Positions 1 through 35,529 of a stretch of DNA of 35,529 bases are shown here, piece by piece; within the stretch, counting starts at the first letter, position 1, and the number at the start of each line of letters is the position of its first letter. A program made the position numbers and the translations under genes. Below the pieces are notes generated by a model. It ran no database searches, was not told the origin of the DNA, and saw only the letters and a list, made by a program, of their open reading frames with translations. The stretch is taken from positions 1-35,529 of the forward strand of contig JAGCBP010000005.1 in assembly GCA_017652105.1 (NCBI GenBank), in the 5' to 3' direction. Origin of the DNA: Candidatus Saccharimonadota bacterium (lineage in GTDB: Bacteria > Patescibacteriota > Saccharimonadia > Saccharimonadales > Saccharimonadaceae).

Positions 1-2083
1 TAGCTTCGGTTAAGAATGGGGCAAACGGATGGAGAGCAATTAAGAGATGTTCTAGGGTGATTTTGAGCAGTGGGACATTGCGGTAAATTTTTTGAGATTC
101 GAGGAACCAGTCGGCGTATTTATCCCAGATGGTCTGATACAAGGTCTCGACGGCCTCGGCGAAACGATATTCCTTCATGTCCACCTCGATCTGTTTGATG
201 CAATCATTGATCTCGCGGCAGATCCAATCTTCGCCTTGATTGTCATTTGAATAATCGCCTTCGGCATCACCATCCTCATCAATAATAGACTCGATAAGAC
301 GGGAGATATTCCAGAGTTTGTTGCAAAGATTGCGGCCGCTTACTACGCTATTTTCAGAGAAAGCCTGGTTCATACCAGCGGAACGACCTCTTAGAATGCC
401 AAGGCGGAAAGCATCGGAGCCGTAGCTTGCAACTAATTCCATCGGGTTAATCACATTGCCTTTGCTTTTGCTCATTTTTTGGCCATGTTCATCGAGGACG
501 AGTCCGTGAAGATAAACTTCTTTAAACGGCACTTCACCAGTAACATAAAGGCCCATCATAATCATCCGGGCGACCCAAGCAAAGAGAATATCAGCACCAG
601 TCTCCATGACATTCAAAGGATAATATGGGGTAGGATTCTCCTCGGACCAATCGGTACAAACAATCGGCCAATGGCTCGACGAAAACCAAGTATCGAAGGT
701 GTCTTCATCGCGCACATAGGTAACACCGGATTTTTCAATTTCAGTAAGGTTGGTGCGGCGATCAAAAATCCAATCTGGCTCATCGGTGGCTTCCTTAGTA
801 ACCTTTCTAAACATTGGAATGGCAATACCCCAAGGGATTTGGCGAGAAATGTTCCAATCTTTGAGATTTCCCAGATAGTTGATGAGGACACGCTTCTTGT
901 TCTCGGGGTGGAACTTAATTTCATCATTCTCAAGATGCTCGATAGCGGTTTTTGCTAGTTTTTCGACATCGATAAACCACTGTTCTTTGAGCATCGGCTC
1001 AAGCACTGTGCCACATTTGTAACAATGAGCGACAGAGTGAACATTTTTTTTCTCGCCTTTTAAAACACCTAGGTCTTTTAGATCTCTTAAGACCTGTTTG
1101 CGGCATTCCTCGGTAGTGAGCCCCTCGTATTTTTCTGGCACGTTAATCATGTGGCCATCTTCAGAAATCACTTGGATGCGTTCAAGATTGTGACGCTCGC
1201 CGACTTCAAAATCATCAAAATCATGAGCTGGGGTGATTTTGACCGCGCCGGTACCATACTCAGGATCAGCGTGTTCATCGGCAATAACCGGAATCTCGCG
1301 ATCGGTAAGCGGCAAATGAACGGTCTTGCCAATTAGGTCCTTGTAACGAGGGTCCTCAGGATTAACCGCTACGGCGGTATCACCAAAGAGAGTCTCTGGC
1401 CTGGTGGTTGAAACGATGATATCATCATAAGCAATTTCCCAGAGAGTGCCTTTTTCATCTTTATGCTCGACCTCGATATCGGCAAAAGCGGTTTGATGCT
1501 TTGGACAATAATTAACGAGTTTTTCACCTCTGTAAACGAGGCCATCGTTCCACATTTTTTCAAAAGTGGTGTAGACACGGTCAACCACATTTTCATCTAG
1601 AGTAAAAGTGAGGTCATCCCAAGAGCAAGAAGCGCCAAGGGCACGAAGTTGCAATTCCATGTTGCCGCGCTGCATCTGAACGAAATCCCAAACTCTCGCG
1701 TATAAATCATCGCGGGAGAATTCAAAACGGGTGTGACCATCTTTTTCGAGGGCTTTTTCGTATACTACCCAAGTCTCAAAACCGGCGTGATCGGCACCAG
1801 GGATATACCAGGTAGAATCGCCTTTTAACCGGTGGTAACGGGTAAGGGAATCCTCGAGAGCTACGGTGAGACCGTGGCCAATGTGGAGATTGCCGTTGGC
1901 GTTCGGCGGTGGCATCACGATAGAATAATGGCGGAAGTTTTCTTCAAACCTATCATCTACGCCATCGCTGTCGTTGTCTACAGGGATGGTAGGGATGGAA
2001 GGTTTAAAAGCGCCGGCGGCCTCCCAGGCAGCATAAATATCGGCTTCATATTGGTTGGGTTCGTAACTAGATGCAAATTTCAT
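1..2083 (-). CDS. valS: Valine-tRNA ligase, C-terminus cut by window edge
   Basis: Charges tRNA-Val with valine in the cytoplasm. About 694 codons are readable without a stop, from the ATG at 2083 to the window edge. Visible landmarks are the class I HIGH signature in PPPNANGNLHIGH near residue 45, the editing-domain stretch TTRPETLFGDTAVAVNP, and the KMSKS signature in GQKMSKSKGNVINP. These sequences match ValS rather than IleS or LeuS. The tRNA-binding anticodon domain begins before the edge (HPFAPFLTEA), and the C-terminal coiled coil lies outside the window. A Shine-Dalgarno site, GAGGAGG, precedes the ATG. The upstream HIT gene's stop codon abuts the start, so the two are probably cotranscribed. 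Identity is firm; completeness cannot be judged. Confidence 0.97.
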   Translation of the reverse strand, partial: MKFASSYEPNQYEADIYAAWEAAGAFKPSIPTIPVDNDSDGVDDRFEENFRHYSIVMPPPNANGNLHIGHGLTVALEDSLTRYHRLKGDSTWYIPGADHAGFETWVVYEKALEKDGHTRFEFSRDDLYARVWDFVQMQRGNMELQLRALGASCSWDDLTFTLDENVVDRVYTTFEKMWNDGLVYRGEKLVNYCPKHQTAFADIEVEHKDEKGTLWEIAYDDIIVSTTRPETLFGDTAVAVNPEDPRYKDLIGKTVHLPLTDREIPVIADEHADPEYGTGAVKITPAHDFDDFEVGERHNLERIQVISEDGHMINVPEKYEGLTTEECRKQVLRDLKDLGVLKGEKKNVHSVAHCYKCGTVLEPMLKEQWFIDVEKLAKTAIEHLENDEIKFHPENKKRVLINYLGNLKDWNISRQIPWGIAIPMFRKVTKEATDEPDWIFDRRTNLTEIEKSGVTYVRDEDTFDTWFSSSHWPIVCTDWSEENPTPYYPLNVMETGADILFAWVARMIMMGLYVTGEVPFKEVYLHGLVLDEHGQKMSKSKGNVINPMELVASYGSDAFRLGILRGRSAGMNQAFSENSVVSGRNLCNKLWNISRLIESIIDEDGDAEGDYSNDNQGEDWICREINDCIKQIEVDMKEYRFAEAVETLYQTIWDKYADWFLESQKIYRNVPLLKITLEHLLIALHPFAPFLTEA

Positions 2084-2470
2084 TTAGGCCTCCTCTTTCA
2101 ATTCTAATTTCGCACGGATTTCTTCGAATTCCTTGGGCTCGAGTTCGAGAGTTTTGCCATATTCCCAAGTTTCGTCTAGCGGCATAAGGTGGATGTGGGC
2201 ATGAGGGACATCGGTGCCAACTACTTTCCAAATGGTGCGACTACCAAAAACTTCTTCCATGTGCTTGGCGAGTTTTTTGGCGGTAGCCATGAGGGCATGA
2301 TAATCTTCATCCGCAAGATCGTAGATTTTATCAACTTCGTTTTTTGGAATCACAAGAGTATGGCCTTTGCTTTCTGGGTGAATATCAAGAAAAGCATAAG
2401 TTTTGTCGTCCTCATAAATTTTGTAAGATGGGATTTCGCCGTTTACAATTTTGGTAAAGATACTACTCAT
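2084..2470 (-). CDS. HIT family hydrolase
   Basis: A 128-residue histidine triad protein, the usual size of the HINT/Hit branch that hydrolyses nucleoside phosphoramidates or dinucleotides. The triad HAHIH is at residues 90-94 within VPHAHIHLMP, and the N-terminal fold is typical (IFTKIVNGEIPSYKIYEDD). The start is supported by AAAGGAG a few bases upstream. The gene overlaps the end of the PAP2 gene by 8 bases and ends directly against valS, so it is the middle gene of a three-gene operon. HINT-type enzymes are known to cleave aminoacyl-adenylates, so sitting next to an aminoacyl-tRNA synthetase is suggestive. That functional link is inference. Confidence 0.95.
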   Translation of the reverse strand: MSSIFTKIVNGEIPSYKIYEDDKTYAFLDIHPESKGHTLVIPKNEVDKIYDLADEDYHALMATAKKLAKHMEEVFGSRTIWKVVGTDVPHAHIHLMPLDETWEYGKTLELEPKEFEEIRAKLELKEEA

Positions 2471-2954
2471 TTTTTGCTCCTTTGGTTAATTTTTTGACAA
2501 TCACAAAGTAAATGCCGGCAAAAATTACAGAGAAAATGAGGCCACCAATCACGTCTGAAACCCAATGTTTATTAGCAAGAACACGGCCAATTGGCACAAG
2601 AATAGTAAAGGCCAGCATAATGAGATCTAAAATGACAACAAGATATTTTTGCTTAATATAGCGCGGCAATATAGTGATAGTGCAGAGAAAAATTGTAGCA
2701 GTAATCATAGTGTGGGTAGAAGGGAAGCTAGGTTCGCCGGAGCCATTCGGGCGAGTATTTAATATAAAAACCTTGTCAAAAATTAGCCATGTAGCGACTA
2801 CGAGAATCGCCGGAACGATTAAAGTCAAGAGAGCTTTGTCGATTTTTTTGAAAGATTTGCGAGTAATCCATTGATAAAGAGCTAGTACCGCAAGAATGCC
2901 AGCAGTGGCAAGGGCGGTATACACCATAATATCTGTTATTTTGTCCCAATTCAT
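2463..2954 (-). CDS. PAP2-family membrane phosphatase
   Basis: An integral membrane phosphatase of the PAP2 (type 2 phosphatidic acid phosphatase) superfamily, 163 aa from the chosen start. All three motifs are present: K61-(6 residues)-RP at 68-69, PSTH at 78-81 (the usual form is PSGH), and GRVLANKHWVSD at 123-134 with the catalytic His130 and Asp134. About five hydrophobic segments are visible. The family dephosphorylates lipid phosphates or undecaprenyl pyrophosphate; which one applies here cannot be told. I chose the ATG at 2954 over one nine codons upstream (2981) because a TATAAT box lies 6 bases before it, giving a leaderless mRNA. First gene of the PAP2-HIT-valS operon. Confidence 0.9.
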   Translation of the reverse strand: MNWDKITDIMVYTALATAGILAVLALYQWITRKSFKKIDKALLTLIVPAILVVATWLIFDKVFILNTRPNGSGEPSFPSTHTMITATIFLCTITILPRYIKQKYLVVILDLIMLAFTILVPIGRVLANKHWVSDVIGGLIFSVIFAGIYFVIVKKLTKGAKNE

Positions 2955-2960
2955 AATTTG

Positions 2961-2966
2961 ATTATA
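2961..2966 (-). promoter_or_regulatory. -10 box TATAAT of the PAP2 operon, leaderless type
   Basis: TGCTATAAT on the minus strand. Six bases separate the box from the ATG at 2954, so transcription is predicted to start at the A of the start codon. Confidence 0.7.
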
Positions 2967-3020
2967 GCACAAAATATCCACTACCTTGGATGCAACTTGC
3001 TAGTTTTTTTATTGCGTTTA

Positions 3021-3029
3021 TGCTATACT
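3021..3029 (+). promoter_or_regulatory. Extended -10 promoter of the two large orphan genes
   Basis: TATGCTATACT reads as an extended -10 with a weak -35. It is followed by a leader of about 20 bases that carries AAGAAAGGAAC as Shine-Dalgarno before the ATG at 3057. Confidence 0.6.
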
Positions 3030-3056
3030 TAAACCAATAAGAAAGGAACATACAGG

Positions 3057-4499
3057 ATGGAGGATTCTCGCCAAATACCAACAGATTCAAGCAATGCTGA
3101 GGAAAAAGCAAAAAATTCTGAAGAAAATTCTACTGTTAACAGAGAGCTGGCAAGGGCTGCGATGAAAAACGCTGAGTTGGCAGTTTCTGATATAGAAACA
3201 CACCGTGCTAGCTTTTTTGTCGCTGAGCAACACTTGCCAGCTGAATACATAAATATCATAAGAGATGAGCTTACTCATATTGATGAAATTGAAAACACTG
3301 AAACAATTGAGATGCGCCGTGAACTGGGAACTCTTCCAAAAGATTTTATCAAAACTGAGCATGCGCTTATTGCAAGCGGGATTAATCCAAATCTTTTGAC
3401 TGTCGATGAAGCACAGGGGCTTTATGATTACGCTTCTAATGTCAATCAGGAAATTATCGAACAAAAAGCCGAATCGGTTGCTAATGCGATTGCAAGAATT
3501 CGTAATGGGGCAAGAAGTCGGCGAGATTGGGCCTTTGACCCTGCGAAAGCCGAGCGTATGGATCAACTAGCCAAAAAATATGAACGTTATGAGCGAGGCG
3601 AGATTGATATTGAATGTGGATTCGACAAGGCTTACTATCTTGAAGATGAGAGGAGGGCGGCCGAAGATTTTAATTTTACCAGTGCTAATGATAGAGCTAC
3701 AGAAGAAGGTATGAGGCCAGATGATTATTCCGTACAAGCATATTCTCGTTTGGTGAGAGATATGAAAACGGATGGATATTTGGAACGTGCATTCGAGGAT
3801 ATGGATGTAGAAGAACTGCTTGAAGAAGGCATCATTGAAGAAGATGATTTGTTTGTTTATGGGCCGTATACCCGTAGAGATCTACGAGAAGATTACGGGA
3901 TCTTCAAAATGTCGACCTGGGTTGATGCAGTTAACTTTCGTGACAAATCAAATGTAGCAAATATCCTACAAGAATCGGTCATCGCCAGAAATGAAGATAC
4001 AGAATCCGATCTCTTACGTGAATACGTTGCAAAGGAAATCCTTCCAAATCGTCGCCCAACACCAAAAAGTGAGCTTTTGCTCTTTTCGGCTCTTGGCGCC
4101 GATTTTGCTGATAAAGCAAATGAGGAAATTGAGGCTGTTATGTCAAAAGAAAAAGCGAAGGAGCTTCATGACAATCTTTCTTGGGCCTCTTATTATGCAG
4201 CAAAGATTCTCGGTATGAACTCGGATGAGCTCAAAGAGGAATACGGCTCAACTCGCCCAGTTAGTAAAGAGTTCTTTGAAGAGGTATTGAAACGATCTGA
4301 GGCGCTCACAGAGCAACAAGAGAAATGGATGAAAAAGAATGTTGCACCGTATTTGACAAAGCTTGATGATAGAATATTTATAGCCGAAGCTCTTTATGAA
4401 CCAGTCCTCTCTTCTGAAGACACTGGTAGAGGCTTCGAAGGGCTCGCTCTCCCTGATGACCTTTTTGCGCCAGATGCATTAAACCATGATGGGGAATAA
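3057..4499 (+). CDS. Large acidic orphan protein, 480 aa
   Basis: I do not recognise this protein. It is 480 aa, very acidic, predicted mostly helical and soluble. It has no signal peptide, membrane segment, P-loop or cysteine cluster that I can see. The N-terminal 30 residues are Ser/Glu/Asn-rich and probably disordered. Acidic stretches follow in the middle, around DMDVEELLEEGIIEEDD, and the C-terminus is again acidic. The ATG at 3057 has AAAGGAA upstream. The stop overlaps the next gene's start (TAATG at 4497-4501), so the two products are probably made together and may act together. A cytoplasmic structural or adaptor role is possible, but nothing in the sequence shows it. Confidence 0.85.
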   Translation: MEDSRQIPTDSSNAEEKAKNSEENSTVNRELARAAMKNAELAVSDIETHRASFFVAEQHLPAEYINIIRDELTHIDEIENTETIEMRRELGTLPKDFIKTEHALIASGINPNLLTVDEAQGLYDYASNVNQEIIEQKAESVANAIARIRNGARSRRDWAFDPAKAERMDQLAKKYERYERGEIDIECGFDKAYYLEDERRAAEDFNFTSANDRATEEGMRPDDYSVQAYSRLVRDMKTDGYLERAFEDMDVEELLEEGIIEEDDLFVYGPYTRRDLREDYGIFKMSTWVDAVNFRDKSNVANILQESVIARNEDTESDLLREYVAKEILPNRRPTPKSELLLFSALGADFADKANEEIEAVMSKEKAKELHDNLSWASYYAAKILGMNSDELKEEYGSTRPVSKEFFEEVLKRSEALTEQQEKWMKKNVAPYLTKLDDRIFIAEALYEPVLSSEDTGRGFEGLALPDDLFAPDALNHDGE

Positions 4500-6889
4500 T
4501 GAAAGAGACACTAAATTTTTCAAAAGATAACGAAGTAGTTATCGATGAAACGGAGACTCTTGAAGATAAAGAGGCGCAAGCTTTTAATGCTCAACTAGAT
4601 AGGGGGCTAGATTTTTATTGTCAAATTTCTGGCGAGAAAAAAGAGGATGTAGACATTCACCCCGAACAAGAACTCTTCTTTTCTTATCTAGACAAAAATA
4701 GCCGCCACGAACTAGATAGGACAGTATCAACCCCTACTTTAACTGAATACGGTTTGGCAATAAAAGATAGCGTATACAATTTTACGGATCCCTACAAAGA
4801 ACAGGTTCTTCGTTTTGAGGCAGAGCAAATTGCTCAAGGCTCGGATGATATTAATGCTTTTCGGAAAAATTTAGAAGCATATAGCTTGGATTTTAAAAAA
4901 ATATATATAGAAAAGATTAAGAAGAGCTTCGTATCAAAAGCTCGCGAGCCATTTTTGCTAGAAAAAAGTAAGATTGAAAAAGAAACAAATGCAAGATATT
5001 TGCAGAGAAGCATCGATAAAGTTGGGGCAGAGACTATCTTAGACCGCTATCCAGAAACTCCTTCAGCAGAGGCAAAATTGGTCTACAAAACTATCGCATT
5101 GCACGATAGGAAGATTAGAGGGCTTCGTTCGGAAGAATTTGATTCTATGCATAATTCTGGGATGACTAAGCAAGAGTTTGAAAAAAAGAAAGAGCAGAGA
5201 ATAAAAGCCGAGGAAGCAGATTTTAATGCTTTTAAAGACCGCTACAAATTACAAAATTTGAATGTAGATGAGCTACTAAAGAGTGTCTATGATCTTTTTG
5301 AAAAGGAAAAAACCGAATTTATCACAAATGGTTTTATGACCAAAGAAGAGTATCAAGAATATAAGAATTCTTCACAAAAAATAGAGGCTTTTGTTCTTTC
5401 GATTCGCAACAATAAAGATCTCTACAAAAGAGATGCGAGTGAAATTCTTGATGCATATCAAATGCTTCGAGAATCTGTCAAAGTTAAGCTCGGAAAAGAA
5501 TATGAGCGGGAACATGGTACTGAATTTGATTACCCAGCAAACAAAAAACCTTTTCATTCCCAAAGGCAATCCCAACACAATTCTGCTGTTCGACAAAAAA
5601 AGATGTGGGAAAATGGAGAGTTGCCGGAGGAATTTGCATTTTTGGCGCCTAGTTCAAAGATCCCGCCGGCGGTTCCATCGGTTGAAGAAAGTCGCAAAAA
5701 ACTAGAACAAGTTTTTGAAAAATATTATGATGGGAAACCATGGCCGTTTAGCATTGATGAAGCAATAAATCTTACTGAGAGACACTTAGAATTAGCAGAA
5801 AAATACCGTCGTGGTGAAGTAAAATTTGGGGTAACCCCAACTCATGCGAAACATTATATTTCTGAGGAAAAAGGCAGGCTCACCGAACAAATGTACAAAC
5901 AGACCGAATCCATATCTTATAGACATGCAGAGGAGTCAGCTAATAAGATTGCCAAAAAGCTTGCTTCTGGCGTTTTTGGGATAGATAATACTAAAGAGGT
6001 AGTTTTTACGCCATCAGGTTGTTTTATAGAGCTAGAAAGCGGTACGTATGAAATGAAACCTATATCTCCATTTGATGCTCGAATTGAGACTGCTTTGAAC
6101 CCCGATGAGACAGAGGCATGGGAAAATACCTGGAATACCCTTCAAGCTAATGCGCTTGATGAGGGTGCAAAGAAGGGTAAAGAAAATAAGCTGGCTGACT
6201 TTGTAAATCATCAATTCAGAGAAATGGTTGATGCCTTCTCAGATTCAATCGATGACAAGTCTTTTAGACAACTGCAGGAACTTCGTGAAAAATTCAGATT
6301 TGATATAGCCGGCCTGTTTGATGGCAATTCGAAGATGAACCATTTTCCGACTTCACAAGAAATCCAATTTTTAGGCGAAACTATACCCGGAATAGCAGAT
6401 TTTATTACAGACATTAACTTCAATGCGGTAAAAGATGATGGCCATCACAAAATAGATCTAAAGACCCTTACATCAAATTTGAAAATGGCGATTTGCGGAG
6501 GCAATTATTCATCATTGAATGCTGTGCCGAATGATCTTGTATATATTCAAGATGGTGGAGCAGTACTAAACTTTTTCTCCTATCAAAAAATTCTCTATGA
6601 TACGAATTACGATCACAAGAAGGCTCGCTCTGTTTTGTATTCTTGCCTTGGATACGAATTGATGAGGACATTGGAGGATGAAAAAATTAGAGAGTTTGCT
6701 ACTCTTCTAGGAGAAAAAGCAAATATATCGAAGCAATCTATCTTCCGAAACTACGGAATTGTAGTTGCAAACCCTGCTGAACGAAGAAAAATTGCTATAA
6801 GGACTTACTTTGTGAGCGAATTTAACAAGTTTGCTCTTGGAACAGCTGATGATGATTATAAAAAATTCTTCAACTCGCTAGCAGGCTAA
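4499..6889 (+). CDS. Large orphan protein, 796 aa, coupled to the preceding gene
   Basis: Unrecognised. It is a charged, largely helical protein without membrane segments. The N-terminal 600 residues are rich in Lys/Glu, with coiled-coil-like stretches (for example around EFEKKKEQRIKAEEADFNAF). The C-terminal 200 residues look more globular. There, LGYELMRTL (YELMR at 719-723) follows a hydrophobic GGAVLNFF stretch, an arrangement resembling the HExxH helix of zinc peptidases with both histidines replaced. That comparison is speculative. The start overlaps the upstream stop by one base, so translation is likely coupled. No recognisable partner genes lie downstream; a minus-strand tRNA terminator follows at 6906-6931. 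Confidence 0.85.
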   Translation: MKETLNFSKDNEVVIDETETLEDKEAQAFNAQLDRGLDFYCQISGEKKEDVDIHPEQELFFSYLDKNSRHELDRTVSTPTLTEYGLAIKDSVYNFTDPYKEQVLRFEAEQIAQGSDDINAFRKNLEAYSLDFKKIYIEKIKKSFVSKAREPFLLEKSKIEKETNARYLQRSIDKVGAETILDRYPETPSAEAKLVYKTIALHDRKIRGLRSEEFDSMHNSGMTKQEFEKKKEQRIKAEEADFNAFKDRYKLQNLNVDELLKSVYDLFEKEKTEFITNGFMTKEEYQEYKNSSQKIEAFVLSIRNNKDLYKRDASEILDAYQMLRESVKVKLGKEYEREHGTEFDYPANKKPFHSQRQSQHNSAVRQKKMWENGELPEEFAFLAPSSKIPPAVPSVEESRKKLEQVFEKYYDGKPWPFSIDEAINLTERHLELAEKYRRGEVKFGVTPTHAKHYISEEKGRLTEQMYKQTESISYRHAEESANKIAKKLASGVFGIDNTKEVVFTPSGCFIELESGTYEMKPISPFDARIETALNPDETEAWENTWNTLQANALDEGAKKGKENKLADFVNHQFREMVDAFSDSIDDKSFRQLQELREKFRFDIAGLFDGNSKMNHFPTSQEIQFLGETIPGIADFITDINFNAVKDDGHHKIDLKTLTSNLKMAICGGNYSSLNAVPNDLVYIQDGGAVLNFFSYQKILYDTNYDHKKARSVLYSCLGYELMRTLEDEKIREFATLLGEKANISKQSIFRNYGIVVANPAERRKIAIRTYFVSEFNKFALGTADDDYKKFFNSLAG

Positions 6890-6905
6890 TTACAAGTTAC
6901 CGGAA

Positions 6906-6931
6906 CAAAAAAAGACCTCAAAGAGGGCCTA
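6906..6931 (-). terminator. Terminator after tRNA-Arg
   Basis: Minus-strand hairpin AGGCCCTC/GAGGTCTT with one internal mismatch, followed by a run of seven T. It lies directly downstream of the tRNA-Arg 3' end. Confidence 0.7.
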
Positions 6932-6940
6932 ATTTCAGAA

Positions 6941-7017
6941 TGGTACACCCGACACGATTTGAACGTGCGACCTTTTGCTCCGCAAGCAAACGCTCTATCC
7001 AGCTGAGCTACGGGTGC
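6941..7017 (-). tRNA. tRNA-Arg, anticodon GCG
   Basis: A complete 77-base cloverleaf with encoded CCA. The acceptor is GCACCCG/CGGGTGT (G1:U72), the D-arm is GCTC/GAGC, and the T-arm is GCACG-TTCAAAT-CGTGT. The anticodon stem TTTGC/GCAAA encloses the loop TTGCGGA, placing GCG at positions 34-36. It reads CGC and CGU. Most bacteria read these codons with an ACG anticodon deaminated to inosine, so the genomically encoded GCG is unusual. It is transcribed after a structured leader (7034-7129). Confidence 0.93.
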
Positions 7018-7033
7018 TTACATAGATGCGTTA

Positions 7034-7129
7034 GCCGGCCTTTAGGGCCGGCATAACACAAGTGTGGATGTAATATTAAATATAACATCCACCTAGAAAT
7101 TAAATGAGCATCACCTTAGAGGTGACGCT
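7034..7129 (-). ncRNA. Three-hairpin leader RNA upstream of tRNA-Arg
   Basis: Between a TATAAT box at 7133-7138 and the tRNA there are three strong hairpins and no ORF. The first is 7107-7129, TCACC/GGTGA with flanking AGC/GCT. The second is 7064-7092, GTGGATGT/ACATCCAC. The third is 7034-7052, GCCGGCC/GGCCGGC, perfect over 7 bp. None is followed by a T-run on this strand, so they are not ordinary terminators. They could be an independent small RNA or a processed 5' leader of the tRNA. I do not recognise a known RNA family. Confidence 0.4.
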
Positions 7130-7132
7130 ACT

Positions 7133-7138
7133 ATTATA
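7133..7138 (-). promoter_or_regulatory. -10 box (TGTTATAAT) before the leader and tRNA-Arg
   Basis: Extended -10 on the minus strand. Initiation is expected near 7126, at the foot of the first hairpin. Confidence 0.5.
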
Positions 7139-7148
7139 ACACATTGTT

Positions 7149-7727
7149 TTATTTTTTGCGAGATTTTTTGCGAGATTTTTTGAGATTTTTGAAAAAATCG
7201 CGATGAGCTCTGAAGCCATATTTGCCGGTGACTGGGTCTTTAAAAATCGGTGCTTTCAGAGGTAACAACGTCAAGGTCATATACGAGCCAAAGAACATAA
7301 AGAAGCCAATTGCCGACATAAAAGTTGCCCAGTACGGAACCGGTGCAAGGCTAATAATCGCGCAGAAAGTAAATTGCGCAATGACAATAGCGGCGGCAAA
7401 AGTAACAATGTCAATGAAAAGAATTGGTTTTTTGCTAAAACGCGTGTAACCATAAAAAACGAAGGGAATGAAAAAGGTCAGCATCAAAAGACTAGCAAGT
7501 TTGGCGGTAAAATAATTGGGGTTGTTGCCATAGAAAAATCCATCCACTAGGCTCCAGAGAAGAGTAGGAGTGATGGCAATTTTGATGTGCTCCCAAGTAG
7601 ATTCATTGATAGCGGTGAAAAGCCCAAGAGCCTTGGGACCCTTCAGAATATCATAGAGAAAGTGGGCGAGACAACCTATAGAAAAAATTACGATGATACT
7701 AATCCAAGTGAACAAGATGATATCCAT
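7149..7727 (-). CDS. DUF6512-like integral membrane protein
   Basis: A 192-residue protein with about five transmembrane segments. The N-terminal region carries HFLYDILKGPKALGLFTAINESTWEHIKI, with a Gly/His-rich helix and a conserved-looking NESTWEHIK loop that I associate with DUF6512. The function of that family is not known to me. The C-terminus is strongly basic and cytoplasmic (KNLKKSRKKSRKK). Its DNA contains a short tandem duplication of GCGAGATTTTTT, so copy number there may vary. The start is supported by TACAAT at 7734-7739, 6 bases before the ATG (leaderless type). Confidence 0.8.
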   Translation of the reverse strand: MDIILFTWISIIVIFSIGCLAHFLYDILKGPKALGLFTAINESTWEHIKIAITPTLLWSLVDGFFYGNNPNYFTAKLASLLMLTFFIPFVFYGYTRFSKKPILFIDIVTFAAAIVIAQFTFCAIISLAPVPYWATFMSAIGFFMFFGSYMTLTLLPLKAPIFKDPVTGKYGFRAHRDFFKNLKKSRKKSRKK

Positions 7728-7733
7728 ACACTA

Positions 7734-7739
7734 ATTGTA
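7734..7739 (-). promoter_or_regulatory. -10 box TACAAT, leaderless type
   Basis: Six bases separate the box from the ATG at 7727 on the minus strand. Confidence 0.6.
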
Positions 7740-7742
7740 TCA

Positions 7743-8408
7743 TTAAAATGGGACTTTTATTAGGCCTAATGTGTCGACATTGCGTTCTGTTGGAATCGAA
7801 TAATACAAATCATCCGTATAGCGATTGTGTTCGATCCATTGAGGTTTGAAATTGGTTTTTGAGTTGTCCATAGAACTATTAAAACCTCTGTATTTGGCTC
7901 CTTTGAATCTATTGCAGTCTAAACAACAAATTACAAGATTATCTAGACTATTGTCGCCGTCATAATATAGCGGCACGATATGATCTATTTGGGTTCTAGA
8001 ATCGTATAAACTAATCTTTCTGCCACACCAAGCACATCTGCCATGTTGGCATTTGAATTCTTCTTTTTTCCATTTTTTGAATAGCGGTGTTTTCTTTAAC
8101 TCTTCAAATTCTAGGCGTTTTTGTTTCCATTCTTCAAAACCGCTATAGCGCTTTACGCAAGTGCCATTAACCTTAATAATCCCATCGGCTGCAGTAATGA
8201 CTGGCAATTCATAAATCCGAAAATAATCATTAACGAAAAAATTATGCGGTTTGACATGCTCTTGAGCTAGAATTGGGTCTTGATCTGAGTAATATTGGCA
8301 AGCACAGGTGTAATTGTCGGGATATTCGGTGACTAAAAAGTTCCACCAATTTTCTTTGTCGTATTGAGTAAGGACATAGTCATCAACGCCATTAGTGTTT
8401 GGTTTCAT
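7743..8408 (-). CDS. HNH endonuclease domain protein, N-terminus possibly frameshifted
   Basis: An HNH nuclease-type protein, 221 aa from the ATG at 8408. The C-terminal half carries CAWCGRK, then QIDHIVPLYYDGDNSLDNLVICCLDCNRFKG. This is a standard HNH core with two CxxC pairs that would bind structural zinc and the DHI histidine at the active site. The first 90 residues are aromatic and polar and unrecognised. The reading frame continues upstream to a TTG at 8435, but neither start has a convincing ribosome site. A near-perfect promoter instead serves another frame starting at 8502, which overlaps this one. The N-terminus may therefore be encoded by that frame and joined by a +1 shift, or the gene may be damaged. 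It could be a restriction, repair or homing-type nuclease. Confidence 0.85.
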   Translation of the reverse strand: MKPNTNGVDDYVLTQYDKENWWNFLVTEYPDNYTCACQYYSDQDPILAQEHVKPHNFFVNDYFRIYELPVITAADGIIKVNGTCVKRYSGFEEWKQKRLEFEELKKTPLFKKWKKEEFKCQHGRCAWCGRKISLYDSRTQIDHIVPLYYDGDNSLDNLVICCLDCNRFKGAKYRGFNSSMDNSKTNFKPQWIEHNRYTDDLYYSIPTERNVDTLGLIKVPF

Positions 8409-8502
8409 TTTCTTTACGACACCTTCCAAGGGCAATCATCCTTCGGACATTCTCTCGCACTTTATCGGCGGAGATTGTCCCCTTCCCAAAATTATTGTTC
8501 AT
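8392..8502 (-). CDS. Short ORF overlapping the HNH gene start (36 codons)
   Basis: It begins with an ATG six bases after a consensus -10 box and ends at the TAA at 8392-8394, inside the HNH gene. The product starts MNNNFGKGTISADKVRENV and has a helical, conserved-looking centre (ADKVRENVRRMIALGRC). It lies in the frame one base from HNH. It is either the true N-terminus of the HNH protein separated by a frameshift near the A-run at 8408-8411, or a leader peptide coupled to HNH translation. I favour the first. Confidence 0.55.
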   Translation of the reverse strand: MNNNFGKGTISADKVRENVRRMIALGRCRKENETKH

Positions 8503-8508
8503 TCTATT

Positions 8509-8537
8509 ATTATATCATATGAACAATATTTTGTCAA
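8509..8537 (-). promoter_or_regulatory. Consensus promoter of the HNH gene
   Basis: Minus strand TTGACA at 8532-8537, a 17-base spacer ending in TGA, and TATAAT at 8509-8514. This is a perfect sigma-70-type promoter with an extended -10, and its -10 box is 6 bases from the ATG at 8502. It is the strongest promoter I see in the window. Confidence 0.85.
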
Positions 8538-8541
8538 TGAA

Positions 8542-9504
8542 TTAGGCTTTGGAATGGGCTTTGGCGAATTTGGTAGACTTTTTGTCTAATTCTTTGAAAT
8601 CGCTTTCGGTGATAGTCTCCGCCTTGCCAGAGTTGATGAAGTTTCTGAGTACGCCGATTAGAATGAATGGGCGGACAAAGGTGGAATGGAGAATAGACCA
8701 CATAATTACGCCGATGACACCTGAGCAAGCTAGGGTGAGCGTGGTAACATTGCGGGCAAATTCTGGAACTTCGCTACCTTCGTAAATTTCGACAATTTCG
8801 TTGCTTAGCGCAGTCATGGCGTCTGGGAAAGCCTGCAAGATTAGATAGGAAATGCCGAAGAATATACCGCCGATAACGATAAAGGAAATTAGGCTGATGC
8901 CAAAGACACGACCGAGGTTTTTGGCGAGAGTTTTGCCGTGTTTAAAGAATATAACAGCGCCTTCCAAAGTGGCTTTTGGCGCGCTAATGTCGCTTCGATA
9001 AAAGACCCAACCGAGACAACAATCACAAAGATAGGCGACGATAGTATTGATGACACTTGAAATGGTGCCGCCAACAGCTCCGCCGGTATCACCACCGACA
9101 GCTTGACCAACGGCGGTAATGCCGGTGCCAATCTGATTGAAGATGCCCTTGATCACACCAGTAACTGCATAGTAACCAGCGACAGTAGTAAAGCGTTTTT
9201 TGACAATTGCCCTACCAGCTTTGACAGTGTCTTCAGGAAGTTTGCCGGTGGTAACACCTTCGGTCATCATAGCAATCTGACCGGCTTTATAGGTGTAGGC
9301 GATAAAATGCACGATAATATACGAACAAATACCCCCAAGAATAGCGCCAATAGCAAGGCCAATCAACCCCTTATTGGTAGCGCTGTCAGCGATAAAAAAT
9401 CCTGCGACAATAAAACCGACAAGAACGATTGTCGCTAGCAAATCCCAGAGGACGCGCCAGAGAGAAAAACTAATTGTCTTTTTATAGATTGCCTTGTTGT
9501 CCAT
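8542..9504 (-). CDS. Multi-pass membrane protein, 320 aa, unknown
   Basis: Not recognised. Hydrophobic segments are visible at about residues 15-40, 47-70, 150-168, 200-228 and 258-285, with Gly-rich stretches (GIFNQIGTGITAVGQAVGGDTGGAVGGTISSVINTIV) that may form a re-entrant or pore-lining region. The last 40 residues are charged and cytoplasmic. The motif CDCCLGW in the middle clusters three cysteines. The start has AAGGAG 8 bases upstream and an extended -10 (TATGCTAAAAT at 9528-9538), giving a short leader, unlike the leaderless neighbours. Its stop lies just beside the HNH promoter. It resembles poorly characterised multi-helix proteins common in small-genome bacteria; no transport motif is visible. 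Confidence 0.82.
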   Translation of the reverse strand: MDNKAIYKKTISFSLWRVLWDLLATIVLVGFIVAGFFIADSATNKGLIGLAIGAILGGICSYIIVHFIAYTYKAGQIAMMTEGVTTGKLPEDTVKAGRAIVKKRFTTVAGYYAVTGVIKGIFNQIGTGITAVGQAVGGDTGGAVGGTISSVINTIVAYLCDCCLGWVFYRSDISAPKATLEGAVIFFKHGKTLAKNLGRVFGISLISFIVIGGIFFGISYLILQAFPDAMTALSNEIVEIYEGSEVPEFARNVTTLTLACSGVIGVIMWSILHSTFVRPFILIGVLRNFINSGKAETITESDFKELDKKSTKFAKAHSKA

Positions 9505-9527
9505 TGTGACTCCTTTTGTTATTTTTT

Positions 9528-9538
9528 ATTTTAGCATA
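9528..9538 (-). promoter_or_regulatory. Extended -10 TATGCTAAAAT
   Basis: Promoter of the 320-aa membrane protein, with a leader of about 17 bases containing its Shine-Dalgarno site. Confidence 0.6.
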
Positions 9539-9616
9539 GAATCATGGTTTTTTGAAAAAGTTGAGATTGTGGGGAATCGATGAAGCGGTGCATAACATTT
9601 GAATAATAGGGGGAAA

Positions 9617-9627
9617 TATGGTAAAAT
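9617..9627 (+). promoter_or_regulatory. Extended -10 TATGGTAAAAT of tRNA-Ser(CGA)
   Basis: The box ends 7 bases before the mature tRNA 5' end, so the transcript needs almost no 5' trimming. Confidence 0.6.
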
Positions 9628-9634
9628 AAGAGGC

Positions 9635-9724
9635 GGAAGCGTGGCCGAGTGGTTGAAGGCGCACGACTCGAAATCGTGTGGGCTCGCAAGAGTCTCGGAG
9701 GTTCGAATCCTCTCGCTTCCGCCA
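9635..9724 (+). tRNA. tRNA-Ser, anticodon CGA
   Basis: A 90-base class II tRNA with encoded CCA. The acceptor is GGAAGCG/CGCTTCC, the anticodon stem CACGA/TCGTG encloses the loop CTCGAAA, the long variable arm GGGCTC..GAGTCTC is present, and the T-loop is TTCGAAT. It reads UCG. Its last 11 bases (CGCTTCCGCCA) recur at 10047-10057. Confidence 0.96.
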
Positions 9725-9731
9725 AACATAG

Positions 9732-9756
9732 AAAAAGACCCGCATGGGGTCTTTTT
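9732..9756 (+). terminator. Terminator after tRNA-Ser(CGA)
   Basis: AAAAAGACCC-GCAT-GGGGTCTTTTT, a strong hairpin with flanking A and T runs. Confidence 0.85.
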
Positions 9757-9764
9757 AAAAGGTT

Positions 9765-9968
9765 CTATAATATTGGTAGCGAAAATTGAGCATTGATTTG
9801 GCTTTGGGCTAACATTTTGTCAGTTTCAGCGGCTCTAATAGCGATACGTCGCTCTAATTCCCTGTAATCATCTTTGGTTGGCCTTAGTTCTAGGGGGACT
9901 TCTACAATTCTTACTCCCTCTATTCCAGCTTCATCAGCACACATTTTTAGCTCTTCATAGAAGTTCAA
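9765..9968 (-). CDS. Small orphan protein, 67 aa
   Basis: A short soluble protein, unrecognised, with an acidic helical N-terminus (FYEELKMCADEAGIEGV) and a basic central helix (DDYRELERRIAIRAAETDKML). It starts at TTG preceded by AGGTAGGTGA, a plausible ribosome site. A good promoter with a palindrome in its spacer lies 50-75 bases upstream, which argues that the ORF is real. It sits between tRNA-Ser(CGA) and a repeat of that tRNA's 3' end, so it may belong to a small inserted segment. Confidence 0.6.
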   Translation of the reverse strand: MNFYEELKMCADEAGIEGVRIVEVPLELRPTKDDYRELERRIAIRAAETDKMLAQSQINAQFSLPIL

Positions 9969-10014
9969 TTATATCACCTACCTTTCTAAAGAACTAAGTT
10001 TTAACTTCTATTAC

Positions 10015-10044
10015 ATTATAGCAGTAAAGTTCGAACTTTGTCCA
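10015..10044 (-). promoter_or_regulatory. Promoter of the 67-aa gene with internal palindrome
   Basis: Minus strand TGGACA (10039-10044), an 18-base spacer, then TGC-TATAAT (-10 at 10015-10020). The spacer contains AAAGTTCGAACTTT (10026-10039), a perfect 14-base palindrome placed where a repressor would block polymerase. Confidence 0.65.
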
Positions 10045-10046
10045 GA

Positions 10047-10057
10047 CGCTTCCGCCA
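10047..10057 (+). repeat. Copy of the tRNA-Ser 3' end (CGCTTCCGCCA)
   Basis: An 11-base direct repeat of 9714-9724, on the same strand as tRNA-Ser(CGA) and 323 bases after its end. Together the two copies bracket the 67-aa gene. tRNA 3' ends are common attachment sites, so this may be an att-like scar; 11 bases alone is weak proof. Confidence 0.45.
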
Positions 10058-10126
10058 TTTTTATTTGATTTTTGTTCGGATAATTACAGCGGAGAATCAT
10101 GATTTTAACCAAGTGCCATACTATGA

Positions 10127-10132
10127 TATAAT
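10127..10132 (+). promoter_or_regulatory. -10 box TATAAT (TATGATATAAT), leaderless type
   Basis: Seven bases precede the ATG at 10140. This fixes the start of the next gene, because the reading frame is open another 34 codons upstream. Confidence 0.65.
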
Positions 10133-10139
10133 CAGTAAA

Positions 10140-10724
10140 ATGACCGAGGCAGAAAAAGAATTAAACCGATTAGTTGAAAAACTTCCTGAGAGAATTAAAA
10201 GTCGGATAGTAGACTGGCCTGCTAAGGGTAGTATGGGCAAAAGCTACAAAGGTAAAATTTTTCTAAAAACTATAGAGCTTGCAGAAGATGAGAAAAAGGA
10301 CTACTGCGGTAAGCGCATCACGGCAATCCATATTCGCCCATACAAAATTTATTTAACCGATAAAGTTGTAAACGCGGGTGGCAGCAAAGACCCCTTCAAA
10401 ACAGATACTCCTGGAGTCCAAATAAATTACGATGGGGGAACGGGGAATTTTCATAAAAAAATTGCTCTTGAAGATAGAAATATCGAGTTTCAAGTGGTTT
10501 TGTGCGCTGAGGGGGTTGGCAATGAGAGATCTTGCCCGGGTACACCAAAAGGTTTTAGAGGGAAAAAGTGGACCAAAAAAGATGGTGTTAATATTTTAAC
10601 TGAGGATTTTTTACGCGCGGTAGATGAAATGGAAATGTATTTCCCGAAACTTTCAGAACCTGCAAAGCCTGATCTTTGTAGTGTTCTAACAGATGTGATG
10701 GGGAGAATTGGGCTAAACTTATAG
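10140..10724 (+). CDS. Orphan protein, 194 aa
   Basis: Unrecognised soluble protein. An N-terminal helix (EKELNRLVEKLPERIKSRIV) is followed by a mixed alpha/beta body rich in Lys and Gly, with motifs such as GSMGKSYKGKIFL, GKRITAIHIRPYKIYL and QINYDGGTGNF. Four cysteines are present. The pattern of short strands suggests a compact domain, but no known fold is evident by eye. The ATG at 10140 is chosen because of the TATAAT box seven bases upstream; the in-frame region before it has no ribosome site. It is a single gene with its own promoter on each side. Confidence 0.75.
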   Translation: MTEAEKELNRLVEKLPERIKSRIVDWPAKGSMGKSYKGKIFLKTIELAEDEKKDYCGKRITAIHIRPYKIYLTDKVVNAGGSKDPFKTDTPGVQINYDGGTGNFHKKIALEDRNIEFQVVLCAEGVGNERSCPGTPKGFRGKKWTKKDGVNILTEDFLRAVDEMEMYFPKLSEPAKPDLCSVLTDVMGRIGLNL

Positions 10725-10737
10725 AGGTCGCTTTCTC

Positions 10738-10766
10738 TTGACTTTTTTAATCACTTATGCTATAAT
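10738..10766 (+). promoter_or_regulatory. Consensus promoter of the 122-aa gene
   Basis: TTGACT (10738-10743), a 17-base spacer, TATAAT (10761-10766) preceded by TATGC. A leader of about 50 bases follows, with AAAGGGGGTG as Shine-Dalgarno. Confidence 0.8.
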
Positions 10767-10821
10767 TAAAAGATAGTTTAAAAGCTAGTAACTTATCAAG
10801 TAGACCAAAGGGGGTGAAAAA

Positions 10822-11190
10822 ATGGCAGAGGTAATGTATGATTTAGGAGATGAAGAAGACATTTACTTGAATCAGGAGGAAAACGAAACAAGTCAGAGTC
10901 CTCGAGAGGAAATATATTATTTGGCTCGGGATATCAATAATGACCTTGACTACATCAAGTACGATCAAGTACTAAAAAGACTGGAGGCTTACCGTATTCG
11001 CCTCGGTCAAGATGGATTCTATCTCATTGGGACCGGAAACCGGCCCTACAAGTATTCTACTCACAATCAAGGAGTGTTACAAGCAATCGCTTTCAACATT
11101 CACTCAAGGAGTGGAATAAGTATGCCTAATGCCGAAAAGGCAAAAATGCTGATGGCAATTAGGGCATTGGCGGTAGACTTATCTATGTGA
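10822..11190 (+). CDS. Orphan protein, 122 aa
   Basis: A small soluble protein, not recognised. The first 30 residues are very acidic (DLGDEEDIYLNQEENE) and probably disordered. The rest has a helical segment (ARDINNDLDYIKYDQVLKRLEAYRIRL), a Gly/Tyr-rich strand region (GFYLIGTGNRPYKYS) and a C-terminal helix. The start is strongly supported by GGGGGTG 6 bases upstream of the ATG, a consensus promoter and a strong terminator downstream. It is a monocistronic, probably highly expressed gene. Confidence 0.8.
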   Translation: MAEVMYDLGDEEDIYLNQEENETSQSPREEIYYLARDINNDLDYIKYDQVLKRLEAYRIRLGQDGFYLIGTGNRPYKYSTHNQGVLQAIAFNIHSRSGISMPNAEKAKMLMAIRALAVDLSM

Positions 11191-11213
11191 TAAATCTGGC
11201 CAAAAACTTAAGG

Positions 11214-11240
11214 AGCCCCGCATTAAGCGGGGCTTTTTCT
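11214..11240 (+). terminator. Terminator of the 122-aa gene
   Basis: AGCCCCGC-ATTAA-GCGGGGCT followed by TTTTCTT. Confidence 0.9.
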
Positions 11241-11251
11241 TGAGTATTTTA

Positions 11252-11280
11252 TTGAAAAATACCCCATTTTTTGCTATAAT
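11252..11280 (+). promoter_or_regulatory. Promoter of the adenylate-forming ligase
   Basis: TTGAAA (11252-11257), a 17-base spacer, TATAAT (11275-11280) preceded by TTGC. The leader of about 65 bases contains an extra Shine-Dalgarno-like GAGGAGGA before a five-codon mini-ORF (TTG AAC ATT AAA AGC TGA), then the true site AAAGGGGGC. Confidence 0.7.
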
Positions 11281-11317
11281 CAAGATGAGATCAAGGTGAG
11301 GAGGATTGAACATTAAA

Positions 11318-11331
11318 AGCTGATTTTTTCT
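11318..11331 (+). repeat. Left copy of a 14-base inverted repeat flanking the ligase
   Basis: AGCTGATTTTTTCT here is the exact reverse complement of AGAAAAAATCAGCT at 12979-12992, so the two copies bracket the ligase gene. Confidence 0.6.
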
Positions 11332-11351
11332 GTTTGAAAGGGGGCGCCATT

Positions 11352-12980
11352 ATGGTGAAAACAGGTTATCCGTCAATCGATAAAACACATCTTCAGGGCA
11401 TCCCTGAGGAAAAGTTACATCCTGAAATACTGCCGGTATCTATGTTGGCTACTTTTGCAAAGGTCAATGATGGACACTTTGAGGAGCCTGCCATTGAGAC
11501 AGATGGCAAAATCTATACCAAACAGATGTTGAAGGATGATACCATAAAGTTTGCTGGTTGGTTGCTCGAAAACGGACTTGCGGCGGGGGATAGGATCATA
11601 ATCGTCGCTCCGAACTCTTACGAGGGGGTTGTGGCTACTTTTGGTGCCAATGCTATCGGTATTAAAATAGCCGTTATAAAACCTATCACAAAAGAGGAAC
11701 TGGGTTCGTTTTACGAGGAACTGGACAGGCATCATCCTAAAATGATCTTGTTCTACGATGATCCGACTGATTTAATGAACGAGGCGTCTTACGCCAAGTA
11801 TGCCAAGGTTTGGTTGGTGGCTAAGTCCGCCGGTTTTAGAGAGGCGATAGATTCTATTTCAATCTCGCTTGAGACAGTGATGAAAGAGATAGAAAGCCAC
11901 AGTATCTCCAAGAGTGATGAGCCGATGCTCTATCTGAAGACTTCTGGTTCGTCCTCAAAGCCAAAGACCTTGCCTTTTTCAAATCGGGCGATTTTTGCTT
12001 CACTGATCTACGCGGCAAACTCCACCGGTACCAGCACCAGAGATGAAAGCGTAAAAAAGGCGCTTTGCCAGGCTTCGTATTACCATGGCTACGGTTGGAT
12101 GCCTTTGTTTGTGAATATCATGGGAGGAAATCCGGTGATTTTGGCCGGGCCTACTCCTGAGGATATCGCAAACTACTACAAGCTGCAGCCGAGCTACATC
12201 TATGGTTCGCCTCTGACTCTGAAGCAGTTCATGAAATTAACGCCGGAGGATGCCGACATCTCTATGCTCGTAGCGTTTTTCTGCGCCGGAGCTTCGCTCT
12301 ATGAGAAGGACTATGAGGATGGTATGGAATATTTCCGCAAGCACAATTGCCAGGCAGAGATTCGCAATAATTACGGCATCTCTGAAGGTTTGTGTATTGG
12401 TACCGTTAATGACAATATTCCTCATGTCCCGAACACCGCCGGAAAGTTTTACATTGGCCCGGAATGGTTGGTGGTTGATGAAAATGGTAATGAAGTGAAG
12501 TACGGGGAAGTAGGCGAAGCAATCGTTGCGGCCGACTCGTTGTGCCAGGGATATCTTGGCGATGAAGAGTTGACCAAAAAACATTTCATTCAGAGAGATG
12601 GCAAAACCTTTTTCAAAACTGGAGATTTCTTGAGCTTGGATGAGACTGGCTATGTCAGTTTTGTAGGAAGGGAACGCCGCTTCTTTATCATCGAAGGCAT
12701 CTTTGAAAAGGTCAATTGCGAAACCGTAGAAGAAGCTATCGCAAGACTTGATGGGGTTTATCAGAACGCCGTGATCGTCACGCCGGATGAAACTGGGGCC
12801 AAGGCCTTTGTGGTGTTGGACCCCAATTCCTCTGCCAAAGATCTCACCGAAGCGGAATTCCGTAAAGCTTTATCGGAATTCCTGAATGATTACCAGATGC
12901 CTCGGGAAATCGTCTTTGTTGATGAAATCCCGATGATGAGCAGTGGTAAAGTAGACTATAAACTGTTGGAAACAATGTAG
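11352..12980 (+). CDS. Stand-alone adenylate-forming (AMP-binding) ligase
   Basis: An acyl-CoA synthetase/NRPS-adenylation superfamily enzyme, 542 aa. It should activate a carboxylic acid with ATP to an acyl-adenylate. Core motifs: A3 LKTSGSSSKPKTL at 195-207, A5 NNYGISEG at 339-346, A7 TGD at 423-425, A8 GRERRFFIIEG at 439-449, and the catalytic lysine in SSGK at 533. The large N-terminal and small C-terminal domains are therefore complete. The substrate cannot be read from the sequence, and no carrier protein, thioesterase or CoA-pathway gene is adjacent. The ATG at 11352 is chosen over a TTG six codons earlier because AAAGGGGGC fits it. The coding DNA looks more GC-rich than its neighbours, suggesting transfer. 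An inverted repeat flanks the gene. Confidence 0.9.
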   Translation: MVKTGYPSIDKTHLQGIPEEKLHPEILPVSMLATFAKVNDGHFEEPAIETDGKIYTKQMLKDDTIKFAGWLLENGLAAGDRIIIVAPNSYEGVVATFGANAIGIKIAVIKPITKEELGSFYEELDRHHPKMILFYDDPTDLMNEASYAKYAKVWLVAKSAGFREAIDSISISLETVMKEIESHSISKSDEPMLYLKTSGSSSKPKTLPFSNRAIFASLIYAANSTGTSTRDESVKKALCQASYYHGYGWMPLFVNIMGGNPVILAGPTPEDIANYYKLQPSYIYGSPLTLKQFMKLTPEDADISMLVAFFCAGASLYEKDYEDGMEYFRKHNCQAEIRNNYGISEGLCIGTVNDNIPHVPNTAGKFYIGPEWLVVDENGNEVKYGEVGEAIVAADSLCQGYLGDEELTKKHFIQRDGKTFFKTGDFLSLDETGYVSFVGRERRFFIIEGIFEKVNCETVEEAIARLDGVYQNAVIVTPDETGAKAFVVLDPNSSAKDLTEAEFRKALSEFLNDYQMPREIVFVDEIPMMSSGKVDYKLLETM

Positions 12981-12992
12981 AAAAAATCAGCT
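12979..12992 (+). repeat. Right copy of the 14-base inverted repeat
   Basis: AGAAAAAATCAGCT starts inside the ligase stop codon and pairs with 11318-11331. Confidence 0.6.
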
Positions 12993-13001
12993 GAAAAGAT
13001 C

Positions 13002-13031
13002 CCACCCGAAGAAATTCGGGTGGTATTTTTT
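13002..13031 (+). terminator. Terminator of the ligase gene
   Basis: CCACCCGAA-GAAA-TTCGGGTGG, then TATTTTTT. Confidence 0.9.
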
Positions 13032-13037
13032 AGCGTT

Positions 13038-13048
13038 TATGCTATAAT
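13038..13048 (+). promoter_or_regulatory. Extended -10 TATGCTATAAT of the 7TM sensor gene
   Basis: A leader of about 20 bases with AAGGAGG follows before the ATG at 13075. Confidence 0.7.
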
Positions 13049-13074
13049 TTAATTACAAGTAACTAAGGAGGTTT

Positions 13075-14403
13075 ATGCAACTAATCCGCGCGCTATTAGT
13101 AATGGCTGTTATCATTGTCGTGCTATCTGGCATCTCTATTTTCTTTGGTAGTAGAAAGCAAGAAAAAAGGGGTTCGATCTATTTTTTGATAGCTGCTCTT
13201 GGCGCTGGCCTTTGGAGCGTAGCTATAGCGACTTCCTTGGATATGCCACACGCTTCTTCCGACTTTGTGCATGTGGTGGTAACCTGCATTATTGCCGGAG
13301 TGGTGCTCTGCGATGTAGGGCTTTTGGCCTTTTTGGGCTGGAATTATAAGGGTGGTAAAACTCTCACCTTTATATTTGCGCTCTTTGGCACTCTACTTAT
13401 AACCTTGCTTGCTTATGATTCTTCGTTGTTCTATAACTCTTATGATTTGAACCAAGGATATGTACAAATCTTCGTTAACTACAGTTGGTATTACTTTGCT
13501 TTGATTGCCTATTTCTTCTTGATTTCAATTGCTTTTTCTACTTTCCTGATGAAACGCATCAAAGAAACTACGAACTCTAGCCTAAAAACCGGGTTGAAGG
13601 TTTTTTATGTAGGATTATCGATCGGTGGAATTTTGGCCTTGGTTTTCGATTTGATCTTGATTACTTCTTTGCCAAACCTCACATGGATTGGGCCGATGGC
13701 TACTATCATCTCCATAATGTCATTTTACTATTCCGTAGTAAAATTCCGCACTTTGGATATTTCTACTAGATGGATGAAGATTATGTCTTATGCTATTCTC
13801 ATCGCTACTGCCGTGATTCTTTACTTATTGGTTTTCTATATCGTCTTTACGGCTATGTTTAGAACCTCTAGCCCGTCTATGGAGGTTTTGATTCTAAACA
13901 GTATCATGGCAATTTTCTTGATTACTTTGATGCCGGCGCTTCTAGAACTAACTGATTTTATGAAAGCAAGCTTTTTGTCCGATAAAATTCAACTGGGCTA
14001 TATCACCAAAAAATTAGACAATATTAGTCCAAAAGATTTCAATCCAAAAGAAATTGTCGATTTTCTCGCCGATACGCTACATTACGAAGGTTGCGCCTTG
14101 ATTCTATCGAAGCACACTTACGCTACTGACACCTTGAGGCTTTCTACTGATGAAACTGAGGATATTTTGAAGTTAAAGCCGATGGATGGTTTGATTTGGG
14201 TAAAAGATCCTGAGATGACACTAAAAAGTGGCTCCTCTATTTCTGAGGTGGCATCACTTAGGAATAGTAAGGGGATAGAAATTGGAAAGATTGTCCTTGG
14301 AAAACGGGTTGGCGACCGGGCTTTCTCGAAAAAAGAATTCGTGAAGGTTGAAGCTGTTGTTGAGATGGTGTCGATTCTGATTGAAGAGAGCCACAAATCT
14401 TAA
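13075..14403 (+). CDS. 7TM receptor-like protein with a C-terminal GAF-like domain, no kinase
   Basis: A 442-residue membrane protein. Roughly eight hydrophobic segments occupy residues 3-300, in the pattern of the histidine-kinase N-terminal 7TM region. The last 130 residues (from about KKLDNISPKDFNPKEIVDFLADTLHYEGCALIL) look like a cytoplasmic GAF-type sensory domain. That domain ends in the short helix EFVKVEAVVEMVSILIEES, where a histidine kinase would begin its dimerisation helix. No H-box, N-box or ATP-binding motifs follow, so the protein stops before the catalytic part. It may sense a ligand and pass the signal to a separate partner, or bind only. The Shine-Dalgarno site and ATG are clear. 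Domain names are by resemblance only. Confidence 0.75.
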   Translation: MQLIRALLVMAVIIVVLSGISIFFGSRKQEKRGSIYFLIAALGAGLWSVAIATSLDMPHASSDFVHVVVTCIIAGVVLCDVGLLAFLGWNYKGGKTLTFIFALFGTLLITLLAYDSSLFYNSYDLNQGYVQIFVNYSWYYFALIAYFFLISIAFSTFLMKRIKETTNSSLKTGLKVFYVGLSIGGILALVFDLILITSLPNLTWIGPMATIISIMSFYYSVVKFRTLDISTRWMKIMSYAILIATAVILYLLVFYIVFTAMFRTSSPSMEVLILNSIMAIFLITLMPALLELTDFMKASFLSDKIQLGYITKKLDNISPKDFNPKEIVDFLADTLHYEGCALILSKHTYATDTLRLSTDETEDILKLKPMDGLIWVKDPEMTLKSGSSISEVASLRNSKGIEIGKIVLGKRVGDRAFSKKEFVKVEAVVEMVSILIEESHKS

Positions 14404-14413
14404 TTATTACAAG

Positions 14414-14439
14414 AAAAAGGGGAGACTCGGAGCCTCCCC
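14414..14439 (-). terminator. Terminator of the Cys-containing orphan
   Basis: Minus strand GGGGAG-GCTCCGAGT-CTCCCC hairpin followed by TTTTTCTTG. Confidence 0.85.
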
Positions 14440-14446
14440 TAGGGGG

Positions 14447-14971
14447 TTATATTCTGGCAAAAACTGTAGTTTCAGCTATTTCGTAAATGACGGCACCGCT
14501 TTTGGAAAAAGCCACCGCCATCTGTTGATGGTGAGTGGTACCGATACCTATAGTCACGACAAACTGCATAGAGGGAATATACAGGAATGGAAGCGTCAGG
14601 GTCTGCAACTTTTCAGCATCGGCATCCACGACATACTCCATCTTTACCCGACTACCCTCGACGAAAAAGTCTAACAGCTGCAAAGTGTGCGCATTTAGGG
14701 CATTACCTTTTAAGGCTTTTTCTCCGTATGCGGCAGCGTCAACAGATGTAGGTTCATACGAAAGCACTTCTTCCGGACGATATAAGCTGAGCTGGTTATC
14801 TGGCACCCTAAAGGTGTAGTTACATACATTCAAAAACTCACCGCAAGTATCCCCACACGGACGAGGATAAACTAATTTATACCAACCCGTGTAGAAACAG
14901 TCTTCTCTGTTGTTGTACTGACGGATCTGCTTCAATACAGAACCGCCTTTGATTTCTCTATATCTTATCAT
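14447..14971 (-). CDS. Orphan protein, 174 aa, with a four-cysteine N-terminal cluster
   Basis: Not recognised. Cysteines at 25, 39, 43 and 50 (DCFYTGW..RPCGDTCGEFLNVC) could bind a metal or form disulfides. No signal peptide is visible, so a metal site is the simpler reading. The rest alternates short strands and helices, including SRVKMEYVVDADAEKLQTLTLPFLYIP. A late GTTHHQQMAVAF carries a His pair. The start is supported by AGGGGGT before the ATG, and the gene has its own consensus promoter with a leader of about 60 bases and a strong terminator. Its function is unknown; a small beta-rich domain is likely. Confidence 0.8.
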   Translation of the reverse strand: MIRYREIKGGSVLKQIRQYNNREDCFYTGWYKLVYPRPCGDTCGEFLNVCNYTFRVPDNQLSLYRPEEVLSYEPTSVDAAAYGEKALKGNALNAHTLQLLDFFVEGSRVKMEYVVDADAEKLQTLTLPFLYIPSMQFVVTIGIGTTHHQQMAVAFSKSGAVIYEIAETTVFARI

Positions 14972-15033
14972 AATCGTACCCCCTGTATTATGAAAAATTC
15001 ACCAGAATATAAAAGAACGCCCCCGATGCTTTT

Positions 15034-15062
15034 ATTATATCATACTTATGCCAAAAAGTCAA
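15034..15062 (-). promoter_or_regulatory. Consensus promoter of the 174-aa gene
   Basis: Minus strand TTGACT (15057-15062), a 17-base spacer, TATAAT (15034-15039) preceded by TATGA. Confidence 0.8.
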
Positions 15063-15079
15063 CCTTGCAACGATGTAGC

Positions 15080-15111
15080 AAACGAAAAACCGCCGCTATC
15101 TATGCGACGGT
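15080..15111 (-). terminator. Terminator overlapping the end of the coiled-coil gene
   Basis: ACCGTCGC-loop-GCGGCGGT followed by TTTTCGTTT. The hairpin includes the last codons and stop of the 168-aa gene. Confidence 0.85.
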
Positions 15112-15602
15112 AATTCTAATTTTTCGATTTGGCTTTGAACAAGTCGGATTCTCTCTTCGTACTCCCTAATTTCTTTTTCGGCTTCGAAAACTGCACCTTG
15201 AAAACACAAAGAGACGAAGATAAAAATACAAGCGAGGATCAGAGAAACCATAGCGCTACTAGAACCGCGTTTGGTTATGAATAGGATAATCGCCATTAAG
15301 CTAGTGAGAGAAAAGGCGACTAAAGATAGTGTACCCAGCATGGCGTAGATTTTGTCATCTATTATTTTTTGGGCCCTATTTATTTTTTTCCTATATCCAG
15401 CTATTTCGGCTCTTTTCTGATCTATCTTCCTCTGACGCTTAGCTAACATACCTTCTCTTCGCCTCGAAACCGCATTCTTTTCTTTCCGTTTTTCGCTTGC
15501 AATTTCGTTTGCTCTCTGACGGAAGACATCCACCTCACGCTTTTTGACGGCGTTTTTGTAGCTATCAGATGCTTCAAGCTTGTTTTTTTGCTTCGTTGCC
15601 AT
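15096..15602 (-). CDS. Coiled-coil protein with two membrane segments, 168 aa
   Basis: An unrecognised protein. Residues 15-85 form a highly basic, Arg/Lys/Glu-rich coiled coil. Two hydrophobic segments follow at about 88-110 and 116-138, and then an acidic C-terminal helix (EAEKEIREYEERIRLVQSQIEKL). Both coils would lie on the same side of the membrane, presumably the cytoplasm, so the protein looks like a hairpin anchor with helical arms. AAAGGGGGTG precedes the ATG at 15602. It has its own promoter and terminator. An organising or scaffold role is possible but not shown. Confidence 0.78.
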   Translation of the reverse strand: MATKQKNKLEASDSYKNAVKKREVDVFRQRANEIASEKRKEKNAVSRRREGMLAKRQRKIDQKRAEIAGYRKKINRAQKIIDDKIYAMLGTLSLVAFSLTSLMAIILFITKRGSSSAMVSLILACIFIFVSLCFQGAVFEAEKEIREYEERIRLVQSQIEKLELPSHR

Positions 15603-15634
15603 ATCAACACCCCCTTTTTAATGTGCTTTTTATT

Positions 15635-15663
15635 ATTATAGCATAAAAAGTTTATTTTGTCTA
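15635..15663 (-). promoter_or_regulatory. Promoter of the coiled-coil gene
   Basis: Minus strand TAGACA (15658-15663), a 17-base spacer, TATAAT (15635-15640) preceded by TATGC. Confidence 0.75.
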
Positions 15664-15712
15664 GATAGATTTTTTATTTACCCTTATGTTTTGTTTTTTT
15701 GAGGTTTAGTGG

Positions 15713-15718
15713 TAGAAT
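15713..15718 (+). promoter_or_regulatory. -10 box TAGAAT, leaderless type
   Basis: Six bases before the ATG at 15725. Confidence 0.55.
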
Positions 15719-15724
15719 AAAAGT

Positions 15725-16468
15725 ATGAAGAAGGAGAGTGATAAAAAAGGCAAAAATAAAAACGGTGGGATGAAGGTGCGTTCGCAAAAAATAAAATCGA
15801 GATTACTTCGGTCTTATTACGGTAATCCGATGAAAGATATGAAGTTGATTGCTATTACGGGCACCACTGGCAAAACTATCGTGGCGCATTTTGTACACGA
15901 GATTTTGAGGGCTACCGGCGAACAAGTGGCGGTATTCGCCTCTGATCAGCCATTCAAAATGGGGGTTTTGCATAAGTTTTTGTCTGATGCATGGAAAGCG
16001 GGAGCTAATTATGTAATTGTGACTGTGCCGGCAGAGGGGCTTAGAGATAACGTCTTTTATGGGCTTCCGGTAGAAGTCGCGGCGATGACAAACTTTGTGA
16101 CAGCCGGACTCAAAGACATGACACCAGAGGAATACATTGAGAATGAAAAAGTTCTCTTTAATATGAAACCAAACCTAGTAGCTCTAAACCATGATGATAT
16201 CAATTACGACACCTTTAAGGACTTTAAAGGAGTGAGAGAGACTTTGGATTTTGGAAACACTGGCACAGGAGTAAAAGTTTTGAACTCCAAACTTTATCCT
16301 AAGGGTACAGAAGCCACCATGTCTATCCGTTCGGATATTGAGACTGTAGCTTCGTTTGTATCTGGAGAAACCGTGGTATCTTATATGGCGTGTGCAGTCG
16401 CGATTGGAGTACTGCTGGGGATTGATACAGAAAAAATTCTTGACGGAATCGCTAATTACGAAGCTTAG
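15725..16468 (+). CDS. MurE-like protein reduced to the central domain, catalytic residues lost
   Basis: A 247-residue protein corresponding to the ATPase domain of Mur ligases. The P-loop survives as GTTGKT at 46-51 (GTNGKT in the neighbour). Against the full MurE next door, EVTSH becomes TVPAE, the TNLTHEHLDYH stretch becomes TNFVTAGLKDM, and the lysine that is carbamylated in active enzymes aligns with a glutamate in YIENEKVLF. The C-terminal amino-acid-binding domain is absent. It may bind ATP but is unlikely to ligate. The basic N-terminus (KKESDKKGKNKNGGMKVRSQK) may touch membrane or nucleic acid. It converges with murE and overlaps its end by 17 bases. It could be a pseudoenzyme regulator of MurE or a relic. 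Confidence 0.8.
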   Translation: MKKESDKKGKNKNGGMKVRSQKIKSRLLRSYYGNPMKDMKLIAITGTTGKTIVAHFVHEILRATGEQVAVFASDQPFKMGVLHKFLSDAWKAGANYVIVTVPAEGLRDNVFYGLPVEVAAMTNFVTAGLKDMTPEEYIENEKVLFNMKPNLVALNHDDINYDTFKDFKGVRETLDFGNTGTGVKVLNSKLYPKGTEATMSIRSDIETVASFVSGETVVSYMACAVAIGVLLGIDTEKILDGIANYEA

Positions 16469-17705
16469 TTAGTAAATTTCTTACCACTTTACTATCTTCA
16501 AAATCATGGGGACCATCAGCTCTCAAAATAGTTTTTTCATGGCCTTTACCGAGGATGAGGACTAAGTCACCTTTTTTGGCCTCATTTAAGGCTAGCTCAA
16601 TAGCTCTGCCTCGGTCCAACTCTTTGATGAGATCTTTTCCAAGGGTTTTACCCTGTTTTTCAGCGCCTTTGATGAAGCCTTCGGCGATCTTTTCGGGATC
16701 TTCATCACGAGAGTCATCTTCAGTGATAATGACTAAATCGGAGTATTTAGCAAGAATTGCACCCCTAATTGGTCGGGTAGAAGGATCGCGCCGGCCAGCG
16801 CCACCGTGGACAGAGATAATCCTGCCTTTGTGGTCTTTAACTGATTCAAAAACTTTTTCCAAAGCATCTGGGGCGTGAGCATAATCGACGATTACGGTAA
16901 AATCTTGGCCTTCGTTAATAATATTCATCCGACCCTCAACAGATTCCAGGGTTTTGATGCCATTTTCGATCTGTTCGTTTGAAAGACCTAGTTTCTTGCC
17001 GGCAAGCGCCGCTGCCATAGAATTATAAACATTGAATTCGCCGGGGATTTTAGTCTCAATTTTTATATCACCAAGTGAATATTTCACACCGTCTACACCA
17101 AGTTTAACGTCTGACGCCCGATTTTGGCCATTTTTTATACCATATGTGATATAATCTCTCGAGAGTTTTTGGTAGTAGAGGCTCGCGGGGTCATCGGCAT
17201 TTAGAATACTAAACTTGGCTTTTTTGAATAATTTACCCTTGGCAGCACGATATTTAGCAAAAGTTTTGTGGTAATCCAGATGCTCATGCGTGAGATTAGT
17301 AAAAATAGCAATTTCAAAGGGAATACCTAACGTCCTAAACTCGGCTAGAGCATGAGAAGTAACTTCTAGAACTAGAAATTTAGCGCCGGAATCCGCAATT
17401 TTTTTGATACGCTTATTTAGAGTAATGGCGTCCACTGTAGTCATGTGACCAAGCTCAGGCTCTAATTTTTCAACACCCCACGCCACTGTAGTCATGAGAC
17501 CCGTTTTGAAGCCGGCTTGATTCAACATATGCCAAAGCATAAAACAGGTACTAGTCTTGCCATTAGTGCCAGTCACGCCAATAACGCGAAGTTTTTTGCC
17601 CGGCCAATGATTTTTGGTGCCAGCAATGAGGCTTTGAGCATAGTGGTACGGGAGAACAGCGTCGTTGTAGAAGGGGAGTTTTTCTAGCTTAGTCTTAAAA
17701 CTCAT
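16452..17705 (-). CDS. murE: UDP-MurNAc-dipeptide ligase MurE, without the usual N-terminal domain
   Basis: Adds the third amino acid to the peptidoglycan stem in the cytoplasm. It is 417 aa, against 480-500 for typical MurE; the missing part is most of the N-terminal uridine-binding domain. Residues seen: P-loop GTNGKTS at 46-52, EVTSH at 114-118, TNLTHEHLDYH at 136-146, the carbamylated-lysine position K156 in YRAAKGKLF, and the C-terminal VDYAHAPDAL and GGAGRRDPSTRP. The specificity loop reads DDSR (330-333), where DAP-adding enzymes have DNPR, so the diamino acid is uncertain. The start overlaps the permease stop (ATGA), making it the third gene of an ABC transporter operon. Confidence 0.9.
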   Translation of the reverse strand: MSFKTKLEKLPFYNDAVLPYHYAQSLIAGTKNHWPGKKLRVIGVTGTNGKTSTCFMLWHMLNQAGFKTGLMTTVAWGVEKLEPELGHMTTVDAITLNKRIKKIADSGAKFLVLEVTSHALAEFRTLGIPFEIAIFTNLTHEHLDYHKTFAKYRAAKGKLFKKAKFSILNADDPASLYYQKLSRDYITYGIKNGQNRASDVKLGVDGVKYSLGDIKIETKIPGEFNVYNSMAAALAGKKLGLSNEQIENGIKTLESVEGRMNIINEGQDFTVIVDYAHAPDALEKVFESVKDHKGRIISVHGGAGRRDPSTRPIRGAILAKYSDLVIITEDDSRDEDPEKIAEGFIKGAEKQGKTLGKDLIKELDRGRAIELALNEAKKGDLVLILGKGHEKTILRADGPHDFEDSKVVRNLLTKLRN

Positions 17706-18931
17706 ACGTAATGCCTTAGGGAATCAATCGGTTTCTTGCAGGAAGCTTTAAGAGCTGGATAAGTACCAAAGATAACGCCTACAGCAATAGTAGTAACAAT
17801 AGTGATGGCTACGATTTGCCAGCTAATGAACGGACTAAACGGTGTGACTAGGGAAACCAAGAAAGCGACAAAATATCCCAGAAAAACACCTAGGACGCCG
17901 CCAATAGCAGAAAGGATAAGCGCTTCAAACATAAACTGCATTAGAATATTTTGCCCAGAAGCGCCGACAGCTTTTCTGATACCAATTTCGTGAGTGCGCT
18001 CAGATACTGATACGAGCATAATATTCATTACTCCGATGCCGCCAACTACAAGAGAAATGCCGGCGACAAGAGCAAGCAAAGTAGAGATAATATTCAAAAG
18101 ATTGCTGGCCGGATGAGAGATAGAGTCGCCATAAGAAACCGAGAAGTTGGTGTCGCCATAACGATTGTCTTTTAGAGCTTTTACGATGTTTTCTGAGATA
18201 GGCTCTAGCAAACTAGTATTGAGCGCCCTGGCATTAATCTGTTGAATTTGAGTAGAACCCATGAGTTTATCCATGGTGTTGATATTGATAAACAGTACAT
18301 TGTTAAAATTAACATTATCAAAGTTAACAGATTCTTCGATTTCATCCAACACGCCAATAATAATAAACCGCTGCCCTTGAAAAGTAAGAGTCCGCCCAAC
18401 TGGATTTGAGGTCTTATATAGATTGAGGGCTAGATTATGCCCGATAACGGCGGCGGTGTCACTATTTTTTTCGTTGAGAAAGACGCCATACCTGAGTGCA
18501 AGAGGTTCGATAGTATTAAATTCCGGCGTGGTGCCAAGAATAGTGGCGGAGGGGACGGTATTTTCTTCGTTTGAAAGGGTGTTGGTGGAAATAGCAATCG
18601 GAGCAGTGGCGGTAACACCCTCTACTTCTGAGACGGTAGAAATGTCGGCGAGAGTAAGGCTGCTTCTTTCAAAAGAGTTGGCCGCAGTGAGTTCTTCCAC
18701 GATGCTGGTAATAGAATCTTTATTGTGAGACGGACGAATTACGATAAGATCGGCACCGATATTTTTGGTTTCACCTTTAATGAGATTAGAAATGCTACCA
18801 GTAAGGCTCAGTATCAAGATGATACTAGCAATACCAATGGCGATACCAAGACAAGTGAGAAAAGAGCGAGTGCGATTTTGTTTGATGGAAGCACGAGCCA
18901 ATCTGATGTGAGTGCGGACGAGTAATGACAT
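17702..18931 (-). CDS. MacB-type ABC transporter permease
   Basis: A 409-residue permease of the MacB/LolC/FtsX class. One N-terminal membrane helix lies at about 25-48. A large extracytoplasmic MacB-PCD-like domain follows, to about residue 280. Three C-terminal helices make up the FtsX domain, which contains VVGGIGVMNIMLVSVSERTHEIGIRKAVGA, the coupling-helix signature of the family. These proteins move lipids, peptides or drugs across, or out of, the membrane by mechanotransmission rather than by a central channel. The substrate is unknown. It is translationally coupled to the ATPase (TAATG) and to murE (ATGA). This order suggests a cell-wall-related job, which is inference. Confidence 0.92.
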   Translation of the reverse strand: MSLLVRTHIRLARASIKQNRTRSFLTCLGIAIGIASIILILSLTGSISNLIKGETKNIGADLIVIRPSHNKDSITSIVEELTAANSFERSSLTLADISTVSEVEGVTATAPIAISTNTLSNEENTVPSATILGTTPEFNTIEPLALRYGVFLNEKNSDTAAVIGHNLALNLYKTSNPVGRTLTFQGQRFIIIGVLDEIEESVNFDNVNFNNVLFININTMDKLMGSTQIQQINARALNTSLLEPISENIVKALKDNRYGDTNFSVSYGDSISHPASNLLNIISTLLALVAGISLVVGGIGVMNIMLVSVSERTHEIGIRKAVGASGQNILMQFMFEALILSAIGGVLGVFLGYFVAFLVSLVTPFSPFISWQIVAITIVTTIAVGVIFGTYPALKASCKKPIDSLRHYV

Positions 18932-19734
18932 TATTTTTCCTCCTCTGGGTTGATTTCGCTGCTGATGGTACGGGAAATTTTGCGAGCGCGGCGTTTTTTA
19001 GCTTTGACTTCTATAGGCTGGGGGAGATTATGATCTGCCACAGTCTTGACGTCGGTGTCGATCTGGCCATCGAGCATATTAATGACTCTAGTGGCATAGA
19101 CTGTAAGGGAAGGATTGTGGGTAACCATGATGATAGTATTGCCCTCTTCATGAATAGCCCTCAACTCTTCCATCACAATACTGGACGAACGAGAGTCTAG
19201 ATTGCCAGTAGGCTCATCTGCTAAAATAATCTCTGGATCCGAAACAATGGCGCGCGCAATCGCTACACGCTGTTTTTGCCCGCCGGAGAGCTGGTCCGGG
19301 CGGTAGTATTCTCTTTCGTTCAGGTGAAAACGCTTAAGAGCATTTGATGCGGCTTTGAGTCTAACCGTACGCGGACGATTGACATAGACTAGAGGTAGCG
19401 CAACATTTTCTATGACAGTTAGGTTTTGGATGAGGTTAAAATCTTGAAAAACAAAGCCAATTTTCTTGGCGCGAAGCCGGGCTTGGCGACGAGCTGAGAT
19501 ATCTGATACGTCTTCGCCGTTTAAGAGATATTCTCCTTCAGTGGAACGATCCAAAAGCCCAATAATATTAAGAAGGGTAGTTTTGCCGCAACCGGAGGGG
19601 CCCATGATCATAATAAATTCGCCGCGTTTTACTTCTAAATCAAAATCTTTGAGTGCATAAGAGGTAGTGTCACCGTAACCATAACGTTTAGTGATGCCGT
19701 TTAGCTTGATAATTGTATTGTCTAGAACGCTCAA
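18931..19734 (-). CDS. MacB/LolD-type ABC transporter ATP-binding protein
   Basis: A cytoplasmic ATPase, 267 aa, that drives the adjacent permease. Walker [10 protein letters not shown] is at 45-53, signature LSGGQ at 149-153, Walker B ILADEP ends at 175, and the D-loop NLD and H-loop THNPS follow. The last 40 residues form a basic then acidic tail ([24 protein letters not shown]) that is not part of the usual domain. It starts at TTG with GGGAGA upstream; I see no better start in frame. A TGC-TATAAT promoter at 19764-19769 gives a leader of about 20 bases. First gene of the ATPase-permease-murE operon. Confidence 0.94.
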
Positions 19735-19763
19735 AATGCTCTCCCGTTTTTGTTGTTAAGTCA

Positions 19764-19769
19764 ATTATA
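19764..19769 (-). promoter_or_regulatory. -10 box (TGCTATAAT) of the ABC-murE operon
   Basis: Extended -10 on the minus strand, about 30 bases before the TTG start at 19734. Confidence 0.65.
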
Positions 19770-19793
19770 GCACGATTCGGGGGTTTTTTATAC

Positions 19794-19821
19794 TTGATTT
19801 TTCTCTTAAATATGCTATAAT
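19794..19821 (+). promoter_or_regulatory. Promoter of the transglutaminase-like gene
   Basis: TTGATT (19794-19799), a 16-base spacer, TATAAT (19816-19821) preceded by TATGC. It is back to back with the ABC operon promoter. Confidence 0.7.
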
Positions 19822-19870
19822 TTTGATATATAGGACGTTTTGGTTTTTGTACTTTTATAAGGAGGTCATT

Positions 19871-20470
19871 ATGCGTAGTTTTAATTCATACATGGCTGAT
19901 AGATATTTTGCAGGAGAAATGCAGAAAAAAATTTTTCTTTTGAATCGACGTACTGGTGAGACTAGCAATTTTTGGCAGCGTAGAGTCAACCCCAGCGGTG
20001 GGTATCGTTATTTTCTCTCTGTTTTAGCTCTCCTCGGACTTAAAAGTACGGACCGTCGTTTTTGTGGCACAGTCAACACGATACAGAGAGAAGGCTATAG
20101 AGTCGAGAGAAACTACAAGCATTCTTGGGTAGAATTTATTTTCCAGGACAAGGCTTATATCTATGATCCTTTGGTGGACGGCGTAATACTCCGTAGCGCA
20201 TGGCATGATTTTTGCGATCCGCGTGAGATTACCTCTGATTTGACGCAGGAAAAATTACTACAGATGTATCTCACCGATAGGTATGCCTACAAAATCGCTA
20301 ATTCTACTTGGCAATTCAAGCCTGAAATTAAGGAGCTAGAAGATGTATCGGAAGAAAAAAATGGATACATATTTAGAGCCCTCCAAAAAGGACATCTGAC
20401 CGGGTATCTTGAAAACGAGGCTTATGATGTTGGTATGTTTATCGCGGAAGAACCAAAACTGTACTATTGA
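19871..20470 (+). CDS. Transglutaminase-like (papain-fold) protein, 199 aa
   Basis: A probable cysteine-dependent enzyme of the transglutaminase-like superfamily. Cys65 (RRFCGTVN), His84 (KHSWVEFIF) and Asp99 (AYIYDPL) are in the order and spacing of the Cys-His-Asp triad, and HSWVEFIFQDKAYIYDP closely follows the family's H-W-V-E...Y..DP pattern. Bacterial members are proteases, amidases or peptide cross-linkers. No signal peptide is visible, so it is presumably cytoplasmic or exported by another route. The start is the ATG at 19871, preceded by AAGGAGGT; a longer in-frame start at 19823 has no ribosome site. The catalytic assignment is by eye and not certain. Confidence 0.65.
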   Translation: MRSFNSYMADRYFAGEMQKKIFLLNRRTGETSNFWQRRVNPSGGYRYFLSVLALLGLKSTDRRFCGTVNTIQREGYRVERNYKHSWVEFIFQDKAYIYDPLVDGVILRSAWHDFCDPREITSDLTQEKLLQMYLTDRYAYKIANSTWQFKPEIKELEDVSEEKNGYIFRALQKGHLTGYLENEAYDVGMFIAEEPKLYY

Positions 20471-20497
20471 GGCCCCTACCTAAGTAGGGGCTTTTTC
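20471..20497 (+). terminator. Terminator of the transglutaminase-like gene
   Basis: GCCCCTAC-CTAA-GTAGGGGC followed by TTTTT. Confidence 0.9.
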
Positions 20498-20503
20498 ATA
20501 CTA

Positions 20504-20545
20504 TTTTGGCGGAAGCGACAGGATTTATAATCCTCGGTGCTCCCT
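20504..20545 (-). pseudogene. Remnant copy of a tRNA-Ser 3' end
   Basis: Bases 20504-20525 are identical to 20583-20604, the 3' end of tRNA-Ser(GGA) including CCA, 79 bases away in direct orientation. After the identity ends, CCTCGG echoes the T-stem, then similarity fades. The rest of the tRNA is absent. It is either a partial tandem duplication or an attachment-site scar. Confidence 0.7.
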
Positions 20546-20575
20546 TCAAAAACAAAATACGAGAGCAAGCTCTCG
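20546..20575 (-). terminator. Terminator after tRNA-Ser(GGA)
   Basis: CGAGAGC-TT-GCTCTCG then TATTTTGTTTTTG on the minus strand, lying between the tRNA and the remnant. Confidence 0.8.
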
Positions 20576-20585
20576 ATTTTATTTT

Positions 20586-20675
20586 TGGCGGAAGCGACAG
20601 GATTCGAACCTGCGGTAGAGTTGCCCCTACACACGCTTTCCAAGCGTGCTCCTTAAACCACTCGGACACACTTCC
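20586..20675 (-). tRNA. tRNA-Ser, anticodon GGA
   Basis: A 90-base class II tRNA with encoded CCA. The acceptor GGAAGTG/CGCTTCC has one G:U pair, the anticodon stem CACGC/GCGTG has loop TTGGAAA, a long variable arm is present, and the T-loop is TTCGAAT. It reads UCC and UCU. A TATGAT/TATAAA -10 region lies at 20681-20691. Confidence 0.95.
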
Positions 20676-20698
20676 GCATGTTTATATCATAGCATATT

Positions 20699-21379
20699 TT
20701 AGGGGGAAAGGGAAGCCTTTCTAGCGTAACGGTTGTGGCAAGAAGCTAGAAGTGCAGCTATACTAAAGGTGATTCCGGCAAACACAATGAACACCAGCGG
20801 CACGACCCAGTTGTTGCCGCCAAAAGTGAAGCCATAAAAATCGTACCAATTTTTGAGAATTACTACATTTAGAATATATGGCACCGCGTAGGCAGTTGGG
20901 GGGATAAGAGAGAACAGACAGTTTTTAAGATTAAGTTTTTCGCCGCCAGTAAAGAAAATAAGGGCAATAGCGGAAAGGAAGGGGTTGAAAAAATGAAAAA
21001 AGAACATCGGGCCCATCAGCATCTCAAAATAATTTTTGCCCTGCAGAGCTCGCCCTGGCGCGAGAAACAAAATTACGGTGATGGCGGTGAGCATAGCAGC
21101 AGAAGCGGCCACTAAATACCAAGTGATAAAACTTTTGGGAATAGACTTATTTCCTTTAAGATTCCTAGCGCCAAAAATTGCGCCAGCAAAGGCAATAAGG
21201 CCGAGAAGAATATTGCTTTGAACTGTAAAAGTAAGGATGTAAAACCAGCTCTCCTCCACATTAGTATCTACTTGGCCAGCTACGGTGCCAAAGCTGAGGG
21301 TGACATAAGTCACAATAATAGTACTAATAAAAAGGAATGTATTGATTAGCGTGAACCAAAGCGTACGTTTTTTTGACAT
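20699..21379 (-). CDS. Pr6Pr-like integral membrane protein
   Basis: A polytopic membrane protein of 226 aa with about six helices. The sequence resembles the Pr6Pr / FAR-17a-AIG1-like group of bacterial membrane proteins. It has a first helix with polar residues, a loop WFYILTFTVQSNILLGL, and a late PFLSAIALIFF..YAVPYIL..YGFTFGGNNW segment with aromatic and Gly residues near the membrane surface. No biochemical role can be assigned. The start is taken at the ATG at 21379, because TATAAT lies exactly 6 bases before it; two earlier in-frame ATGs overlap or precede the -10 box. It is monocistronic and sits just after the end of the methyltransferase gene. Confidence 0.7.
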   Translation of the reverse strand: MSKKRTLWFTLINTFLFISTIIVTYVTLSFGTVAGQVDTNVEESWFYILTFTVQSNILLGLIAFAGAIFGARNLKGNKSIPKSFITWYLVAASAAMLTAITVILFLAPGRALQGKNYFEMLMGPMFFFHFFNPFLSAIALIFFTGGEKLNLKNCLFSLIPPTAYAVPYILNVVILKNWYDFYGFTFGGNNWVVPLVFIVFAGITFSIAALLASCHNRYARKASLSP

Positions 21380-21385
21380 TTCCAT

Positions 21386-21391
21386 ATTATA
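21386..21391 (-). promoter_or_regulatory. -10 box TATAAT, leaderless type
   Basis: Six bases before the ATG at 21379; it overlaps the last codons of the upstream methyltransferase gene. Confidence 0.65.
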
Positions 21392-22526
21392 ATGATAGCA
21401 CAATTAAATTTTCTATGTGTGGAGTGTGAGGGAAGAAATTAAAAGTCTTAACTGCTTCAATATGATATTTTTCTAGCAAATTTTTGACATCGCGAGCCTG
21501 GGTAGCAGGATTGCAAGAAAGATAAATGATTTTTGGTGGAGCAACTTCTAGGAGCCGCTCTAATAATTTATGGTCGCAGCCGGCGCGAGGAGGGTCCAAG
21601 ATAACTGTCTCCGTATTGTTTATATGGTTTATGATATTTTCTGATTTATCTAAAATAGTTTTTGCAGTGCCAGCATTTTTCTCTAGTTCGCGGTAGGCGG
21701 ACTTGTCCACTTCCACCAAAGTTAGCTTGCGGTCTCTTGCGACAGAGAGGCCAATAGTGCCAACGCCGGCGTAAAGGTCTAAAACTTCATCAGTATCAAT
21801 ATATTTTTTGATTTCTTTTAGAGCTAGTTCGTAAACTGGGAGGTTGATTTGAAAAAAGCCATTGGGAGAATATGAATATTCGTGGCCTAGAATAGTATCA
21901 GTAAGATTTTTAAAAACTGGGTGCGGTTGATGATTTTCGTAAAGCCCGCCGGAGACTTCACCTTTCTGGTTGCAACGCAAAAGCAGCGATTGATATTTGC
22001 GTGCCTCCTCGTGCTTTTGATTTAGTTCGTTAATAATCTCAACGGCCTTTTGAAAAATTTCTGGTCGCTCTAAAGAGGAATTTAAAACAGGGATTTTGCT
22101 ATGCGAACCGCGAGCGTGAAAAGCGGGGAAGATTCTTTGCTTTTCTTTATCGTAGTAGAGTGCATATTCCATTTTGTTGCGATAAAAATAGTCTTTGCCG
22201 TCAGTAACAATTTCTGGCGACTCAATATTAATACCGTGCTCGCGAAAAATTTCTTGAACGAGAAGCGATTTTTGTTTTAATTCATACTCATAATTTAAAA
22301 TTTGCCAGGGAGAAGTGGACAAAAAGTGAGCATCTTTTGGCTCCACACGATATGACGAAGGATTTTCTATAGCAGTAGCGATAGCCTCAGTGTAAGAAGG
22401 TTTGTTTTTGGCGATTTGATATTCTGTGACTGTTTCGCCAGGGAGAGCGTTCCAAAAAAAGAACTTCTTGCCATCTTTGCTTGTGGCAAGGGCGAAGCCG
22501 CCGGGAATCAATTTTTCACACTGCAT
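21387..22526 (-). CDS. RlmD/TrmA-type RNA 5-methyluridine methyltransferase
   Basis: A SAM-dependent uridine-C5 methyltransferase of the TrmA/RlmD family, 379 aa. Seen: FFQINLPVYE, SAM motif I DLYAGVGTIGL, DPPRAG, and the catalytic cysteine in LSCNPATQARD near the C-terminus. The region where RlmD carries a [4Fe-4S] cluster (CGGC..Q) reads LSTSPWQILNYEYELKQK, with no cysteines, so the cluster has been lost. The N-terminal TRAM domain is short or partial. Whether the target is 23S rRNA or tRNA is not decidable here. The ATG at 22526 is preceded by TATAAT 10 bases upstream, a leader of only a few bases. Confidence 0.88.
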   Translation of the reverse strand: MQCEKLIPGGFALATSKDGKKFFFWNALPGETVTEYQIAKNKPSYTEAIATAIENPSSYRVEPKDAHFLSTSPWQILNYEYELKQKSLLVQEIFREHGINIESPEIVTDGKDYFYRNKMEYALYYDKEKQRIFPAFHARGSHSKIPVLNSSLERPEIFQKAVEIINELNQKHEEARKYQSLLLRCNQKGEVSGGLYENHQPHPVFKNLTDTILGHEYSYSPNGFFQINLPVYELALKEIKKYIDTDEVLDLYAGVGTIGLSVARDRKLTLVEVDKSAYRELEKNAGTAKTILDKSENIINHINNTETVILDPPRAGCDHKLLERLLEVAPPKIIYLSCNPATQARDVKNLLEKYHIEAVKTFNFFPHTPHIENLIVLSL

Positions 22527-22536
22527 TACTAGCCAT

Positions 22537-22558
22537 ATTATAACATATATTGTATAAT
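22537..22558. promoter_or_regulatory. Divergent -10 boxes between the methyltransferase and the surface protein
   Basis: Minus-strand TATAAT at 22537-22542 and plus-strand TATAAT at 22553-22558. The two start codons are only 38 bases apart, so each promoter's upstream part lies in or next to the other gene. Confidence 0.7.
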
Positions 22559-22564
22559 ATAGAT

Positions 22565-24688
22565 ATGTCTGCCGAAGATATTTTGAAGGCGAGTGAAAGG
22601 TCTGCAATCACTACTAATGTAACTGGGAAGGCTATTGCTGCCGGAAGCGGTAGCAAGTTTAAGTCCTTTGGAGCGATTGGGTTAATTACCTTGATGATAG
22701 TTGTGTTTGCGATGTTATTTTCATTTGGAAATTTGATTCCGGCGGCGATTTCGGAAAGATTAATTGAGGCGACTGACGTACAATATGCCGATGCAGTAGA
22801 AAGTAAAATTTTGGTTTTTCAGCAAGCCTTAGCTTCTGGTGAAGTGCCGGCAAACACCGTAAAAAGGCTGGAAGCGCAGGGGATAAAAGTAGATGGGACT
22901 AGTCTGATTTTTAAAGGAAAAACTATTCCGGCGGGGAATTTTGTGACTGAAGTTAAAGGCGATATAAATCTCTACAAAGCTTTTACGGCGGCTACTTATG
23001 ATCGAGCGGCATATTATTATGACGAATCGGCTGAGATGGTGTTTAAGAAAATCGGTACGAATAGAGACAATTACACGGCAAGTTCAGATTTTGATGCGGT
23101 GATGACAGGGCTAGTGGGCAAAGGAAGCAATATTAACGTGAGTACTGTAGGTTTGGTAGAGAAAACTGATGAAAAAGGAAAAAAATATACCGAATACGAA
23201 GTAATCGGCGAAAAGGCCAGTTCTGGAACAAGCGCAGAGGAGTTTGTCAAAATGGTGGCAGAAAACAATTTAGATGAGGACGAGGGGAAAGCGACAATGG
23301 ACGCTACGACCGCGCTGAATAATGCCGACATTATGTCAAAAGAACAAAAATCGGCAATTTTCTTTATGGCTTTTATGGAAAATATTAGCAAGATGAAGGC
23401 GGGAGAGGGGAGTAATTCCAAAATTAACGAAGCAATGAATTATCTTTTCCGCGAACAAGAATCCAGTGTAGTAGATGTAAAAACCGGCGAGGAGATAAAG
23501 GTAAAAGGAAGTATGCTAGAATCGCCAAGTTTATACGCGATATTGTCGGGAGAAAAAGTAAACGTAAATGATGTGACAAATTATGCATCGGATAGGGTAC
23601 TGAAAACCGTCGGGAACAAAGCTGGGTTTGATAATGTGTCTGATGAAACGAGAAATAGTACAGTTACCTCTACTGGAGAAAAAAATAAAGGTACTATAGG
23701 AAGATACTTGTTCTCTGGCGAAACAGCGGCAAATTATGATTCTTTGTCGGCAGCGACTCCTACACTAAATAGTTCGCTCGTGGAAAATGGTTTTGAAACA
23801 ATTGGCGGAGTTTATGGCGGTGAAATGTTGGTGGAAGGAGCAGTAAATGTAGGTCGGATGCTGGCAAAAACTAGCGGCTCTACGGTGGGAGATGGAGATT
23901 CGGTCAAAGAATACGCCAAAGTTACTTCTGATATACTAGCAATGGACAAAGAAGTGGATAGGATGAATCGTAGCCCATTTGATATTACTTCACCAAATAC
24001 TTTTCTTGGTTCAATTGTTCATAAGCTAGCTTTTTCTAATATCTTTAAAGTTTTTGGCGGTAGCATGACCACAAAAACTTTCGCGGATAATAATGAAAAT
24101 GACTATCTTACTAGCTTTGGAAACTGCGAAACAATTGGCTCAATCGGTGGGGTAGGGACAGCCACTTGCTCAGAGATTGACACTTTTGATACTTCTACCC
24201 TCAATGATACTTTTCATAACGATGAATTCAATGCTTTTGTAGAAGAAAATACGGAACTGGAGGGAGGGGTTAGGAAAGTTAAAAAGAATTCGGTTCTGGC
24301 AGATTTTATTAAATACAATAATGAGAGAATTACCCCGATCGGAGTGATGGATGGAGGAATCCTGGAAGCGATTTCTAAAGAATCGTCTTCTATACCGTTT
24401 ATTTCTAACATTATATCTCTTATTAAGGCCTGGTTAGGCGCATCAGAAGAGGACAAAGCGATTGCTACTGGCAAAGTATTTGTAAATTCCACTTCAAACC
24501 CAGATTGGGAAAAATACAAATACGCACAAAGATATGTGTCGCTAGCTCGAGCGACCGATGCACTCCGCCAATATGATGGGGATGAAACAGCATATTCTAA
24601 CTTAAAATATTTTGAAGGTTCAGAAAATCCAGTGATTGCATTTCTTACTGAGTATTACAACGAGCTAGCTAATAACTATCGACACTAG
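22565..24688 (+). CDS. Large membrane-anchored orphan protein, 707 aa
   Basis: Unrecognised. About 30 polar residues precede one strong membrane helix (IGLITLMIVVFAMLFSFGNLI, around 36-58). A long Ser/Thr/Asn/Glu-rich region of about 640 residues follows, with little hydrophobic content until a short amphipathic stretch (SIPFISNIISLIKAWLG) near residue 625. Two cysteines in FGNCETIG..TATCSEID could form one disulfide, consistent with an extracellular location. It looks like a surface or envelope-spanning protein of a type frequent in Saccharibacteria. A secretion-machine component is a possibility I cannot support directly. The start is the ATG at 22565, with TATAAT 6 bases upstream. Its end overlaps recF by 20 bases, convergently. 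Confidence 0.8.
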   Translation: MSAEDILKASERSAITTNVTGKAIAAGSGSKFKSFGAIGLITLMIVVFAMLFSFGNLIPAAISERLIEATDVQYADAVESKILVFQQALASGEVPANTVKRLEAQGIKVDGTSLIFKGKTIPAGNFVTEVKGDINLYKAFTAATYDRAAYYYDESAEMVFKKIGTNRDNYTASSDFDAVMTGLVGKGSNINVSTVGLVEKTDEKGKKYTEYEVIGEKASSGTSAEEFVKMVAENNLDEDEGKATMDATTALNNADIMSKEQKSAIFFMAFMENISKMKAGEGSNSKINEAMNYLFREQESSVVDVKTGEEIKVKGSMLESPSLYAILSGEKVNVNDVTNYASDRVLKTVGNKAGFDNVSDETRNSTVTSTGEKNKGTIGRYLFSGETAANYDSLSAATPTLNSSLVENGFETIGGVYGGEMLVEGAVNVGRMLAKTSGSTVGDGDSVKEYAKVTSDILAMDKEVDRMNRSPFDITSPNTFLGSIVHKLAFSNIFKVFGGSMTTKTFADNNENDYLTSFGNCETIGSIGGVGTATCSEIDTFDTSTLNDTFHNDEFNAFVEENTELEGGVRKVKKNSVLADFIKYNNERITPIGVMDGGILEAISKESSSIPFISNIISLIKAWLGASEEDKAIATGKVFVNSTSNPDWEKYKYAQRYVSLARATDALRQYDGDETAYSNLKYFEGSENPVIAFLTEYYNELANNYRH

Positions 24689-25667
24689 TAATGATTACTT
24701 GGTGATTTTTAAAATTACTAACTAGCGCTTCGCGGCGTTTATCATCTAATTCCGAAAAAACATCGTCTAAGAGAATAATAGGTTTTTGGCCGAGCTTTTC
24801 GTTAATTATTTTAGCTTCAATAAATTTGAGCGCTAAAATAATTGAGCGAGTTTCGCCACGAGAGGCAGAGCCATCAGCTAAGTTATGGTTAAAAATAAAC
24901 TCAAAATCATCACGATGGACGCCGAAACTAGTGTGGCCTAGAAAATGATCTTTTTCGTAATTTTTTTCAAGTAAATTTAAATATTCGTTTTCGGTAATTG
25001 TGTCCGATAGGTCGGTAATGTATTCGATCTCTACTTCATCACTATTATCGGCGATAGTATGATAGATTGGGGTGAGGAGCTCATTAATCTCTTTAATAAG
25101 GGCACTACGGAGTTCTTTAATAATAATACCGTTTTTGGCGAGCAAAATATTCCAAGGAAAAAGGGCAGCTTGATCAATTTGTTCTTCTTTTAAAAGCCGG
25201 TTGCGCTGCAATATTGCTTTATTGTATTTATTAATAGCGGAGGCATAATTTTGGTTTAGAACGGAAAAAAATCGATCAAAATAATCTCGGTGACGTGATG
25301 GCGAGCCGGTAATTAAGTTTAAGTCGCTTGGTAAAAATAAGATGATTGGATATTTACTTTTAGCGGGCAAGCGCCGGTTTTTCTTATCTTTAATTTTGTA
25401 AATTTTGGTTTTGCGGTCATAACTTGCGATAATTTCTTCGCCAGTATCATATTTTAGTTTTATATTATAAAAATCCGTGTCTCTTTTAATAATGTCTGGA
25501 TCGGTAGCGCGAAAACTTTTACCTTGGGTTAAAATATAAATCGCTTCTAAGACAGAGGTTTTACCACAGCCGTTTTCACCTAGAATTAATGTAGTATCGG
25601 GTTTTAAATCCAGGTGATATTGCTTGTGATTGCGAAAATTTTTGAGACTAATTGATTTTATTATCAT
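24669..25667 (-). CDS. recF: DNA replication and repair protein RecF
   Basis: An SMC-like ATPase that binds gapped DNA and helps load RecA with RecO and RecR. It is 332 aa, shorter than the usual 360-370. Walker A GENGCGKTS is at 30-38, the signature-like SRGETRSIILALKF follows, and Walker B PIILLDDVFSELDDKRRE is near residue 300. The start overlaps the dnaN stop by 4 bases (ATGA), giving the classical dnaA-dnaN-recF order. It converges with the surface protein gene, overlapping by 20 bases. Confidence 0.96.
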   Translation of the reverse strand: MIIKSISLKNFRNHKQYHLDLKPDTTLILGENGCGKTSVLEAIYILTQGKSFRATDPDIIKRDTDFYNIKLKYDTGEEIIASYDRKTKIYKIKDKKNRRLPAKSKYPIILFLPSDLNLITGSPSRHRDYFDRFFSVLNQNYASAINKYNKAILQRNRLLKEEQIDQAALFPWNILLAKNGIIIKELRSALIKEINELLTPIYHTIADNSDEVEIEYITDLSDTITENEYLNLLEKNYEKDHFLGHTSFGVHRDDFEFIFNHNLADGSASRGETRSIILALKFIEAKIINEKLGQKPIILLDDVFSELDDKRREALVSNFKNHQVIITSVDSY

Positions 25668-26800
25668 TGGATATCGTCTGTTGGTATTGGTATTATAGTG
25701 TGGATATAATCATCAGAGCCGGGCTCTTTTAAGACTAAAATTCGTTCGATTATATTAAGGTTTTCGGACCCGTTATTAAAATTAATTAGTATTTTAGGGT
25801 TAGTAAAAACATTTAAGGCATCTAAAAGATAGCGAGAAGTAAGGAATATTTTGCCTTCTTTTTTAGTTTCTGTAATTAAAGATGAGCTATTTTCACCATA
25901 TTCGTTTGCAATAGAATAAACCGAGAAAATATCTGGGGCTTTCACTTCACAAGCGATTATATCGTTGGTGGCATGGCGAGCAAAAAGCCCAGCTAATTTA
26001 GTAACCCGAATAAGCTCCTCCCTATCTACTTCTACAGAAATTTCAGGTTTTTTAGGGATAAGATTATCAGGATTAGGATATTCAGCATCAATTATTTTAG
26101 AAATAATTTCCAGCTCACCCAAACGGAAACGAACCAGATCATCATTAAACGACATTTCAATTTCCTCTACTTCATCGTTGAGGGAACGAACAACTTCTTG
26201 AAGTGAGTTGGATGGAATAGTAACCTTAATTTCGCTCTGAACGTTTTTAATAAATTTTTTCTTAGCTAACCTATAACCATCTGTCGCCACCGCATAAAGA
26301 GCTTTATCTGAAGTGTAAAAATGAACACCAGTGAGAGCTGGGCGGTTATAATCATTAGAACTAGCTACCAATACTTGATTGATTCCGGTTTTAAATTCTT
26401 CAGCACCAATCTTAAATACTACAGCTTTTTTCTCGTCTATTTCTGGAAGTTCTGGGAAATCATCAGCTGGAGAACCGTTAATAGTGGATGAATACTTGTC
26501 GGCTGTAATAGTAATTTTATCATCTTTGGAGATAATTTTTACTTTTTCTTCTTTAGGGAGAGTAGAGACGAATTCTGCTAGGAGTTTAGCTGGAACCGTG
26601 ACAACACCATCCTTAGAGTTTGAAACAGGTAGAAAATCAATAATGGCCATATCGAGATTAGTAGTAATTAAAGAAACTTGTTTGTTTTTTACTTTAATAA
26701 GCACATTATTTAAAACCGGCAAAGTAACTTTTGAGGTAGCGATGCGACTAACATTGTTTAAAGCTTTTGATAGTTTTTCGGCGGAAGCTTCTATTTCCAT
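25664..26800 (-). CDS. dnaN: DNA polymerase III beta subunit (sliding clamp)
   Basis: The ring-shaped processivity clamp for the replicative polymerase, 378 aa, normal length, with the three repeated clamp domains. Landmarks are LPVLNNVLIKV, RPALTGVHFY and ATDGYRLA. The C-terminal end HTIIPIPTDD matches the position of the usual P-M-R/L end. AAAGGAA lies 5 bases before the ATG. The gene follows dnaA after a 252-base AT-rich gap that may be part of the origin. Confidence 0.98.
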   Translation of the reverse strand: MEIEASAEKLSKALNNVSRIATSKVTLPVLNNVLIKVKNKQVSLITTNLDMAIIDFLPVSNSKDGVVTVPAKLLAEFVSTLPKEEKVKIISKDDKITITADKYSSTINGSPADDFPELPEIDEKKAVVFKIGAEEFKTGINQVLVASSNDYNRPALTGVHFYTSDKALYAVATDGYRLAKKKFIKNVQSEIKVTIPSNSLQEVVRSLNDEVEEIEMSFNDDLVRFRLGELEIISKIIDAEYPNPDNLIPKKPEISVEVDREELIRVTKLAGLFARHATNDIIACEVKAPDIFSVYSIANEYGENSSSLITETKKEGKIFLTSRYLLDALNVFTNPKILINFNNGSENLNIIERILVLKEPGSDDYIHTIIPIPTDDIQ

Positions 26801-27052
26801 TTTATTCCTTTCTAATTATTAATATTATTTTTTATATAGTAATGGTAGTAGTAGTGGCTGTGAAAAAGTGGATAAATATTGGGGTGGTTACCTATAGAAT
26901 AATTGTTAAAAAGCTGGTGAAAAACGATGGGTAAAAGGTGTGAAAAATTAAGAGTTTTGCACCGGAATATGTGAGGATTTAAAAAATACACATTTTTTTG
27001 CACGGGTTTTGCAATATAATTTACACATAGTTTTACACAATTAATATATAAA
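26801..27052. other. AT-rich dnaA-dnaN gap, candidate part of oriC
   Basis: 252 bases with no convincing gene. It contains a near-DnaA box AGTGGATAA at 26867-26875 (one mismatch on the reverse strand), repeated TTTACACA/TTTTACACA motifs at about 27020-27040, and long A/T runs. It may hold the unwinding region, or serve only as a dnaN promoter region. Confidence 0.45.
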
Positions 27053-28408
27053 CTAGTCATAAATTTTGCCCTTAATTTCGTTAATTTGTTCTCGGAGATT
27101 GAAATTTAATTTAAGGTCATTTTTAATTTTCTTAACGCCATGAAGAACAGTAGTATGGTCGCTAACACCAACCTCGGCGGCAATTTTGTTGGTACTAAGG
27201 CTCAAGTCTTCAGATAATAAATACATAGCAATTTGGCGAGCATTTTTAATATTAGCAACACGAGATTTGCTTTTAAGCTCGGTAGGTGTGAGACTATAAT
27301 ATTTAGCGACTTTTTCGATAATACGCTTTGGAGTGGCAGTATGAAGCTTAGGTTCATGAGAGACATTTACAGAGCCATTATTAATAAGTTCTAGTGGAGT
27401 GAGGCCACGAACGTCTGACATCAATAATATAGTGGATAGCTCAGATTCGAGATCACGAATGTTAGTGTTTACATTTTCGGCGATGTATTCGATGGCTTCA
27501 TCTTCGATTTCGGCACCGGTGAGGTTAGCTTTGGAGCGCAAAATAGCACATTTATCCTCGAATTTAGGGAGCTGAAGGTCGAATGCGCCAGCCCAAGTAA
27601 GTCGATTAGCCATGCGTTCGTCTACGGTTTTAATTTCTGATGGGAGACGATCTGAGGTAACAATAATCTGTTTATTTGACTGGTGGAGGTTGTTAAATAT
27701 ATTAAAGAATTCCTCCTGAGATTTTTCCTTATTAACGATGAGTTGGAAATCATCAATAATTAAAACATCTAAAGAACGGAATTTAGTGCTAAATTCTTTG
27801 CCTTTACCTTTTAAGACGGAATCTACGAAATCGGCGTAAAAATCAGAAATCGGGGTATAGAGAACTTTAAAGTCTGGATGATTTTTTAAGATTTCATTAC
27901 CAATAGCCTGAATTAAATGAGTTTTGCCAAGCCCGGAGCCGCCATAAAGGAAAAAAGGATTATATGAAGTGCCAGGGTTATTAATAATACTTTTGGCAGC
28001 AGCGACCGCTAGGTCGTTGTTAGAGCCGATAACGAAATTATCTAAAGTGTATTTAGGGTTGAGACCGGTTTTTTGGTTTTTGGTGGCTTTTAGGGAATTA
28101 AGCGAAGGAAGCTTTTGTTTGACAGAAACAAAGCTAGTAATTTCACGGGGATGAACTTTGGACTTTGACTTATTTTCTATTTTAAAGTCAATATCTTTAA
28201 CTTTTATATCGTTGTTAATAAGGGCTTCTTTGATAATGTCTAAGAATTTGGAGCGAAGCTGTTTAATAAAAAAGGAATTTTTAACACCGATGATGATATG
28301 GCCGTCGTCAGTGGAAATAAGAGAAGTATCATGGAACCAGGTGGAAAAATTACTAGAAGAGATTTTTTGCTCGATCTCAGCTAAGACGTTTTCCCACACG
28401 TTGTACAT
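27053..28408 (-). CDS. dnaA: Chromosomal replication initiator DnaA
   Basis: Binds DnaA boxes and melts the origin. It is 451 aa. Domain I is at the N-terminus (WENVLAEIEQKISSSNFSTWF), followed by a short linker. The AAA+ domain has Walker A GGSGLGKTH at 156-164 and Walker B VLIIDDFQ. Domain IV is the DNA-binding domain with KSRVANIKNARQIAMYL and the signature DHTTVLHGVKKI. The ATG at 28408 is preceded by AAAGGAGG and a TGC-TATAAT promoter (28430-28435); a longer frame to 28540 crosses that promoter and the DnaA boxes and is rejected. Confidence 0.98.
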   Translation of the reverse strand: MYNVWENVLAEIEQKISSSNFSTWFHDTSLISTDDGHIIIGVKNSFFIKQLRSKFLDIIKEALINNDIKVKDIDFKIENKSKSKVHPREITSFVSVKQKLPSLNSLKATKNQKTGLNPKYTLDNFVIGSNNDLAVAAAKSIINNPGTSYNPFFLYGGSGLGKTHLIQAIGNEILKNHPDFKVLYTPISDFYADFVDSVLKGKGKEFSTKFRSLDVLIIDDFQLIVNKEKSQEEFFNIFNNLHQSNKQIIVTSDRLPSEIKTVDERMANRLTWAGAFDLQLPKFEDKCAILRSKANLTGAEIEDEAIEYIAENVNTNIRDLESELSTILLMSDVRGLTPLELINNGSVNVSHEPKLHTATPKRIIEKVAKYYSLTPTELKSKSRVANIKNARQIAMYLLSEDLSLSTNKIAAEVGVSDHTTVLHGVKKIKNDLKLNFNLREQINEIKGKIYD

Positions 28409-28429
28409 TTTTAGACCTCCTTTTCTAGT

Positions 28430-28458
28430 ATTATAGCAAAAAAGTTGAAAGTTTTCCA
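28430..28458 (-). promoter_or_regulatory. dnaA promoter with a DnaA box over its -35
   Basis: Minus strand TGGAAA (28453-28458), a 17-base spacer, TATAAT (28430-28435). The -35 lies inside the DnaA box at 28452-28460, which would allow autorepression. Confidence 0.7.
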
Positions 28459-28563
28459 CAGATTTTGGTGGTAGAAAAATGTTTTTTAATATGTAAAAAT
28501 TAAAACAGGGGTAGAGATTTCCACATTTTTGAGGGTTCACCTATTGAGTGTGTGGAAAAGTCT

Positions 28564-28592
28564 TTGAAAAATGTGGAAAAGTGTGCTATACT
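28564..28592 (+). promoter_or_regulatory. rpmH promoter with a DnaA box in its spacer
   Basis: TTGAAA (28564-28569), a 17-base spacer, TATACT (28587-28592) preceded by TGTGC. DnaA box 28572-28580 lies within the spacer. Confidence 0.7.
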
Positions 28593-28633
28593 ATAACAAG
28601 AATTTGAAAAATAATAAAGTATAGGAAAATATT

Positions 28634-28771
28634 ATGCCAAAAAGGACTTATCAACCGCACAAAAAACAACGCAAAGTTGAACACGGTTTTATGAAAAGAA
28701 ATGCTACGGTGAATGGCCGGAAGGTATTGAAGCGTCGCCGCATTAAAGGCCGCGCAAAACTTGCTATATAG
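28634..28771 (+). CDS. rpmH: Ribosomal protein bL34
   Basis: A 45-residue basic ribosomal protein of the large subunit. The sequence [19 protein letters not shown], then [17 protein letters not shown], is a canonical bL34. A short ribosome site (AGGA) lies upstream. The rnpA promoter starts at the base after its stop codon, so rnpA is also transcribed separately. Confidence 0.97.
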
Positions 28772-28777
28772 TATAAT
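28772..28777 (+). promoter_or_regulatory. -10 box TATAAT of rnpA
   Basis: Nine bases before the ATG at 28787, giving a predicted leader of about 3 bases. Confidence 0.55.
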
Positions 28778-28786
28778 ATATATAGG

Positions 28787-29125
28787 ATGTTAGCGAAAAA
28801 ATATCGATTTCATTCCCGCGGGGGAGTGAAGTATGTTTATCAGAAGGGGAAGACTATTCGCAAGCCGAAGATGTCTTTGGTTTTTTGTGACAATACGAAG
28901 GGGTTTACTAGGGTGGCGGTAGTAGTATCTAAGAAGGTGTCTAAGACAGCTGTTTCTAGAAATCGAATAAGGCGGCGAGTTTATGAAGCGATTCGAACCA
29001 ATTTTGAATATTTACCTTTGAAAAGAGATTATATTTTTGTGGTGTACTCGGCGGATGTTTCAAGGATGCCATATAATGAGCTGGTAAAAACTTTAGGCGA
29101 ACTAGTACAAGATAGTAAAGTGTGA
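28787..29125 (+). CDS. rnpA: Ribonuclease P protein component
   Basis: A small basic protein (112 aa) that binds the RNase P RNA and helps recognise the 5' leaders of precursor tRNAs. The family signature RVAVVVSKKVSKTAVSRNRIRRRVYEAIR is at about 41-69. The genome still needs it although several tRNA promoters here lie almost at the mature 5' end. Gene order rpmH-rnpA-yidC-khpB is the classical one. Its TGA stop is part of the next promoter. Confidence 0.97.
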   Translation: MLAKKYRFHSRGGVKYVYQKGKTIRKPKMSLVFCDNTKGFTRVAVVVSKKVSKTAVSRNRIRRRVYEAIRTNFEYLPLKRDYIFVVYSADVSRMPYNELVKTLGELVQDSKV

Positions 29126-29131
29126 TATAAT
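29126..29131 (+). promoter_or_regulatory. -10 box TATAAT of yidC, leaderless type
   Basis: The TG of the extended -10 (TGA-TATAAT) is the stop codon of rnpA. The box is 7 bases before the yidC ATG. Confidence 0.65.
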
Positions 29132-29138
29132 AAGAGCA

Positions 29139-30305
29139 ATGGATAAAAAGAGTGTGAAAAAATACATTATTCTGTTACTTGTAATTTTGTTTGTAGCCGG
29201 CTCGATTGTGGCGGGGAATATTAGAGGGTATTTTGGACCATTCGCCTTGCTCGATATATTGGTAGTACAGCCGATTGTAAATATTCAGTTCATGATTTTT
29301 AACTTGGTGCACGATTTTGGCCTAGCAATTATTATCTTGGCTGTTTTGGTAAAACTATTTATGTGGCCGCTGACCAAGAAACAATTAATCCAAACTAGGT
29401 TGATGCAAAAGATTCAGCCGGAGTTAACCCAGATTCGTAAAAATTGCAACGGGAACAAACAACTAGAGTCCCTTCAGACTATGGATCTCTATAAGCGATA
29501 TAATGTAAAGCCGTTTGCATCTATCTTGGTGCTCTTGATACAGCTACCGATTTTTATTGCGGTGTTTTCGGCGATTAGAGTGATTGCGACACCGCTTCCG
29601 CAAGATAATTTAATGAACCGGGCTTATGATTTTGTAGCGTATGAAGGCTCGGAAATAGCCACTCTTGAAGCCAAGCAAAAAGATTATTTAGAAGATGCAG
29701 TTAACACAGAAATACCAGCAGAAGAAAAACGTGCATACGATTTTGATCCAAAGTTGTTTAACGCAATTGATTTAACTGCTAAAGCAAGTGACGTGATCAA
29801 CCCGGCGAGATTTTCTTGGAGCGCGGTATTTATGTTGGTAATCTCGATTGCGGCGGCGCTTGCCCAGTACTTCGTAGCAAAGCAGCAGACATCATCTGGC
29901 AAGAGCGAAAAGAAGAAGAAATTCCGCGAGATTTTGAAAGAAGCTAAAGATGGCAAGGAAGTGGATGATAGTGAGATTTCGGGACTAGCTACTGGGCAGA
30001 TGTCTAAGATGATGCCAATCATGATGTTTATCATTATGTTTAACTTGCATGGTGCGTTGGCGTTTTATTACTTCCTTTCCAACATCTTTACGATTTTGCA
30101 ACAGAAATTGATCTTTAATAAAGTGCGCGACGAAATGGATAATAATACCGACAAAGCATTCATAGAGGAATTAAAAAAGTCTGAAAAAGGGCGCAAGCTC
30201 GGTAAGGTGGCAAAAATTAGAGAAGCTGAGGTGGTAGAAAACAAAAAAACAGGAACAAAAGTTACCAGAATCTCCGCAAGGGATAATAAAAAGAAAAGGA
30301 GATAA
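29139..30305 (+). CDS. yidC: Membrane protein insertase YidC/Oxa1 family
   Basis: Inserts and folds membrane proteins alone or with Sec; 388 aa, the Gram-positive-like form without the large periplasmic domain. It has an N-terminal helix (8-26) and the Oxa1 core from about residue 45, including AVLVKLFMWPLTKKQ, an amphipathic coiled loop to about 115, then four helices with an inserted soluble loop (about 155-205). A Lys/Arg-rich cytoplasmic tail ends it. In the hydrophilic groove the usual arginine is replaced by Lys72 (VKLFMWPL), a conservative change. The start is supported by the -10 box 7 bases upstream. Confidence 0.95.
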   Translation: MDKKSVKKYIILLLVILFVAGSIVAGNIRGYFGPFALLDILVVQPIVNIQFMIFNLVHDFGLAIIILAVLVKLFMWPLTKKQLIQTRLMQKIQPELTQIRKNCNGNKQLESLQTMDLYKRYNVKPFASILVLLIQLPIFIAVFSAIRVIATPLPQDNLMNRAYDFVAYEGSEIATLEAKQKDYLEDAVNTEIPAEEKRAYDFDPKLFNAIDLTAKASDVINPARFSWSAVFMLVISIAAALAQYFVAKQQTSSGKSEKKKKFREILKEAKDGKEVDDSEISGLATGQMSKMMPIMMFIIMFNLHGALAFYYFLSNIFTILQQKLIFNKVRDEMDNNTDKAFIEELKKSEKGRKLGKVAKIREAEVVENKKTGTKVTRISARDNKKKRR

Positions 30306-30308
30306 AAT

Positions 30309-30764
30309 ATGAATAAAGAAGAATCGATTAGGTTCGCCAGCCAATATCTAGAGGACTTACTCAGCTTTTTCGGAATAAATGTGGCGGTATATGCTACGGC
30401 AGAAGATGAAGTGATACAGCTATCTGTGCCTTCTACATCTTTGAATTCGCTTTTAATTGGTCGCAATGCGGATAATTTGAGATCTTTACAACATCTTGTG
30501 ATGATGGCGCTGGTAACCAAGAATGCTGAGCTTACTCGGGTGAGTATAGACATTGCTAATTATAAGAAGCAACGGGAAGATAGGATTGCTTCCAAAGCTG
30601 AAGGCTGGATTGCAAAAGTGCGCGAAACCGGCGAGCCGATGACGATTAATCTAAATGCGGCAGACAGGCGTGTAGTACATAAGGTGGCGCAAGATTATTC
30701 TGACATCGAAACGCACTCTGAGGGCGAAGGCAGAGAGCGGAAGATAATTATTAGTAAGATTTAA
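30309..30764 (+). CDS. khpB: KhpB/Jag-type RNA-binding protein (KH and R3H domains)
   Basis: An RNA-binding protein of 151 aa encoded after yidC, as in most Gram-positives, where it partners KhpA and affects cell elongation. The KH domain centres on LLIGRNADNLRSLQHLV (about 49-65). The R3H domain is at the C-terminus (NAADRRVVHKVAQDYSDIETHSEGEGRERKIII). The N-terminal Jag-N domain found in larger homologues is missing. AAAGGAGA lies upstream, and the gap to yidC is 3 bases, so it is cotranscribed. It ends head-on against the LCP gene with a 4-base overlap. Confidence 0.93.
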   Translation: MNKEESIRFASQYLEDLLSFFGINVAVYATAEDEVIQLSVPSTSLNSLLIGRNADNLRSLQHLVMMALVTKNAELTRVSIDIANYKKQREDRIASKAEGWIAKVRETGEPMTINLNAADRRVVHKVAQDYSDIETHSEGEGRERKIIISKI

Positions 30765-32572
30765 TTATTTAAGATAATAATAAAGTCGTATTTTGGATCA
30801 ATGGTGACTGGTAGTTGGTCTACAGTTTTTGCTTCGTAATTGTAGTCTTTTTCTAGAAGCTGTTTGGTACCTGGTTTTTCTTTAGTGATAGCATAAAGGC
30901 TAATTCCAGATGGATAATCGCCTTCAGGGGCATTATCTACTAAAGTAATAGTGTAGCCTTTTTCTTCTAGCTTGGCTTTTTCATCGGCGGCTAGGCCGGC
31001 TGTATCGGATGCATTATATATGGCGATAGTAGGTTCTTCGTAATCGCGAGGATCGCTAGATAGCTGTTTGGCAACATAAGCTCTAATAGTATTATAATTA
31101 CTGGCGCCAGCTTTTGGTAGAACGTAGGAAATACCGTTGATATTACCGGTGGTCATATAGTCTGGGTAGAGGGAAATTTGGCGCATCACATCGAAATCTA
31201 GAATTTCTGGCATATGAGCAACAGTCTTTAATTCGGAAACAGAGAAGTTAGTGCGGAGATTGTCGCCTAGAGTATTAACAAGGCCGAGGATATCTCCGAG
31301 GGAAAGATTTTTTTCTAAGATTTTATCTTTGATACCGATGATGATTTTTTGTTGAGAAGCCCCGCGTGAAAAGTCTCCGCCGGAAGTGCCATGACGAGCG
31401 CGAGCTAGACCCACGGCCTCGGCTCCATTGATGGTGTAAGGCTTGCCGGCTTCAAAAACAGCTTCAGTATAGTAGTAGTCTGTAATGTCTTCATCCAGAG
31501 TAACAGTGATGCCGCCTAGAATATCTACAATTGAAGCAAGAGAACCCCAGTTGAGATGGGCAAAGTATTGGATATCTACGCCGAGAATGGAACCGACATC
31601 TCGCATAAGGGCACTAGCGGCTTTTTCTTCTTGCTCAATAGAAGCATCCCCGCCGCCGCCATTACACCAGTAAACTTCATTAATTTTGCCGGTAGAAGTA
31701 CAGGTAGCTGGGCCTTTTAAGTCACGAGGAAGACTAAGCATGGCAACATCACCGGTTTTTTGGTCGAAGCTGATAAGCATAATAGAATCGGTGAGTTGGG
31801 CGCCATCATGGACACCATTGCCTTCATCTCCGTCCATGTTGTAGCCGCCGGTACCAAAGGCTAGGATATTGGTGCGACCGTTTTCGTCGGTCTTTAGCGG
31901 TTCGTAAGTTTCGGTGAAAAAGTCAAAAATGTTACCACGGCCACCGGTGATTTTGGCAATAATGTCATTACCCCAAAAGACTAACCATAGAGTACCGCCG
32001 ATTAGCAACAAAACGATAATTAGAGCGGTAATACTAATAATTTTGCGTTTTTTACTGATTTTTTTCTTAGGTTTTTTGGCCTTTTTGGCTTTTTTAGACA
32101 TTTCTTCACCGTAATCGAATTCCTCGGTTTTTTCTTTGCTAGTTTTTTTCATATCTTCTATGGTCTCCTCGCTTTCGGTCAATCCTTCTTCTTCGTTAAA
32201 ATCAAACGCTTGAACGGGCTTTAAAAAGCTGACAGAGGTTTCCTCCTCTGGTTCTTTAGTAGAATCCTCCTTGGTTTCAACAATTTTTTCTTCAAGTTTT
32301 ACTTCGGTCTCTGCTTCGATGAAATCGGGGTCTTCATCAGGTTTTAGGGAATCCCAAATATTAGTATCCGGTGCGCTAGCAAAATCCTCCGGGGAAATGG
32401 TTTTAACTGGTTTTTCTGGCCGGTCGGTTTTAACTACAAATGGGGAACTTTTGATGGAAGTTTTTTTACTCGGAGTCTTAACTTTTGGCTGATTAGATTT
32501 AGAAACCTTAGTTTTTGCCGAGGTTTTAGCCGCTCGAGTAGAAAGCCCATCAATTGATTTATTCGCACTCAT
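30761..32572 (-). CDS. LytR-CpsA-Psr (LCP) family protein with a LytR_C domain
   Basis: A membrane-anchored enzyme, 603 aa, of the family that transfers polymers from undecaprenyl pyrophosphate to peptidoglycan outside the cell. Order: a long cytoplasmic disordered region with Lys and Glu blocks (1-175), one helix at about 178-200, the LCP domain with TDSIMLISFDQKTGDVAMLSLPRDL and later GLARARHGTSGGDFSRGASQQKII (the conserved Asp and Arg that bind the pyrophosphate), then a C-terminal LytR_C domain (TIAIYNASDTAGLAADEKAKLEEKGY). A cytoplasmic tail this long is unusual. The ATG at 32572 is chosen because the divergent -10 boxes sit just upstream. Confidence 0.94.
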   Translation of the reverse strand: MSANKSIDGLSTRAAKTSAKTKVSKSNQPKVKTPSKKTSIKSSPFVVKTDRPEKPVKTISPEDFASAPDTNIWDSLKPDEDPDFIEAETEVKLEEKIVETKEDSTKEPEEETSVSFLKPVQAFDFNEEEGLTESEETIEDMKKTSKEKTEEFDYGEEMSKKAKKAKKPKKKISKKRKIISITALIIVLLLIGGTLWLVFWGNDIIAKITGGRGNIFDFFTETYEPLKTDENGRTNILAFGTGGYNMDGDEGNGVHDGAQLTDSIMLISFDQKTGDVAMLSLPRDLKGPATCTSTGKINEVYWCNGGGGDASIEQEEKAASALMRDVGSILGVDIQYFAHLNWGSLASIVDILGGITVTLDEDITDYYYTEAVFEAGKPYTINGAEAVGLARARHGTSGGDFSRGASQQKIIIGIKDKILEKNLSLGDILGLVNTLGDNLRTNFSVSELKTVAHMPEILDFDVMRQISLYPDYMTTGNINGISYVLPKAGASNYNTIRAYVAKQLSSDPRDYEEPTIAIYNASDTAGLAADEKAKLEEKGYTITLVDNAPEGDYPSGISLYAITKEKPGTKQLLEKDYNYEAKTVDQLPVTIDPKYDFIIILNN

Positions 32573-32577
32573 TATTG

Positions 32578-32587
32578 TATAATTATA
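32578..32587. promoter_or_regulatory. Shared divergent promoter TATAATTATA of the LCP and LexA-like genes
   Basis: A 10-base palindrome gives a -10 on each strand: plus box 32578-32583, 6 bases before the ATG at 32590; minus box 32582-32587, 9 bases before the ATG at 32572. Only 17 bases separate the two coding regions, so the two polymerases must compete. Confidence 0.75.
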
Positions 32588-32589
32588 AC

Positions 32590-32919
32590 ATGAACGGCAC
32601 AAAACTTACAAAAAAACAATTAGCGGTTTTGGACTTTATACGTGATTTTATGGAAGAAAACGGGCATTCACCATCGTATCGAGAAATAATGGAAGGATTG
32701 GGGCTTACATCGGTGTCGGCCGTAGCGGAACATATTGATAATTTGGTGGCTAAAGGAGCCCTCAGAAAGGTTCCTGGAGAAGCAAGATCGCTTGAGGTTT
32801 TGGATTATAAGCACACCGAAACGGTTAATTTATTCAAGGTTAAATTAGTCGATGCCTCTGAAGAGGATAAAGCTATTCTTTTGAAGGCGGCTGAGATTCT
32901 GGGGCTGGATCTGGAATAG
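32590..32919 (+). CDS. LexA-type DNA-binding domain protein without the protease domain
   Basis: A 109-residue protein that corresponds to the LexA N-terminal winged helix: KLTKKQLAVLDFIRDFMEENGHSPSYREIMEGLGLTSVSAVAEHIDNLVAKGALRKVPGEARSLEV, almost the whole family consensus. The S24 self-cleaving protease domain with its Ser/Lys dyad, which would double the length, is absent and replaced by a 35-residue helical tail. It may repress SOS-type or other genes but cannot be relieved by RecA-stimulated self-cleavage. The start is fixed by TATAAT 6 bases upstream (leaderless). It shares a promoter with the LCP gene and could regulate it and itself. Its end overlaps the CotH gene by 47 bases, convergently. 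Confidence 0.9.
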   Translation: MNGTKLTKKQLAVLDFIRDFMEENGHSPSYREIMEGLGLTSVSAVAEHIDNLVAKGALRKVPGEARSLEVLDYKHTETVNLFKVKLVDASEEDKAILLKAAEILGLDLE

Positions 32920-34276
32920 TTTCCCCAGGTGTTTCTGTGGAGGAGTTTGCGCCGTAAGTTTGTTCAAAGTGATCGTAACGTTTGGCTACCCAATCGATGA
33001 GATAATCAACTTCGTCATCAAAATTGGTTTTTAATTTCCAGCGTTCTTGGTCGCGGAGGGCGGCGGGGCGAATGTAGTCGGCTTGATTTTTGATGTAATC
33101 TAAAAGTTCGTCGCCTTTACCTGAGAGGGTGTCTTGATAAATTTCTTTGACGCGAGCTTTGAATTCGGGGATGGATAGAAGGTCGTAAACGATAGAAGAA
33201 ATGCGCTCGGTATGTGAAGGCGATGAAAGATCTACGATTTTGTCTTTTGAGAGATGATCTTTGAGGATCATAGAATTGGAGGGTGAGAGAAAGGCTTCGT
33301 ATTCAACGCCATCGGCTGTCCAAATTTTGTTGCCAAGAGACATATCAAAATCCCAACCGGGACCGGCGTGAATTTTGTCGTCTGGGCCATCCATAAAGAA
33401 GAAAAAGCTAGAGCTATAGGCATCGGGATTGTTGGTGAATTCGCTAAGCAAGAAATATTTAGCAAAAGAATCTATGTCGGCGATTTTTTCAATAAGAGCA
33501 TAATCTTTTTTGGCGATAGCAAATTCTAGCTGATTAAATTTATTGAGAAAATCCAGTGCACCTTCAGGAGAATTGTCTGAATTGACAGAATCATGAATTG
33601 AGAGACATTCGCCGTTTCTGGCAACTAGGGAACAAGTTTCGTCGGTGTTGTGTAGATTGTCAATTTCGGCGATAACGCCTAAGGGATCTTTGAGATTGAC
33701 GCGGTTTTTGTTGATTTCTACTTTTTCGGTTATATAGTAGAGTCCGTTGTAATGTTTGTCAAAATATACTTCGGCGAAGTTGCCGCTAGTGGCATACGGA
33801 TTTTCAAGAAGGCTTTCTAAGTGGAAGGCAATGTCGTTGCGGAGGTAGGAAGGATCGGCATAGTTAGCGAGGAGAATCCATTTTTTGGCTTCTGGCAATG
33901 AAAAAAGTTCGTGTTTTTCGCTAAACTTGATTTGATAACTACGTTTTGGCAGCAGCCAAGTATAATTTCCGCGACCTTTAATTTCTACGTTGTCGTAATC
34001 AGTAGTTTGGCCGTCTTTTGTGAAAGAAACGGTATTTTCTTTGTAGATAGTGCTTTTTTCTCCGCCGTTGATTTGTTCAATAGGGGCTTTTTTGAGGGAA
34101 ATTTCTAGTTTCGGGAAAGAATTTTCTTGCCGGAAAACGATAAATTCAGAAACTTTTAGAGCAGAAATCGCGATAATGAAAATAATAATTATTAATAAAA
34201 GAATTTTAGAGACAATTGGCGTAGTAGACTTTTTTTTAGTCGTTTTGTTTTTGCGAGTACGCTGCTTTTTGCTCAT
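32873..34276 (-). CDS. CotH-like protein kinase-fold surface protein
   Basis: A membrane-anchored protein of 467 aa. A Lys/Arg-rich tail is followed by one helix (about 23-46) and a CotH domain outside the cell. CotH proteins are atypical kinases first known from Bacillus spore coats. Seen: GRGNYTWLLPKRSYQIKF (101-118), KKWILLANYADPSYLRN (131-147), GLYYITEKVE (178-187) and the metal-binding GPGWDFDMS (305-313). The C-terminus is a Pro/Ser/Glu-rich tail, possibly a wall-spanning stalk. Substrates in such bacteria are unknown. The start is supported by TAAAAT at 34283-34288, 6 bases upstream. Confidence 0.9.
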   Translation of the reverse strand: MSKKQRTRKNKTTKKKSTTPIVSKILLLIIIIFIIAISALKVSEFIVFRQENSFPKLEISLKKAPIEQINGGEKSTIYKENTVSFTKDGQTTDYDNVEIKGRGNYTWLLPKRSYQIKFSEKHELFSLPEAKKWILLANYADPSYLRNDIAFHLESLLENPYATSGNFAEVYFDKHYNGLYYITEKVEINKNRVNLKDPLGVIAEIDNLHNTDETCSLVARNGECLSIHDSVNSDNSPEGALDFLNKFNQLEFAIAKKDYALIEKIADIDSFAKYFLLSEFTNNPDAYSSSFFFFMDGPDDKIHAGPGWDFDMSLGNKIWTADGVEYEAFLSPSNSMILKDHLSKDKIVDLSSPSHTERISSIVYDLLSIPEFKARVKEIYQDTLSGKGDELLDYIKNQADYIRPAALRDQERWKLKTNFDDEVDYLIDWVAKRYDHFEQTYGANSSTETPGETIPDPAPESQPPSKE

Positions 34277-34282
34277 GGTTAC

Positions 34283-34288
34283 ATTTTA
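34283..34288 (-). promoter_or_regulatory. -10 box TAAAAT (TATGTTAAAAT), leaderless type
   Basis: Six bases before the ATG at 34276. Confidence 0.6.
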
Positions 34289-34295
34289 ACATAGG

Positions 34296-35243
34296 TTATT
34301 TTTTATGACTATGGAAGAAAGCGTTGCTCTTGCGAAGTGGTTCGGTGATTTTCCAGCTGAGGCTAGCTTCCATGTCATGGATGATTTTGTCTTTTTCTGC
34401 AAGCTCGGCTTCTAGAGTGGCGATCTTTTTTCTGGCGGCAATGGCGGTAGAGAGATTAACAAAATTAGATTTTTTACGAGGATGGGGAATGGTGGGGTTT
34501 TTTTGATTTGTTAGTTCAAAAAGATTTTGAAAAATAAAAATTTCTTCTCCACAAATTTCGTAAAAATCTTGAGTGTCAAAAGAATTTTGGCTGATAATGG
34601 TTTGGCCGATTAATTTAGGGCTAAGGGTGGTTTTGTAATGCTCGTTGATGTTTTTGATAAAGTCATAAAATGAACTTTCGGTCCAGAAACGGAGATGAGT
34701 GTTGTCTAGAATGCCAGTTTCGCCGTAGTTAAAACGACCGTCTAGTAAATTAGCGATTACGTCTATATGGGCAATGTTGGGGATGCTGATGAGAATTTTG
34801 CCATTTGGGGCAAGCTTTTTTGCAAGGATAGAAATAATATAGCCCGGATCGGAGAGGTGCTCAATAATATCACCGCAGATAATACAATCGTAGACTTTGG
34901 GATCTTTTAGAAAGGAAAGATAGGCCTTGTCGGTTTTGTCGCCAAGTTGTAATAAAAAAGTATTGTCGTAATATTTGTTGGCGATTTTTAGAGCGGTTTT
35001 ATCTATATCAATGCCATCAACGGTGCAGGGTTGGTGTTTTTTGATGGTGCGCCCGATGTAGCCTACGCCACAACCTACGTCTAAGATTTGCTTTGCTTTG
35101 GTTTTGATAGCGTGATTTGCTAATATCGCGTGGGAATCATTTTGATTTTTTAAGTCAATTTCGTAATCGTCAATGCAGTACTTGTTGCTCTTTACTGCTT
35201 TTGATAGAGTGTTCTCTTTTGCGTTGGCAACGGTAAAACTCAT
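34296..35243 (-). CDS. Class I SAM-dependent methyltransferase with a coiled-coil tail
   Basis: A 315-residue methyltransferase. SAM motif I ILDVGCGVGYIG is at 53-64, the acidic residue of motif II follows in DGIDIDKTAL, and CIICGDIIEHLSDPG is the motif IV/post-motif region. After about residue 265 a Glu/Lys-rich coiled coil leads to SLSWKITEPLRK. That ending is typical of methyltransferases and glycosyltransferases of surface polysaccharide clusters, where the coil and SWxITxPLR box follow the catalytic domain. The likely substrate is a glycan or its lipid-linked precursor, by context only. The ATG at 35243 has TATAAT 6 bases upstream. Confidence 0.85.
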   Translation of the reverse strand: MSFTVANAKENTLSKAVKSNKYCIDDYEIDLKNQNDSHAILANHAIKTKAKQILDVGCGVGYIGRTIKKHQPCTVDGIDIDKTALKIANKYYDNTFLLQLGDKTDKAYLSFLKDPKVYDCIICGDIIEHLSDPGYIISILAKKLAPNGKILISIPNIAHIDVIANLLDGRFNYGETGILDNTHLRFWTESSFYDFIKNINEHYKTTLSPKLIGQTIISQNSFDTQDFYEICGEEIFIFQNLFELTNQKNPTIPHPRKKSNFVNLSTAIAARKKIATLEAELAEKDKIIHDMEASLSWKITEPLRKSNAFFHSHKK

Positions 35244-35249
35244 ATTTCT

Positions 35250-35255
35250 ATTATA
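35250..35255 (-). promoter_or_regulatory. -10 box TATAAT (TATGATATAAT), leaderless type
   Basis: Six bases before the ATG at 35243 on the minus strand. Confidence 0.7.
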
Positions 35256-35341
35256 TCATAGACCGGAGCGAATTTACAAAATTAAAAGAATGTTTGAATG
35301 TAATTGAAAAATATCAAAAACGAAGGTATAATAATATTAGA

Positions 35342-35529
35342 ATGGTTGTGCGCAGAAATTATCGGAAGTGGTTGTGGTGGGGGGCCGGGGTTTTGGTGGT
35401 GGCTTTGGCGGTAACAACAATAATAGTGCTAGTAATAAATAATAATGCGGAAAAAGAAATTGTAATTAACGAACAAAACCAGACGCAAACAATGCCTTCT
35501 AATGAAAAGAAAGAAGAAAAAGAAGAAGA
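35342..35529 (+). CDS. Membrane-anchored protein, cut by window edge
   Basis: The first 62 codons of a gene running out of the window. A short basic N-terminus (MVVRRNYRK) is followed by a single hydrophobic helix (about 10-32: WLWWGAGVLVVALAVTTIIVLVI), then an Asn/Gln/Glu/Lys-rich extracellular stretch that looks like a flexible stalk. TATAAT at 35327-35332 lies 9 bases before the ATG. A signal anchor is more likely than a cleaved signal peptide, since no clear cleavage site follows. The function lies outside the window. Confidence 0.75.
   Translation, partial: MVVRRNYRKWLWWGAGVLVVALAVTTIIVLVINNNAEKEIVINEQNQTQTMPSNEKKEEKEE

What the first reader, a model, noticed from the sequence alone, without database searches (positions are those of the whole stretch)
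3057..6889. Coupled pair of large soluble orphan proteins
Two proteins of 480 and 796 aa overlap at TAATG and share one promoter, filling 3.8 kb of a compact genome, yet neither shows a recognisable domain. The second carries YELMR at 719-723 after a beta-like GGAVLNFF stretch, resembling a zinc-peptidase helix that lost its histidines. Such a costly pair in a reduced genome should have an important lineage-specific role.
Basis: partly seen in the sequence, partly recalled or inferred. Interest (0 to 1): 0.55.

Follow-up and report, generated by a model that had tools for sequence, protein, structure and literature searches.

The report
Mobile two-gene orphan module in Saccharibacteria
Two large, tightly linked genes of unknown family sit at different places in a few percent of related tiny epibiont bacteria, always together and changing far faster than their neighbours, which fits an optional conflict or defence module better than a core function.

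Summary
The pair is real: A (3057-4499, 480 aa) and B (4499-6889, 796 aa) share one base at TAATG. The genome belongs to the Ca. Nanosyncoccus group of Saccharibacteria. No Pfam, NCBIfam, PHROG, PADLOC or PDB-profile family explains either. Both profiles hit the same 8 of 174 genus genomes; 13 loci in 5 genera of the family carry the pair, always A then B. It is not a core function: 166 of 174 genus genomes show no detectable pair. It occupies at least seven different sites, and most relatives show PAP2 next to tRNA-Arg, the site it fills here. At shared sites A and B are 27-45% identical, flanking proteins 77-96%. One A is frameshifted; one genome keeps only a B relic. A models as an acidic all-helical protein, B as an arm plus a conserved C-terminal domain. 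The 'lost zinc-peptidase helix' fails: YELMR is unique to this copy and no member has HExxH. A weak fold match of B's C-terminus to anthrax lethal factor domain I (Z 6.5) is only a lead. Best reading: a mobile, fast-evolving, cytoplasmic two-protein conflict (defence or addiction) module; function untested.

The parts
3057..4499 (+). gene A: 480-aa acidic (pI 4.55), predicted all-helical protein
   Evidence: ORF; homologues in 11 other genomes plus one frameshifted copy; AlphaFold pLDDT 76.6, pTM 0.69
4499..6889 (+). gene B: 796-aa protein with N-terminal beta hairpin, long helical arm and conserved C-terminal domain
   Evidence: ORF; homologues in 12 other genomes; AlphaFold pLDDT 80.3, pTM 0.59
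4497..4501 (+). TAATG stop/start overlap that couples A and B
   Evidence: sequence; the same 1-nt overlap is possible in G001, G052, G171, G189 and G144; in all 13 loci the distance from A stop to B start runs from a 29-nt overlap to a gap of a few bases
3858..3872 (+). A: YGP[FY]T motif (residues 268-272), the best conserved stretch with 316-333
   Evidence: Y268 and G269 in 11 of 12, T272 in 12 of 12
4002..4055 (+). A: E-x-D-L-L...E...R-R helix (residues 316-333)
   Evidence: L319 in 12 of 12, E327 and R333 in 11 of 12
4688..4783 (+). B residues 64-95, predicted beta hairpin with invariant G85
4850..5977 (+). B residues 118-493, long helical arm, length-variable among relatives
   Evidence: model and alignment; B length runs from 638 to 1161 aa
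5978..6886 (+). B residues 494-796, conserved C-terminal alpha/beta domain (PTG-type 505-507, WxxxW 541-545, R762, R768, F771)
6653..6667 (+).
   Evidence: alignment of 13 C-termini
2982..3056 (+). left junction and leader: extended -10-like TGCTATACT (3021-3029) and AAGGAA; promoter unproven
   Evidence: sequence; no consensus hit; left edge of the insertion not resolved
6890..6940 (-). right junction: from about 6897 the sequence matches the empty site of relatives; terminator-like hairpin 6930-6913 on the - strand follows tRNA-Arg
6941..7017 (-). tRNA-Arg(gcg), right flank of the insertion, 3' end facing it
   Evidence: the neighbour of PAP2 in 24 of 29 relatives' loci
2463..2981 (-). PAP2-like 172-aa protein, left flank of the insertion (the name PAP2 is my reading)

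Best explanation
A and B are one obligate two-gene module, made as a translation-coupled cytoplasmic pair and carried as an optional, mobile cassette by a minority of one Saccharibacteria family. Shown: adjacency, order and overlap; patchy presence; different insertion sites, with empty sites in relatives; very fast protein change; decay in two genomes. Inferred: the module is kept by conflict, either with phages or other mobile DNA or as an addiction pair. In this reading B, with its long helical arm and the only strongly conserved domain at its C-terminus, is the sensor or effector, and the acidic helical A is its partner or antidote. New copies would arrive by DNA uptake and recombination, since no recombinase travels with the pair; competence has been shown experimentally in Saccharibacteria (PMC10633639, passages read).
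For: Both profiles hit the same 8 of 174 genus genomes. In 13 of the 15 family genomes with a B match, A lies directly upstream. Sites: PAP2/tRNA-Arg (window); mnmA/alaS (G001, G144, G189); fusA/tuf (G052); murA/a UvrD-like helicase gene (G166); parAB region (G171); obg/gpmI region (G472, G567); others. Empty sites: tRNA-Arg lies next to PAP2 in 24 of 29 relatives' loci, 16 of them with gaps under 200 bp, against 3,959 bp here; mnmA is followed by alaS in 15 of 30 loci, including the window's own genome. Rate: dN 0.57-0.58 (A) and 0.79-0.84 (B) against 0.02-0.14 for flanking genes at shared sites. The pair is more than 2 points lower in G+C than its surroundings in 8 of 12 loci. Decay: frameshifted A in G181; a B relic of about 45 codons in G564. 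No long hydrophobic stretch in 12 A or 13 B proteins.
Against: No known defence, toxin or enzyme domain: PADLOC, Pfam, NCBIfam and PDB profiles gave nothing shared. No catalytic motif. No match in phage, plasmid or viral-contig collections. Horizontal transfer is only weakly supported by trees (AU p 0.024-0.048 for B; A compatible with descent), and long branches are in play. Fast change plus loss could also come from weak constraint. In the window itself the pair's G+C is not unusual.
Confidence: 0.4

Rival explanations
1. A and B are a chaperone and exported protein (or two exported proteins) used on the bacterial host cell, sent out by the type IV secretion or pilus machinery of these epibionts; fast change reflects the host arms race.
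For: Chaperones upstream of their substrates are often acidic and helical (recalled); A has pI 4.55-4.90 in 12 of 12 members. The acidic C-terminal tail of A is similar in six genus members. Fast change and patchiness also fit host-range genes.
Against: No membrane-like stretch and, by eye, no signal peptide. A is far larger than usual chaperones (recalled). No secretion gene is shared by the neighbourhoods. The conserved tail of A also encodes the stretch just before the B start, which alone could explain it.
Confidence: 0.2
2. An ordinary accessory pair without conflict: a structural or scaffolding two-protein complex inherited by descent, rearranged with its chromosome neighbourhood and repeatedly lost, changing fast because constraint is weak.
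For: The A tree is compatible with descent. The same site is kept within genus g47 and by three Nanosyncoccus species. B is largely helical arm, and coiled-coil proteins drift quickly (recalled). No effector domain.
Against: Flank comparison shows discrete presence at sites that are closed in relatives. The frames stay open at 27-45% identity, with conserved columns, in 12 of 13 A loci and 13 of 13 B loci.
Confidence: 0.3
3. The C-terminal 200 residues of B are a dead relative of the anthrax-lethal-factor/M34 peptidase fold, so B works by binding a peptide or partner.
For: VIA-align: B 590-796 against lethal factor 31-249, Z 6.2-6.5, rmsd 5.4-6.1, 153-163 aligned, spanning a whole domain.
Against: Z below 8 and within 1 of unrelated helical rows; all rows are one protein; no Foldseek match at E 0.001; no lethal-factor family among the 25 of 26 Pfam families shown for 13 members; no such chain in the PDB profile search.
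Confidence: 0.07

Closest known systems
Type II-style toxin-antitoxin or toxin-antidote gene pairs (kind, not family; from memory)
   Same: two overlapping genes, always together, patchy, at different chromosome sites, fast evolving
   Different: both proteins are large; no DNA-binding antitoxin domain; no known toxin fold; toxicity untested
Anti-phage defence modules listed in PADLOC (for example Lamassu LmuB, Wadjet JetC)
   Same: accessory, mobile, AT-leaning in most loci; B has a long helical arm as these coiled-coil proteins do
   Different: only the coiled-coil parts of two B proteins score (LmuB and JetC in G472; LmuB and PDC-S15 weakly in G468); no ATPase or nuclease; A matches nothing
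Anthrax lethal factor domain I / M34-like fold
   Same: weak whole-domain structural match of B 590-796
   Different: no sequence similarity, no HExxH in any member, Z in the noise range

Membership tests
two-gene toxin-antitoxin kind | adjacent, co-oriented, overlapping gene pair that co-occurs | tested here: met
   A directly upstream of B in 13 loci; same 8 of 174 genomes
two-gene toxin-antitoxin kind | mobile, patchy distribution | tested here: met
   8 of 174 in the genus; at least seven sites; closed sites in relatives
two-gene toxin-antitoxin kind | known antitoxin DNA-binding domain or known toxin domain | tested here: not met
   no Pfam family in more than one of 12 A or 13 B members among the families shown
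two-gene toxin-antitoxin kind | one protein toxic, the other neutralises it | not testable with these tools
   needs expression
known anti-phage defence system (PADLOC models) | match to a model outside coiled-coil regions | tested here: not met
   0 of 3 A and 0 of 3 B proteins at E 1; 2 A and 4 B proteins at E 0.1: only coiled-coil-type hits in two B proteins
M34 / anthrax-lethal-factor-like peptidase | HExxH zinc motif | tested here: not met
   none in 12 A or 13 B proteins; YELMR not conserved
M34 / anthrax-lethal-factor-like fold | same fold | tested here: inconclusive
   Z 6.2-6.5, below the reliable range; absent from the Foldseek rows shown
phage or plasmid cargo | relatives in phages, viral contigs or plasmids | tested here: inconclusive
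   no match; such fast-evolving proteins could be missed
type IV secretion effector with chaperone | export by the secretion system | not testable with these tools
   no membrane-like stretch; export signals cannot be tested here

The most novel reading that the evidence does not exclude
A previously undescribed two-protein immune or addiction system peculiar to Saccharibacteria, built of two protein families without known relatives and spreading between chromosome sites of obligate epibionts without its own recombinase.
Probability: 0.3. Interest if true: 0.72.

Novelty: new variant of a known kind. Interest (0 to 1): 0.45.

Why it matters
If it is a conflict module, it shows that bacteria with 0.7-Mb genomes still pay 3.8 kb for an optional weapon or shield. 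It would also give a defined, testable pair for the little-studied wars between epibionts, their phages and their hosts. The pair is also a clean case of two orphan families that can be tested for binding and activity straight away.

Tried and rejected
Family libraries on single proteins and on whole alignments gave no shared family. Single-member hits (CTD10 0.0015, Rad50 2.7e-6, Pas_Saposin 0.0022) were set aside as coiled-coil or chance.

PDB profile searches gave only terpene synthases, GrpB, MazE6, eL14 and the like at E 0.01 or worse. Fold searches: for A the best Z was 5.4, to helical chains; for B coiled coils and the lethal factor lead; the viral library gave mostly coiled coils.

A 1340-aa orphan at the mnmA-alaS site of G009 was tested as a fused A-B. 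It is not related.

Tree-based transfer: weak, not relied on. Rows left out: G181 A (frameshifted); G507 (contig starts inside B); G564 (relic); G171 alaS (partial) and G468 alaS (no match) in the alaS tree. The A hit in G457 (E 0.006) lies at a region of ordinary genes with no B and was judged chance. The G288 hit (E 0.005, 37 positions, stop inside) was judged chance.

In one search the G144 alaS frame was cut wrongly (26-28% identity, spurious). It was dropped and replaced.

A in G491 is only a weak homologue (E 5e-4 with 5000 sequences assumed). It is counted as A mainly by position.

Literature: (listings and abstract starts only) showed nothing on this pair. PMC10633639 was read in passages. 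That is no proof that nothing is in print.

Full report
WHAT IS THERE. Gene A (3057-4499) and gene B (4499-6889) are open, adjacent and share one base at TAATG. Upstream is a divergent PAP2-like gene. Downstream is tRNA-Arg(gcg) on the other strand, its 3' end facing B. A shared promoter is plausible but unproven: the scan found none in the leader, while by eye there is an extended -10-like TGCTATACT at 3021-3029. The genome (668,009 bases in 21 contigs) lies in the same genus as Ca. Nanosyncoccus alces and gut genomes of yak and sheep labelled Saccharibacteria.

FAMILY. No Pfam, NCBIfam, PHROG or PADLOC model reaches a meaningful score. Among the families shown, none matches more than one of 13 B or 12 A members (NCBIfam was run on B only). 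Profiles of both find no relative among PDB sequences. tblastn finds nothing in phage or plasmid records, and two scans of viral contigs found none.

DISTRIBUTION. Profiles of three A or three B proteins hit the same 8 of 174 genus genomes. A refined A profile over 392 genomes of the order hit 8: four of the genus, three from other genera of the same family (G331, G468, G472) and one chance hit (judged). A refined B profile over 394 genomes of the family hit 15. Thirteen carry A directly upstream. In G507 the contig starts inside B. G564 keeps only a B relic of about 45 codons, with no A in the 4 kb examined. A C-terminal B profile over 379 Patescibacteria genomes found only the window's own genome plus one chance hit. 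So the pair is confined, as far as tested, to one family, is rare there, and has no intact solo partner apart from B beside a frameshifted A in G181. A of G491 is a weak homologue (E 5e-4).

COUPLING. In all 13 loci the distance between A stop and B start is small: the 1-nt TAATG overlap is possible in six, and others overlap by up to 29 nt or leave a gap of a few bases. In several members the last codons of A carry a purine-rich stretch just before the B start, which may be its ribosome-binding site. That could also explain the similar acidic tail of A (inference).

SITES. The pair sits between PAP2 and tRNA-Arg here, mnmA and alaS in G001, G144 and G189, fusA and tuf in G052, murA and a helicase gene in G166, next to parAB in G171, in the obg-gpmI region in the sister pair G472/G567, and elsewhere in G181, G331, G468 and G491 (gene names are my reading of the translations). 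Of 30 PAP2 loci held, one is the window's own. Of the other 29, 24 have the same tRNA-Arg within 1.5 kb on the same side, 16 with gaps of 30-193 bp. In the window the gap is 3,959 bp. The two closest relatives share the stretch that begins about 7 bases after the B stop, so the right edge of the insertion is there; the left edge is not resolved. Of 30 mnmA loci held, out of 58 genomes with a match, 15 have alaS next downstream, the window's own genome among them. Fourteen longer stretches show that other genes occupy this spot in other species. No recombinase was seen to travel with the pair.

RATE. Where pairs share a site, flanking proteins are 77-96% identical, A 36-45% and B 27-30%. dN is 0.57-0.58 for A and 0.79-0.84 for B against 0.02-0.14 for flanks. 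Synonymous sites are saturated, so selection cannot be read from dN/dS. On trees the G472-G567 path is 0.07 for alaS, 1.17 for A and 2.32 for B. B groups the window's copy with genus g47 (94/93), against the species grouping by alaS (99/99). Holding the genus together in B is only weakly rejected (AU p 0.048 with G181, 0.036 without), and A does not conflict. Transfer is thus indicated mainly by sites, not by trees.

STRUCTURE. A: pLDDT 76.6, pTM 0.69, all helical, disordered at both ends. It is acidic in 12 of 12 members, pI 4.55-4.90. B: pLDDT 80.3, pTM 0.59, a hairpin at 64-95, a helical arm to about 493 and a C-terminal alpha/beta domain holding most of the conserved columns. The arm varies in length: B is 638-1161 aa. 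No PDB chain matches A or B at E 0.001. VIA-align puts anthrax lethal factor domain I first for B 590-796 at Z 6.2-6.5, level with helical rows and below the tool's reliable range. I treat it as a lead only.

YELMR exists at 719-723 but the 12 other B proteins have other residues there, and no member has HExxH. It is not a peptidase signature.

MECHANISM. Obligate pairing, optional carriage, many sites, rapid change and decay together fit a conflict module best. I give 0.4 to that reading, 0.3 to a non-conflict accessory complex and 0.2 to a host-directed exported pair. Effector and partner roles are inferred, not shown. Competence in Saccharibacteria, a possible route of spread, is reported in PMC10633639 (passages seen).

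VERDICT. A genuine orphan two-gene module, lineage-restricted and mobile, not essential to its genus. The families are new to the libraries used; the kind of behaviour is known. Interest 0.45.

Noticed in passing
L010:9317-9540 (G001, Ca. Nanosyncoccus alces): A run of nine G splits a plausible start region of A from the main A frame; either an assembly error or a slippage (phase-variation) tract. No other pair has a G run of 7 or more.
   Followed up: partly
L124 1395-1501; L126 1995-2149; L147 1376-1501 (PAP2/tRNA-Arg gaps of G007, G009, G048): The gap beside tRNA-Arg(gcg) holds partial copies of the tRNA 3' end, as left by elements that integrate at tRNA genes.
   Followed up: no
L152:4793-8815 (G009): At the mnmA-alaS spot another species has a 1340-aa orphan with a nucleotidyltransferase-like GSTGRDSN...GDGDFD stretch (my reading); unrelated to A and B.
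   Followed up: partly
L025:6697-8317 (G181): A is broken by a frameshift while B stays open (818-residue open frame), an early stage of decay or an assembly error.
   Followed up: partly
L069 about 5900-6150 (G564): A B relic of about 45 codons remains, with no A nearby.
   Followed up: yes
window 22550-24688: Another large orphan frame, 712 aa, without any Pfam match at E 0.01, next to a RecF/SMC-like gene (24669-25667) and not far from dnaA (27053-28540).
   Followed up: no
window 7743-8435: HNH endonuclease-type protein a short way downstream of the pair; its PADLOC similarity is to the HNH part only.
   Followed up: partly
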